A DNA stretch of 42,552 bases from a virus, in IMG/VR virus record IMGVR_UViG_3300025128_000098, positions 1 through 42,552 of that record; one strand, written 5' to 3'. A program made the position numbers and the translations under genes. The notes under the pieces were generated by a model. It saw only the letters and a list, made by a program, of their open reading frames with translations, ran no database searches and was not told the DNA's origin. The number at the start of each line of letters is the position of its first letter. The first letter of the stretch is position 1. Below, one piece after another: positions 1 to 42,552 of this stretch.

Positions 1-2
1 GA

Positions 3-2666
3 GATAATCTTTTTCAAAACAGAGCAAGTAAGGATGAAAGGTTTATAATAACAGCAGCTAGACATTTTGAAAACAAAAGAGTTCTTGCAGATCAAGAAGC
101 AAGAGCATTTATGGCAAACAAAGGTTATTTTTTAGACGATCCTATTTTAACTTTTCAATCTTTAGCTAAACAAACAATACCTGTTACTGAGTTTTCTAGG
201 GTTTTTGGAGCAAGAGGAGAAAGACTACAAGGGTTTATTAATGGTATAAGACGAGAAGTTTATGGTGGTTCAGATACAACAAACAATACAAGCCTTAAAA
301 AAATAGCAGACAAATATGTTAAAGATTTAAAAGGAACTGTTGATGGTTATTTTGGTTTACATCATGCAGAAAGATCAGTTGCTAATAATGAAACAGCAGC
401 ATCTACTGTAGCAATTCTACAAGCTTTACTAGCAACTACTAAACTTACAAAAGTAGCTTTACCGAGTTTTGGTGATCTTATACAAACTTACAAAAACAGT
501 GGATTCTCTGCTGGTTTTGAAGCAACAAAAAAACAAATAGTTCGTATGCGTAACGAAGATCAGTTTAGACCTTCTGAAGCTTTAGGACTTAGAACAGTAA
601 AAAGTAAAGAAGATTTAAAAGGTGCTGAAAAAATAGGAGATGTTCTTTGGAATAATAGAAGATATAATGGTCTATTAGATAGAGTAATGGCTGAGTGGAT
701 GATTGAAATTAATCCTGCCAATTTAACTCAAAGATATGCACAAGAATATCAGCGTAAATTTTTTGAAATTGTTCAACTTGGTAGGATTACTAGGTTTGCA
801 AGAGAATTTGCATTTGATGCAGGAGCTATTAGAGCATGGCAAATAGGGCAAAAAATAGGAGACAAAGGAAAAGTTAAAAGAAGTTTATTAAAAGAACTAA
901 GTGATATAGGTTTAGATGTAGATAGCGCTAGGTATCTTAGTAAGTTTAAAAAGATGGATGACATACAAGGAGATGAAGTAGCAGAAAGATTAATCAATAG
1001 AGCAGGATTTAAGTCAGCAGAAAGAGATGCACTTATACCTACAGTTGGTAATAGACGATTATTTGCAGCTTCAAGAGATCCGTCAGTTCGTTTTTTAGGA
1101 AGTTTTCTTTCTTGGGCGCAAGCAAAAACAACACAAACAAATGCTCTTGTTACTCGTTTAGAAAATGGAGATGCTGCTTTAGGTGCAAGAATGATAGGTG
1201 CTTTATCAGTTTATGCTTCAATAAGACAACTACAACTAGATTTAAACTCATCAGAAGCCTTTAGGGATGATACGTTAATTTCAGAAAGTAAAGAAATAGA
1301 TCCTTTATTAACAAAATTAGGAGACACTGTTATCTTTTCTGCTGAAGTAATGCCTTGGTATTTAGACAAAGCAGTAAATACAATACGTTATGATTATGGT
1401 AGTAATCCTGTAACAGGACTTGCTCCTGTGTTAGAACTAATGGATGACTTAGTAACTGAATCAATAAAAGCTGGAAGAGGTGTAGACGAAGCCTTACAAG
1501 AAGGAGATAGAGAAGAACTTGTTGAAGGTTTAGTAGGTATTGGTGAAACTCTTGTTCCGTTCTTTAAAGATTGGTCGAGAAGTTATAGTGGTCTTTTTGG
1601 TATGGGAGGTCAGAAAAAAATAGCTGAACTAAAAGGAGAAAAGTATGCTCCTGTTCAATATAAATTTGAAGGATCAAAGCCAAGATATAAAAATTTCAAA
1701 GGCGGTGAAGTCTCAGAAGAAAACCCTGTACCTAACGCTGCTCCAGAACCTTCTGAAAGAATCAACCCTTATACTGGAGAGCCTTACGAATCTGAGATGG
1801 AACGTCTTGGTTTTAAAGACGGCTTACTTGTATCTATTGGTGTTGCACCTGTATCCGATAAAGAAATTAATAAATTAAAGAAGTCTTTAAAGAAACGACA
1901 AGCTAAACGAAATGGTGGTAAAGCTACTCGTAACTACGCAAAAGAATACGCTAATTACCATTCTTCTGAAAAACAAAAGAAAGACAGGGCGCACAGAAAC
2001 AACGCAAACAGGCAGTTAAAAAGAGAAGGAAGAATTGCAGCAGGTGATGGTAAAGATGTCGATCATAAAGATGGTAATCCTAGAAATAATTCACCAAGTA
2101 ATTTAACTGTTAAAAGTAAACATACAAATAGAACAAGAAAGTTTGCTGGTGGTATGTTAATAAAAGCTTTAGCACAAAGACAAGCTCAAAAGTTTGAAGA
2201 AGAAATGCCTGAAGATGCGAAAACTTATAGACAGTTTTATCGTTTTGCAAGAGAACAAGGGCTTTCTCATCCTGAAGCAGTAGCTGCTCAAGCCAGTTTA
2301 GAATCAGGACACGGTAAATCAGAGCTTGCTCTAAATCAAAACAATGTTTTAGGTATAAAAGTTCAAAGAAAGAAAGAGGTAGAAGAACAAGAATCTGTTT
2401 CTATGCCTACTGTTGAATACGAAGACGGAAAGAAAAAAGTTATTGATGCAAACTTTAGAGTGTTTGACAATGTTAGGGATTCATTTAAAGGATATGAAGA
2501 AAAAACAGCGCACGAAAGATATAATAAAGCAAAAGAAGCTGAATCAGCAGAACAATATTTAAGAGAGATACAGGAAGCAGGATATGCAACTGATCCAAAC
2601 TACGCAGATAAAACAATTGATATTATGAATCGTTATTCAGATTATATTTCTCCTAGATTTAAATAA
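3..2666 (+). CDS. C-terminal part of a giant virion protein with HNH nuclease and glucosaminidase domains (5' end outside window)
   Basis: The frame is open to the left edge, so the gene starts outside the window; the first ATG inside is at 111. The long N-terminal part looks like the C-terminal region of a large internal/ejected virion protein of podoviruses. Around 2030-2130 there is an HNH-like signature (VDHKDGNPRNN...NL, preceded by a Lys/Arg-rich stretch). Around 2220-2480 there is a FlgJ/GH73-type glucosaminidase signature (HPEAVAAQASLESGHGKSE followed by NNVLGIK), with the presumed catalytic Glu in ESGHGKS. Glucosaminidases of this type cut peptidoglycan, fitting entry through the wall; the nuclease domain could act on host DNA or be a remnant. 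The right-edge virion genes probably lead into this one on a circular map. The domain calls are motif-based and fairly safe; the role of the first 600 residues is inferred. Confidence 0.8.
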   Translation, partial: DNLFQNRASKDERFIITAARHFENKRVLADQEARAFMANKGYFLDDPILTFQSLAKQTIPVTEFSRVFGARGERLQGFINGIRREVYGGSDTTNNTSLKKIADKYVKDLKGTVDGYFGLHHAERSVANNETAASTVAILQALLATTKLTKVALPSFGDLIQTYKNSGFSAGFEATKKQIVRMRNEDQFRPSEALGLRTVKSKEDLKGAEKIGDVLWNNRRYNGLLDRVMAEWMIEINPANLTQRYAQEYQRKFFEIVQLGRITRFAREFAFDAGAIRAWQIGQKIGDKGKVKRSLLKELSDIGLDVDSARYLSKFKKMDDIQGDEVAERLINRAGFKSAERDALIPTVGNRRLFAASRDPSVRFLGSFLSWAQAKTTQTNALVTRLENGDAALGARMIGALSVYASIRQLQLDLNSSEAFRDDTLISESKEIDPLLTKLGDTVIFSAEVMPWYLDKAVNTIRYDYGSNPVTGLAPVLELMDDLVTESIKAGRGVDEALQEGDREELVEGLVGIGETLVPFFKDWSRSYSGLFGMGGQKKIAELKGEKYAPVQYKFEGSKPRYKNFKGGEVSEENPVPNAAPEPSERINPYTGEPYESEMERLGFKDGLLVSIGVAPVSDKEINKLKKSLKKRQAKRNGGKATRNYAKEYANYHSSEKQKKDRAHRNNANRQLKREGRIAAGDGKDVDHKDGNPRNNSPSNLTVKSKHTNRTRKFAGGMLIKALAQRQAQKFEEEMPEDAKTYRQFYRFAREQGLSHPEAVAAQASLESGHGKSELALNQNNVLGIKVQRKKEVEEQESVSMPTVEYEDGKKKVIDANFRVFDNVRDSFKGYEEKTAHERYNKAKEAESAEQYLREIQEAGYATDPNYADKTIDIMNRYSDYISPRFK

Positions 2667-2669
2667 TAC

Positions 2670-2698
2670 TTGACAAAACTTAAAAAGGATACTATACT
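2670..2698 (+). promoter_or_regulatory. Late sigma70-type promoter P-lysis (TTGACA, 17 bp, TATACT)
   Basis: A perfect -35 (TTGACA, 2670-2675) lies exactly 17 bp from TATACT (2693-2698), in the short gap after the giant virion gene. The context CTTGACAAA...TATACTA recurs at 24910 and 27232, so it looks like a phage late promoter family read by host RNA polymerase. The -10 touches the ATG of the next ORF. A start point about 7 nt downstream would lie inside that ORF, so the promoter may mainly serve the holin-like genes. Confidence 0.75.
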
Positions 2699-2875
2699 AT
2701 GTTACTATACACCGAAGAACAATTAGAAAATGCTTACGATATTTATCGTACTCATCAAGCCAGACAAGATTTAAGCTTTATGAGTTTAGAACATTTTCGA
2801 TTATTCTATGAACAACTGGCTGAAGAAGTCTTAACAGGTGACATAGAGGAGAGTTATGGTGGGTTTTCCATTTGA
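2699..2875 (+). CDS. Small acidic hypothetical protein (58 aa)
   Basis: The ORF begins MLLYTEEQLENAYDIYRTHQ and continues as a Glu-rich, probably helical protein with no membrane segment. Its ATG abuts the -10 element of the promoter at 2670 and has no Shine-Dalgarno, so it must be read from upstream transcripts or start at a later codon (an internal ATG lies at 2780). It overlaps the next gene, whose SD and start at 2856 lie inside it. I do not recognise a family. The sequence is not low-complexity and fills the gap precisely, which supports it being real. Confidence 0.5.
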   Translation: MLLYTEEQLENAYDIYRTHQARQDLSFMSLEHFRLFYEQLAEEVLTGDIEESYGGFSI

Positions 2876-3299
2876 AATAATTACGATGCTTGGCTCTACT
2901 TTGCTAAGTAGTTTGCTAAGTATATGGTCGCAAAGTCGCAAGGCTAAAGAAGAACAACAAAAACTTCTTATAACGAGAGGTGAGTTCGAGATGAAAGCCA
3001 AGCAACAGTCTCTTGATCACGGATTAAAAGACAAAGGTTTTGCTTGGACACGAAGAATCATAGCTTTGGTTTCTGTATTCGCAATAGTAGTGCTGCCAAA
3101 AATGGTCGCAGTATTTTATCCAGATGTGGATGTAACAGTCGGATACACCAATTGGAATCCGGGTTTTTGGTTTTTTAGAGAAGGTAGAGAGATTTTTGAA
3201 TGGATTACTTTTCAAGGTTTGGTAATAACGCAATTAGATACCAATTTAGTATCGGCTATAATTGGCATGTACTTTGGTGGTAGTCTAGTTAAGAAGTAG
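2856..3299 (+). CDS. Holin-like membrane protein (147 aa)
   Basis: An amphipathic N-terminus (MLGSTLLSSLLSIW) is followed by a charged coiled segment rich in Lys/Glu/Gln, an Arg-Arg-flanked hydrophobic segment at about residues 66-85 (IIALVSVFAIVVLPK), an aromatic loop with several Trp/Phe, and a final hydrophobic segment (LVSAIIGMYFGG). This layout resembles the three-segment holins of marine phages and gene transfer agents (GTA_holin_3TM-like). A strong SD (GAGGAG) precedes the ATG at 2856, which overlaps the upstream 58-aa ORF. Neighbouring small membrane proteins and the muralytic domain upstream suggest a lysis cassette. The holin role is inferred from topology, not shown. Confidence 0.6.
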   Translation: MVGFPFEIITMLGSTLLSSLLSIWSQSRKAKEEQQKLLITRGEFEMKAKQQSLDHGLKDKGFAWTRRIIALVSVFAIVVLPKMVAVFYPDVDVTVGYTNWNPGFWFFREGREIFEWITFQGLVITQLDTNLVSAIIGMYFGGSLVKK

Positions 3300-3312
3300 A
3301 GGAAGAAAAAAA

Positions 3313-3693
3313 ATGAATATGCAAAATCAAATGAGTGGTTTCTCAGGAGACATGGACAGGAACGAGGTCGAAATAGACTTAAGTAAATTCATGGCACTCC
3401 TTCAAGAGAAGTCAGATTTAAAAGACAGGATAAGGGAACTTGAAGATGAGAAGAACGACAACCCTTATCAAAAATTTATATTTGTAGCAGAAGCAATAGA
3501 CAGTTGGAGAATAATTCCAAGAGCTTTCTTAGGTGTCTATATGTATCTGTTATATTTTACAACATTCTGGTTCATGGACTTGCCTGAACCTACATTTGAA
3601 CAATCAGGATTAATCTCGATTGTTGTGGGCGCTGGCGCAGCATGGTTTGGATTATATACAAACAGCCATAAGCCAGACGGTAAAAAAGACTAG
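3313..3693 (+). CDS. Two-segment membrane protein with N-terminal coiled coil, possible second holin
   Basis: This 126-aa protein has an acidic N-terminus and a coiled-coil-like stretch (residues ~20-50, LLQEKSDLKDRIRELEDEK). Two hydrophobic segments follow (about residues 70-92, AFLGVYMYLLYFTTFWFM, and 100-118, LISIVVGAGAAWFGLY), then a short basic tail. The start at 3313 has an AGGAAG SD. It lies 13 nt after the holin-like gene and 12 nt before another one-segment membrane protein, so the three probably form one lysis or membrane-remodelling unit. No family is recognised with certainty. Confidence 0.6.
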   Translation: MNMQNQMSGFSGDMDRNEVEIDLSKFMALLQEKSDLKDRIRELEDEKNDNPYQKFIFVAEAIDSWRIIPRAFLGVYMYLLYFTTFWFMDLPEPTFEQSGLISIVVGAGAAWFGLYTNSHKPDGKKD

Positions 3694-3705
3694 AGGTAAA
3701 AACTA

Positions 3706-3885
3706 ATGAGTTTAATATTATTTTTAATAATTATCGTCATGGGTATTATGTGGCATTGTGAGCCAAACATGATGCGAGACATGGTTGCTAAATCTAAAAT
3801 TGTTTTAGAAAAAGCAAAAGTTCTTGCAGTCAAATGTAAAAAATACGCAGTCGATATAAAGGATTTATTTAAGTACAAAGGGTAA
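3706..3885 (+). CDS. Small single-pass membrane protein (59 aa)
   Basis: ATG at 3706 follows an AGAGG SD, 12 nt after the previous stop. The product has a strongly hydrophobic N-terminal segment (MSLILFLIIIVMGIMW), then a Cys and a Met/Lys-rich amphipathic tail that may run along the membrane surface. It could be a lysis accessory such as an antiholin or pinholin, or a spanin part; the Cys after the hydrophobic segment is not in a clear lipobox. Its close packing with the two membrane proteins upstream supports it being real. The function is unknown. Confidence 0.55.
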   Translation: MSLILFLIIIVMGIMWHCEPNMMRDMVAKSKIVLEKAKVLAVKCKKYAVDIKDLFKYKG

Positions 3886-3906
3886 CCTTAATCTTAAATA
3901 ATAGGA

Positions 3907-3982
3907 GTCTCTTAGAACGCTCATATGGAGGTCTGAGAGGCATTTATAAACAGCATTCTTGCTTATAATAAGGAGAAGAAAA
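3907..3982 (+). promoter_or_regulatory. Structured 5' leader of hsp20: ROSE-like RNA thermometer candidate
   Basis: Two stem-loops precede the hsp20 start. The first pairs 3907-3916 with 3932-3941 (10 bp with two G-U pairs), plus an inner CTC/GAG stem. The second puts the Shine-Dalgarno AAGGAG (3970-3975) opposite TTGCTT (3959-3964) across a 5-nt loop. That pairing includes a central G.G mismatch, the arrangement described for ROSE elements, where U(U/C)GCU covers AGGA and melts on heating. A small heat-shock gene directly downstream is the usual ROSE context. The short stem could arise by chance in AT-rich sequence. Confidence 0.5.
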
Positions 3983-4426
3983 ATGGTCAGAAAAAGAAAT
4001 GACTTTTATGGAATGGTGGATTTTAGAGATCCAATATTTTCATCATTGTTTGTAGGATTTGATGGTCTTTTTAAGAACATGGCAGAGATGTCACAAGGTT
4101 CTAAAAGTCTACCAAGTTATCCACCTTACAATGTGCTTCAAGACGGAGACGATTACGTAATTGAAATCGCTCTGGCAGGCATCAGTAAAAAAGATGTCGA
4201 CATTACATTACAAGAAAGAACCTTAACAGTTTCTTATGAGTCTTCAGAAGATGAAGGCGATAACAAACTGTATAAAGGAATTGCACAACGCTCGTTCAAA
4301 AGACAATTTAATTTGTCTGAAGACATTGAGGTCGAAGGTGCAAACTTTGTAAATGGTATGTTAAATATTTTCTTGAAGAGAATTATTCCAGAAGAGAAGA
4401 AACCCAAAAAAATAAAAATTAAATAG
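3983..4426 (+). CDS. hsp20: Small heat-shock protein, Hsp20/alpha-crystallin family
   Basis: The alpha-crystallin domain runs from about residue 40 (PPYNVLQDGDDYVIEIALAG) to the conserved FVNGMLNIFLKR (the usual A-x-x-x-G-x-L region), with a C-terminal I-x-I motif (KKIKIK) used in oligomer assembly. Length (147 aa) is normal for IbpA-type proteins. I take ATG 3983 (SD AAGGAGAAG) as the start; the in-frame TTG at 3959 overlaps the SD and is unlikely. Such ATP-independent holdases occur in marine T4-like phages, where a role in capsid folding or scaffolding is suspected. Here the gene sits between the lysis-like genes and two exported proteins. Its leader may be a thermometer. Confidence 0.92.
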   Translation: MVRKRNDFYGMVDFRDPIFSSLFVGFDGLFKNMAEMSQGSKSLPSYPPYNVLQDGDDYVIEIALAGISKKDVDITLQERTLTVSYESSEDEGDNKLYKGIAQRSFKRQFNLSEDIEVEGANFVNGMLNIFLKRIIPEEKKPKKIKIK

Positions 4427-4433
4427 TGATAAA

Positions 4434-4586
4434 GTGGAATATGATTTTGAAAGAAAATGGACAAGGGTGAATAAGGAATACCTTACAACCTTAGTTGATG
4501 ATCACCAAAGATACCGCTTTATGTTTAGAGTTCTTTTTGGCTATTTAATTTTTGATATTATATTACACTTAGGTTTACTAAATTAA
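4434..4586 (+). CDS. Small hypothetical protein with C-terminal membrane segment (50 aa)
   Basis: A GTG-start ORF fills the gap between hsp20 and the next gene. It has a charged N-terminus (MEYDFERKWTRVNKEYLTTL) and a hydrophobic C-terminal segment (LFGYLIFDIILHLGLLN) that could be a tail anchor. It lies 8 nt downstream of the hsp20 stop, probably translationally coupled, with no clear SD. The composition looks protein-like, but the GTG start and short length keep confidence low. Function unknown. Confidence 0.4.
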   Translation: MEYDFERKWTRVNKEYLTTLVDDHQRYRFMFRVLFGYLIFDIILHLGLLN

Positions 4587-4613
4587 TTTTATACTGAAGA
4601 AGAGGAGGGCAGT

Positions 4614-5777
4614 ATGATAAACAAAACTAAAACTTTATTTGGAGCTTTGATTTTATCTGCTCTTTTCTTTGGAGGTCCTGCGCAGGCAGATCAAACAGGT
4701 GATTGTACAGCAGGTGAGCAGTATTGTGAACAGAACTCGTTGAACACAACCAACACCACAACGACCACAAATACCAACACTAACACTAATACCAACACTA
4801 ACACTAATACTAATACTAACAACAACACAAATACAAACACAACAACGACTACTGGAACGCAAACCAATACCAATAATAATACGAACACTAACAGCAGTAC
4901 AAATACAAGCACTAACACTAACACTAACAATAACACTAGCACCGCTACAAATACAAATAATAATAACAATGTTAACTCGACTACGACAACTGGTACGAAC
5001 ACCAACAACAACACAAATGTTAACACTAGTACATCTACTAGTTCTAGTACCAATAACAATACAACTAATTCAACTGTTTCTAGTACGGTAAATACTACTA
5101 ATAGTAATACAAATAATAACAATAACACCAGTACATCTACAAATACTAATAACAATAACAACAATAGTACAAGTAATAATACTAATAATAATACGAACAC
5201 TAATGTAAACAAATCTGATTCAACTTCTCAAGTTACATCAAACAATAAGAACGTAAACGAAAACAAAAACACTTCAGACAACACCAACAGAAACATAAAT
5301 GAAAGCAAGTCTGAACAGGTTATCACACAAAATATCAATCAAAAAGCACCGCCTGCTTCTGCGATTGCTCCTTCTATTATGAGCTACAGCCAAGACCTTT
5401 GTACGGTTGGAAGGTCAGGTGCATATCAAGGACAAGTGTTTGGTTTCTCTACAGGTCGTACAGTCCGTGACGAAAACTGTGAACGCTTAAAGCTTTCCAA
5501 GTATCTATACGATACAGGCATGAAAGTAGCCAGTGTCTCTATACTTTGCCAAGACCCTCGTGTTTTTAAAGCAATGTCTATGGCAGGCACTCCATGTCCT
5601 TACGAAGGAAAGATTGGTGACGAAGCAAAACTTGCATGGAAAGAAAACATTACAGATAGACCTGATTACATCGAAGCAAAGGCTCAATACTTAAAGAAGT
5701 GTAAAGGTACTAGAAATAAAAGTAATCTGAAAAAGTCGAGGCTGACTTGTGCTAGGGAATTTGACAAAGGCATTTAG
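4614..5777 (+). CDS. Exported Asn/Thr-repeat protein with conserved Cys-containing C-terminal domain
   Basis: The start at 4614 has an excellent SD (GAGGAGG). A classical signal peptide (residues 1-25, Lys-rich then hydrophobic, ending AQA) directs export. Residues ~43-210 are almost pure Asn/Thr/Ser, followed by a Lys/Asn/Glu linker. From about residue 245 a C-terminal domain has four Cys (DLCTVGRSGAYQGQ, ENCERLKL, ILCQDPRVF, PCPYEGK). Similar C-terminal domains occur in exported or virion-linked proteins of large marine phages. The Asn/Thr tract would be flexible and sticky, like repeat regions of surface adhesins. The 3' end overlaps the next exported-protein gene by 29 nt, so the two are likely made together. 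No activity can be assigned. Confidence 0.8.
   Translation: MINKTKTLFGALILSALFFGGPAQADQTGDCTAGEQYCEQNSLNTTNTTTTTNTNTNTNTNTNTNTNTNNNTNTNTTTTTGTQTNTNNNTNTNSSTNTSTNTNTNNNTSTATNTNNNNNVNSTTTTGTNTNNNTNVNTSTSTSSSTNNNTTNSTVSSTVNTTNSNTNNNNNTSTSTNTNNNNNNSTSNNTNNNTNTNVNKSDSTSQVTSNNKNVNENKNTSDNTNRNINESKSEQVITQNINQKAPPASAIAPSIMSYSQDLCTVGRSGAYQGQVFGFSTGRTVRDENCERLKLSKYLYDTGMKVASVSILCQDPRVFKAMSMAGTPCPYEGKIGDEAKLAWKENITDRPDYIEAKAQYLKKCKGTRNKSNLKKSRLTCAREFDKGI
4741..5215 (+). repeat. Degenerate AAC/ACT-type codon repeat encoding the Asn/Thr tract
   Basis: About 475 bp consists nearly entirely of AAY, ACN and AGY codons in short alternating runs (for example aacactaacactaatacc). It is a candidate for slippage and length variation between related phages. 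The absence of stops on the opposite strand here is a composition effect, not evidence of an antisense gene. Confidence 0.8.
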
Positions 5778-7977
5778 TGTAGTACTTCTTTTATTTGCCT
5801 CGTCAGTCAACGCTAATTATATATACGAAGCAAACCAAAGTCTTTTTGATTTAACAAGTCAAACAGGCACAACCAACATGGCATCTGGTGACGATCAAGT
5901 CTCAGGTGCTTTTAATTTAGATTTTACATTTACGTTCTATGGCGAGGACTTTACAACTGCTAGAATGGCAACCAATGGTTGTTTACATTTTGGGTCGACA
6001 GGATCTTACTGTAACGACTACACACCTGATCCTCTACCTGAAATTACATACACCTTATATCCTTTTTGGACTGATCTAATACGAGACAACGGCTCAAAAG
6101 TTTTAGCCAAAAACTTTACCGATAAAAGTGTCTTTGGTTGGTACAACCTACGAGAATACAATCGAGGAAACACAGACAATTCTTTTGAAGTAGTTTTATG
6201 GAAGTCTAATAATACCTTTGAGTATCGTTATGGTGGATTAAATATTATTAATCATGATGTCTTGATAGGTGAACAAGGTGCAGCAGACGAGACATATACA
6301 TATTTGTTCTATGACCAATGCGGTAAAGGAACAACAAATGCTTCTGGTACTTGTGTAAATGCTACATGGAACAACAGTTCTTTTAATACTCTGTTAGAAA
6401 ACGGTGGAAGCTTATATGGTTTAGGAACAGGAAACTCTATAGACTGTAGCAATCCTCTTAATAATAGTTCTTGTGTTGGATATGATGCAGCATATTTAAC
6501 TCAACAATGTGGATTGGATTCACTACACAGCACCTCTTGTCCTTTATATTGGGAAGCCTACGATGATTTACAATGTGATTTAGATCCTCAATATGCTCCG
6601 TTTTGTGCAGGCTATGCTCAGGAAGCTTCGGTAGCTTACTACATTGAAGATGAGTTTGATTATGGATACGAAGAAGAAACAAACTATGGTTATCATGAAG
6701 AAGAATTTTATTATGATGATTATATAGAAGAAGAACTATACGAAGAATACGTTACATTTTTTGAAGAAGACCAATACGAAGAACTGTTCTTTGAAGTTCC
6801 AGAAGAATTTGAAGTCTTTGCTTTTGAAGAAGAACTCTTTGAAGAAGAAATATTTATAACAATAGACGAAGAATATTATATACCTCTAGAGTCTATAGAA
6901 GTAGAAGAGCTTCCTATTTTATTAGAAGAAGAATACATAGACTTTGTAGTTGATATCTTTGAACAAGATACTCCTGATCCTATATTCTTAGAAGAAGTTT
7001 TATTTGAAGAGTTTGAAAGACGAGAGATAATAATAGAAGAAGAGTACATGGAAGAAGAACCTGTAGAGTATTTAGAGTTTGAAACCATAGAAGAGCTTGA
7101 AGAATGGTTTGAAGAAGAAGAAATAGAAGAAGAAATAGAGGAAGAAGTAGAAGAAATAGAAGAAGAAGCTGAAGAAACTAGAGTAGCTGAAGAAGAAAAG
7201 AGTGGTATTACTACACAAATGTTAAGTGTTGTAGCCAGTACAATACAAACAGCAACCAACAGCGTGAGTGGTACAACATCAGGCACATCTATCCACGCAA
7301 CAGGAAATACAAAAGCATCTGGCGGTAGTGTCGCAGGAAATACAACAGCTACAGCAGTAACCAGTAGTGTTACAGGCGGACAAAGCATGTCAAACTCACC
7401 GAGTATATCAGCTCAAGTAGTTAGTTCAGTGGTACAAACGCAACAAGTTTTAAATAGTTTTAGTACCGACAGCAGTGTTTCAAATACCATGAGTACACAA
7501 AACACAGCAGTAGGAAATACCGACAGTGGCAGTAACACAACAGTAGGTTCAACTACCACAACAACTACTGAAACAACTACCAATACTAGTGTTGCGAGCA
7601 ATACAAGTGGTAACAATAATACAGCAGTAGGGAATACAGGTGGTGACGAAAATGCAGCAGTAGGTGAAACAACTGGTCCTCAAAACACAGCAGTAGTATT
7701 TGAGAACAACATGCAAGACCAACAAGAACAATTAGAACAGCAACAAGAAGAGACAGGAAAATACGCAGACTCTACACAGCTTGTTGCGTACATGGGTACA
7801 GTGCCGGGATTTGATGCATACAAACAAATAGCTATGCCACAGGCTTCTGCATGGTATGAACCTAAAGATATTTACATGGCGGCTTTGATGCCTGATAACA
7901 ATCAAGCATTCTTTGGGATGTATTCAGATAGTTTGAATGGACTAAAAGCCTTACAAGATTTACAACCTAACTTATAA
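5749..7977 (+). CDS. Exported NIDO-like protein with long Glu-rich and Ser/Thr-rich regions (742 aa)
   Basis: A GTG at 5749 with a GAGG SD gives a signal peptide (LTKAFSVVLLLFASSVNA). Residues ~25-190 resemble a nidogen-like (NIDO) domain: MATNGCLHFGS, LYPFWTDLI, FEVVLWKSNNTFEYRYGG, DVLIGEQGA. Next comes a Cys-containing segment (residues ~235-290). Residues ~296-485 are an extreme Glu/Tyr/Phe tract with dozens of EEE runs. Then come a Ser/Thr/Gly/Asn region with VGNT-type repeats and a C-terminal tail (residues ~650-742). NIDO domains are extracellular, so this is probably a surface or secreted adhesin-like product. It overlaps the Asn/Thr protein gene by 29 nt. The NIDO call is by motif only; the biological role in infection is unknown. 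Confidence 0.75.
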   Translation: MLGNLTKAFSVVLLLFASSVNANYIYEANQSLFDLTSQTGTTNMASGDDQVSGAFNLDFTFTFYGEDFTTARMATNGCLHFGSTGSYCNDYTPDPLPEITYTLYPFWTDLIRDNGSKVLAKNFTDKSVFGWYNLREYNRGNTDNSFEVVLWKSNNTFEYRYGGLNIINHDVLIGEQGAADETYTYLFYDQCGKGTTNASGTCVNATWNNSSFNTLLENGGSLYGLGTGNSIDCSNPLNNSSCVGYDAAYLTQQCGLDSLHSTSCPLYWEAYDDLQCDLDPQYAPFCAGYAQEASVAYYIEDEFDYGYEEETNYGYHEEEFYYDDYIEEELYEEYVTFFEEDQYEELFFEVPEEFEVFAFEEELFEEEIFITIDEEYYIPLESIEVEELPILLEEEYIDFVVDIFEQDTPDPIFLEEVLFEEFERREIIIEEEYMEEEPVEYLEFETIEELEEWFEEEEIEEEIEEEVEEIEEEAEETRVAEEEKSGITTQMLSVVASTIQTATNSVSGTTSGTSIHATGNTKASGGSVAGNTTATAVTSSVTGGQSMSNSPSISAQVVSSVVQTQQVLNSFSTDSSVSNTMSTQNTAVGNTDSGSNTTVGSTTTTTTETTTNTSVASNTSGNNNTAVGNTGGDENAAVGETTGPQNTAVVFENNMQDQQEQLEQQQEETGKYADSTQLVAYMGTVPGFDAYKQIAMPQASAWYEPKDIYMAALMPDNNQAFFGMYSDSLNGLKALQDLQPNL

Positions 7978-7989
7978 CGGAGAAATAAA

Positions 7990-8355
7990 ATGGATTGGTT
8001 TCAAAATAAAACAACACAAATAATTGCACTGGCTGGTATTGTTAGTACTCTAGCAGGCTTTGGCTATACAGGTGCAACATACGTTAATCGTATAGAAAAT
8101 TTAGAATCTAAAATGATTCGATATATAAATGAAATAGATACTTTAGCAGATCAAGTTACAGTATTAGATAAGAATGTAGTCGCTGTTGGTGAGCAAATTA
8201 AATCATTAAATATAGAGACACAGGATTTAACACCTATCAAAGATGACATCGTTGCACTACAGACAAGTGTTGCAGGCATCAATTCAAGTGTTGATTCTAT
8301 GTACGATGACGTAAGAAGTTTAAAAAATATGAATGATAATCCACTAGCCAACTAA
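7990..8355 (+). CDS. Membrane-anchored coiled-coil protein, possible inner spanin
   Basis: One hydrophobic segment near the N-terminus (residues ~11-32, IIALAGIVSTLAGFGYTGATYV) is followed by an extended heptad-like region to the end (IENLESKMIRYINEIDTLADQV...). The N-in topology with a periplasmic coiled coil fits an i-spanin or a membrane tether, but no overlapping lipoprotein partner is seen. It is the last gene of the rightward late block. Its final 4 nt overlap the end of the first leftward gene, with no room for a terminator. The start at 7990 has a GGAG SD. The function is inferred from topology alone. Confidence 0.65.
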   Translation: MDWFQNKTTQIIALAGIVSTLAGFGYTGATYVNRIENLESKMIRYINEIDTLADQVTVLDKNVVAVGEQIKSLNIETQDLTPIKDDIVALQTSVAGINSSVDSMYDDVRSLKNMNDNPLAN

Positions 8356-8567
8356 TCTTTGTAGGCTCGTGCATCTAGTTCAGTTTCTATTTTATTGTGT
8401 AGTTTATTAAACTCAGCATTAACAGTTCTTAAAATAGTTTGAAGAGTATAGTATGTCTCTATAGGAACAGCGTCTTTTATTTTATTTAATTCGAGTTCTG
8501 ATTTCTCAGTAATTAATTTACCTGATGAATCTAATAATACTTTGAAGCTTATAATATTACCATCCAT
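8352..8567 (-). CDS. Hypothetical protein (71 aa) at the end of the leftward operon
   Basis: A short soluble protein of mixed charge, predicted mostly helical (SELELNKIKDAVPIETYYTL and NAEFNKLHNKIE). It overlaps the RNR stop by one base at its start, so it is probably coupled to RNR translation. It is the most distal gene of the early/middle operon. I do not recognise a family. Confidence 0.6.
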   Translation of the reverse strand: MDGNIISFKVLLDSSGKLITEKSELELNKIKDAVPIETYYTLQTILRTVNAEFNKLHNKIETELDARAYKD

Positions 8568-10483
8568 TATATTATCTCACATGCGCCTGCAGTACAGGCT
8601 AGTTCTTTAGTGTTCTCGGTCATATCTTCCTTTTCGTATTCAGTTATAAGATCCCAATCAATTTCGTGAACAGTCTTATTCATCCACTCTTTGTATTCAT
8701 CTTTTGTGATCTCTTGGTAAGGTGCTTGTTGGTAGGAATGATCTGCATAAGGCAAGAAAGAAACTCCTGATATTCTATCAAAGTTATCCCATACCCATGC
8801 GCCAACCTTCAACCATTCAGATTCTCTAACTGAAATGGTAGCTGATGGTTTGTGTTCGCACCAATGATCTTGGTACATCTTCCAGATTTCTAAATGTTCT
8901 ATAGCTGATAGATCTATTCTTGTTAAAGATTTATCAGGAGATTTAATAGGAAAGTAAAACACTAAGGTATGTTCAGGCTTAGTAATATCATCTTCGTGAT
9001 ACACTCCTTGATCAACCATGAGCTGTGCAATAGGATCTTTCTTATCGGCACGAACAGTTCTTAAATAGTATTCGCTGTGTCTTGTATGAATACCTGATGC
9101 GCTGTCCACTAACTGACTCACAGTACCGCTAGGTTTAACACAAGTAATAGCTGCTGACTGTTTAATTCCTAACTTCTTTGCCCACTCTTTGTTCTTCCTT
9201 ACAGATACACTTTTAAAAGCTTCTAATCTTTTTGGTAAGTTATCTCCCTTAATTAACTTTGTGTTATCCATGATGCCTGTAAGAGACACACCAAGTAATG
9301 CTTCTTCTTCTGTATTATCTTTCCATGCTTTTGTTAGGTATCTAAAGTTAGTAAGTGTTGCTTGAAACGTACCGAGAATAGTAGCGAGTTCTACTTTTCT
9401 TTCTAAATCTTTCCAAGTATCGTTAGGTCTAACAACAACCTCTGTTAGATTGCAAAACTGTTTGTTGCGTAATATAATTTCACTGCAAGGATTGCATCCA
9501 AAGTCTTTGTACTCTTCTCGTCTTCCATTCTTAGCAGCTTGTTCTTCAGCAGCTTGACGATTAAATATACCACGCTCACCGCTTTTAGATTCTTGTAAAG
9601 ATGCCCACTCTTTAATGAATGGACCCATCTCTACTGAGTCTGTATATGCTACTGAGTTATTGGATAACGCTCGGTGCTGACTGTGTTCCCACCATTGTCC
9701 TGACTTAGCATTACGCATACGCTCGTCTGAGAGGTTGCTGAGTGAGATTAAAGCGCTACGTCTAACACCACCCACCACAACAACTTCTGCAATCTTACAC
9801 ATCAAATCATGACAGTCGATTGATACTAATTTTCTTTGTCCTCTAGAAATAGCATCTTTAAATATATTAATTGTAAATTGTATAAGATCATCTAAAGGTG
9901 CTGGACCACTGGCACGACCGCCAAAGGTTTTAAGCCTAGCGCCTTGAGGTCGAATGTTACTAAGATCCCATTCAGGTATTTGCCCTGCATAAAGTAAAGA
10001 CATAAGTTCTTTGTATGCTTTTGCCCATCCAATCTTTGAGTCAGCAACTTTAATAATAGTATCTGTAAGATGCAGTTCTTCAGGAAGATCAGGAAGTTTA
10101 TTGACGTACTGTCGTTCAACACTGAATCCAACACCTGTGCCACACATAAGTATGTAAAGTGTTTCATCGAAGGCGCGTATATTATCTACCGCAACATAGC
10201 TACAATTAAATCCGGCTACGTTGTCTCGTTCTAAAGCTTTGCCTGCTGACATTAAAGCTCTCATGCTTGGCATTATGTCTAAGTTAAGGACAGCTTGTTC
10301 TAATTGTTTTCTAATTTTAGATATGTCTGTTTTATTGCTCTTCTTTAAATGCTCCTGCATAAAGTCAAAGTATCTTGCAACTGTTTCTTGCCAAGTCTCT
10401 CGTCTTCCTGTATCCTCGTTCCATCTTGCGTACCTGCTAAGATGTATGAACTCTTGATAAGTTGTAGGTAGTTTAGTCTCCAT
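8567..10483 (-). CDS. nrdJ: Adenosylcobalamin-dependent (class II, monomeric) ribonucleoside-triphosphate reductase
   Basis: Makes dNTPs from NTPs using coenzyme B12, so the phage depends on cobalamin in the host. Key residues match Lactobacillus leichmannii RTPR. The active-site motif NPCSE gives thiyl Cys333 with Asn331 and Glu335. The redox pair is Cys94 and Cys344, with the same 11-residue offset from the thiyl Cys as in RTPR. The C-terminal reducing pair is Cys630/Cys635 (ACTAGACEII). At 638 aa it is about 100 residues shorter than RTPR. The ATG at 10483 overlaps the DUF3310 gene by 11 nt and has an AAGGAAAG SD. It lies downstream of the polymerase and nucleases, so dNTP supply is co-expressed with replication. 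Confidence 0.97.
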   Translation of the reverse strand: METKLPTTYQEFIHLSRYARWNEDTGRRETWQETVARYFDFMQEHLKKSNKTDISKIRKQLEQAVLNLDIMPSMRALMSAGKALERDNVAGFNCSYVAVDNIRAFDETLYILMCGTGVGFSVERQYVNKLPDLPEELHLTDTIIKVADSKIGWAKAYKELMSLLYAGQIPEWDLSNIRPQGARLKTFGGRASGPAPLDDLIQFTINIFKDAISRGQRKLVSIDCHDLMCKIAEVVVVGGVRRSALISLSNLSDERMRNAKSGQWWEHSQHRALSNNSVAYTDSVEMGPFIKEWASLQESKSGERGIFNRQAAEEQAAKNGRREEYKDFGCNPCSEIILRNKQFCNLTEVVVRPNDTWKDLERKVELATILGTFQATLTNFRYLTKAWKDNTEEEALLGVSLTGIMDNTKLIKGDNLPKRLEAFKSVSVRKNKEWAKKLGIKQSAAITCVKPSGTVSQLVDSASGIHTRHSEYYLRTVRADKKDPIAQLMVDQGVYHEDDITKPEHTLVFYFPIKSPDKSLTRIDLSAIEHLEIWKMYQDHWCEHKPSATISVRESEWLKVGAWVWDNFDRISGVSFLPYADHSYQQAPYQEITKDEYKEWMNKTVHEIDWDLITEYEKEDMTENTKELACTAGACEII

Positions 10484-10742
10484 CTCTTTCCTTCTTTGTT
10501 AGTGTTTGTTTTAGTTTGTTTTCGTACCAAGTAGCTTTATCTAAGTCTTGTATTCCATTCTTGTATCTAAATCTCCAACGATACTTCAATGAGTTTCCTC
10601 TTAGATAACCTACAAATTCTTCGTGTGTTAGCATGGCTTCAATAGCTTCAATGCATTCTATCTTGCCGTTGTTGTAGTGCGGTGGATGATTAACTAAATC
10701 TTTATCCATAATTTGATGTGCTTTTTCCATTAGTTCTTCCAT
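10473..10742 (-). CDS. DUF3310 family protein (SaV-like)
   Basis: It carries the family pattern VNHPPHYNNGKIECIEAI...GYLRGNSLKYRWRFRYKNGIQDLDKATWY, with the His-Pro-Pro-His-Tyr motif at about residues 19-23. DUF3310 proteins are very common in phages near nucleotide-metabolism and replication genes; their biochemical role is unsettled. The start at 10742 follows GAGGAAGAG and overlaps the stop of the upstream zinc-finger ORF (TAATG), so it is translationally coupled. The end overlaps nrdJ. Confidence 0.9.
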   Translation of the reverse strand: MEELMEKAHQIMDKDLVNHPPHYNNGKIECIEAIEAMLTHEEFVGYLRGNSLKYRWRFRYKNGIQDLDKATWYENKLKQTLTKKERDGD

Positions 10743-10903
10743 TACTCTTCCTCTTCTTGTTTGTTTTTAGGGAAGTAAACATTTACAAAAGATCCACAAA
10801 TAGAACAAGAAAGATTACTAACTACAGAATACTCATCGTCCTCATCTTCAATGTCGTGATCTCCTCCCCATATTAATTTGTTATTACAATGCCAACAGTT
10901 CAT
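10742..10903 (-). CDS. Small zinc-ribbon-like protein (53 aa)
   Basis: This ORF between endonuclease I and DUF3310 encodes MNCWHCNNK, an acidic middle, SCSICGSF and a Glu-rich tail. The two CxxC pairs (Cys3/Cys6 and Cys33/Cys36) are typical of a small zinc ribbon. The ATG overlaps the endonuclease I stop (ATGA, 10900-10903), and its own stop overlaps the next start. This chained coupling on both sides makes it convincing despite its size. It may be a small regulator or nuclease partner; the function is unknown. Confidence 0.75.
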   Translation of the reverse strand: MNCWHCNNKLIWGGDHDIEDEDDEYSVVSNLSCSICGSFVNVYFPKNKQEEEE

Positions 10904-11325
10904 TCTTTTCTCCAACTATCCGGCAAGTTATCTCTACTAAACCATCTAAATTTATTCTTCTCTGCCCACTCAGCATGGCTTCGTTTAGTTCCGTCCTTTC
11001 TTTTTTTAGCTGCAGGCATCGGCGCGTAAGGATCAGAGAATAAAAACACCAGCTCACATTCTTCCGGCAATACTTTTCTAATCCATATGTACTTACTGTA
11101 CTCAGGATAATCCCAGAACCTACCCTTTGCTTCAAGATAAATAACTTTATCCTTAATAATCTTTATAAAATCTGGGTGATATTTATGCTCAATCGTGTAT
11201 TCTAATATACCATTATGATGTTCCCAATTCTTTAATTCTTTTTGGTGTAACTCATACTCCCATTTAGAATCGTAGCCTTTAGGCAAACCTTTATCAACAG
11301 GTCTTTTCTTTCGGGGCTTTCTCAT
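10900..11325 (-). CDS. Endonuclease I / Holliday-junction resolvase, T7 gp3-like
   Basis: A PD-(D/E)XK nuclease of 141 aa, similar in length to T7 endonuclease I (149). The T7-like order is visible: an N-terminal Glu region (WEYELHQ), YHPDF (Asp52), YLEAKGRF (Glu65, Lys67), then the conserved ECELVFLFSD strand and a C-terminal DNLPDSWRKE matching the T7 IPAEWIKE region. It resolves branched DNA before packaging and, in T7, helps degrade host DNA. It sits among other recombination nucleases and overlaps the exonuclease gene by 4 nt. Confidence 0.88.
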   Translation of the reverse strand: MRKPRKKRPVDKGLPKGYDSKWEYELHQKELKNWEHHNGILEYTIEHKYHPDFIKIIKDKVIYLEAKGRFWDYPEYSKYIWIRKVLPEECELVFLFSDPYAPMPAAKKRKDGTKRSHAEWAEKNKFRWFSRDNLPDSWRKE

Positions 11326-12125
11326 ATAAGTTCTCCGGCAGGATCATAGTTCTTAGAAAACTTCCAGTATGTCAGCATACTATTAAACATTGCTAGGTGT
11401 TTAGCATGAGATTCTTTATCCCATATATGACCCACAATAACATCAGTATGTTTTCTGTCTACAAATATAGACACTCTTTCAGGATTATCAAAGCCACAAC
11501 CTTGAGCATAGGCAGACAATTGCATACCGTGGCTGTCGTATATTAATTGTTTAATCTTTTTATCTTGAAGTTTATCTTTAGTCTTAAAGTCTACAAAGAT
11601 TCCTGACTCAGAGTATAGATCTATCATACCGCCATAGCCTTGCTCAGCACAGAAAGAATCCTCTGCTATCCACGTTTCATCGGGATAGTTTTCATCTAAG
11701 TATTTACGTACTGCTTTGTAAGGTTTGTTTGTGGACTGACCAAGAAACCCTCGCTCAATCATGGCATGTATTTTTGTACCTAAGTCGGCAGCTTCCATGC
11801 CCGGTTTCTTAGCTTCTTGTTTGCATCTATAAATAAACGAGCCGTTTGGTTCTCCTTCTTCTTGTTGTAAAGAAATGGCAGAGTTTAAAGCTTGATTTAT
11901 TTTCCAGTTTTCTAAGGAAGGTTTAGCAATAAGATCCATTACAGTAGTTACTGAAGGAACTAAGTTTAAAAGTTTGGCATCTCTTAAGTTAGTGTTTCTT
12001 TCTTTGCCGTTGACTCCTATGATAGTATACATAGGCTCACCTTCTTGCGTGTACCAGTGTCCTGATTCAGACGTAAACTTATTATACACTTGTGTTTGCG
12101 AATTGTCAATTGTTTTTTTATTCAT
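11322..12125 (-). CDS. PD-(D/E)XK exonuclease (RecB/Cas4-like)
   Basis: The core motifs are LGTKIHAMIERG, GYGGMIDLY with the catalytic Asp, FVDFKTK (the Asp...Lys pair) and MQLSAYA (motif Q/Y). Together they mark the single-strand/5' exonuclease family that replaces T7 gp6 in many marine podoviruses. The role is primer removal, recombination and host DNA breakdown. Length from ATG 12125 is 267 aa. A consensus-perfect promoter lies within codons 6-15, so an alternative start at ATG 12032 (MYTIIGVNG, preceded by GAAGGTGAG) could be used from that promoter, giving 236 aa and retaining the motifs. It overlaps its neighbours on both sides. Confidence 0.85.
   Translation of the reverse strand: MNKKTIDNSQTQVYNKFTSESGHWYTQEGEPMYTIIGVNGKERNTNLRDAKLLNLVPSVTTVMDLIAKPSLENWKINQALNSAISLQQEEGEPNGSFIYRCKQEAKKPGMEAADLGTKIHAMIERGFLGQSTNKPYKAVRKYLDENYPDETWIAEDSFCAEQGYGGMIDLYSESGIFVDFKTKDKLQDKKIKQLIYDSHGMQLSAYAQGCGFDNPERVSIFVDRKHTDVIVGHIWDKESHAKHLAMFNSMLTYWKFSKNYDPAGELI
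12081..12109 (-). promoter_or_regulatory. Consensus-perfect sigma70 promoter inside the exonuclease ORF
   Basis: On the minus strand TTGACA (12109-12104), 17 bp and TATAAT (12086-12081) match the consensus at all 12 positions. It lies inside the first 15 codons of the exonuclease ORF. Transcription should start near 12074, giving about 42 nt of leader before ATG 12032. It would boost the distal nuclease, DUF3310 and RNR genes independently of the polymerase genes upstream. Confidence 0.75.
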
Positions 12126-12441
12126 CTTTATGCTCTATAAAATGTAGCTGTCTATTATCAGGATTAAACCCTAACAATTTAACACCTAGTTTGATTTGTT
12201 TTTTAGTTCTTGTCTTTTTACAGTTCGGAGATTTGTCGTTGTCGTTGTTTGGATGAACAGTCTTCACATCTATAAGAACTATATCTCCTTTCTTATTCAT
12301 GGCAATCATATCAATAGGTCCAGTGCAGCCTGAGTTTTGAAAAACTTCATAACCATTATCCCATAACCAAGTGACTGCATAATACTCTGCGAAGTCTCCT
12401 TTCCTATTAGTGTTCATTATTTTTTTCTTAGTGTGTTGCAT
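12118..12441 (-). CDS. PD-(D/E)XK nuclease-like protein (Hjc/VRR-type resolvase or restriction-like)
   Basis: The motif chain is NRKGDFAEYYAVTWLWDNGYEVFQ (motif Glu), GPIDMIAMNKKGDIVLIDVKTV (Asp...Asp-x-Lys). This is the pattern of small archaeal-Hjc-like/YraN-like nucleases. I choose ATG 12441 (GGAG SD, 107 aa). Alternatives are ATG 12417 (99 aa, just after the polymerase stop) and an upstream start at 12471 inside polA. The start overlaps the polymerase 3' end and the stop overlaps the exonuclease start, so it is in the same operon. It is probably a second junction- or end-processing nuclease; the exact substrate is unknown. Confidence 0.72.
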   Translation of the reverse strand: MQHTKKKIMNTNRKGDFAEYYAVTWLWDNGYEVFQNSGCTGPIDMIAMNKKGDIVLIDVKTVHPNNDNDKSPNCKKTRTKKQIKLGVKLLGFNPDNRQLHFIEHKDE

Positions 12442-14197
12442 CCCAACTGTCTCCAATTTTATATTCACCATCTAAAGGACAGCGAAGTTCTAAATACTTA
12501 CCAGCTTCTTGTATAGCTTTAACACCAAGCTCACCAAACCTCTCGGCATCTTTATCTGATACCTCTACTTGCCACTCATCATGTACATTTGCAACAAAAT
12601 GATAGTCTAGTTCTTCTTTTTTAGCTAAAGTATCTAGCATTACTAAAGCAATCTTCATTACGATTGCGCCTGCACTTTGTAGTAAAGTATTTAAAGAAGC
12701 ATGTTCGTGACGCACAAATATTTTACGACCATCTAAACCTAAGAGATAGCCTCTTTGTGATGCTTGTTCTACTTTACTTTTTAGTGTTTTAAATGATGGT
12801 AAGTTGTTAAGAAATTGCTGCTTAAGTTTTTTACCTGTTGCCTTGCTTCCACCTACAACCTCTCCAAGTTTAGCATCGCCAGCACCATACATCAAAGCAT
12901 ATATAAATGACTTAGCATTATCTCTAGTCTTTAGTCCGGCAATTTGCTGGTTCCTAGAATGTATATCACCATTAATAAGTTCATTAGTATACTCATCATC
13001 TCTCATATAATGAGCAAGCATCCTCAGTTCTAAACCTGCTGCATCTATTCCAACTAATTTATATCCTTCGGGAACAGACCAACAAGCTCTACATTCTTTG
13101 CCGTACTCACTTTTTAAAGAAGGAACTTGCGCTAAGTTAGGACTTCGGTGACTCATTCTATTTGTTATTGCACCAATACAAAACACTCTACCATGCACAC
13201 GGCTATCTTTTACAACATCAAACCATGAATCAATCTGTGCTATTCTTTTTTGAAGTAAAAGAAACTCAGCAATTAATTTTGCTTCTGGTATGTGGTCTAT
13301 TTTTTTAAGTGTTCCTTCATCAATAATAGGCTGACCTGTTGGTGTAAACCTACGTGGCTTCCAACCAAAGTCTGTTAAGTATTCTCCTATTTGTTTACGA
13401 GAGCCGAGATTAAACTCTTGGAGTTTCTTTCTCATAAAAGGTTTCATATCAGTAGGTGTTGTAAAGTCAGTAGAGTTTTTTATTTCATCATACTCATATT
13501 TTGTTAAGCCTGACTTAGATAGCGTACCATCTTTTTTAAGTTTAGGTGTTACTAATTTTACATCAACCCACCTAGGTTTAAATACTTTATGAACCTCATC
13601 TTCTACTTCTCTCATTCTAGTTTTAAGAATAGCAAGAAGCTCTGCACCTTTCTTTTCATTAAAGAAAAACCCATGTTGTTCTTGTCGTTGTAGTATTTTT
13701 GATACTTCATGTTCTACTTCTATTGATTGATCACTAAATGTACTCCCATCTAAAACTAATTTATCATATAGTGCTTCGTTTAGAATAACATCCTGCTCAC
13801 AATAAGGAACCATGCGAGGATCAAACTCATCCCACTCATCAGGCGGATCTCCTTTATAAATTTTTAACCTGTATCCCCAACTCTCTAAGCCATGTCCGCC
13901 TTCTCTTATGGGATTAAATAGTCTAGACATTGTTAATGTATCTATTATTTCTTTGTCTTTAAATAAATCTATGTCATATAATTTATTTAACACAGGAATA
14001 TCAAAACCTATTATATTGTGACCAATTAAAGTATCTGCTTGCATAAGCATATCAACACCTTCTTTAATGTTGTTATCGTCATGTCTAAATATACGGGTGT
14101 TTCCTTTATATTCTTTAATAACAATACACCATATTGTATCAGGGTCTAAGCCGTTGCATTCAATATCAAAAGTAATTTTAGAAAAGTGTTTCTTCAT
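12428..14197 (-). CDS. polA: Family A DNA polymerase with 3'-5' exonuclease, T7-like
   Basis: The exonuclease motifs come first: FDIECNGL (Asp11/Glu13), IGHNIIGFDIP and YCEQDVILNEALY. The polymerase motifs follow: A (IDAAGLELRMLAHY), B (RDNAKSFIYALMYGAG) and C (VANVHDEWQVEV). Length (589 aa from ATG 14197) is shorter than T7 gp5, with no 5'-3' nuclease domain. In motif B the residue equivalent to E. coli Phe762 / T7 Tyr526 is Tyr, which surveys of viral PolA associate with fast, lytic replication. A TTG at 14203 has better SD spacing (GAGG, 6 nt) and is an alternative start. It overlaps the primase-helicase end and is the replisome core. Confidence 0.96.
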   Translation of the reverse strand: MKKHFSKITFDIECNGLDPDTIWCIVIKEYKGNTRIFRHDDNNIKEGVDMLMQADTLIGHNIIGFDIPVLNKLYDIDLFKDKEIIDTLTMSRLFNPIREGGHGLESWGYRLKIYKGDPPDEWDEFDPRMVPYCEQDVILNEALYDKLVLDGSTFSDQSIEVEHEVSKILQRQEQHGFFFNEKKGAELLAILKTRMREVEDEVHKVFKPRWVDVKLVTPKLKKDGTLSKSGLTKYEYDEIKNSTDFTTPTDMKPFMRKKLQEFNLGSRKQIGEYLTDFGWKPRRFTPTGQPIIDEGTLKKIDHIPEAKLIAEFLLLQKRIAQIDSWFDVVKDSRVHGRVFCIGAITNRMSHRSPNLAQVPSLKSEYGKECRACWSVPEGYKLVGIDAAGLELRMLAHYMRDDEYTNELINGDIHSRNQQIAGLKTRDNAKSFIYALMYGAGDAKLGEVVGGSKATGKKLKQQFLNNLPSFKTLKSKVEQASQRGYLLGLDGRKIFVRHEHASLNTLLQSAGAIVMKIALVMLDTLAKKEELDYHFVANVHDEWQVEVSDKDAERFGELGVKAIQEAGKYLELRCPLDGEYKIGDSWDATH

Positions 14198-15830
14198 TTT
14201 CAAATGTATCCTCGTCAGTTAGTTCACTTAATCTGCCTGTATCAGCATCGTATGTAAGTGAACAAGCATATCCTGTATAGCCTGTGTATCTAGATTTTAA
14301 TACACGAACAACTGTTGTGTTGGCTTCAGCTACATCGTCTGCTTGTTGGTTACGTTCGACAGCCACTACACTGTCAGATAATTGTGCAATAGATTGAGAA
14401 CCTCTCAGATGACTTAAAGAAACTTGCACACCTCTTTCATGTCCTGCGTCACCTGCTACTCTACGAAGGTGAGATACAAGTATCATACCAACACCTGTCT
14501 CTTCTACTAAACTACGAAGTTTAGTCATTAACAAATCAATACCTCTACGCTCATCGCCGTCTGTTAAAGATGATACTAACATATGCAAGTGATCTATTAT
14601 AACCCACTTACATTCGCACCCGACAATCATATATCTTAACTTAGAAAAGATTTCATCTATATCATGTACTCCTAAATGAGAATGAATAAACACACGACCT
14701 TCTTGTATGGTGCTGTCAAACAACTTGGATAGATCTTCTTCGTTATACCTATCTCGTATTTCATTTATATATAAACGATCGTTTGCTTCAATAGACACAA
14801 TACCATCGGCTGTTCTCTGCCAGTTTTCTTCAAGTGCCATGATGCCAATGTTATCATCGGTTTGTTTTATTAACCAATGTTCTAGCTCTCTAACAACAGA
14901 GCTTTTACCGAGTCCAGTACCACCTGTAAGTGTAAGCAATTCATTCTTTCTTAATCCGTATAGTTTTTGATTCAATCCTTCATAAGGAAAGGCAATGCTT
15001 TCTTTTATTTCTCGCTTAAGCCAGTTATCTTTTTTGCTTGAGAGTTCTAATATACCAGAAGGTGTATAAGTCTTGGCTTCAAACCAAGCCTTAGTAAACT
15101 CTGCAAACCTTTTATTGTTAAGCATATCATTGGCATCTTTATACCCGTTAGGAAGTTGCATTATCTTAGCCTTACCGGGTTTTAAAATTCTTGCCACATC
15201 TCGTGCTGCTTTTCTACCTGCTTTGTCATTATCAAAACAGATAATAACTTTATCAAAAGATTCAACAAATTCTATACTATCTCTTATGTCACGGACAGCA
15301 CCTGCTGAACCTCTTTTAATAGAGACAACGGCAGACTTTATTCCTAAATCTACAACAGACATAGCATCGCACTCGCCTTCTGTTATTGTTAAAGGAAGTT
15401 TTGATTTACCATATAACTGTTCACCAAATAATCCTGTACCTTCATATGTTCCACTAACTCTAAAGCTTTTGTTAGTTACGTATCTAGTTTTAACTGCAAC
15501 AATTTCATTGCTATTATAGTACGGATAGATGTGTTCAGCAATACTTCCATCACTATTATAAACAACACGAACACCATATTTATTTGCTGTTTTTTCTGAT
15601 ATATTTCTATCAGTTAAAGACCCAGTTGTTCCTGTGTATGCGTTTAAATAAGATGTGCTGTTCACTTTCTTAGCTGGCGCTGTTCCTTTTGGATTTTTAT
15701 AGTCTGTAAAAAATGTACCACAGCTAAAGCATTTAGCCGAGCCGTCATTGTTCATTGATACCGGATCTGATCCGCCACATGAAGGACAGGGTAGTTTATG
15801 TTTTACAAACGTGCTTTGTTTTAGTTCCAT
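14178..15830 (-). CDS. Bifunctional primase-helicase, T7 gp4-like
   Basis: The domain order is a zinc-binding domain (CPSCGG, Cys15/18; CFSCG, Cys34/37), a TOPRIM primase (EGECDAMS with Glu151, ICFDNDKAG with Asp200/Asp202), then a RecA-like DnaB-family helicase with Walker A GGTGLGKSS (~303-311), Walker B (WVIIDHLHML), and the H4-type region (LRGSQSIAQLSDSVVAVERNQ). It unwinds DNA 5'-3' and primes the lagging strand for the adjacent polymerase. I choose ATG 15830 with GGAG 6 nt upstream; the TTG at 15842 overlaps that SD. Length is 550 aa, close to T7 gp4A (566). Confidence 0.96.
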   Translation of the reverse strand: MELKQSTFVKHKLPCPSCGGSDPVSMNNDGSAKCFSCGTFFTDYKNPKGTAPAKKVNSTSYLNAYTGTTGSLTDRNISEKTANKYGVRVVYNSDGSIAEHIYPYYNSNEIVAVKTRYVTNKSFRVSGTYEGTGLFGEQLYGKSKLPLTITEGECDAMSVVDLGIKSAVVSIKRGSAGAVRDIRDSIEFVESFDKVIICFDNDKAGRKAARDVARILKPGKAKIMQLPNGYKDANDMLNNKRFAEFTKAWFEAKTYTPSGILELSSKKDNWLKREIKESIAFPYEGLNQKLYGLRKNELLTLTGGTGLGKSSVVRELEHWLIKQTDDNIGIMALEENWQRTADGIVSIEANDRLYINEIRDRYNEEDLSKLFDSTIQEGRVFIHSHLGVHDIDEIFSKLRYMIVGCECKWVIIDHLHMLVSSLTDGDERRGIDLLMTKLRSLVEETGVGMILVSHLRRVAGDAGHERGVQVSLSHLRGSQSIAQLSDSVVAVERNQQADDVAEANTTVVRVLKSRYTGYTGYACSLTYDADTGRLSELTDEDTFENEETLF

Positions 15831-15884
15831 TTCTATCTCCAAAATGGGAGGCTAGACCTGTGAGTACAAGCCTAGCCGTTATCA

Positions 15885-16157
15885 TTATGATTCAGTAGTT
15901 TCTACTTCATCAGTTTCTTCTTGAGCGAAGTCTTCTGTTACAGCTTCTGCTGTAGCTTCTCCGTTTTTCAAGCCAATCAATGTATTACACATGCCGTTTC
16001 TTTGAAACTGAATACCAAGCATTCGGATATTCATTTTTCTTTCTTCAGTACTTAATTGAACGATAGTATCAAACACATCTCTTTCAAGATCAGTTTCCAT
16101 TTCACTTCGTACTTGAGTAACACCATCAATTGTTATTACAGGGTCGTGGTTTTCCAT
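15885..16157 (-). CDS. Hypothetical protein between SSB and primase-helicase (90 aa)
   Basis: A small acidic protein with a conserved-looking central part (ERDVFDTIVQLSTEERKMNIRMLGIQFQRNGMC) and a Glu/Thr-rich, probably disordered C-terminal tail. The start overlaps the SSB stop by one base and has a GGAGAGGAG SD. Its fixed position within the replication operon suggests an accessory replication role. I do not recognise a family. Confidence 0.65.
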   Translation of the reverse strand: MENHDPVITIDGVTQVRSEMETDLERDVFDTIVQLSTEERKMNIRMLGIQFQRNGMCNTLIGLKNGEATAEAVTEDFAQEETDEVETTES

Positions 16158-16570
16158 TAGAACTCCTCTCCGCCTGCGAGCAACTCATCCCCGTCTTGTG
16201 AACGACCTGCTATTAAATCAACAACTTGAACTGCTTGCAAATCAAAACCTGCATAGTTGCCGTATTGGTTTTCGCCAGTGTATTCAGAGTACTGAACCTT
16301 AACTTCAGAGCCGTTACCAATTTGAACATCTACTTCGTTTTTGCTTTCGTCAAACAATCTAGGAGCTGCACGTTTCATACCACTTGGTCCATCAACTTTG
16401 CGTCTTATGACCATGTAGAACCCATCCTCATCCTGTTTAGTTGGAAAGCCTTTAGATTTATAATCATTATATTCTTCTTCAGATACTTCCAAGTTAATAG
16501 TATAAGTTGGTTGAAACTTAGTATTAGGAGTTGTAACCCATGCATACTTACATTTACCTTGTTTTATCAT
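16157..16570 (-). CDS. Single-stranded DNA-binding protein, T7 gp2.5-like
   Basis: A 137-aa protein with a beta-rich, OB-fold-like body (YAWVTTPNTKFQPTYTINLEV, KVQYSEYTGENQYGNYAGFDLQAVQVVDL). A short acidic tail ends DGDELLAGGEEF. A C-terminal acidic tail with a final Phe is the hallmark of T7 gp2.5, which uses it to contact polymerase and helicase. It is the first gene after the promoter at 16698-16726 and has a roughly 120-nt structured leader. It coats single-stranded DNA and organises the replisome encoded downstream. The identification rests on tail, size and position rather than strong motifs. Confidence 0.75.
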   Translation of the reverse strand: MIKQGKCKYAWVTTPNTKFQPTYTINLEVSEEEYNDYKSKGFPTKQDEDGFYMVIRRKVDGPSGMKRAAPRLFDESKNEVDVQIGNGSEVKVQYSEYTGENQYGNYAGFDLQAVQVVDLIAGRSQDGDELLAGGEEF

Positions 16571-16691
16571 ATATAGTTCCTCTATAATATTTTGTAAGGG
16601 TTGGCGAGCAGTCTACCCTTACGAGACACGATCGGTTTTATTAGGAGATAGAGGGCATCCCGATACTCTTAATTCCCTTTTCTCTTTTTAT
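16571..16691 (-). promoter_or_regulatory. Structured ~120-nt leader of the SSB-replication operon
   Basis: Between the predicted start point (~16691) and the SSB start, the minus strand contains a perfect 8-bp hairpin (16594-16601 with 16615-16622, GTAAGGGT/ACCCTTAC, 13-nt loop). A weaker ATCGG/CCGAT pairing lies 5' of it. No terminator-like T run follows the hairpin. The leader ends 24 nt before the start codon and could control stability or translation. I found no match to a known riboswitch. Confidence 0.5.
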
Positions 16692-16697
16692 GTGCAG

Positions 16698-16726
16698 ATT
16701 ATACCACAAAACAAAAACAATTGCAA
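16698..16726 (-). promoter_or_regulatory. Sigma70 promoter for the SSB-helicase-polymerase operon (TTGCAA, 17 bp, TATAAT)
   Basis: On the minus strand TTGCAA (16726-16721) and a perfect TATAAT (16703-16698) are 17 bp apart, in the only sizeable gap of this operon. It allows the replication genes to be driven separately from the upstream small-gene block. Confidence 0.75.
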
Positions 16727-16733
16727 GAACTAT

Positions 16734-17018
16734 TTAATGTATTGTTGTATCATCGTCATCTTCTTTTTCAAGTTTTATTTGTAGTCCTATTTCTCCGCCT
16801 GCTTTAGTAATCAACTTTCTTATTTCCCTCAACGGCTCAAGCTCAGTATCAAAATCCCACATTTCTTCATCCCTCAATCTTGTTATATGATATAGGTACT
16901 CTACACTAGGCAGTAATACCATGTTATCTACTATTTCTTCTGGAGTCAGACCAAAACTTTTTAATTCGGTCGGTGTGTTTTCTCCTTCCATCAATACAGT
17001 TGCTACATATTCATCCAT
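16734..17018 (-). CDS. Acidic hypothetical protein (94 aa)
   Basis: A soluble acidic protein (MDEYVATVLMEGENTP...) ending in a run of Glu/Asp (LEKEDDDDTTIH). The middle (LTPEEIVDNMVLLPSVEYLYHITRLRDEE) looks helical. It overlaps the upstream gene by 16 nt and its stop sits next to the SSB-operon promoter. It is part of the middle block of small, probably host-interaction genes. I cannot assign a family. Confidence 0.6.
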   Translation of the reverse strand: MDEYVATVLMEGENTPTELKSFGLTPEEIVDNMVLLPSVEYLYHITRLRDEEMWDFDTELEPLREIRKLITKAGGEIGLQIKLEKEDDDDTTIH

Positions 17019-17299
17019 AATTCTTCCTTTGCTTTTTGTTTTTGATTAAATAAAGATTCTAATTCTTTAAATGTTTTAATGTGCGGATTTCTTTTGAGTT
17101 GTTTAAGCACCCAACGATCAGACATATATGTTAATTCATATTGACCATTAATAAATGTGTGTGTTTCTGTGCTAATATATTCTGATACATTGTCCACATC
17201 AATTTGTTTAGCGTCTTCTTCAGACAATAAGCTGTGCAACCATTGAACTTGAATAAGTTTAACAGTTTGCCTCAACTTTTTAAGTTGTTTCTTTTTCAT
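17003..17299 (-). CDS. Hypothetical protein (98 aa), basic ends
   Basis: A basic N-terminus (MKKKQLKKLRQTVKL) and a Lys/Gln-rich C-terminus flank a central mixed alpha/beta part (YISTETHTFINGQYELTYMSDRWVLKQL). It is joined to the gene before it by an ATGA overlap at 17296-17299. No family is recognised. Its overlaps with neighbours on both sides support it being a real gene. Confidence 0.6.
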   Translation of the reverse strand: MKKKQLKKLRQTVKLIQVQWLHSLLSEEDAKQIDVDNVSEYISTETHTFINGQYELTYMSDRWVLKQLKRNPHIKTFKELESLFNQKQKAKEELWMNM

Positions 17300-17646
17300 A
17301 TAATAAAGTCCTGTATTGGAGGAGTGTACTCGTCAACCCATACTACTGTAGTACCAAACAAATCTGCATTGGTTTTTTTGGGAATCAATACAGCGTTGTT
17401 GCATACGTATTGTTCTCTATCCCAAACATTATATTTAAACCAATGAAGTTTTTTGTGTCTACTTAATTCTTGTTGATCTCCACAGTATAGATCGTAGTCT
17501 GCATTATACCACATCTTTTGTACAAAGTCCACCTCTAATATAAGTTTAGTGGTTTCTTTTATAGACAACACACCTGTATTGTTTTCTTGGTCTATAACAA
17601 TTTCTTGTATTGTTTGGCTTTTAGGATCAATGTATAAACCATTCAT
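17296..17646 (-). CDS. Hypothetical protein (116 aa)
   Basis: I choose ATG 17646, which overlaps the upstream stop (GTATGA) in the usual coupled manner of this operon; ATG 17658 would add four residues. The sequence is beta-rich with many Trp/Tyr (LHWFKYNVWDREQYVC, TTVVWVDEYTPPIQDFII) and no membrane segment. The function is unknown. Confidence 0.6.
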   Translation of the reverse strand: MNGLYIDPKSQTIQEIVIDQENNTGVLSIKETTKLILEVDFVQKMWYNADYDLYCGDQQELSRHKKLHWFKYNVWDREQYVCNNAVLIPKKTNADLFGTTVVWVDEYTPPIQDFII

Positions 17647-18128
17647 ACTGTCCACCATGCAGGCTTATCTCTGCCTCGTTCCCACTTAGCATAGTGTTTT
17701 TCGTTGATACAGTAGTTGCGATAGGCTTTGATAGGATCATCGTCTTTGTATTGATCTGGCATAGCTTGTGCAACTGGTGTCATAGTTTTTAAAGGTATGT
17801 TGTTTGGCGGTTCAGACAAAAGAATATACAAGTCATTTACGCTTTTATGTTTTTTATTGTAGCGAAAAGCGTACTCATCACCTAATGCTAGGAAATGTCT
17901 AAGAAGCCAATAATAATTTTCACTGGTTTCTCTTGCCCAAACAGTGCAAGGATGATTCCAGTAAGCTCTCTTGTATAGACCTACCTTGTCTGCATACTCA
18001 TCACCATCTAACTCTCGGTGTGCTGTGCATAACATCTGCGCAGTTTCAAGTGGCATCTTAACTAACATCTTGTCAGGCTGTGCTTTAGCTGAAGCTATCG
18101 GACAGTCATAAAAATAAAATATGTTCAT
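17643..18128 (-). CDS. Conserved phage protein of unknown function (161 aa)
   Basis: It shows a pattern I associate with a widespread family in marine phages: an N-terminal D-CP-SAKAQPDKMLVKMPLETAQML, then TAHREL, NHPCTVWARETSENYYWLLRHFLALGDEY, RYNKKHKS, and near the end QAMPDQYKDDDPIKAYRNYC with a Trp-rich tail. The strong conservation of polar residues (His, Asp, Lys) suggests an enzyme, possibly acting on nucleic acid or nucleotides, but this is not established. The start at 18128 has an AGAGG SD. It sits downstream of the Gp88-like gene. Confidence 0.7.
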   Translation of the reverse strand: MNIFYFYDCPIASAKAQPDKMLVKMPLETAQMLCTAHRELDGDEYADKVGLYKRAYWNHPCTVWARETSENYYWLLRHFLALGDEYAFRYNKKHKSVNDLYILLSEPPNNIPLKTMTPVAQAMPDQYKDDDPIKAYRNYCINEKHYAKWERGRDKPAWWTV

Positions 18129-18142
18129 ATGTTTTCCTCTAA

Positions 18143-18838
18143 TTATGTATAGATTACAAAGCCATTGTCTTCAACTTTGGCTTCGGCTTTTGCTTTAAGT
18201 CCAACAACTACATTGCGTGGATCTTTAAAGCGCATATCATGTGTATCACCATCAATAACTTTACGACCACGAAAAGTTTCTGGTAGTTTACCATTAAAGA
18301 CTACTGCTATATTATGTTTAACCTTATCAAACAATGATGCATACTTAGAATCAGCTTCGCTGTACGACCATGTTAAGTGGTAGTTAAATATGTAGTTTGT
18401 TTTTCTTGTAGGTATTTTGGTGTAATCATAGAACTGTACTTGCGGAAACATCTCGAAGATAGTTTGTCCGCCTTCAACAATGATATTCTCGTATGGAATA
18501 TCTGATGTACCATTGAGCCTGATTGCAGGTTTCTTACCTTTACGCTCACAAGCACCGATAAACTTTATAATATCTAACACCAACAACGACATAAATTCTT
18601 CCCGGTTATTAAGAAACAATTCAGTCTTACGCTTTCTAGCTTCTTGAATACTAGGGAATACACCACCCAATCCTGCTGTATTTAAACAGGCATCCTTACA
18701 ACCTGCCTTAATTTGATACGGACAGATGCGAGTATTAGTAGGATGCATGTGTAATATACACGACCAATACTCATCTTGTAGCTTGTTTCCTTTGTCAACT
18801 TTTGGATTGCTGTTTACTGATAATAGTTTATAGCTCAT
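18143..18838 (-). CDS. Mycobacteriophage gp88-like / DUF7227-type conserved protein (231 aa)
   Basis: The family pattern is clear: CPYQIKAGCKDACLNTAG (three Cys and a nearby Gly-rich turn), ARKRKTELFLNNREEFM, AIRLNGTSDIPYE, QFYDYTKIPTRK, FNYHLTWSYSEAD, NIAVVFNG, VIDGDTHDMRFKDPRNVVVGLKAKA. These proteins occur widely in phages. The Cys cluster suggests metal binding and the conserved polar motifs an enzyme, but the reaction is unknown. Its start lies within the third copy (in reading order) of a 17-bp direct repeat that also supplies its SD (GAGGAGG). Confidence 0.8.
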   Translation of the reverse strand: MSYKLLSVNSNPKVDKGNKLQDEYWSCILHMHPTNTRICPYQIKAGCKDACLNTAGLGGVFPSIQEARKRKTELFLNNREEFMSLLVLDIIKFIGACERKGKKPAIRLNGTSDIPYENIIVEGGQTIFEMFPQVQFYDYTKIPTRKTNYIFNYHLTWSYSEADSKYASLFDKVKHNIAVVFNGKLPETFRGRKVIDGDTHDMRFKDPRNVVVGLKAKAEAKVEDNGFVIYT

Positions 18839-19127
18839 CAGACACCTCCTCTAAATCATCATCATAAGGGGGAGCAGTTGATTTAAGTGTCTCGTTTATG
18901 CAGTAGTCATTGAACTTCTTGATGTATTCTCTCTTGAGTTTATCATCGATCTCTTCATCAGACACCTCCTCGTAAAAGAAAACAATACTCGGCATTTTAT
19001 CCCCTAGTTTTTTGTCCTTGATTTCCTTTAATTCTTTTTCAGAAAGAGTGTCAGCAAAAGCCCAATTAGTATGTCCATATTCGCTATTGCAAATATCATC
19101 TATTTGTTCTGTTATATCTCTACTCAT
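18828..19127 (-). CDS. Acidic hypothetical protein (99 aa) with internal copy of its own C-terminal motif
   Basis: An acidic protein in which EEVSDE occurs both in the middle (about residue 54) and at the C-terminus; the same EEVSDE also ends the upstream 107-aa protein. Each copy is encoded by the same 17-bp DNA repeat, which on this strand reads GAGGAGGTGTCTGATGA, i.e. SD plus ATG. The internal copy therefore looks like a fossil gene junction, and the second half of this gene may be an inserted or fused segment. The start at 19127 uses one repeat copy as its SD. The function is unknown. Confidence 0.6.
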   Translation of the reverse strand: MSRDITEQIDDICNSEYGHTNWAFADTLSEKELKEIKDKKLGDKMPSIVFFYEEVSDEEIDDKLKREYIKKFNDYCINETLKSTAPPYDDDLEEVSDEL

Positions 19128-19140
19128 CAGACACCTCCTC
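18835..19140 (-). repeat. Three direct copies of a 17-bp SD/start-junction repeat
   Basis: TCATCAGACACCTCCTC (plus-strand reading) occurs exactly at 18835-18851, 18955-18971 and 19124-19140; the outer two match over 19 bp. The outer copies form real gene junctions (C-terminal EEVSDE, perfect SD, ATG of the next gene), while the middle copy is internal to a gene. Confidence 0.85.
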
Positions 19141-19443
19141 TATTGACATATAGTAATCGTCTATTGCTTGAGGTTCAATATCTTCTGCTCGTCTGCCCTC
19201 ATCTACCAACCAAGTATAAGCAACCTGTCCGATAAAAGAATTATTAACTTCGGGATGCTTGGTTTCTTCTAGTAAATGTTTAACAGCCTGTACAAATCTA
19301 TTCCTACGGCTTCCTAATTGCTTGTCTAATGCAGGGAAAGATAAGCGGATAGCCTCAACATTATCTACACGCATCGTTGCCTTATCCGCGACATCTCTAA
19401 CAGCATTTTCTGCACCAATTAGTTCGTCTTTTATTTTACTCAT
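19120..19443 (-). CDS. Hypothetical protein (107 aa)
   Basis: A soluble, mostly helical protein (AENAVRDVADKATMRVDNVEAIRLSFPALDKQLGSRRNRFVQAVKHLLEETKH) with a central Arg-rich loop, ending in EEVSDE encoded by the 17-bp repeat. The start at 19443 has a GGAG SD and overlaps the upstream stop by 4 nt. No family is recognised. Confidence 0.6.
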   Translation of the reverse strand: MSKIKDELIGAENAVRDVADKATMRVDNVEAIRLSFPALDKQLGSRRNRFVQAVKHLLEETKHPEVNNSFIGQVAYTWLVDEGRRAEDIEPQAIDDYYMSIEEVSDE

Positions 19444-19631
19444 GGTCTTTCTCCTAAAAAATCATCAATAAGTTCTGCTGCATACTGTATCTTTTGTTCG
19501 TATGTCCAATCATGTTTGTCTGCTTCTACACCAGCTACTTGCATAGCTTTATTAGAAGCATCATGATACCGATCACATTGATATTTAATAAATGCAATAG
19601 TATTATCTGTTAATGTGTTGTCTTTTGCCAT
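19440..19631 (-). CDS. Small hypothetical protein (63 aa)
   Basis: ATG 19631 is preceded by AGAGG at normal distance, which decides this start over an upstream in-frame ATG at 19676. The product (MAKDNTLTDNTIAFIKYQCDR...) is helical and neutral. Its stop overlaps the next start (ATGA-type). The function is unknown. Confidence 0.6.
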   Translation of the reverse strand: MAKDNTLTDNTIAFIKYQCDRYHDASNKAMQVAGVEADKHDWTYEQKIQYAAELIDDFLGERP

Positions 19632-19635
19632 ATGT

Positions 19636-19857
19636 TTACCTCTCGAAATGATATGTTCTAGGATTTTCCAATCCATTTATTAGTTTAATTCGCTTCATGC
19701 CACGCATTTTGAATATGCCCTTAGTCAAAAGATTATAATCACTTTCGTTATCTAATCTAATGACCAAAGACCTATCCTTAAATTGGCGCAGATATTCTCT
19801 AGCCTCTCCGACACTTTTAAGATTCAACTTAATGCCGTAGTATATAGACTCTATCAT
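19636..19857 (-). CDS. Small basic hypothetical protein (73 aa)
   Basis: Joined to the DUF932 gene by a GTGACATGA overlap, so it is probably translated by re-initiation. It is basic, with a likely alpha/beta fold (SVGEAREYLRQFKDRSLVIRLDNESDYNLL, MRGMKRIKLI). It may act with the DUF932 protein. No family is recognised. Confidence 0.6.
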   Translation of the reverse strand: MIESIYYGIKLNLKSVGEAREYLRQFKDRSLVIRLDNESDYNLLTKGIFKMRGMKRIKLINGLENPRTYHFER

Positions 19858-20786
19858 GTCACCAAATCTAAATGAGGAAGCATCTTCTCATTCAAAGTCT
19901 TTCTAACTTTGTCGAGCCTATCCAGTTTAACAGATGCAAAGTTCTTCTGAGTTATTTTCCTAGTAGGAAACTCATGTGTTGCCCACTCAGTCATAGCATT
20001 GTATAATGCCCACGCTGTAGAATCAAGTGACTTTTTATTCCATAACCAACGAGCATATAAAGATTCTAATGTTTTATTACGAATGACATCAGGCTCATAT
20101 AGAATAGCGTCAGCCGAAAGCCCTGTTGATAAATGACTATCAACTGTTTTAGCATTAGCCAAGTGAGATACTATAGAAATAGCATCACCATTTGTTATCT
20201 TAGTATCAACCATCTCTTTCCATAACTCAGTTTCTTGGTCGTAGAATATAACAGCTTCTGATAATTTATTAGCAACGTGCTGTAGATTAAGACCTCTAGT
20301 GTGTTTAGATTTGTGGATTGCAAAGTTATTTGCGAACACTTGAAGATTGGTACAGATAAATCTATAGCCACCCACTTCAACTACAAACGACCACGATCCA
20401 TCAAAACTGTTTCGTGCTGATATAGTTAGCGCAACATCATCGCCTTCTCTACCTAGATTAACGCGGTGATTAGGAAGTGTGTATGTTGCATAGGCTCTTG
20501 CCCCGTTATGTGAACAACCCACATCTCTAGTAATGCCGTCAATGTTTAAGTCAGACAGCATGATTACATTCTCTGCTGTTTTAAAAGCATCAGGATGATT
20601 GACTGGATTGTAGTTTTTACCGACCACACCAATAGCAAAGTCATTATCGTTTCTAACGATTGCTTTGTGACTATTTACATGTGTATCATAATTGGCACAG
20701 CTAACAAACATATCGTCTTTACGGACTGTGAAGTCAGCATTGCCATAATCACCTAGGTTCTCTAGGATTTCTGCTCTATTATTCAT
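19854..20786 (-). CDS. DUF932 (phage/plasmid-like, TIGR03299-type) protein
   Basis: The family features are visible: AIVRNDNDFAIGVVGKNYNPVNHPDAF near residues 43-70, a central beta-rich part (VALTISARNSFDGSWSFVVEVGGYRFICTNLQVF), and the helical end DKVRKTLNEKMLPHLD. DUF932 proteins are common on phages and plasmids and are thought to act in DNA metabolism, but their activity is unknown. At 310 aa the length is normal. A short AGAGG precedes ATG 20786. Upstream lies a gene-remnant region rather than an obvious promoter. Confidence 0.85.
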   Translation of the reverse strand: MNNRAEILENLGDYGNADFTVRKDDMFVSCANYDTHVNSHKAIVRNDNDFAIGVVGKNYNPVNHPDAFKTAENVIMLSDLNIDGITRDVGCSHNGARAYATYTLPNHRVNLGREGDDVALTISARNSFDGSWSFVVEVGGYRFICTNLQVFANNFAIHKSKHTRGLNLQHVANKLSEAVIFYDQETELWKEMVDTKITNGDAISIVSHLANAKTVDSHLSTGLSADAILYEPDVIRNKTLESLYARWLWNKKSLDSTAWALYNAMTEWATHEFPTRKITQKNFASVKLDRLDKVRKTLNEKMLPHLDLVT

Positions 20787-20801
20787 AGAATTGCCCTCTT
20801 A

Positions 20802-21158
20802 TTAGGTTAAAGTTGTGGTAGTTTTGTGGTTCCGAAGATAACTACCAACTCCTCCAACAGCAACATAACCATCGGTCTTTACCCTGTCTGTCTACAGCAG
20901 TATGTGCGCTTTTATAGTCGTCTAACAACCCATACATCTCATTGTTAGGAAGACTTATGGTAGTTTTGATATAGCAGACTACCAAACTGCTTCTTTGCTA
21001 TTATATTTATAGTCCAACTTAGCTTCTGGACTTGATAAAGCGTTGTTCATATGGTTGCGCAGTTGGCTACTCAGTGACTGCTTGTTAACACGCTTTGGTT
21101 TACCATTCAACCAAACAGGATTTATACTTTAAATGCTATCCTCTTTTCCGCATACTTT
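20802..21158 (-). pseudogene. Frame-broken gene remnant upstream of DUF932
   Basis: This 357-bp stretch has no intact ORF. Read leftwards it holds protein-like segments in successive frames: KYAEKRIAFKV, then NPVWLNGKPKRVNKQSLSS...YNSKEAVW (stop at 20979-20981), then IKTTISLPNNEMYGLLDDYK...DRQGK, then TDGYVAVGGVGSYLRNHK to a stop at 20802-20804. Each junction would be repaired by adding one base, so the simplest reading is one ~120-aa gene with three single-base losses. Sequencing indels or chance are possible. Two hairpins with TGGTAGT/ACTACCA arms (20816-20847 and 20958-20984) also lie here. Codon-level plausibility is my only evidence. Confidence 0.45.
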
Positions 21159-21161
21159 ATC

Positions 21162-21413
21162 TTATTTGATGATTGTAAAAACATACTGTGCTTCATTTTC
21201 AGGATGCTTGTACAATGAATACCGACCTCGTGCATAAGTAACACCGCATGTTTGAAAACGAGCATGATATTTACTATCAATTACAAACCAGTCTCCAACA
21301 CCCATGCTACCTATTAAATCTCTGTAAAAAGATTTAGGTTTTGTTTTACGGGGAGGTGCTTTTTTATTTTTAATGACTGTAATAGTCGGTGTTGCTTTAT
21401 TTCTTTTAGCCAT
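21162..21413 (-). CDS. Basic hypothetical protein (83 aa)
   Basis: A Lys-rich N-terminus (MAKRNKATPTITVIKNKKAPPRKTKPK) is followed by a compact C-terminal domain (GVGDWFVIDSKYHARFQTCGVTYARGRYSLYKHPENEAQYVFTI). That domain resembles small phage proteins thought to bind nucleic acid. It overlaps the upstream stop by one base. The function is unknown. Confidence 0.6.
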   Translation of the reverse strand: MAKRNKATPTITVIKNKKAPPRKTKPKSFYRDLIGSMGVGDWFVIDSKYHARFQTCGVTYARGRYSLYKHPENEAQYVFTIIK

Positions 21414-21829
21414 TATGATCTCCTTGCAGGAATACGAATCATCTGCATAGTAGTGTTAGTGAAACTAGGCGGAGTGAATTGATACTCACCACGAACCATA
21501 GTTCTTTTAAACCATTCAGGATCATTAGAACTTGCGTTGCTTTTATTTGCCACCCACTTTCCAAAGTTATAAGATGTATAAGTACGCTTTTCTGTTTTAA
21601 CAGTTCCGTCAGGATTTAAAACAACATAACCGTCAGCATCTTTAACAGGTCGGTCGCTTTCAATACCAAAACCTCTGCTTTTCTTAGCATTACGTTTGAT
21701 TTGTGTAAAACCAAAAGCGTTTCCTAATGCCCACAATAATCTAACAGATAGTGGTGCGGAAGCAATTGATTTAGTTGTGTCCCTATTATCGGCAGGGTTG
21801 CCTTTTTTAGTATAAGTAATTCTACTCAT
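21413..21829 (-). CDS. Hypothetical protein (138 aa), first gene after a promoter and structured leader
   Basis: A basic, Ser/Thr/Asn-rich protein (GNAFGFTQIKRNAKKSRGFGIES, ADGYVVLNPDGTVKTEKRTYTSYNFGKWVANK) without membrane segments. It is the first gene downstream of the promoter at 22027-22055, about 190 nt away, with hairpins in the leader. Early position and basic charge fit a host-takeover or DNA-binding role, but no family is recognised. Confidence 0.6.
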   Translation of the reverse strand: MSRITYTKKGNPADNRDTTKSIASAPLSVRLLWALGNAFGFTQIKRNAKKSRGFGIESDRPVKDADGYVVLNPDGTVKTEKRTYTSYNFGKWVANKSNASSNDPEWFKRTMVRGEYQFTPPSFTNTTMQMIRIPARRS

Positions 21830-21852
21830 AATAAATGCCCTCGTATAAATGT

Positions 21853-22020
21853 GAACAGTATCATAAAGGCAACTGTTCTAAGCCTTTGAAACTTTAACTA
21901 GGTGCAGTACCTTGAACTCCGATGTATCTGCCTTGTCTGTTATAGTATTTCAACTGGAGTACCTAGTTTTTTCATAGGAGTAATATGAAATTCTTTTTAT
22001 TTGTCTTGTTGCTCGAAAGC
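21853..22020 (-). promoter_or_regulatory. Structured leader of the 21829 operon
   Basis: This protein-poor stretch between promoter and gene contains two nested pairings. AACTAGGT (21896-21903) pairs with ACCTAGTT (21961-21968), extended inside by ACTCC (21916-21920) with GGAGT (21956-21960). A second perfect hairpin is GAACAGT (21853-21859) with ACTGTTC (21872-21878), 24 nt before the start codon. A short open frame lies inside (YYNRQGRYIGVQGTAPS). It could be a regulatory leader or a decayed small gene. Confidence 0.45.
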
Positions 22021-22026
22021 CCCCCA

Positions 22027-22055
22027 AGTGTACCGCAGTTCGAGGTCGGTGTCAA
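22027..22055 (-). promoter_or_regulatory. Sigma70 promoter (TTGACA, 17 bp, TACACT)
   Basis: On the minus strand a perfect -35 (22055-22050) and TACACT (22032-22027) are 17 bp apart, just downstream of the stop of the 76-aa gene. It drives the 138-aa gene and the following genes. Confidence 0.75.
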
Positions 22056-22073
22056 GCCAAACATATATTGCAA

Positions 22074-22304
22074 TCACCAGTTAAAAACATACCATTTAGT
22101 ACCGATAATCATATCGTCTGAGTATAAATACTGGTGAGGTTCTGATGTAATAATCATATTGCTTTTGCCTTTAGAGTAATAAAGAATTTTATATTCTTTA
22201 AAACTTTCATGCCCTGTATATCGATACCCATCTTTCTTAACAGAACTTTTAGCTTCATTAAGAGTTCTAAAAGTTCTTATCGGTCGTACGTTAGGTTTAT
22301 TCAT
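22074..22304 (-). CDS. Basic hypothetical protein (76 aa)
   Basis: A small basic protein (RPIRTFRTLNEAKSSVKKDGYRYTGHESFKEYKILYYSKGKSN) predicted as a compact alpha/beta fold. It has its own promoter (22349-22377) and a good SD (AAAGGATAA). It lies among leftward early genes, each with its own strong promoter, typical of host-takeover proteins. No family is recognised. Confidence 0.6.
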   Translation of the reverse strand: MNKPNVRPIRTFRTLNEAKSSVKKDGYRYTGHESFKEYKILYYSKGKSNMIITSEPHQYLYSDDMIIGTKWYVFNW

Positions 22305-22348
22305 AACTGTTATCCTTTTATTTTGTTGTTGCTTGAAACCTGCGAAGA

Positions 22349-22377
22349 ATTATAGCACGCTCTTTCGCAGAAGTCAA
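22349..22377 (-). promoter_or_regulatory. Sigma70 promoter (TTGACT, 17 bp, TATAAT)
   Basis: On the minus strand TTGACT (22377-22372) and a perfect TATAAT (22354-22349) are 17 bp apart, in the 86-bp gap before the 76-aa gene. It matches the consensus at 11 of 12 positions. Confidence 0.8.
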
Positions 22378-22390
22378 GCCCTAGTTTATA

Positions 22391-22576
22391 TTAAACATCT
22401 ATTATCATTTCACAGTTGGTGCAAACTAATGAGAAAAAGATAGCTTCATCGGTGTGTATTGTATTACACTCTTGACATTCTATACCATCTTCTTCTTCAA
22501 ATGATATTAATTGCTCATTATCATTTTGATCTGTTGAATTTAAAAAGGTTTCTAAGTTGTTGATTTGTATAGACAT
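22391..22576 (-). CDS. Small acidic zinc-ribbon-like protein (61 aa)
   Basis: The acidic N-terminal half (NNLETFLNSTDQNDNEQLISFEEEDG) is followed by two CxxC knuckles (ECQECNTIH and VCTNCEMII), a likely zinc ribbon. The start at 22576 has an AAGGAG SD. It could be a small transcription modulator or DNA mimic; no homologue is recognised. Confidence 0.65.
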   Translation of the reverse strand: MSIQINNLETFLNSTDQNDNEQLISFEEEDGIECQECNTIHTDEAIFFSLVCTNCEMIIDV

Positions 22577-22585
22577 TGTTTCTCC

Positions 22586-22834
22586 TTAATTATCTATTTT
22601 AGTTTGAAGTTCTTCTAAAGTATCCGCAGAAAAATCAGGTTTAGTATCTACCATATTATAACCGAAGTCGTGCCATACTTCTTTAGATTCTGTGGTGTTA
22701 GGTAATTTCCAAGCAAAGAAATTATGATGCCATTTTCCTTTAGGTATTGCAAGGACTGGTTCGCTTTCTTTTATAATATAATAATCGTTGTATATACCTT
22801 CATACATTCCGTTTTTGTTTATAACAACTTCCAT
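22586..22834 (-). CDS. Hypothetical protein (82 aa), first gene after an early promoter
   Basis: I choose ATG 22834, preceded by TTGGAG at normal spacing; the TTG at 22846 is part of that SD. The product is an aromatic-rich small soluble protein (PKGKWHHNFFAWKLPNTTESKEVWHDFGYNM). It is driven by the promoter at 22877-22904 and is next to the origin-like region. The function is unknown. Confidence 0.6.
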   Translation of the reverse strand: MEVVINKNGMYEGIYNDYYIIKESEPVLAIPKGKWHHNFFAWKLPNTTESKEVWHDFGYNMVDTKPDFSADTLEELQTKIDN

Positions 22835-22876
22835 AACTAACTCCAATTTATTTTGTTTGACTGCTGTTGCCCCCTT

Positions 22877-22904
22877 ATTGTACCAGCTTTTTTCTCGCTG
22901 TCAA
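22877..22904 (-). promoter_or_regulatory. Sigma70 promoter (TTGACA, 16 bp, TACAAT)
   Basis: On the minus strand a perfect -35 (22904-22899) and TACAAT (22882-22877) are 16 bp apart. It sits at the left border of the origin-like region and drives the 82-aa gene. This is the fourth strong leftward promoter in the early region. Confidence 0.7.
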
Positions 22905-22924
22905 TCCCTAATTTAAATTAATTA

Positions 22925-23103
22925 ATTTATATTTGTGTGTATTTTCTGTGGATAAATGTGTGATTATTTGTTAATATTCTGTGGATAAGTCTGATAATTG
23001 TGTGTATATACTGTTAATATTTGATTTTATGCCCTCAATAAGAGGCGCAAGAGTTTATTTTTTATAAATTTTTTTTAAATTATAAAACAAAAAAAATAAA
23101 ATC
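22925..23103. other. Putative replication origin with two DnaA boxes, iterons and an AT-rich tract
   Basis: Two perfect DnaA boxes (TGTGGATAA, the complement of TTATCCACA) lie at 22947-22955 and 22980-22988. They are 33 bp apart (three helical turns), within a repeated 12-mer TTCTGTGGATAA. Two further 10-mers also occur twice: TTGTGTGTAT (22933-22942, 22998-23007) and TGTTAATATT (22969-22978, 23012-23021). A nearly pure A/T tract (23048-23103) follows, as expected for an unwinding element. This suggests initiation by host DnaA. No gene is present here. Confidence 0.6.
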
Positions 23104-23162
23104 ATGTATCCCCCAATGGCATCTAAAATTTTATAAAAATTTTGAGAACAAATGCAAGTGGA
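23104..23162. repeat. Left split inverted repeat of a 1.58-kb module
   Basis: It has two blocks: ATGTATCCCCCAATGGCAT (23104-23122) and GAGAACAAATGCAAGTGGA (23144-23162), separated by a self-complementary A/T hairpin. Both reappear inverted at 24563-24581 (19/19 identical) and 24663-24680 (18/19, one indel). The two ends enclose two genes and the structured RNA region. Confidence 0.85.
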
Positions 23163-23183
23163 GCGCTTTAAAAAGCGCAAAAA

Positions 23184-23281
23184 AATTCCTAATAATCCAC
23201 TGCTTAGTAAACAAACCGTATTTAATATTATATAAAAGGTGAGCGGTTGTACTGATTGCAGTATTTGGATTATTAGGAATT
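23184..23281 (-). repeat. 16-bp perfect inverted repeat with foldable 66-nt loop
   Basis: AATTCCTAATAATCCA (23184-23199) is repeated inverted at 23266-23281. The loop continues the pairing with interruptions (CTGC/GCAG, AGTA/TACT, AACCG/CGGTT), giving a ~98-nt imperfect hairpin. On the minus strand the 3' arm runs into seven T residues, so it may terminate the 23932-23293 transcript. It could equally be an origin-associated cruciform. A small GCGCTT/AAGCGC hairpin lies just beyond at 23163-23178. Confidence 0.65.
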
Positions 23282-23292
23282 AACATCATTCG

Positions 23293-23685
23293 CTAAGTTG
23301 TTTTAGCACGATCAGCATAGTACTGATTAGCTGAATCGAGGAACTTTTTAACGAACGCAACATTAAAGCTGTTGCTATTTTTAGCAAGATCAATAAGCTT
23401 ACTGACATCTCCTCGATTCATGTTCTCTGCCACCGTGTAGGTATTAAGAAGATGAATAGCGAATGATGAAGGCTTGCGGTTCCTACCTTGAAAGTAAGGA
23501 AAGTCGCTGGTTTTAGCACTAGCTATATGATTATGCCGTTTTAAGATCTTCGATTTCAAAGACTCTTTGTATAAATAAACCAGATAACTACACTGATCCA
23601 TTGTAGGTTCGTCTTTAGCAGACGTTTCGAAGATCGACTGGTGAACGGAACCGCCAGCCTCGGTTTTAGTTGATGATTTTGTCAT
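23293..23685 (-). CDS. Hypothetical protein (130 aa) inside the inverted-repeat module
   Basis: The start ATG 23685 has a GGGAG SD; a GTG three bases upstream is an alternative. The N-terminal ~30 residues are polar and probably disordered (STKTEAGGSVHQS). A helical, basic middle follows (YLVYLYKESLKSKILKRHNHIASAKTSDFPYFQGRNRKPS), then a helical C-terminus (KLIDLAKNSNSFNVAFVKKFLDSANQYYADR). It overlaps the upstream 88-aa gene by 20 nt, so the two are a coupled pair. The basic middle suggests nucleic-acid binding, possibly of the neighbouring RNA or origin. No family is recognised. Confidence 0.6.
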   Translation of the reverse strand: MTKSSTKTEAGGSVHQSIFETSAKDEPTMDQCSYLVYLYKESLKSKILKRHNHIASAKTSDFPYFQGRNRKPSSFAIHLLNTYTVAENMNRGDVSKLIDLAKNSNSFNVAFVKKFLDSANQYYADRAKTT

Positions 23686-23932
23686 CACATACTCCCATTA
23701 TAATCTCTTGATTAAGAGAAACCTGTCGATTAATAAAAGCTTCATCGTCAGCCGACAGACCTGATGACAAAACTGTAAGAACTAATTCGTCTTTGCCTAT
23801 GATGTCATTACTGGTTTTAAGAGCTAACCAGATTGCATGACTAGACAAGAACTCATAAGCTTCAACTATGCTGTCAAATTCAATGACATCTTGATCAGCA
23901 AAGACAAGGTGAATTTTTACTTTAGATTTCAT
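23666..23932 (-). CDS. Acidic hypothetical protein (88 aa) inside the inverted-repeat module
   Basis: An acidic, hydrophobic-patterned protein (HLVFADQDVIEFDSIVEAYEFLSSHAIWLALKTSNDIIGKDELVLTVLSSGL) with a strong SD (AAGGAG). A possible promoter lies just upstream (23961-23988). It overlaps the basic 130-aa gene by 20 nt; an acidic/basic coupled pair is typical of interacting partners, including toxin-antitoxin-like pairs, but nothing here proves that. It lies immediately downstream of the giant RNA region on the same strand. Confidence 0.6.
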   Translation of the reverse strand: MKSKVKIHLVFADQDVIEFDSIVEAYEFLSSHAIWLALKTSNDIIGKDELVLTVLSSGLSADDEAFINRQVSLNQEIIMGVCDDKIIN

Positions 23933-23960
23933 ATATACTCCTTATAAACATTAATAATTA

Positions 23961-23988
23961 ATTATACTATTCCCTACCGAAAACACAA
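23961..23988 (-). promoter_or_regulatory. Possible promoter for the 88/130-aa gene pair
   Basis: On the minus strand TTGTGT (23988-23983) and a perfect TATAAT (23966-23961) are 16 bp apart, 28 bp before the start codon. The -35 is only a partial match, and the element overlaps the last hairpin arm of the structured RNA. Confidence 0.5.
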
Positions 23989-24851
23989 CAATTATAATCA
24001 GCACGCGTTGCGTGAAGCTTTCCGAGCTTGTTTGCTATATATAACAAGCTGGAACGCAACTTCTTTTAAGTGCTGATTATAATTGTATTTTCTGAGCTTG
24101 TCAGATTTCAATGCGATATAAAAAGATGCACAACTCTGTGTGCTGTCTGCGACTGCTTTTTATATCTTTGACATTGAAATCTTAGAATTTTCATACTGGC
24201 TTTCAGCCAGGACTTACAAATTCTTGACAAGGCTCAGAAGTGTTTTCATCATGATAGTCCAACACTCACTAGTTTTCTTTGCATACAGTCTTCACAGATC
24301 AACAAGCCCAGTACGGCTTTTGATCCTATCAAATAATTTCAGAGAGTGATACGACCACGACGAAGGTCGAACGATGCTAATCGTGAGTAAAACCAAGGAA
24401 GTGGCTCTGAAATTATATTGAGAACTGTGAAGACGGTAAAGAAAATGTTGGACAAATATAGAAACAAAAGCCTACAAAGTCTAGCAACTTTGTAAACTTC
24501 ATATTAATTTACAGAGATAAGTGGTGTTTACAAAGGACTTTGTAGGCTTTTACCGTCAATATTCCACTTGCATTTGTTCTCCTGCCTAGGAATTTCAAAT
24601 ACTTAGAAGAACTTTGAAGGTATGTCTGGTTATTCTCCAAAGACTATGCAACCCTAGGCAGGATGCCATGGGGGATACATGGGTATATATGTAATACTCA
24701 TACAAAATTCTAACATTCATTTGTCAACCAGACCCGCCGACAACAAGCTGCCCTCAACCCAGAAGATTTATAACTTAACTATACTACATAGTGTGCGCTA
24801 CGCACGTTATATTTGTGTAGAAAAGAAGGAGGGTTTACCGGCTGGCTGCCT
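23967..24851 (-). ncRNA. Giant ornate structured non-coding RNA candidate (up to ~880 nt)
   Basis: There is no credible gene in this stretch, which is dense in perfect inverted repeats. (A) 23988-24004/24070-24086 (17 bp), enclosing 24007-24013/24054-24060 and 24025-24032/24043-24050. (B) A three-way junction: 24090-24103/24225-24239; 24103-24113/24172-24182 and 24115-24125/24156-24166 (11 bp each); 24184-24190/24218-24224 around CTGGCT/AGCCAG. (C) 24258-24264/24446-24452, 24273-24280/24438-24445, 24288-24297/24425-24434, 24333-24344/24405-24416, plus small hairpins. (D) 24466-24480/24537-24551 (15 bp) with 24488-24497/24526-24535. (E) 24581-24590/24653-24662. A strong promoter at 24858-24886 reads in from the right; arm A followed by a T-rich tract may be the 3' end. 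Size and multi-junction design recall GOLLD/ROOL phage RNAs; class membership is not established. Confidence 0.6.
24563..24680. repeat. Right split inverted repeat of the 1.58-kb module
   Basis: TCCACTTGCATTTGTTCTC (24563-24581) and ATGCCATGGGGGATACAT (24663-24680) are the inverted counterparts of the left end (23104-23162). Here the two blocks are separated by a larger hairpin closed by CCTGCCTAGG/CCTAGGCAGG (24581-24590 and 24653-24662). Confidence 0.85.
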
Positions 24852-24857
24852 AAGAAT

Positions 24858-24886
24858 ATTTTACAGTTGTTTTTCGGTTTTGTCAA
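24858..24886 (-). promoter_or_regulatory. Strong leftward promoter for the structured RNA / early block (TTGACA, 17 bp, TAAAAT)
   Basis: On the minus strand a perfect -35 (24886-24881) and TAAAAT (24863-24858) are 17 bp apart, matching 11 of 12 consensus positions. The predicted start is ~24851, about 920 nt before the first downstream gene, so most of the transcript is non-coding. It is back-to-back with the rightward late promoter at 24910. Confidence 0.75.
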
Positions 24887-24909
24887 GGAATATTTAATTT
24901 ATTTTTTAC

Positions 24910-24937
24910 TTGACAAACCTGATATTGGCTGTATACT
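24910..24937 (+). promoter_or_regulatory. Late promoter for the terminase/structural block (TTGACA, 16 bp, TATACT)
   Basis: TTGACA (24910-24915) and TATACT (24932-24937) are 16 bp apart in the shared CTTGACAAA...TATACTA context. Six bases separate the -10 from ATG 24944, so normal initiation would start the mRNA at or next to the start codon, giving a leaderless terS message. Confidence 0.8.
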
Positions 24938-24943
24938 AGATGT

Positions 24944-25363
24944 ATGAGTCAATTAACCACACTAAATCAAACAAGTACAAGGAAATTATCAGATAAACAA
25001 CAAAGTTTCCTAGATAACCTTGTAGAAACCAAGGGTGATGCCAAGCTTGCAGCACAAATGTCAGGCTATAAAAGCTCTCATTACCATTTATTAAAGAGTT
25101 TAAAGCAAGAAGTACTAGATATAACACAAGAAATACTGGCGCAGTCAGCTCCTAAAGCAGCTTTTAAGCTCTTAGAGATCATGGAGTCTGATAGACCCAT
25201 ACCTCAAGCAAGTAATAAGCTACAAGCAGCGCAATCAGTCCTAGATCGCGTGGGTGTTGTTAAAAGTGAACGCTTAGATGTGAACCATACGGCAGGCGGT
25301 GGTATATTTTTACTACCAGAAAAACGTATAATAGATGTAGAGGAAGTAAAAGATGCAGAGTGA
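24944..25363 (+). CDS. terS: Terminase small subunit
   Basis: A 139-aa protein with an N-terminal helix-turn-helix-like region (SDKQQSFLDNLVETKGDAKLAAQMSGYKSSHYHLLKSLKQEVLD), a helical middle (APKAAFKLLEIMES, QAAQSVLDRVGVVK) and a C-terminal GGGIFLLPEK typical of phage small terminases. It recognises the packaging site and delivers DNA to the large subunit, encoded 1.9 kb downstream. No SD precedes the ATG, and the promoter -10 ends 6 nt upstream, implying leaderless translation. It is the first gene of the late block. Confidence 0.85.
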   Translation: MSQLTTLNQTSTRKLSDKQQSFLDNLVETKGDAKLAAQMSGYKSSHYHLLKSLKQEVLDITQEILAQSAPKAAFKLLEIMESDRPIPQASNKLQAAQSVLDRVGVVKSERLDVNHTAGGGIFLLPEKRIIDVEEVKDAE

Positions 25364-25532
25364 TGATTATGAAATGTTTGTGGCTTGGTGTAGAAACTTA
25401 TACGATTCCAACTGCAAAGAAAGAAGAGAACACGGACAAGAACCTTACGAACACTTTGAAGACTATTATCATTTACACCTAAATTGGTTAAAAAACAAAT
25501 ACAACAATGAAGAAACCAGAACTAAACTTTAA
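25353..25532 (+). CDS. Small hypothetical protein (59 aa)
   Basis: ATG 25353 follows an AGAGGAAG SD inside the 3' end of terS. The product is charged and aromatic (MQSDDYEMFVAWCRNLYDSN, EHFEDYYHLHLNWLKNKY) and probably helical. Its end overlaps the start of the next gene by 26 nt. No family is recognised; its good SD supports it being real. Confidence 0.55.
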   Translation: MQSDDYEMFVAWCRNLYDSNCKERREHGQEPYEHFEDYYHLHLNWLKNKYNNEETRTKL

Positions 25533-25737
25533 ACATTTAAAAGAAACCAACGAAGGTTACTTTGAACACATGAGTGTTGCTATGTGGTACGCTGTTCGTT
25601 TAGGTTGTTTGGCGCTACGCATAGCCATACACGCAATTATTCCTTTTATATGGTTCAATACAATGGACTCTACACTTCGAAGGCTTGCACAAGATAAGAA
25701 CGACAGAGCCTGCCTAAGAAGCAGATACTTAAACTAA
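25507..25737 (+). CDS. DUF6356-like membrane protein (76 aa)
   Basis: It shows the pattern HLKETNEGYFEHMSVAMWYAVRLGCLALRIAIHAIIPFIWFNT, which I associate with DUF6356: a His-Leu-x-E start, a Tyr-x-x-His motif, a hydrophobic segment, and His-Ala-x-x-Pro. The single long hydrophobic stretch (residues ~24-50) should insert in the membrane. The C-terminus is basic. DUF6356 has no known function. Confidence 0.7.
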   Translation: MKKPELNFKHLKETNEGYFEHMSVAMWYAVRLGCLALRIAIHAIIPFIWFNTMDSTLRRLAQDKNDRACLRSRYLN

Positions 25738-25738
25738 G

Positions 25739-25948
25739 ATGCCTATTAAATTCAGACCGACCGAAAAAAGCTACGATAGACGTACAGGCAAAACCGCAGT
25801 CGTACGTCACTACATGAAAGCAATACCAAAGAAAGAACTGATAGATTACTTAAATAAAGACTCAGCGCCTAAGAAAAAAAAACACAAAGTAATAAAAGAA
25901 CTAGAACGCAGAGGAATTAAACTTACATGGAGAATTAAAGATGCCTAA
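25739..25948 (+). CDS. Basic hypothetical protein (69 aa)
   Basis: A Lys/Arg-rich protein (FRPTEKSYDRRTGKTAVVRHYMKAIPKKELIDYLNKD, KKKKHKVIKELERRGIKLTWRI) of a type common in marine phages. It is the first of a set of four consecutive very basic small genes. It probably binds nucleic acid, but the function is unknown. The end overlaps the next start by 8 nt. Confidence 0.65.
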   Translation: MPIKFRPTEKSYDRRTGKTAVVRHYMKAIPKKELIDYLNKDSAPKKKKHKVIKELERRGIKLTWRIKDA

Positions 25949-26207
25949 GAAAAAAGATTCAAGACTAACAAGAGCAGGAGTCAGTGGTTACAACAAACCT
26001 AAACGTACTCCAAAGCATCCAACCAAGTCGCATGTGGTTGTAGCAAAAGAAGGAGACAAAATAAAATTAATAAGATTTGGACAGCAAGGAAAAACTGGTG
26101 ACAGAACAAACACAGCACGTTCTAGATCTTTTAAAGCTCGACACGCTAAGAACATTAAAAAAGGAAAAATGTCTGCAGCGTATTGGGCAAACAAAGTAAA
26201 ATGGTGA
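25941..26207 (+). CDS. DUF6321-like very basic protein (88 aa)
   Basis: The C-terminal part SRSFKARHAKNIKKGKMSAAYWANKVKW matches what I know of the DUF6321 pattern; the N-terminus is basic and Pro/Gly/Ser-rich. With about a quarter Lys/Arg it should bind DNA or RNA. It is located in the late block, so it may be packaged or act at packaging. The function is not established. Confidence 0.65.
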   Translation: MPKKKDSRLTRAGVSGYNKPKRTPKHPTKSHVVVAKEGDKIKLIRFGQQGKTGDRTNTARSRSFKARHAKNIKKGKMSAAYWANKVKW

Positions 26208-26210
26208 TCT

Positions 26211-26405
26211 ATGCCTAAAAAGAAAACAACAAAAAAGAAATCAACAGTTAATAAAGCAGGCAACTATACTAAGCCTACTATGCGTAAAGCTTTGTTCAAA
26301 CAAATTAAAGCTGGATCAAAAGGCGGTAAGCCGGGTCAATGGTCTGCAAGAAAAGCACAAATGTTAGCTAAACAGTACAAAGCTAAAGGCGGAGGATATA
26401 AATAA
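26211..26405 (+). CDS. Very basic small protein (64 aa) with GQWSARKAQ motif
   Basis: A Lys-rich N-terminus (MPKKKTTKKKSTVNKAG) leads to a conserved-looking KGGKPGQWSARKAQMLAKQYKAKGGGYK end. GQWSARKAQ-type motifs occur in small phage and giant-virus basic proteins. It overlaps the next start by one base. It is likely nucleic-acid binding; the role is unknown. Confidence 0.65.
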   Translation: MPKKKTTKKKSTVNKAGNYTKPTMRKALFKQIKAGSKGGKPGQWSARKAQMLAKQYKAKGGGYK

Positions 26406-26671
26406 TGGCACTTAAAAAACCACAGAAGTCTTTAAAGAAATGGACTAAACAAAAATGGAGAACACCTAGTGGCAAAAAGTCTTCTGAGACTGGTGAGGTC
26501 TATGCGCCGTCAGCAAAAATTAAAAAGTTAAAGTCTACGGCATCAGGTCGTAAGAAACTAGCAGCAGCTAACAAAAAGAAAAGAGCAGCAACTAAAGCAG
26601 GCAAGCAACATGCTAAACACGGACTTCACAAAAAACGAACTACAAAAAAGAAAAAGAAAAAAGGTAAATAG
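26405..26671 (+). CDS. DUF5872-like very basic protein (88 aa)
   Basis: The pattern LKKWTKQKWRTPSGKKSSETGEVYAP...KKLAAANKKKRAATKAGKQHAKHG fits the DUF5872 type, with a poly-Lys tail (TTKKKKKKGK). Nearly 40% of residues are Lys/Arg. It resembles histone-like or protamine-like DNA condensers and sits between terS and terL, so a role in genome packing is plausible but unproven. Confidence 0.65.
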   Translation: MALKKPQKSLKKWTKQKWRTPSGKKSSETGEVYAPSAKIKKLKSTASGRKKLAAANKKKRAATKAGKQHAKHGLHKKRTTKKKKKKGK

Positions 26672-26673
26672 AT

Positions 26674-26886
26674 ATGAAAGATAATTTTGATAGAACAATG
26701 AACTTTTGGAACATAGGTTTGACTGATTGGTTTAAAATTAAGTTTCTTGGTTACGAAGAAGTTAAAGTACGTGCTAGAAATAAAAAAGGACATTTTGTAG
26801 CAGACGATCCTAAAACAAAAAAGAATGAAGCATACAAAACTGTAACTAAAAGAAAAAAGAAAAAATCTAATTTAATGCACCCATGA
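26674..26886 (+). CDS. Basic hypothetical protein (70 aa)
   Basis: An aromatic N-terminal part (MNFWNIGLTDWFKIKFLGYEEV) is followed by a basic tail (VTKRKKKKSNLMHP). Its stop overlaps the next start (ATGA). It may be an adaptor that binds both protein and nucleic acid; no family is recognised. Confidence 0.6.
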   Translation: MKDNFDRTMNFWNIGLTDWFKIKFLGYEEVKVRARNKKGHFVADDPKTKKNEAYKTVTKRKKKKSNLMHP

Positions 26887-27245
26887 CAAAGATTTGGAGA
26901 AAAAACGAGTGGGAACAACAGTTGAAAAATAATCCTGAAAATTGTATTTCAATTCCTAAAGGATTGGTTTTAAATATTCCTGAAGGATACATACGCAAAA
27001 AAAGCTCAACAGTTCCTTTTGGTTATAAAATAGACGAAGACTATCAAGGATATTTAAAACCTATACCAGAAGAGCTGCAGGTTTTACATGAAGTTTCAAC
27101 GGCTGTACACCGACAAGAAATAAGTCTTGGAGTAGGTGTAGACTGGTTAGAAGCAGAAACAAGGCGCACAATGTCACGTATGGGATTAAAAAAGCATGTT
27201 GATAAGATATACAAAAAACCTAATTCTTTACTTGACAAATCCTGA
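26883..27245 (+). CDS. Hypothetical protein (120 aa) just upstream of terL
   Basis: A soluble protein (WRKNEWEQQLKNNPENCISIPKGLVLNIPEGYIRKKSS) with a helical C-terminal half (LHEVSTAVHRQEISLGVGVDWLEAETRRTMSRMGLKKHVDKIY). Its last codons form the -35 of the promoter at 27232. Coupled to the previous gene by ATGA. The function is unknown. Confidence 0.6.
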   Translation: MTKIWRKNEWEQQLKNNPENCISIPKGLVLNIPEGYIRKKSSTVPFGYKIDEDYQGYLKPIPEELQVLHEVSTAVHRQEISLGVGVDWLEAETRRTMSRMGLKKHVDKIYKKPNSLLDKS

Positions 27246-27260
27246 ATAAGGGTCTATACT
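27232..27260 (+). promoter_or_regulatory. Late promoter at terL (TTGACA, 17 bp, TATACT)
   Basis: TTGACA (27232-27237) and TATACT (27255-27260) are 17 bp apart in the same CTTGACAAA...TATACTA context as the other late promoters. It spans the stop of the upstream gene; the -10 ends 2 nt before ATG 27263. Confidence 0.78.
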
Positions 27261-27262
27261 AT

Positions 27263-28744
27263 ATGACTAAGCTAACAAGATCTAAAACAAAACCTAAAGA
27301 TCGTATTAAAAGCTTGAAAAAGAGATTAGCGAACGCAGAACATAATCTCAAAAAGAAAGAATCTAAAGTTCTAGAAACAGATAAGATACAAGAACATTTA
27401 GATGAGACTGGATCTAAAGTGGCTTTTATGCCGAATGATGGTCCACAAACAGATTTTTTAGCTGCTGCAGAAAAAGACGTATTATACGGTGGAGCAGCAG
27501 GTGGTGGAAAAAGCTTTGCAATGCTTATCGATCCTCTACGTTATTGTCACGTTAAAGCGCATAGAGCCTTAATACTAAGACGATCAATGCCAGAGCTTCG
27601 AGAGCTAATAGATAAAAGCAGAGAACTTTATCCAAAAGCTTTTCCGGGAGCAAAGTTTCGTGAAGTAGAAAAACTATGGAACTTTCCGAGTGGAGCAAAA
27701 GTAGAGTTTGGATTCTTGGAACGAGATGCAGATGTATATAGATACCAAGGACAAGCATACAGTTGGATTGGATTTGATGAGATAACTCATTTACCAACAG
27801 AGTTTAGTTGGAACTACTTAGCCTCAAGGCTTAGAACAACTGATCCAAGTATAAAGACATATTTAAGATGCACAGCAAACCCGGGTGGTATTGGTGCGCA
27901 CTGGGTCAAGCAAAGATATGTTGAGCCTTCAGAACATAATAAAACTTTTGAAGGAGCAGACGGCTTAACCCGAAAGTTTATTCCTGCAAAGCTGGTGGAT
28001 AATCCATACTTAGCAGAGGATGGAGAGTACGAAAAGATGTTAATGTCGTTACCTCCAATCCAAAGAAAACAATTACTCGAAGGTAATTGGGATATAGCTG
28101 AAGGTGCAGCCTTCGCCGAGTTTGATCCTGAGATACATGTGATTGTTCCGTTTGGAATACCTGCTTGGTGGGAAAGAGTAAAAGCAATAGATTATGGCTA
28201 TGCTTCTGAAAGTTGTTGTTTATGGGGAGCTGTGGATCCCGAAGATAAGACCATCATTATATATAGAGAACTATACCAAAAGGGTCTTACAGGGGAAGCA
28301 CTCGCAGATGCAATAATTCAAATGGAAGAAGAAGAAATCAAATCTATTGGAGGTGTTCTAGACACCTCGGCTTGGGCAAAGACTGGTTATACTGGTCCGA
28401 CCATAGGTGAAATATTACAACAACGTGGTCACAAACTGCGAAGAGCAGATAAAAATAGATTAGCAGGTAAAGTACAAATACATGAATATCTTAAACAAAG
28501 TCATGTTACAGGCAGACCAAGATTGCAAATAACAAATACCTGTGTTAATTTAATAAGGGAACTACAAAGTATTCCTTTAAGTAAAACAAAGCCTGAAGAC
28601 GTAGATACAAATGCTTCAGACCACGCATATGATGCTTTGCGTTATATGCTTATGAGCAGACCAAGATTAGATAGTCCTTATGATAGGATGTTAGATCTAA
28701 AAAGAAATATATATGAGCCAGCAGACGGCGATTTTGGATATTAA
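27263..28744 (+). CDS. terL: Terminase large subunit (ATPase and nuclease)
   Basis: An N-terminal Lys-rich extension precedes the packaging motor. Walker A is GGAAGGGKS (76-84), Walker B is SWIGFDE (167-173), and TANPGG (204-209) fits the coupling motif. The RNase H-like nuclease has acidic residues at VKAIDYGYASE (Asp310), GVLDTSAW and DHAYDALRYM. It translocates DNA into the prohead and cuts concatemers. Length (493 aa) is normal. ATG 27263 has no SD and lies 2 nt after a promoter -10, so transcripts from that promoter would need a later start; ATG 27428 (MPNDGPQTDF) keeps all motifs. Confidence 0.96.
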   Translation: MTKLTRSKTKPKDRIKSLKKRLANAEHNLKKKESKVLETDKIQEHLDETGSKVAFMPNDGPQTDFLAAAEKDVLYGGAAGGGKSFAMLIDPLRYCHVKAHRALILRRSMPELRELIDKSRELYPKAFPGAKFREVEKLWNFPSGAKVEFGFLERDADVYRYQGQAYSWIGFDEITHLPTEFSWNYLASRLRTTDPSIKTYLRCTANPGGIGAHWVKQRYVEPSEHNKTFEGADGLTRKFIPAKLVDNPYLAEDGEYEKMLMSLPPIQRKQLLEGNWDIAEGAAFAEFDPEIHVIVPFGIPAWWERVKAIDYGYASESCCLWGAVDPEDKTIIIYRELYQKGLTGEALADAIIQMEEEEIKSIGGVLDTSAWAKTGYTGPTIGEILQQRGHKLRRADKNRLAGKVQIHEYLKQSHVTGRPRLQITNTCVNLIRELQSIPLSKTKPEDVDTNASDHAYDALRYMLMSRPRLDSPYDRMLDLKRNIYEPADGDFGY

Positions 28745-28747
28745 TAA

Positions 28748-30967
28748 ATGGCAGAACAAGACAATACATTATTAAACGCAGATAATCTTTATGTAGAAGT
28801 AGACGGAGAAGACGGCAAGGAGCTTAATCTTGCGTTTGATCAACGCTTAAATCTTGTAGGAGTTGTTAAAGATCGTTTTAAAGTTGCTGAAGATGCAAGA
28901 ATGTTGGACGAAAGACGATGGATTAAGTCTTTTGAAAACTATAGAGGACTCTACGGTAAAAAAATAAGATTTAGAGAATCAGAAAAGTCTAGAGTCTTTG
29001 TAAAAATTACAAAAACAAAAGTCTTGGCTGCGTTTGGACAGTTAGTAGATGTAGTTTTTGGCACTGGTAAATTTCCTATAGGTATATCTGAAACTAAAAT
29101 ACCTGAAGGCGAATTAGAAAACGCACACTTAGATACACAGAATCCAGTTCCCGGCATAGAAACAACTCCAGAAATACAAACTGAAGAAACTGTAGAAGAG
29201 CCGATGGATAACCCATATGATGTGGGATATGAAGGAGATGGTAAAGTTTTAAAACCCGGAGCTACGTTAGGTAAAGGGTTATTTGAAGAATCATTAGAAA
29301 ACCAAGCAGATGAAGCAGGTTTATTAGCCGAGGGTTTTGTTCCTATCCCTCAAATTCCTGAACTTTCTCCGGCTCAACGTGCAGCTAGACGTATGGAAAA
29401 GCTGATCCACGATCAAATAGAAGAGTCAAACGGTTCATCTGAAATAAGGAACGCACTTCTAGAGTCTGCACTATTAGGAACAGGAGTTATTAAAGGACCT
29501 TTTAACTTTAATAAAACTCTAAACCGATGGACCAATGAAGAAGGAGAAAGACAATACAAGCCTTTGGAAGTGCGTGTACCTAGAATTGAGTTTGTTAGTT
29601 TGTGGGATTTCTTTCCAGATCCATCAGCTACTAATATAGATGAGTGTGAATATATTATTCATAGGCACAAAATGAATCGCTCACAGTTTAGAGCATTAAA
29701 GAACCTACCATATTTTGATAAGGATGCCATTAGAGAGTGTTTAATGATGGGTCCAAATTACGAAGAAAAGTATTACGAAAATCAACTTAGAGACAGCGAA
29801 CATACAGAAGGCGCAGAAAATACAAACTACGAAGTTTTAGAATATTGGGGAGTTATGGATGCTCAATCAGCCAGAGAAGCTGGTATTGAATTGAGCGATG
29901 ACGTAGATGAACTTGATGAACTACAGATCAATGCTTGGATTACAGGCAATAAAGTATTAAGAGTTGTTGTTAATCCGTTTACACCACATAGACTTCCATA
30001 TCATGCATTCCCATATGAGCGCAATCCTTATAACTTCTTTGGTATAGGTATTGCAGAAAATATGGATGATAGTCAGCAGATTATGAATGGTCATGCACGT
30101 ATGGCTATAGATAATCTAGCACTATCAGGATCATTAGTATTTGATGTTGATGAGTCTGCGTTGGTTGGTGGACAATCAATGGAAATATATCCGGGTAAAA
30201 TATTCCGCAGACAAGCTGGTATGCCCGGACAAGCAATACACGGACTCAAGTTTCCGAACACGGCGAATGAGAATATGATGATGTTTGACCGCTTTAGACA
30301 ACTAGCAGATGAGCAAACAGGTCTTCCAAGTTATTCGCACGGACAAACAGGAGTCCAAAGCATGACAAGAACTGCTTCTGGTATGTCAATGCTACTAGGT
30401 GCAGCAAGTTTAAACATTAAAACAGTTGTTAAAAACTTAGATGATTTTTTATTAAAGCCATTAGGAGAGGCTTATTTTCAATGGAACATGCAGTTCTTTG
30501 AGGGCAGTTTAGATGTTAAAGGTGATTTAGAAGTTAGCGCTACTGGAACTAACAGCCTGATGCAGAAAGAAGTAAGATCACAAAGACTCACTACTTTCTT
30601 ACAGACTGTACAAAACCCAGCAATCGCACCGTTCGTCAAGATTTCTAAATTAATAAGTGAACTTGCCTATAGCCTTGACCTTGATCCAGACGAAGTATTA
30701 AACGATCAAGAAGAAGCAGCTATAGCAGCACAAATTATAGGATTACAAAATGCTGGACAAAACATTGGCGAAGAAGCTGAAGCCGTTGGTCAACAACCGT
30801 CACCTATGGGAAGCCCTGAAGGAACACCTGCAGGACCTCAAGACCTCGGAGTTACAGGCACTGGTGGTGGCAACATCGGAACAGGAAATGTACCGCAGTC
30901 AGGGGAAAGTGAATTCGCTGGTACGCTTAGAGCGCTTGAAGGAGCAGGTGGCGGAGGCACTCAATAG
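28748..30967 (+). CDS. Portal protein
   Basis: A 739-aa protein directly after terL, with the P22-like large-portal layout. Typical parts are KVAEDARMLDERRWIKSFENYRGLYG near the N-terminus, FVSLWDFFPDPSATNIDECEYIIHRHKM (clip/stem-type region), YHAFPYERNPYNFFGIGIAENMDDSQQIMNGHARMAIDNLAL, and TGVQSMTRTASGMSMLLGAASLN. A Gly/Pro/Gln-rich C-terminal tail follows. Twelve copies form the DNA gate to which terminase and tail attach. An acidic insertion at residues ~125-175 looks disordered. Confidence 0.92.
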   Translation: MAEQDNTLLNADNLYVEVDGEDGKELNLAFDQRLNLVGVVKDRFKVAEDARMLDERRWIKSFENYRGLYGKKIRFRESEKSRVFVKITKTKVLAAFGQLVDVVFGTGKFPIGISETKIPEGELENAHLDTQNPVPGIETTPEIQTEETVEEPMDNPYDVGYEGDGKVLKPGATLGKGLFEESLENQADEAGLLAEGFVPIPQIPELSPAQRAARRMEKLIHDQIEESNGSSEIRNALLESALLGTGVIKGPFNFNKTLNRWTNEEGERQYKPLEVRVPRIEFVSLWDFFPDPSATNIDECEYIIHRHKMNRSQFRALKNLPYFDKDAIRECLMMGPNYEEKYYENQLRDSEHTEGAENTNYEVLEYWGVMDAQSAREAGIELSDDVDELDELQINAWITGNKVLRVVVNPFTPHRLPYHAFPYERNPYNFFGIGIAENMDDSQQIMNGHARMAIDNLALSGSLVFDVDESALVGGQSMEIYPGKIFRRQAGMPGQAIHGLKFPNTANENMMMFDRFRQLADEQTGLPSYSHGQTGVQSMTRTASGMSMLLGAASLNIKTVVKNLDDFLLKPLGEAYFQWNMQFFEGSLDVKGDLEVSATGTNSLMQKEVRSQRLTTFLQTVQNPAIAPFVKISKLISELAYSLDLDPDEVLNDQEEAAIAAQIIGLQNAGQNIGEEAEAVGQQPSPMGSPEGTPAGPQDLGVTGTGGGNIGTGNVPQSGESEFAGTLRALEGAGGGGTQ

Positions 30968-30981
30968 AGTAGAGGAATAAT

Positions 30982-31692
30982 ATGATTAAAGAGATGTTAC
31001 AAGAATTAATGGCTAAATTTAAAGTTGGAGGTGTTCCACAGATAAATCCAACAGCAATGGATATGTCTTTAGCGCACAGGCAAGATAGACAGATGTTAGC
31101 AGAAGGCGGTAACGTAGACGCACAAATGGCAGGCATGATGGAAGGACCAACACATACAATGCCTGATGGTACAGTAATGCCGGGAGCTACTCACGGAGAG
31201 TATGAGGCAATGATGCCAGAAGAAGGCATGGTTCCTGACGAAGAGATGGAAGAAGACTACGTAGAATTTATAATGTCTGAAGCTTTAGAGCCAGAAGAAC
31301 AACAATACTTATCAGAAAGACTAGTCGAAGACGATCAGTTAAGTATGATCTTTGATAAAGTTGTTGAAATGGCATCTGAGTTTTCAGGATCTGGACCAGT
31401 TGAAGGTCCGGGAACAGGAATTTCTGATTCGATACCTGCAAGGTTATCGGACGGAGAATTTGTTATGACAGCAAAAGCAACGGACGCAATCGGTGCTGAT
31501 ACTCTTGATGAGTTGATGGCATTGGCTGAACAAGAAGCTGATTCTGGCAGACAAATGAAAGCAATTGGCGGAGAAGCAAAAAGCGAAGTTGAAAAGCTTT
31601 CTTCTACTGTTGTTGAGGAAGATCCAATCAAACTCAAAAACAAAGAAGTAATGAGAGCTTTAGATCCTCGTTTAAGTTTATTCGCTAGTTAA
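30982..31692 (+). CDS. Acidic virion-assembly protein (236 aa)
   Basis: A Met/Glu/Gly-rich acidic protein with TMPDGTVMPGATHGEYEAMMPEEGM and the widespread phage motif GPGTGISDSIPARLSDGEFVMTAKATDAIG near residues 140-170. That motif recurs in structural proteins of marine podoviruses and siphoviruses close to the portal. It may be a head-completion or internal protein. The start has a GAGGAATA SD, 14 nt after the portal. Confidence 0.7.
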   Translation: MIKEMLQELMAKFKVGGVPQINPTAMDMSLAHRQDRQMLAEGGNVDAQMAGMMEGPTHTMPDGTVMPGATHGEYEAMMPEEGMVPDEEMEEDYVEFIMSEALEPEEQQYLSERLVEDDQLSMIFDKVVEMASEFSGSGPVEGPGTGISDSIPARLSDGEFVMTAKATDAIGADTLDELMALAEQEADSGRQMKAIGGEAKSEVEKLSSTVVEEDPIKLKNKEVMRALDPRLSLFAS

Positions 31693-31698
31693 TTAACC

Positions 31699-31847
31699 GT
31701 AGAGCCACCTGTTCTAGTCAAACAGCACTCTACATTTAAAAAAGTAAAATACCTTTTGATGCCACCTTATTTAGGCAAGCACTTATGAGAAGACGTTCTT
31801 GGAATAAGCCACCTTGGTAGAGTAAGCACAAAGGAAGGAGAGTAAAA
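31699..31847 (+). promoter_or_regulatory. Structured leader before the scaffold/capsid genes
   Basis: This 150-bp gap contains a nested hairpin, GTAGAG (31699-31704)/CTCTAC (31728-31733) with an inner CTGTT/AACAG. It also has three GCCACCT heptamers (31704, 31761, 31808), a second hairpin around CTTAT...ATAAG, a tiny ORF (MRRRSWNKPPW) and a very strong SD (AAGGAAGGAGAG). No promoter or T-run terminator is evident. It may control the relative output of scaffold and capsid. Confidence 0.4.
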
Positions 31848-32729
31848 ATGACTGATAATGAAAATGTAGCTTCTGAAGAAGCACAAAACGAACCAGTACC
31901 TAATCCGTACAACATGAAAAAATCATGGCATACGGATGATGTTATGCCAAAAGAAGGTTTAACTGCTGATAGTTTATTTGTTGCACCTCGACCTAAACAG
32001 GAAGAGAGCGACCAACAAGCAAGCGAAGAACCAGTAGAAAAAACTAAACCTTATAAAAAACCTAACTATAAAAAAAGGTACGATGACTTGAAAAAGCATT
32101 ATGATGCTAAACTTAATGAGTTTAGACAGCGTGAGCAAGAGTTGATATCTAGCAATAGTCCATCATATCAAGCTCCAAAAACTGTTGAAGAACTCGAAGA
32201 TTTTAAATCTAAGTATCCTGATGTTTATGATGTGGTTGAAACTGTTTCACATTTACAAAGCGATGCACGAACTAAAGATCTAGAATCTCAAGTTCAAGCA
32301 ATGCGAGAAAGAGAAGCAGCAGCCTTACGAAAAGAAGCAGAAACAGAATTGTTTGAAAAACATCCTGATTTTGCAGACATTCGAGATAGCGATGAATTTC
32401 ACGCTTGGGCAGAATCTCAACCAGAAGATATTCAAGTATGGGTTTATAAAAATCCCGATAATGTTCGTTTAGCAAGTCGAGCAATTGATTTGTTCAAACA
32501 AGACATGGGATTAACTTCTACAACACAGAAGAAACAGACTCGTAAGAAGTCTAGAAGTTCAAGCTCAACGGCTGCGGACATGGTATCTACAAAGACTACA
32601 ACGATAGATGCTACAGCAGAACCGAAAATTTGGACTCAAGAGGAAATCGCAGCACTACCTATGGATGAGTTTGATCGGCTCGAAGCAGAGATCGATAAAG
32701 CTCTTGAAGAAGGTAGGGTTCGTGGTTAA
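31848..32729 (+). CDS. Capsid scaffolding protein
   Basis: A hydrophilic, coiled-coil-rich 293-aa protein directly upstream of the major capsid gene. It has a disordered acidic N-terminus, a central coiled part (KKRYDDLKKHYDAKLNEFRQREQELI), a helical region (LESQVQAMREREAAALRKEAETELFEKHPDFADIR), a basic Ser-rich patch (KKQTRKKSRSSSS) and an acidic helical end (LEAEIDKALEEGRVRG). The basic patch would contact coat subunits. Position and composition are those of T7 gp9-like scaffolds. Confidence 0.85.
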   Translation: MTDNENVASEEAQNEPVPNPYNMKKSWHTDDVMPKEGLTADSLFVAPRPKQEESDQQASEEPVEKTKPYKKPNYKKRYDDLKKHYDAKLNEFRQREQELISSNSPSYQAPKTVEELEDFKSKYPDVYDVVETVSHLQSDARTKDLESQVQAMREREAAALRKEAETELFEKHPDFADIRDSDEFHAWAESQPEDIQVWVYKNPDNVRLASRAIDLFKQDMGLTSTTQKKQTRKKSRSSSSTAADMVSTKTTTIDATAEPKIWTQEEIAALPMDEFDRLEAEIDKALEEGRVRG

Positions 32730-32762
32730 AGTATAACTATTAACATTTAAAGGTGACTTAAA

Positions 32763-33761
32763 ATGGCTTATAATCAATCGGACGCTTTATTCGAGCAATC
32801 GACTGATACTAATGGTAACTTTGGCAACTCCGTAACTGGACAAACTAATGCATTCTTCATGCCTAAGGTTTATTCCAAGAAGGTACTTAACTTTTTTAGA
32901 AAAGCCTCAGTAGCAGAAGCAATCACTAACACTGATTATGCAGGTGAAATTACAGCTTTCGGAGACACAGTACGTATTATCAAAGAACCTGAGATTACTG
33001 TTTATCAGTATGAAAGAGGTGCAGACGTTACTCAGACCAAACTTACTGACATGGAAGAAACCCTTACTGTTGATGTCGCAAATGCTTTCAAATTCAAAGT
33101 AGATGACATTGAGAAATCTATGTCTCACGTAAACTTCAAAGAGGTTGCATCCTCTTCTGCAGCTTACGCTCTTAAAGATGCTTTTGATGAAGGTGTTATT
33201 GCTGAATTGTTTAGTGGTGTCTCAACTTCATCACCTGACCACGTGTTAGGTGCTGATGCTTCTGCTGCTACTCAAACAATGGCGCAACATCAAGGCGGTT
33301 CTAATGGTATTGACCTTACAGGTTCTGATGGTACTGGAACTGATCCCCTTGATGTAATGGCATTTATGGCTAGATTGTTGGACGAGCAAAACATTCCTGA
33401 AGAAGGAAGATGGTTTGTAGCTCCTCCTTCTTGGTACGAGCAACTGTCTCAATCTGGTTCAAAATTAATGTCAGTCGACTTCAATGCAGGGCAAGGTTCT
33501 ATCCGTAATGGACTAGTATCAAGTGGAAAGCTGCGTGGTTTTGATATGTACAAGTCTAATAACATTGCTGCTGCTTCTACAGCTAGTGGTAAATGTATAG
33601 CTGGACATATTTCTGCCTGCGCTACTGCACAAGCTATTACACAAACTGAGGTTCTTCGTGATCCTGACAGTTTTGGTGACATCGTTAGAGGTCTTCACGT
33701 TTATGGCGCTGATGTACTTCGTAGCGAAGCTTTAGTATCTGCTTTCTATTCAATTGACTAA
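32763..33761 (+). CDS. Major capsid protein (HK97 fold)
   Basis: A 332-aa protein after the scaffold gene. Coat-like features are the N-terminal arm (YSKKVLNFFRKASVAEAITN), EITAFGDTVRIIKEPEITVYQYERGADV (E-loop-type strand region), KFKVDDIEKSMSHVNFKEVASSSAAYALKDAFDE (spine-helix region) and RWFVAPPSWYEQL...GKLRGFDMYKSNNI (P-domain). The good SD and clean codon use suggest high expression. A stem-loop follows the stop. Confidence 0.92.
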   Translation: MAYNQSDALFEQSTDTNGNFGNSVTGQTNAFFMPKVYSKKVLNFFRKASVAEAITNTDYAGEITAFGDTVRIIKEPEITVYQYERGADVTQTKLTDMEETLTVDVANAFKFKVDDIEKSMSHVNFKEVASSSAAYALKDAFDEGVIAELFSGVSTSSPDHVLGADASAATQTMAQHQGGSNGIDLTGSDGTGTDPLDVMAFMARLLDEQNIPEEGRWFVAPPSWYEQLSQSGSKLMSVDFNAGQGSIRNGLVSSGKLRGFDMYKSNNIAAASTASGKCIAGHISACATAQAITQTEVLRDPDSFGDIVRGLHVYGADVLRSEALVSAFYSID

Positions 33762-33790
33762 TCGTTAATTAAAGCAATAAAACGGTGTGA

Positions 33791-33821
33791 GGGAAGGAAA
33801 TTCTATAATATTCTCCTTCCC
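33791..33821 (+). terminator. Stem-loop after the major capsid gene
   Basis: GGGAAGGA (33791-33798) pairs perfectly with TCCTTCCC (33814-33821) over a 15-nt A/T-rich loop, 30 nt after the capsid stop. No T run follows, so it may be an mRNA-stabilising end or partial terminator rather than a full intrinsic terminator. Confidence 0.45.
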
Positions 33822-33845
33822 CATACTTAGAAAAAAAGGAAACAA

Positions 33846-34022
33846 ATGCCACAACTAGGAACAGATGCAAGACCTGTAATCTTAAAGAATAAGAAAAAAG
33901 GCAATAGAAAAGTAGTAAGTGCAGGCAATAGAATGACTGCTCAAGAAAGAAAAACATACAATAAGAATTTTGATAGGATTTTTGGAAAAACCCAAAAGAA
34001 TTATAACAGACAAAAAGGATAA
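33846..34022 (+). CDS. Basic small protein (58 aa) after the capsid gene
   Basis: The start ATG 33846 has an AAAGGA SD. The protein is Lys/Arg/Asn-rich (VILKNKKKGNRKVVSAGNRMTAQERKTYNKNF). It is one of three basic mini-genes in a row between capsid and tail adaptor. It could be a head decoration, head-filling or DNA-binding protein; the role is unknown. Confidence 0.55.
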   Translation: MPQLGTDARPVILKNKKKGNRKVVSAGNRMTAQERKTYNKNFDRIFGKTQKNYNRQKG

Positions 34023-34024
34023 AT

Positions 34025-34177
34025 ATGTACTATAGTAAAGATAAAGACAAAAGAAAAAAAATGAATAAAGGTACTAAAAGAATGACGTATAGTGATGGTG
34101 GAGTTGTTCAATATACAAGCATAGAAGATAAAGTTGAAAAGTGTACTGCCAAAGTTGGCATGAACACAATGAAGTAA
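34025..34177 (+). CDS. Basic small protein (50 aa)
   Basis: It starts 2 nt after the previous stop; the SD overlaps that gene's end (AAAGGATAA). The N-terminus is very basic (MYYSKDKDKRKKMNKGTKRMTYSDGG) and the rest is mixed. It belongs to the same trio of mini-genes and is probably co-translated. The function is unknown. Confidence 0.5.
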   Translation: MYYSKDKDKRKKMNKGTKRMTYSDGGVVQYTSIEDKVEKCTAKVGMNTMK

Positions 34178-34192
34178 TTGTAAGGATTTAAA

Positions 34193-34369
34193 ATGGCTAA
34201 AGGTGTAAAACATTATTTTAGAAACGGCACTGAGTTTAAAGGCAACACACACAAAATGCCCAACGGACATGTACATTCTAATAAAACGCATACTAAAACA
34301 AGTAAAAGGCTTTATCATTTTAAAGATTTAAGTAAGACAGCAAAGAAAAAAGCTAAAGGTAAGAAATAA
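34193..34369 (+). CDS. His/Lys-rich small protein (58 aa)
   Basis: ATG 34193 follows TAAGGA. The product is rich in Lys and His (HYFRNGTEFKGNTHKMPNGHVHSNKTHTKTSKRLYHF) and ends in a poly-basic tail (KKKAKGKK). The His content could bind metal. It is adjacent to the tail adaptor start (2 nt). The function is unknown. Confidence 0.55.
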   Translation: MAKGVKHYFRNGTEFKGNTHKMPNGHVHSNKTHTKTSKRLYHFKDLSKTAKKKAKGKK

Positions 34370-34371
34370 AA

Positions 34372-35133
34372 ATGGCAACTACTTATTTACAATTAACGAA
34401 TGAGTTACTAAGAGAAACTAATGAAGTTGTTTTAACTTCAAGTACTTTTAGTGGAGCAGTAGGAATACAAGGACACGTTAAAGACTGTGTTAATAGAGCT
34501 TATAATGATATAGTAAGCGCAGAACCACAGTGGTCTTTTCTAGCCACAGGTGAAAGTGGCGCTACAGATCCTTTTTATGGTAATGTTTATGTAGAAACAA
34601 CAGCAGGAACGCGATGGTATGAGCTAAAAGCAGCATCTAGTTCTGTAACGACAGACTACGGAGCAATAGATTGGAATGATTTTTATCTAACAACTATTGG
34701 AGTTAGTGGGGCATCCGCGCCTTATACAAGTAGAAATTTACAGTTTACTACATTAGAAGAATGGAAAGATCATTATCGAGAAGCTGAAAATGTGGACGAT
34801 GCCGACACCCAAACGTACGGCGAACCTAAAGTTGTTATAAGAAGTAAAGACGGTAGAAAATTTGGAGTAAGTCCAATACCCGATAAAGTTTATAGAGTGT
34901 GGTTTTTTGCTTGGGATTTACCCACAGCATTAGATGCACACGGAGATGCAATAGTATTTCCTGATATTTATAAATCAGTATTATTAGCTAGAGCTAGATA
35001 TTATATGCATCAATTTAAAGATAATCCACAGTCAGCAGCTTTTGCACTAGACGATTATAAAAAAGGATTAAGAAAAATGAGATCTAATTTAATGAATCCT
35101 GCGCCTAAATACATGTCAACGGATCATATATAA
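34372..35133 (+). CDS. Tail tubular protein A-like adaptor (T7 gp11-like)
   Basis: A 253-aa protein with the typical start ATTYLQLTNELLRETNEVVL, a helical pattern (VKDCVNRAYNDIVSAEPQWSFL), FTTLEEWKDHYRE, a beta-rich middle (KFGVSPIPDKVYRVWFFAWDLP) and an end with VFPDIYKSVLLARARYYMHQFKDNPQSAAFALDDYKKGLRKMR. This matches phage adaptor proteins joining portal to nozzle. It overlaps the nozzle gene by one base. Confidence 0.85.
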   Translation: MATTYLQLTNELLRETNEVVLTSSTFSGAVGIQGHVKDCVNRAYNDIVSAEPQWSFLATGESGATDPFYGNVYVETTAGTRWYELKAASSSVTTDYGAIDWNDFYLTTIGVSGASAPYTSRNLQFTTLEEWKDHYREAENVDDADTQTYGEPKVVIRSKDGRKFGVSPIPDKVYRVWFFAWDLPTALDAHGDAIVFPDIYKSVLLARARYYMHQFKDNPQSAAFALDDYKKGLRKMRSNLMNPAPKYMSTDHI

Positions 35134-36761
35134 TGAGTTCACAACCTTTTGCATTGGCTTGTCAAGGTGGCTTAAATAAAGTATCAAGCCAGTTTGAACT
35201 ATTAAGATCTCCGGGAGAAGCTACAAAATTAACAAATTTTGAAGTTTCTACAAACGGTGGATATAGAAGAATAAATGGATATACGCAGTTTGGAGATGGC
35301 ACAAGACCAAACAGTGCAAACGCTATTAAAGGTTTGCAAGTATATGCAGATGGTTTGATTGCTGCTTCAGGAACAAATATATATTTTAGTCAAGACGGAA
35401 ACAGTTGGTTACAGATAAACAAAGACAGCGTTGCAGGTGGAGGAGACAACTACAGCACGTTTACAGGTAGAAGTACATTAGCTAGAACTTCACAGGACCA
35501 AGCATCTTTTGCAATATATGAAGGCGATACTGACTATGGAGAACTTATAATAACTGATAGAAGTTCTGCAACTAAACCTTTATATTTTAAAATGACAGGA
35601 ACAGATTCGGCATTAAGTAGTCGAACTTATTTTACTAAAGAAATTACAGTTAGCGGAAGTGTTTATCCTAAATATTGTGTAATTCATGATAGACATTTAG
35701 TAGTAGGAGGAGCAGCAACAGCACCAAATACTATATATTATAGTGGAACTGATGACATAGATGATTTTTCATCTACAGGTTCAGGAAGTATAAAGTTAGA
35801 TGATCAAGTAGTAGGTTTAAAATCTTTTCGTGATGATTTAATTATATTTTGTAAAAACAGTATTTATAAATTAGTTAATATAAACAGCTCATCCACTATT
35901 GCAGTGCAACCAATAACACAGAACATAGGTTGTTTAGATGGTGATAGTATTCAAGAAATTGGTGGACAGCTTTTGTTTTTAGCGCCGGACGGCATAAGAA
36001 CAGTTGCAGGTACAGCAAGAATTGGTGACGTTGAGCTTGGCTCTTTAAGTAGAAAAATACAACCTATTGTAGGAGATATTGCAGATAACATTGCTGACTA
36101 TAAAATAAATAGTACTGTAATACGAAGCAAATCTCAGTATCGTTTATTTTATGGAAGTTCTGGTATAACTACTGCTGTTTCAGAAGGAATTATAGGAACA
36201 CTTAGAATTACAGCAGAAGGCGGTGCAAGGTTTGAGTGGTCTGAAACAAAAGGGATACAAGGCAGTGGAGGCTTTACTTCTGGTTTTGATTCAACAGGAA
36301 CAGAAAAGCTTTATCATGGAGATTATGCAGGTTATATTTATAATCATGATACGGGAGATGAGTTTAATCCAGCAGGCACAGCAGCAAATATAGACGCTGA
36401 GTATGAAACACCAAGTATAGATTTTGGAGATTTAGGAGTATTAAAAACTTTAAAGTATGTTAAGTTATCAGTTAAACCAGAAGGTTCAGTACAGCCTTCA
36501 TTAAAAATTGTTTATGATTATGATGATTCAACTATACCACAGCCTGCTGCTTATACTTTAGATGCAATACCTACACCTGCAATTTTTGGAACAGGAGCAT
36601 TTAATGCAGTTACATTTGGAGCAGCGCCTAATCCAATGACTAGGCAAACAGTAGAAGGAAGTGGAAACACTGCTTTTTTAAGATTATTTAGTGATGATCA
36701 AAACGGACCATACACAGTAAATGGAATATATATAGATTACGTACCTTCAGGGAGAAATTAA
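35133..36761 (+). CDS. Tail nozzle / tail tubular protein B-like
   Basis: A 542-aa beta-rich protein with repeated Gly-containing strands (GGLNKVSSQFELLRSPGEATKLTNFEVSTNGGYRRINGY), a central propeller-like part (FRDDLIIFCKNSIYKLVN, GGQLLFLAPDGIRTVAG) and C-terminal beta strands (LKTLKYVKLSVKPEG). Size is smaller than T7 gp12 (794). It lies between adaptor and fibre, as expected for the nozzle through which DNA exits. The assignment rests on fold pattern and position. Confidence 0.75.
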   Translation: MSSQPFALACQGGLNKVSSQFELLRSPGEATKLTNFEVSTNGGYRRINGYTQFGDGTRPNSANAIKGLQVYADGLIAASGTNIYFSQDGNSWLQINKDSVAGGGDNYSTFTGRSTLARTSQDQASFAIYEGDTDYGELIITDRSSATKPLYFKMTGTDSALSSRTYFTKEITVSGSVYPKYCVIHDRHLVVGGAATAPNTIYYSGTDDIDDFSSTGSGSIKLDDQVVGLKSFRDDLIIFCKNSIYKLVNINSSSTIAVQPITQNIGCLDGDSIQEIGGQLLFLAPDGIRTVAGTARIGDVELGSLSRKIQPIVGDIADNIADYKINSTVIRSKSQYRLFYGSSGITTAVSEGIIGTLRITAEGGARFEWSETKGIQGSGGFTSGFDSTGTEKLYHGDYAGYIYNHDTGDEFNPAGTAANIDAEYETPSIDFGDLGVLKTLKYVKLSVKPEGSVQPSLKIVYDYDDSTIPQPAAYTLDAIPTPAIFGTGAFNAVTFGAAPNPMTRQTVEGSGNTAFLRLFSDDQNGPYTVNGIYIDYVPSGRN

Positions 36762-36764
36762 GAG

Positions 36765-39700
36765 ATGGCACAAAGTTATACAAGACAAAGTAGTTTTAGT
36801 GATGGAGATACCATTACTGCTGCATTGTTTAACAACGAATACAACCAATTAGTAAATGCATTTACATATAGTTCTAGTAGTGCTTCAAGCACTGGACACA
36901 GACACGATGGTACAGCAGGACATGGTGGTAATATACACACTATAGGAGATTTAGATTTCCTTAATAAAATTGTTGCAGATAGTACAAATAATCGTTGGGG
37001 AATATTTGTTCAGGTATCTTCTTCCGCAGTTGAACAAATTAGAATCCAAGATGGAGCTATTGTACCAGTAACAGACAACGACATAGATTTAGGTACAAGC
37101 TCAGTAGAATTTAAAGATGCATACTTTGATGGTACAGTTACAACTGATGCATTGGTTGCAGATACAGCCGACATAAACGGAGGAACTGTTGACGGAGCAA
37201 TTATTGGTGGTTCAAGTGCAGCAGCCATTACAGGTACAGCCATTACAGGTACAAGCTTTGTAATTGGTTCAGCAGACATTTCTGAAGCAGAACTAGAAAC
37301 AATTGATGGAGTTACAGCAGGAACTGTTGCAGCTTCTAAAGCAGTAGTCGTAGATTCAAATAAAGATGCAGCTTCTTTTAGAAACATTACACTTACAGGC
37401 GAACTTGATGCAGCTACACTTGATATAAGTGGAGATGCTGATATTGATGGTACAACTAATCTAGATGTAGTAGATATAGACGGTGCAGTTGATATGGCTA
37501 CTACACTTACTGTAGCAGGTAACGTAGACTTTAACGGAGATTTAGACGTAGATGGTACAACTAACTTAGATGTTGTAGACATTGACGGAGCTGTTGACAT
37601 GGCTACAACTCTTGCAGTTGCAGGCAATGTAGACTTTAACGGAGATTTAGATGTAGACGGTACTACTAACCTTGATGTCGTGGACATTGATGGTGCAGTT
37701 GATATGGCTTCTACACTAGCAGTTGCAGGTGTTTTAACAGGAGCCTCTTTAGATATTAGTGGCGATATAGACATAGACGGTACTTCAAACTTAGACATAG
37801 TTGATATTGATGGTGCTGTTGACATGGCTACAACTCTTACAGTTGGTGGTGAAATAACAGCAGCTAGTCTAGATATATCAGGAAACGTAGATATAGACGG
37901 TACTCTTGAAACAGATGCACTTACTATTGATGGTACTACACTCGCAGAAACAATTAGTGATACAGTCGGTGCAATGGTTGGCTCTAATACTGAAACTGGT
38001 ATTACTGTTACTTATGAAGACGGAGACAATACTTTAGACTTTGCAATCGGTACACTTAATCAAGACACTACAGGAACAGCAGATAATATTACAGTCTCTG
38101 CAAATAACAGCACAGACGAAACTGTTTATCCAGTATTCGTAGACGGTGCTACAGGTTCTCAAGGAGCAGAGTCTGATACAGGACTTAATTATAATCCTAG
38201 CACAGGAATGTTGACCACTACAGGAGTTACTGCAACATTTACAGGTAATATAACAGGTAATGTAACAGGTAATACAAGTGGTACAGCAGCCACAGTAACA
38301 GGAGCAGCACAATCAAACATTACAAGTCTTGGAACGCTTACAACTCTTACAGTTGATAATGTAATTGTAAACGGCACAACTATAGGACATACATCAGATA
38401 CTGATTTAATAACACTAGCAGATGGAAATGTTACTATTGCAGGAGAACTTGATCTAACTACTTTAGATGTATCAGGTGATGCTGACATTGACGGCACACT
38501 CGAAGCAGATGCAATTACCATTGGTGGTACAACTCTAGCAGAATTTATTTCTGATACAGCAGGTGCTATGTTTTCAAGCAATACTGAAACAGGAATCACT
38601 GCTACGTATCAAGATGCTGACAACACAATTGATTTAGTTGTCGGAACATTAAACCAAGATACTACAGGTACTGCTTCTAAAGTTACAGTATCAGACAGTA
38701 CAGCAAACACTAATTTCCCTGTAGTCTTTCATGATGAGTCTAATGCACTATTAGATGATACAGGAGCTTTAAGATATAATCCAAGCACAGGAGAACTGTT
38801 AGTTCCTAAACTGACTGTAGCAGGTACAACTACTACAGCAGATACAGTAACTATGCAGGCTTCAAATGCTATTATCTTTGAAGGTGCTACAGCAGACTCA
38901 AACGAAACTACGCTTAGTATCGTAGACCCAACTTCAGACCACACACAATATTTAATTAATCAAGGTGGATACATTCCAGTCTTAGCAGCCGCTACAACGA
39001 CTGCAATTACTTCGACACCTGCAGAACTAAATATCCTTGATGGTGTTACAAGTACTGCAGCAGAGTTAAACATCCTAGATGGTGTTACAAGTACTGCAGC
39101 AGAACTAAATATCTTAGACGGAGCAACAGTTGTTGTAGGTGAAATAAATGCATTAGACTTAGGCTCAACGGCTGTCGGTACAGCAATAGCCTCTAAAGCA
39201 GTTATACTCGATTCCAATAAAGATTACACAGGTTTAAGAAACTTAACCATTACAGGTGAGTTAGATGCAGCCACATTAGATATAAGTGGTGATGTAGACA
39301 TTGACGGAACTTTAGAAACAGACAACCTAACAGTTGGTGGCGCACAAGGTTCTGACGGACAAGTATTGACTTCAACAGGAAGTGGAGTAGCTTGGGAAAA
39401 TGCAAGTAGTGGTGCAGTTTCAGCAATAAACAATGCTACAGCAAATGAGCTAGTAACAATTGGAAGCACTACTACGGAACTAGATGCAGAAGCTAATCTT
39501 GTTTTTGATGGCACTAATCTTGGAATCGGAACCGCAAGCCCAAGTACCAATCTACATATTTACTCAACAGCAGATAACGCACCACATCTTCTTTTAGAAA
39601 ACTTCCAAAACGCTGACACAGACGATGCACCAGTCATTGAGTTATATACAAATGACCAAACAACTGGTGGCATTGGCGATGATACAGACGTTGGTGTTAT

Positions 39701-41480
39701 CCGATTTACAGGCGATGAAAAAGATGGCGGCACAAAAGAAACCTATGCAGAGATAAGAGGTGTTGCACACGATCCTGGACAAGGCGCATCAAACAAAGGT
39801 AATTTATCTTTCTTTGTTCAAGCTGCTGGTGATTTAAATGAAACACTTACACTAGATGAAAATATGGTAGGAATCGGAACTGCAAGTCCGGGTTCATACA
39901 ACTCAAACGCACGAAATTTAGTTATTAGAGATTCTGGAAATATGGGTATCACGCTTTCTAGTGGTGCTAGTAGTGATTGTTTCATTGGTTTTTCTAATGG
40001 TGAAGATACAGGAATACATGGCTTAATCCAATATGACCATAATTCAGATGCTATGCACTTTAGAACCAATGATGTTGACAGTAGAGTAGTTATTGATAGT
40101 GCTGGAAGTGTTGGGATCTCTAACACTATTGGAAGTTTCCATTCATCAGTGTTACCACTTATTGTCGGATCAGGATCAGGCGATGAAGGAATGGCAATAT
40201 TCTCAGGCTCTAGTAATAAAGGAAAATTAGGTTTTGCCGATGCTGCCAGTGATGACTCAGGTTCTTATCGTGGATATTTTCAATACGATCATTCTGGCGA
40301 CAATTTAAACATTGGTACTGCTGGAAGTGAGGTTATGAGAATAGATTCTGCTGGAAGACTTGCAATCGGAGTAACAAGTCCTGAAGGTCGGATTGATGTA
40401 AACGAAGATACCGCAGGAGTATGGACAGGAGTATTTCATAATGAAGCCAGTGGTGGTGCAGGTGTATTAATTAAAAGTACAGGCGATACTGGAAGTGAAA
40501 ATGTATTAGATGTTAGAAACGGAACTGGAACTATATTTAAAATAACTCAAGCAGGAGCTAATGTAAATATAGGTAATGGAGATATAGCAGATCCAACTCT
40601 AAAAATACATTCTGCAACTGGTGGTGATCCAAGAATAGCATTTGACACAGGTGCTGCCAACAGAGATTCTTTTATAGATTTTCTTAATGAAGGCACACAA
40701 GCTGGCGGTATTCAATATGCACATAATGGAAATTCTATGCGGTTTTCTGTGGCTAGTAATAATCGTACAGAATCTTTGCGAATTACCTCTACAGGACAAT
40801 TACTTCTTGGTGCTACAGCAGCCGTTGATAGCGAACAGGCATTAATCAACAGAAACGGCTCTTGTAAAATGACTGTTCGAGCAGAAGAAGACAGCAGTGC
40901 AAGAGATGCTTTGTTTTCTTTACATACTCGTAACACAGGCGCACAGTGTAGAATTAATTTTGTAGACGGTTCAGGTGCAGGTACTGGTGCTGGTCAGATT
41001 TATTACAATCACGATGGAAACTCCCTGAGATTTTTAACTGATTCTACTGAACATTTTATAATCGATGGTTCTGGAAACTTAACAGCAACCGATACAAGTA
41101 TTGGTTCTATTTCAGATAAAAGATTAAAAACAAACATACAAGATTATACTTATAGTATTGATAATTTTAAATCTTATACTCCAAGAATATTTGATTGGAT
41201 AAATCCTGAAGAACATGCAAATAGATCACAACAAATAGGTTTTATTGCTCAAGAGCAAGAAGTAATCGATCCAAGATTTATTGAAGAAGAAGAAACATCT
41301 TCTGAAAGAAAAGATACAAAACTCTTAGATACAATTACAAAAGAAGATGGAGATGTTGTAGGTATTTCAAAAACAAGTAAATTCGGACAGAAAGATGCTA
41401 TGTATATCTCAGTTATCCAACAACTCATAACAAGATTAGAAACTGCTGAAGAAAAAATTGCAGCATTAGAAAACAATTAA
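36765..41480 (+). CDS. Giant tail fibre with C-terminal S74 chaperone (1571 aa)
   Basis: The N-terminal ~130 residues (FSDGDTITAALFNNEYNQLVNAF, RHDGTAGHGG, DNDIDLGTSSVEFKDAYFDGTV) form the virion-attachment module common to marine fibres. The shaft contains near-identical ~35-aa repeats (DGTTNLDVVDIDGAVDMATT) and AELNILDG repeats, then receptor-type segments (LTLDENMVGIGTASPG; FIGFSNGEDTG; MRFSVASNNR). The end is a Peptidase_S74 intramolecular chaperone: SDKRLKTNIQDY with the self-cleaving Ser-Asp site and Lys, then IGFIAQEQEV and a C-terminal coiled coil. The chaperone trimerises the fibre and is cut off. This is the host-range determinant. The long stop-free antisense frames here are repeat shadows. 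Confidence 0.93.
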   Translation: MAQSYTRQSSFSDGDTITAALFNNEYNQLVNAFTYSSSSASSTGHRHDGTAGHGGNIHTIGDLDFLNKIVADSTNNRWGIFVQVSSSAVEQIRIQDGAIVPVTDNDIDLGTSSVEFKDAYFDGTVTTDALVADTADINGGTVDGAIIGGSSAAAITGTAITGTSFVIGSADISEAELETIDGVTAGTVAASKAVVVDSNKDAASFRNITLTGELDAATLDISGDADIDGTTNLDVVDIDGAVDMATTLTVAGNVDFNGDLDVDGTTNLDVVDIDGAVDMATTLAVAGNVDFNGDLDVDGTTNLDVVDIDGAVDMASTLAVAGVLTGASLDISGDIDIDGTSNLDIVDIDGAVDMATTLTVGGEITAASLDISGNVDIDGTLETDALTIDGTTLAETISDTVGAMVGSNTETGITVTYEDGDNTLDFAIGTLNQDTTGTADNITVSANNSTDETVYPVFVDGATGSQGAESDTGLNYNPSTGMLTTTGVTATFTGNITGNVTGNTSGTAATVTGAAQSNITSLGTLTTLTVDNVIVNGTTIGHTSDTDLITLADGNVTIAGELDLTTLDVSGDADIDGTLEADAITIGGTTLAEFISDTAGAMFSSNTETGITATYQDADNTIDLVVGTLNQDTTGTASKVTVSDSTANTNFPVVFHDESNALLDDTGALRYNPSTGELLVPKLTVAGTTTTADTVTMQASNAIIFEGATADSNETTLSIVDPTSDHTQYLINQGGYIPVLAAATTTAITSTPAELNILDGVTSTAAELNILDGVTSTAAELNILDGATVVVGEINALDLGSTAVGTAIASKAVILDSNKDYTGLRNLTITGELDAATLDISGDVDIDGTLETDNLTVGGAQGSDGQVLTSTGSGVAWENASSGAVSAINNATANELVTIGSTTTELDAEANLVFDGTNLGIGTASPSTNLHIYSTADNAPHLLLENFQNADTDDAPVIELYTNDQTTGGIGDDTDVGVIRFTGDEKDGGTKETYAEIRGVAHDPGQGASNKGNLSFFVQAAGDLNETLTLDENMVGIGTASPGSYNSNARNLVIRDSGNMGITLSSGASSDCFIGFSNGEDTGIHGLIQYDHNSDAMHFRTNDVDSRVVIDSAGSVGISNTIGSFHSSVLPLIVGSGSGDEGMAIFSGSSNKGKLGFADAASDDSGSYRGYFQYDHSGDNLNIGTAGSEVMRIDSAGRLAIGVTSPEGRIDVNEDTAGVWTGVFHNEASGGAGVLIKSTGDTGSENVLDVRNGTGTIFKITQAGANVNIGNGDIADPTLKIHSATGGDPRIAFDTGAANRDSFIDFLNEGTQAGGIQYAHNGNSMRFSVASNNRTESLRITSTGQLLLGATAAVDSEQALINRNGSCKMTVRAEEDSSARDALFSLHTRNTGAQCRINFVDGSGAGTGAGQIYYNHDGNSLRFLTDSTEHFIIDGSGNLTATDTSIGSISDKRLKTNIQDYTYSIDNFKSYTPRIFDWINPEEHANRSQQIGFIAQEQEVIDPRFIEEEETSSERKDTKLLDTITKEDGDVVGISKTSKFGQKDAMYISVIQQLITRLETAEEKIAALENN
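37461..37850 (+). repeat. Tandem 105-bp repeats in the fibre shaft
   Basis: Four units begin at 37461, 37566, 37671 and 37791. The first two are 105 bp long and the third is 120 bp with a variant end. Each encodes LDVVDIDGAVDMATTL-type residues, with synonymous drift between units. They set shaft length and could recombine. Confidence 0.85.
39015..39125 (+). repeat. Tandem 39-bp repeats (AELNILDGVTSTA) in the fibre
   Basis: Three units at 39021, 39060 and 39099 encode AELNILDG(V/A), a repeat widespread in marine phage fibres. The nucleotide identity is high with synonymous changes. Confidence 0.8.
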
Positions 41481-41505
41481 ATTAAAATAAAAGAGGAAAA
41501 ATAAA

Positions 41506-41853
41506 ATGGCAATAGGATATGCTTGGGATGTTTCTACAGTAGATACATACCCAACTAAAAGCAGCAAAAGTGATGTTATCTATAATGTACACTGGAAACT
41601 TACAGCTACTGACGATACCAATAAAGACGCAAGTAATGTAAATATTTCAGAAACTGTATATGGTTCACAAGTATTAGATACTTCAGACCTTTCAAGCTTT
41701 AAAGCTTTTGCAGATGTTACAGCTTCTGACGTACAAGGATGGGTTGAAACTGCTATAGGTTCTGATGAAGTGACAGCTATGAAAACTGGTTTAGATGGAA
41801 AGATAGTTAAAATAATTACACCTACAAGCGTTCAAAAAACTATAGGAAGTTAA
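41506..41853 (+). CDS. Conserved phage protein after the fibre, DUF7936-like (115 aa)
   Basis: The pattern YAWDVSTVDTYPTKSSKSDVIYNVHWKLTATD...FADVTASDVQGWVETAIG is that of a small beta-rich family found beside tail genes of marine phages. It may be a fibre-linked or virion protein. The SD GAGGAA precedes the ATG, and the stop overlaps the next start by one base. Function unknown. Confidence 0.65.
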   Translation: MAIGYAWDVSTVDTYPTKSSKSDVIYNVHWKLTATDDTNKDASNVNISETVYGSQVLDTSDLSSFKAFADVTASDVQGWVETAIGSDEVTAMKTGLDGKIVKIITPTSVQKTIGS

Positions 41854-42101
41854 TGGAACTTTCAAGCTATATAATTTGGAACGTGGTGTTGACTCTTGTA
41901 GTCGCACCTGTGTTGTACGCTATACGCAGTAATGCTACAGAGCTTAAAAGACTTGACATCCTTATCAATAAAACAAGAGAAGAGATGGCTAAAGAATACA
42001 TATCTAGAGATACGTTTGAATACGACATGGGTAAACTTATGAAGGTCTTAGAAAAATTAGAAGTAAAACTAGACAGACTTTTTGAACAGGAAGGGAAGTA
42101 A
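41853..42101 (+). CDS. Membrane-anchored coiled-coil protein (82 aa)
   Basis: An N-terminal hydrophobic segment (SSYIIWNVVLTLVVAPVLYAI) is followed by a charged coiled coil (ELKRLDILINKTREEMAKEYI...LMKVLEKLEVKLDRLFEQ). The topology resembles small holin/spanin-like or membrane-tether proteins found next to tail genes. The function is unknown. Confidence 0.65.
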   Translation: MELSSYIIWNVVLTLVVAPVLYAIRSNATELKRLDILINKTREEMAKEYISRDTFEYDMGKLMKVLEKLEVKLDRLFEQEGK

Positions 42102-42104
42102 ACA

Positions 42105-42552
42105 ATGGCAAGAAAAAGATACAATAAAGGTAAACGAGTAGACATGCGTGCTGGTGGTCGTGTAAGATTAGCTCATGGCGGAGAGCCTCAGAGAGAAAAC
42201 TTCGGTCAAGGCAGGCTTGGACAAGAAGCATATAATGTAGCTTGGTCTGCTTGGAATGCAGCACATGCTGACGATACTACTTCTACTCCTCCAAATCCTT
42301 TTCCAGATACAGGCAATGTTCCTTATGGCAATGTAACAGAAGACCAAGCAACAAAAGCTAGAACACAAATAGAAGACGCTGCTGCAGGAATTGTTCCAAA
42401 AGACAGTGAAGCTAAAATAAAAGCTCCACAGACAATAATAAAAGACGGTGAAGTGCCTACTGATACAGTTATTCAAAAAGAAAATATTTCTAAAGTAGGA
42501 ACAACTGCAGATGCAAAAGCATCAACGGCGGTAGCTGCTCCTAAAGAAACAG
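42105..42552 (+). CDS. Virion-type protein, 3' end outside window (at least 149 aa)
   Basis: The frame is open to the right edge. The N-terminus (MARKRYNKGKRVDMRAGGRVRLAHGG) has the Arg/Gly motif seen at the start of structural proteins of related marine phages. An Ala/Thr/Pro-rich acidic region follows. A GGAAGGGAAG SD precedes the ATG. On a circular map it would be upstream of the giant virion protein at the left edge, so an internal-core or ejection role is likely. Confidence 0.65.
   Translation, partial: MARKRYNKGKRVDMRAGGRVRLAHGGEPQRENFGQGRLGQEAYNVAWSAWNAAHADDTTSTPPNPFPDTGNVPYGNVTEDQATKARTQIEDAAAGIVPKDSEAKIKAPQTIIKDGEVPTDTVIQKENISKVGTTADAKASTAVAAPKET

Follow-up and report, generated by a model that had tools for sequence, protein, structure and literature searches.

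GOLLD, ROOL and OLE are marked by their assembly into homo-oligomeric complexes or cages, and ColE1 RNA II and the T4 R-loop origins are structured transcripts tied to replication origins. GOLLD and ROOL are very large phage RNAs with ornate predicted structures, often located near tRNA islands (PMC12286853). Type I toxin-antitoxin systems (hok-like; timP, PMC11228461) include inactive mRNAs in which a small ORF has its ribosome-binding site sequestered intramolecularly; such an mRNA has a long 5' leader and is closed by long-range pairing. Obelisks, which are also marine, are circular RNA replicons without a DNA form, folded as rods of about 1 kb with paired coding and non-coding halves; their protein Oblin-1 is about 200 aa long, and some of them carry hammerhead ribozymes (PMC11922315). 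The cabRNA of staphylococcal phages is a structured RNA of up to 400 nt derived from terS-terL, and its sensing by bacterial cGAS triggers immunity and does not block it (PMC10686824).

The locus compared here with these systems lies in the IMG/VR virus record IMGVR_UViG_3300025128_000098, all 42,552 bp of which make up the window. It is a module that is predicted to fold and has two leftward ORFs, ORF1 and ORF2. The module resembles GOLLD and ROOL as a very large and ornate predicted phage RNA, but unlike them it holds two ORFs, its primary sequence is hardly conserved and it is not beside tRNAs. By analogy, it appears most like a self-folded inactive type I toxin-antitoxin mRNA, with which it would share the long 5' leader, the long-range closure and, as proposed below, the sequestered ribosome-binding site. 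That nearest working likeness is far smaller, since the present fold covers 1.1-2 kb over whole coding regions and the terminator, and the module has two soluble-looking ORFs. In the relatives L018, L096, L098, L017 and L110, but not in the window, the predicted fold is an obelisk-like rod with paired halves. This rod form would be obelisk-like in shape only: the module is part of contigs that carry terminase and portal genes and belong to dsDNA phages, stands behind a bacterial promoter and ahead of a terminator, and has no Rfam ribozyme match, and its ORFs, 56-150 aa across modules, are set apart from Oblin-1 by size and have no counterpart in Pfam, PHROG or the PDB. Like cabRNA, it would yield a structured phage RNA of the terminase region; however, cabRNA arises from within terS-terL, whereas the module RNA would diverge from terS and contain genes of its own. 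As in ColE1 RNA II and the T4 R-loop origins, a structured transcript would run into an AT-rich stretch by initiator sites, but here with two ORFs inside the structured RNA.

Setting and extent of the folded module

The window's TerL shares 62-65% identity with the large terminases of the SAR11 phages HTVC115P, HTVC103P and HTVC104P and 44-49% with those of other HMO-2011-type phages, and the genome is, judged by its sequence, HMO-2011-type and SAR11-phage-like. The replication genes start at about 23 kb and point leftward, whereas the structural genes point rightward, beginning with a small-terminase-like gene at 24,944; the folded module lies between the two sets, left of terS (Table 1). The published pelagiphage transcriptome that was found concerns other phage types, and promoters, non-coding RNA and replication origins did not turn up when the HMO-2011-type genome paper was searched by word. 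No tRNA or tmRNA was found in the window, and BLASTN of the folded region against phage records gave 0 matches.

Table 1. Coordinates of the features in and around the module
Feature	Position in window	Strand	Remark
DnaA boxes x2, TGTGGATAA	22947-22955, 22980-22988	-	
Iteron GCCCTCAAT	23031..23039	+	Further GCCCTCAA copy at 24750-24757
AT-rich stretch, DnaA boxes/iteron to helix B	23040..23143		Seen in the sequence
Closing helix A, 3' arm	23103..23123	-	Past the terminator-like hairpin
Closing helix B, 3' arm	23144..23162	-	19 bp, perfect
Terminator-like hairpin 3' of ORF2, then T7	23184..23281	-	15-16 bp stem; textbook terminators here in relatives
ORF2, 131 aa	23293..23688	-	Homologues in 12 other modules; 74 IMG/VR modules by HMM
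ORF1, 88 aa	23666..23932	-	Homologues at this site in 11 other modules
Domain F: three-way junction 24090-24239 and long hairpin 23988-24086	23979..24247	-	
Branched domain E	24257..24453	-	Similar domain in L093 4318-4510
Long hairpin D	24456..24562	-	Compensatory changes vs L093 4520-4609
Closing helix B, 5' arm	24563..24581	-	19 bp, perfect; pair probability 0.99
Hairpin C, CTGCCTAGGG/TCCTAGGCAG and inner stem	24582..24661	-	Between closing helices A and B
Conserved leader element CTGGTTGAC..TTTTGTATGAG..ATATATA..TCCTGCC	24657..24732	-	Same place in >30 relatives
Closing helix A, 5' arm	24662..24681	-	20 bp, one bulge; pair probability 0.99
Putative leftward promoter TTGACA-17-TAAAAT, leader start	24858..24886	-	11/12 matches
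Putative terS promoter TTGACA-16-TATACT	24910..24937	+	Rightward, divergent

The original prediction had described a giant ornate non-coding RNA of about 880 nt with a near-consensus leftward promoter at its right end. This promoter was present, about 925 nt ahead of ORF1, and almost every one of about 30 relatives has TTGACA-17-TATAAT or a near-consensus form of it at the same place. The conserved consensus suggests that the promoter is strong, although it is no proof of transcription. The conserved leader element lies 100-390 nt past the promoter in the relatives, where its rough form is CTGGTTNAC...AAAATGTATRAG...ATAGATATA...GGTCTCCTGCC. It was also found in relatives without ORF1 and ORF2, and part of it, together with the leftward promoter, occurs in two cultured phages, HTVC115P and HTVC103P. 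When the window's own leader was used as the pattern for a scan, only known relatives and chance matches were recovered.

The nested inverted repeats and the three-way junction of the original prediction were all present. A 17-bp inverted repeat was located at 23988-24004/24070-24086 and a 16-bp inverted repeat at 24466-24481/24536-24551. The predicted folding energy of the 885-nt stretch was -292.7 kcal/mol on the leftward strand, compared with -209.9 ± 5.4 kcal/mol for dinucleotide shuffles (z = -15.3), and the other strand gave z = -15.4. This energy and the compensatory changes in homologues described below bore out the giant ornate structure. The proposed length of about 880 nt and non-coding nature were not supported, since the folded unit measures about 1.6 kb (23,100-24,700), encloses two conserved leftward ORFs and is hyper-folded where those ORFs are present. 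In the part covered by a sliding scan, strong folding began at about 24,750 and ended near 22,950, with nearly nothing further left.

The unit is closed by helices A and B, the arms of which are 1.4-1.6 kb apart. In the window the ORFs are predicted to pair with themselves and their ends are shut by these two helices, and the same arrangement was obtained for the relatives L091 and L093; no antisense pairing between leader and ORFs was detectable in any of the three. The two ribosome-binding sites of the window are half buried (predicted 0.44 unpaired).

A covariance-model search of the window gave no Rfam gathering match, and GOLLD, ROOL and OLE were absent at E<=10 over 22850-25000, which agrees with the earlier view that neither GOLLD nor ROOL is matched and that this may be a new class. 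Rfam matches in 26 relatives were limited to two tRNAs, on the minus strand of L096 (1121-1202) and L098 (981-1060). Identity with GOLLD or ROOL was dropped for want of a covariance-model match in the window or the relatives. A group I or group II intron was likewise dropped, as the intron covariance models were unmatched, and so was a ribozyme, as the Rfam scans returned no ribozyme family.

AlphaFold2 predicted a small beta-beta-alpha-beta-alpha fold for ORF1 (mean pLDDT 84) and, with low confidence, an all-alpha structure for ORF2 (pLDDT 67.6). No significant match to Pfam, PHROG, PADLOC, PDB sequences or known folds was obtained for either protein, and searches of both found no defence or anti-defence family, no small membrane toxin family of the type I toxin-antitoxin kind and, by fold search, no RNA-binding fold. 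There were no relatives of ORF1 or ORF2 among 50,697 phage records and none of ORF2 in bacterial genomes, and single-protein scans of IMG/VR with either gave no match.

Conservation and covariation among the relatives

Relatives were gathered through TerL, TerS and ORF2 alignments and through the leader-element pattern, a scan with which yielded 99 distinct element-bearing modules in IMG/VR, 74 of them with ORF2. The hyper-folding goes with ORF1 and ORF2, since the ratio of minimum free energy to shuffles was 1.43-1.99 in 14 modules containing them and 1.08-1.36 in 23 relatives that had the promoter and the element without the ORFs (14/14 vs 0/23 hyper-folded); six control regions gave 1.03-1.12. 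Whole-module shuffles were few (4-8), so that these ratios are safer than the z-scores, which are rough. A terminator-like hairpin and a T run are located 3' of ORF2 in most modules.

The terS product of L091 is 96% identical to that of the window and those of L093/L102 are 87% identical. The flanks of these relatives align well with the window, but most of the folded leader is unalignable. The window, L091 and L093 have a common layout of A, C, B, D, further domains, ORF1 and ORF2, followed by the terminator-like hairpin and, last, by two 3' arms, that of B before that of A. Closing helix A shows compensatory changes against both L091 and L093; for its inner half the window has ATGGCATC/GATGCCAT, L093 has ATGGTCTC/GAGACCAT and L091 has CTGTCATC/GATGACAG, and an equivalent helix was significant in 32 of 46 lineages. 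The place of helix B is occupied by helices of other sequence (42 bp in L091, 21 bp in L093), and that of hairpin C by a hairpin of other sequence in both. The coding RNA of ORF2 is predicted to fold within itself, with compensatory changes in its helices; for one of them the window has GATCTTCGA/TCGAAGATC, L093 has GATTTTCGCC/GGCGAAAATC and L091 has CAAGAGCCG/CGGCTCTTG. In the ORF2 codon alignment, 77% of the window's predicted pairs were kept in L093, compared with 36-45% in slid controls, and 11 double changes separated the two.

Most ORF2-bearing IMG/VR modules (55/74) have a leader that is an imperfect reverse complement of their own ORF1-ORF2. In L018 the complementarity of the leader takes in the whole 599-nt length of ORF1-ORF2 (71% identity, E = 1e-75), and similar complementarity was found for L017, L019, L096, L098 and L110; the ORF starts of L110 were 1-2 nt off in this comparison, which does not affect the conclusion. 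The match is private, as the L018 leader scored 229 against its own ORFs and 28, a background value, against the homologous ORFs of L019. In the rod lineages the leader is also complementary to the terminator stem (25/30) and to the Shine-Dalgarno region of ORF1 (19/30), and the ribosome-binding sites of most rods are predicted to be only 0.1-0.25 unpaired.

The covarying pairs by which the original prediction was to be judged were found in homologues, so that its refutation through absent compensatory changes clearly fails. Between leader and ORFs of alignable pairs of rods, 242 double changes from one Watson-Crick pair to another were counted, while 44 were expected when the leader changes were reshuffled, a 5.5-fold excess of compensated changes. 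In L149/L155, 8 of 10 coding-side changes were compensated. Over eight pairs of modules the compensated sites were scattered and did not form tracts, and more than half of them alter an amino acid. Alignment A7, with ten sequences, contains consensus helices spanning more than 1,200 columns, and 92.0% of its cells were paired, compared with 33.7-48.6% when slid, a control that is flattering because the structure was derived from A7 itself. Its 173 double-changed cells compare with 64 ± 6 for shuffles, and no shuffle out of 500 reached that count; its ORF1 Shine-Dalgarno helix was 98% paired. Modules without the mirror had 27 double changes where 3 were expected. The 242 and 44 are independent of the A7 structure, and all such pair counts are taken over relatives that are not phylogenetically independent. 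Since pairing was kept through matched mutations while the sequence changed almost wholly, the fold itself appears to be protected by evolution.

Readings of the module

The best reading, which we hold tentatively, is a self-folding messenger in which a leader gates two genes and a terminator. The putative strong leftward promoter would give a transcript of about 1.7 kb with a long leader, ORF1, ORF2 and the terminator, and the leader would fold this transcript upon itself, by pairing that covariation shows. A rod-type leader would pair along both coding regions, over the Shine-Dalgarno sequence of ORF1 and into the terminator stem. In the window, long-range closing helices and dense local hairpins, some within ORF2, would take the leader's job. 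Because the rod leaders cover the Shine-Dalgarno sequence and the terminator, and the ribosome-binding sites of rods are buried, we infer that the fold could hold both ORFs translationally silent and that it may open (melt) the terminator; the folded transcript might also be nuclease-resistant. Translation early in infection would then be triggered by RNase cleavage or by a phage protein, perhaps that of ORF1 or ORF2. It is conceivable, rather than probable, that the module is a novel type of genetic unit in dsDNA phages of the sea, a self-complementary messenger whose leader mirrors in antisense both genes, the start signal and the terminator that follow it and is updated as they change. Regulation would then rest on folding back whole genes and not on a short switch, and closing helices and self-folding coding sequence would stand in for the mirror in the window's clade.

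If the self-folding messenger or a related reading is true, an RNA or DNA structure has been selected more strongly than its own sequence over the span of whole genes. The module comes from an abundant group of ocean phages and is absent from isolates and databases. Its dozens of natural alleles form a test bed in which coding changes, even amino-acid changes, are matched hundreds of bases away.

If the mRNA were the selected molecule, a higher tolerance for G.U than for A.C would be expected. One-sided changes on the rods' mRNA strand, however, comprised 204 G.U and 286 A.C (about 0.47 and 0.65, respectively, relative to unpaired leader sites), and the non-rod set gave 18 G.U and 23 A.C. Closing helix A, moreover, lies past the terminator and outside any terminated mRNA. 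The messenger reading is also weakened by the window's ribosome-binding sites being no more than half buried, by the undetectable leader-ORF antisense there and by the slightly better opposite-strand fold of the rods given below. The missing wobble preference in rods and this outer helix make a DNA-level palindrome a serious rival, even if a rather unlikely one. Under this reading the module would be either an imperfect palindrome of giant size lying where phage replication starts or a cassette between inverted repeats; it would work as folded ssDNA, or its arms would be kept alike through template switching in replication, with transcription incidental. An origin role is the main rival because these strand data and the outer helix are joined by DnaA boxes, iterons and the skew minimum. 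Among 44 modules, DnaA boxes beside ORF2 numbered 38 vs 4 in two control stretches, and the TTGAGGG motif 3' of ORF2 numbered 52 vs 3 in controls, so that boxes and TTGAGGGC iterons adjoin the module. Clustered initiator boxes and an AT-rich stretch, which are hallmarks of an origin, coincide with the cumulative GC-skew minimum at 23-25 kb, a minimum that is confounded by gene orientation. On the other side, the compensated changes are dispersed single sites, which speaks against gene conversion, and an origin or templating would leave the restriction of hyper-folding to modules with ORF1 and ORF2 unexplained. The window's clade, furthermore, has an RNA-like bias on the leftward strand, with G.U over A.C at 10:2, and the G.U count in the fold, 32 vs 19, points the same way. 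These data raise the question why the mRNA strand of the rods shows no wobble preference, the answer to which could tell selection at the RNA level from selection at the DNA level.

A giant structured RNA that acts in its own right, such as the scaffold, cage or decoy proposed for GOLLD and ROOL, is unlikely. ORF1 and ORF2 would be its partners or passengers, and in rods the RNA could be that of the opposite strand. The size and folding density, the covarying closing helix that joins the 5' and 3' ends and the strict tie to ORF1 and ORF2 fit such an RNA. Relative to shuffles, 20 of the 22 rods listed had a slightly better fold on the opposite strand (33 of 49 representatives covered), with up to 64 G.U pairs. 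L145, L170, L191, L183, L136 and L148 have 47-64 G.U on the opposite strand vs 12-17 on the mRNA strand, an asymmetry that is unaccounted for by the self-folding messenger. Nevertheless, no opposite-strand consensus promoter was found up to 520 nt downstream of ORF2 in 18 modules, the folded sequence is almost unconserved, unlike that of known functional giant RNAs, and ORF1 and ORF2 have no recognised RNA-binding fold.

An anti-defence or decoy RNA, that is, abundant early dsRNA that would soak up a host RNase or a defence based on RNA sensing and would account for the fast change of sequence and the swapping of cassettes, is very improbable. Modules do differ between phages whose flanks are 85-92% identical, and host RNA sensors exist, for example the bacterial cGAS that senses terS-terL RNA (PMC10686824). 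However, the structured RNA of that study triggers immunity and does not block it, the module proteins match no defence or anti-defence family, and a decoy would not need a leader that tracks the coding sequence. A relic of an inverted duplication of both genes, decaying neutrally and folding by chance, is suggested by the rod leader being an inverted copy but was dropped with hardly any doubt, since leaders match their own ORFs only, even where the ORFs are homologous, compensated changes are in excess, and the mismatch types look random, unlike single mutational steps from paired bases.

Variable content at the locus and elsewhere in the genome

The leaders of L011-L015 and L017 are near-identical as far as the CTCCTGCC element and have unrelated content beyond it, so that the locus left of terS looks like a place where close phages exchange alternative cargo. 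In L055 the hypervariable locus left of terS holds a gene for a DUF932 protein (2150-3139, 4e-21), and the window has a DUF932 protein at 19854-20786 (6e-24). L136, L150, L180, L187 and others contain repeated AAAGGTACA / GTACCTTT motifs 3' of ORF2, where AT-rich sequence separates the iterons from the gene that follows.

Elsewhere in the window, the gene at 111-2666 encodes an 851-aa protein with DVDHKDGNPRNNSPSNL, an HNH-nuclease-like motif, and a peptidoglycan-hydrolase-like C-terminal part, both recognised by eye only. A very long low-complexity tract of Asn/Thr occurs in the 387-aa protein encoded at 4614-5777, and the region 37331-39310 contains internal repeats, about 72-74% identical in DNA, within a tail-fibre-like gene of 1571 aa.
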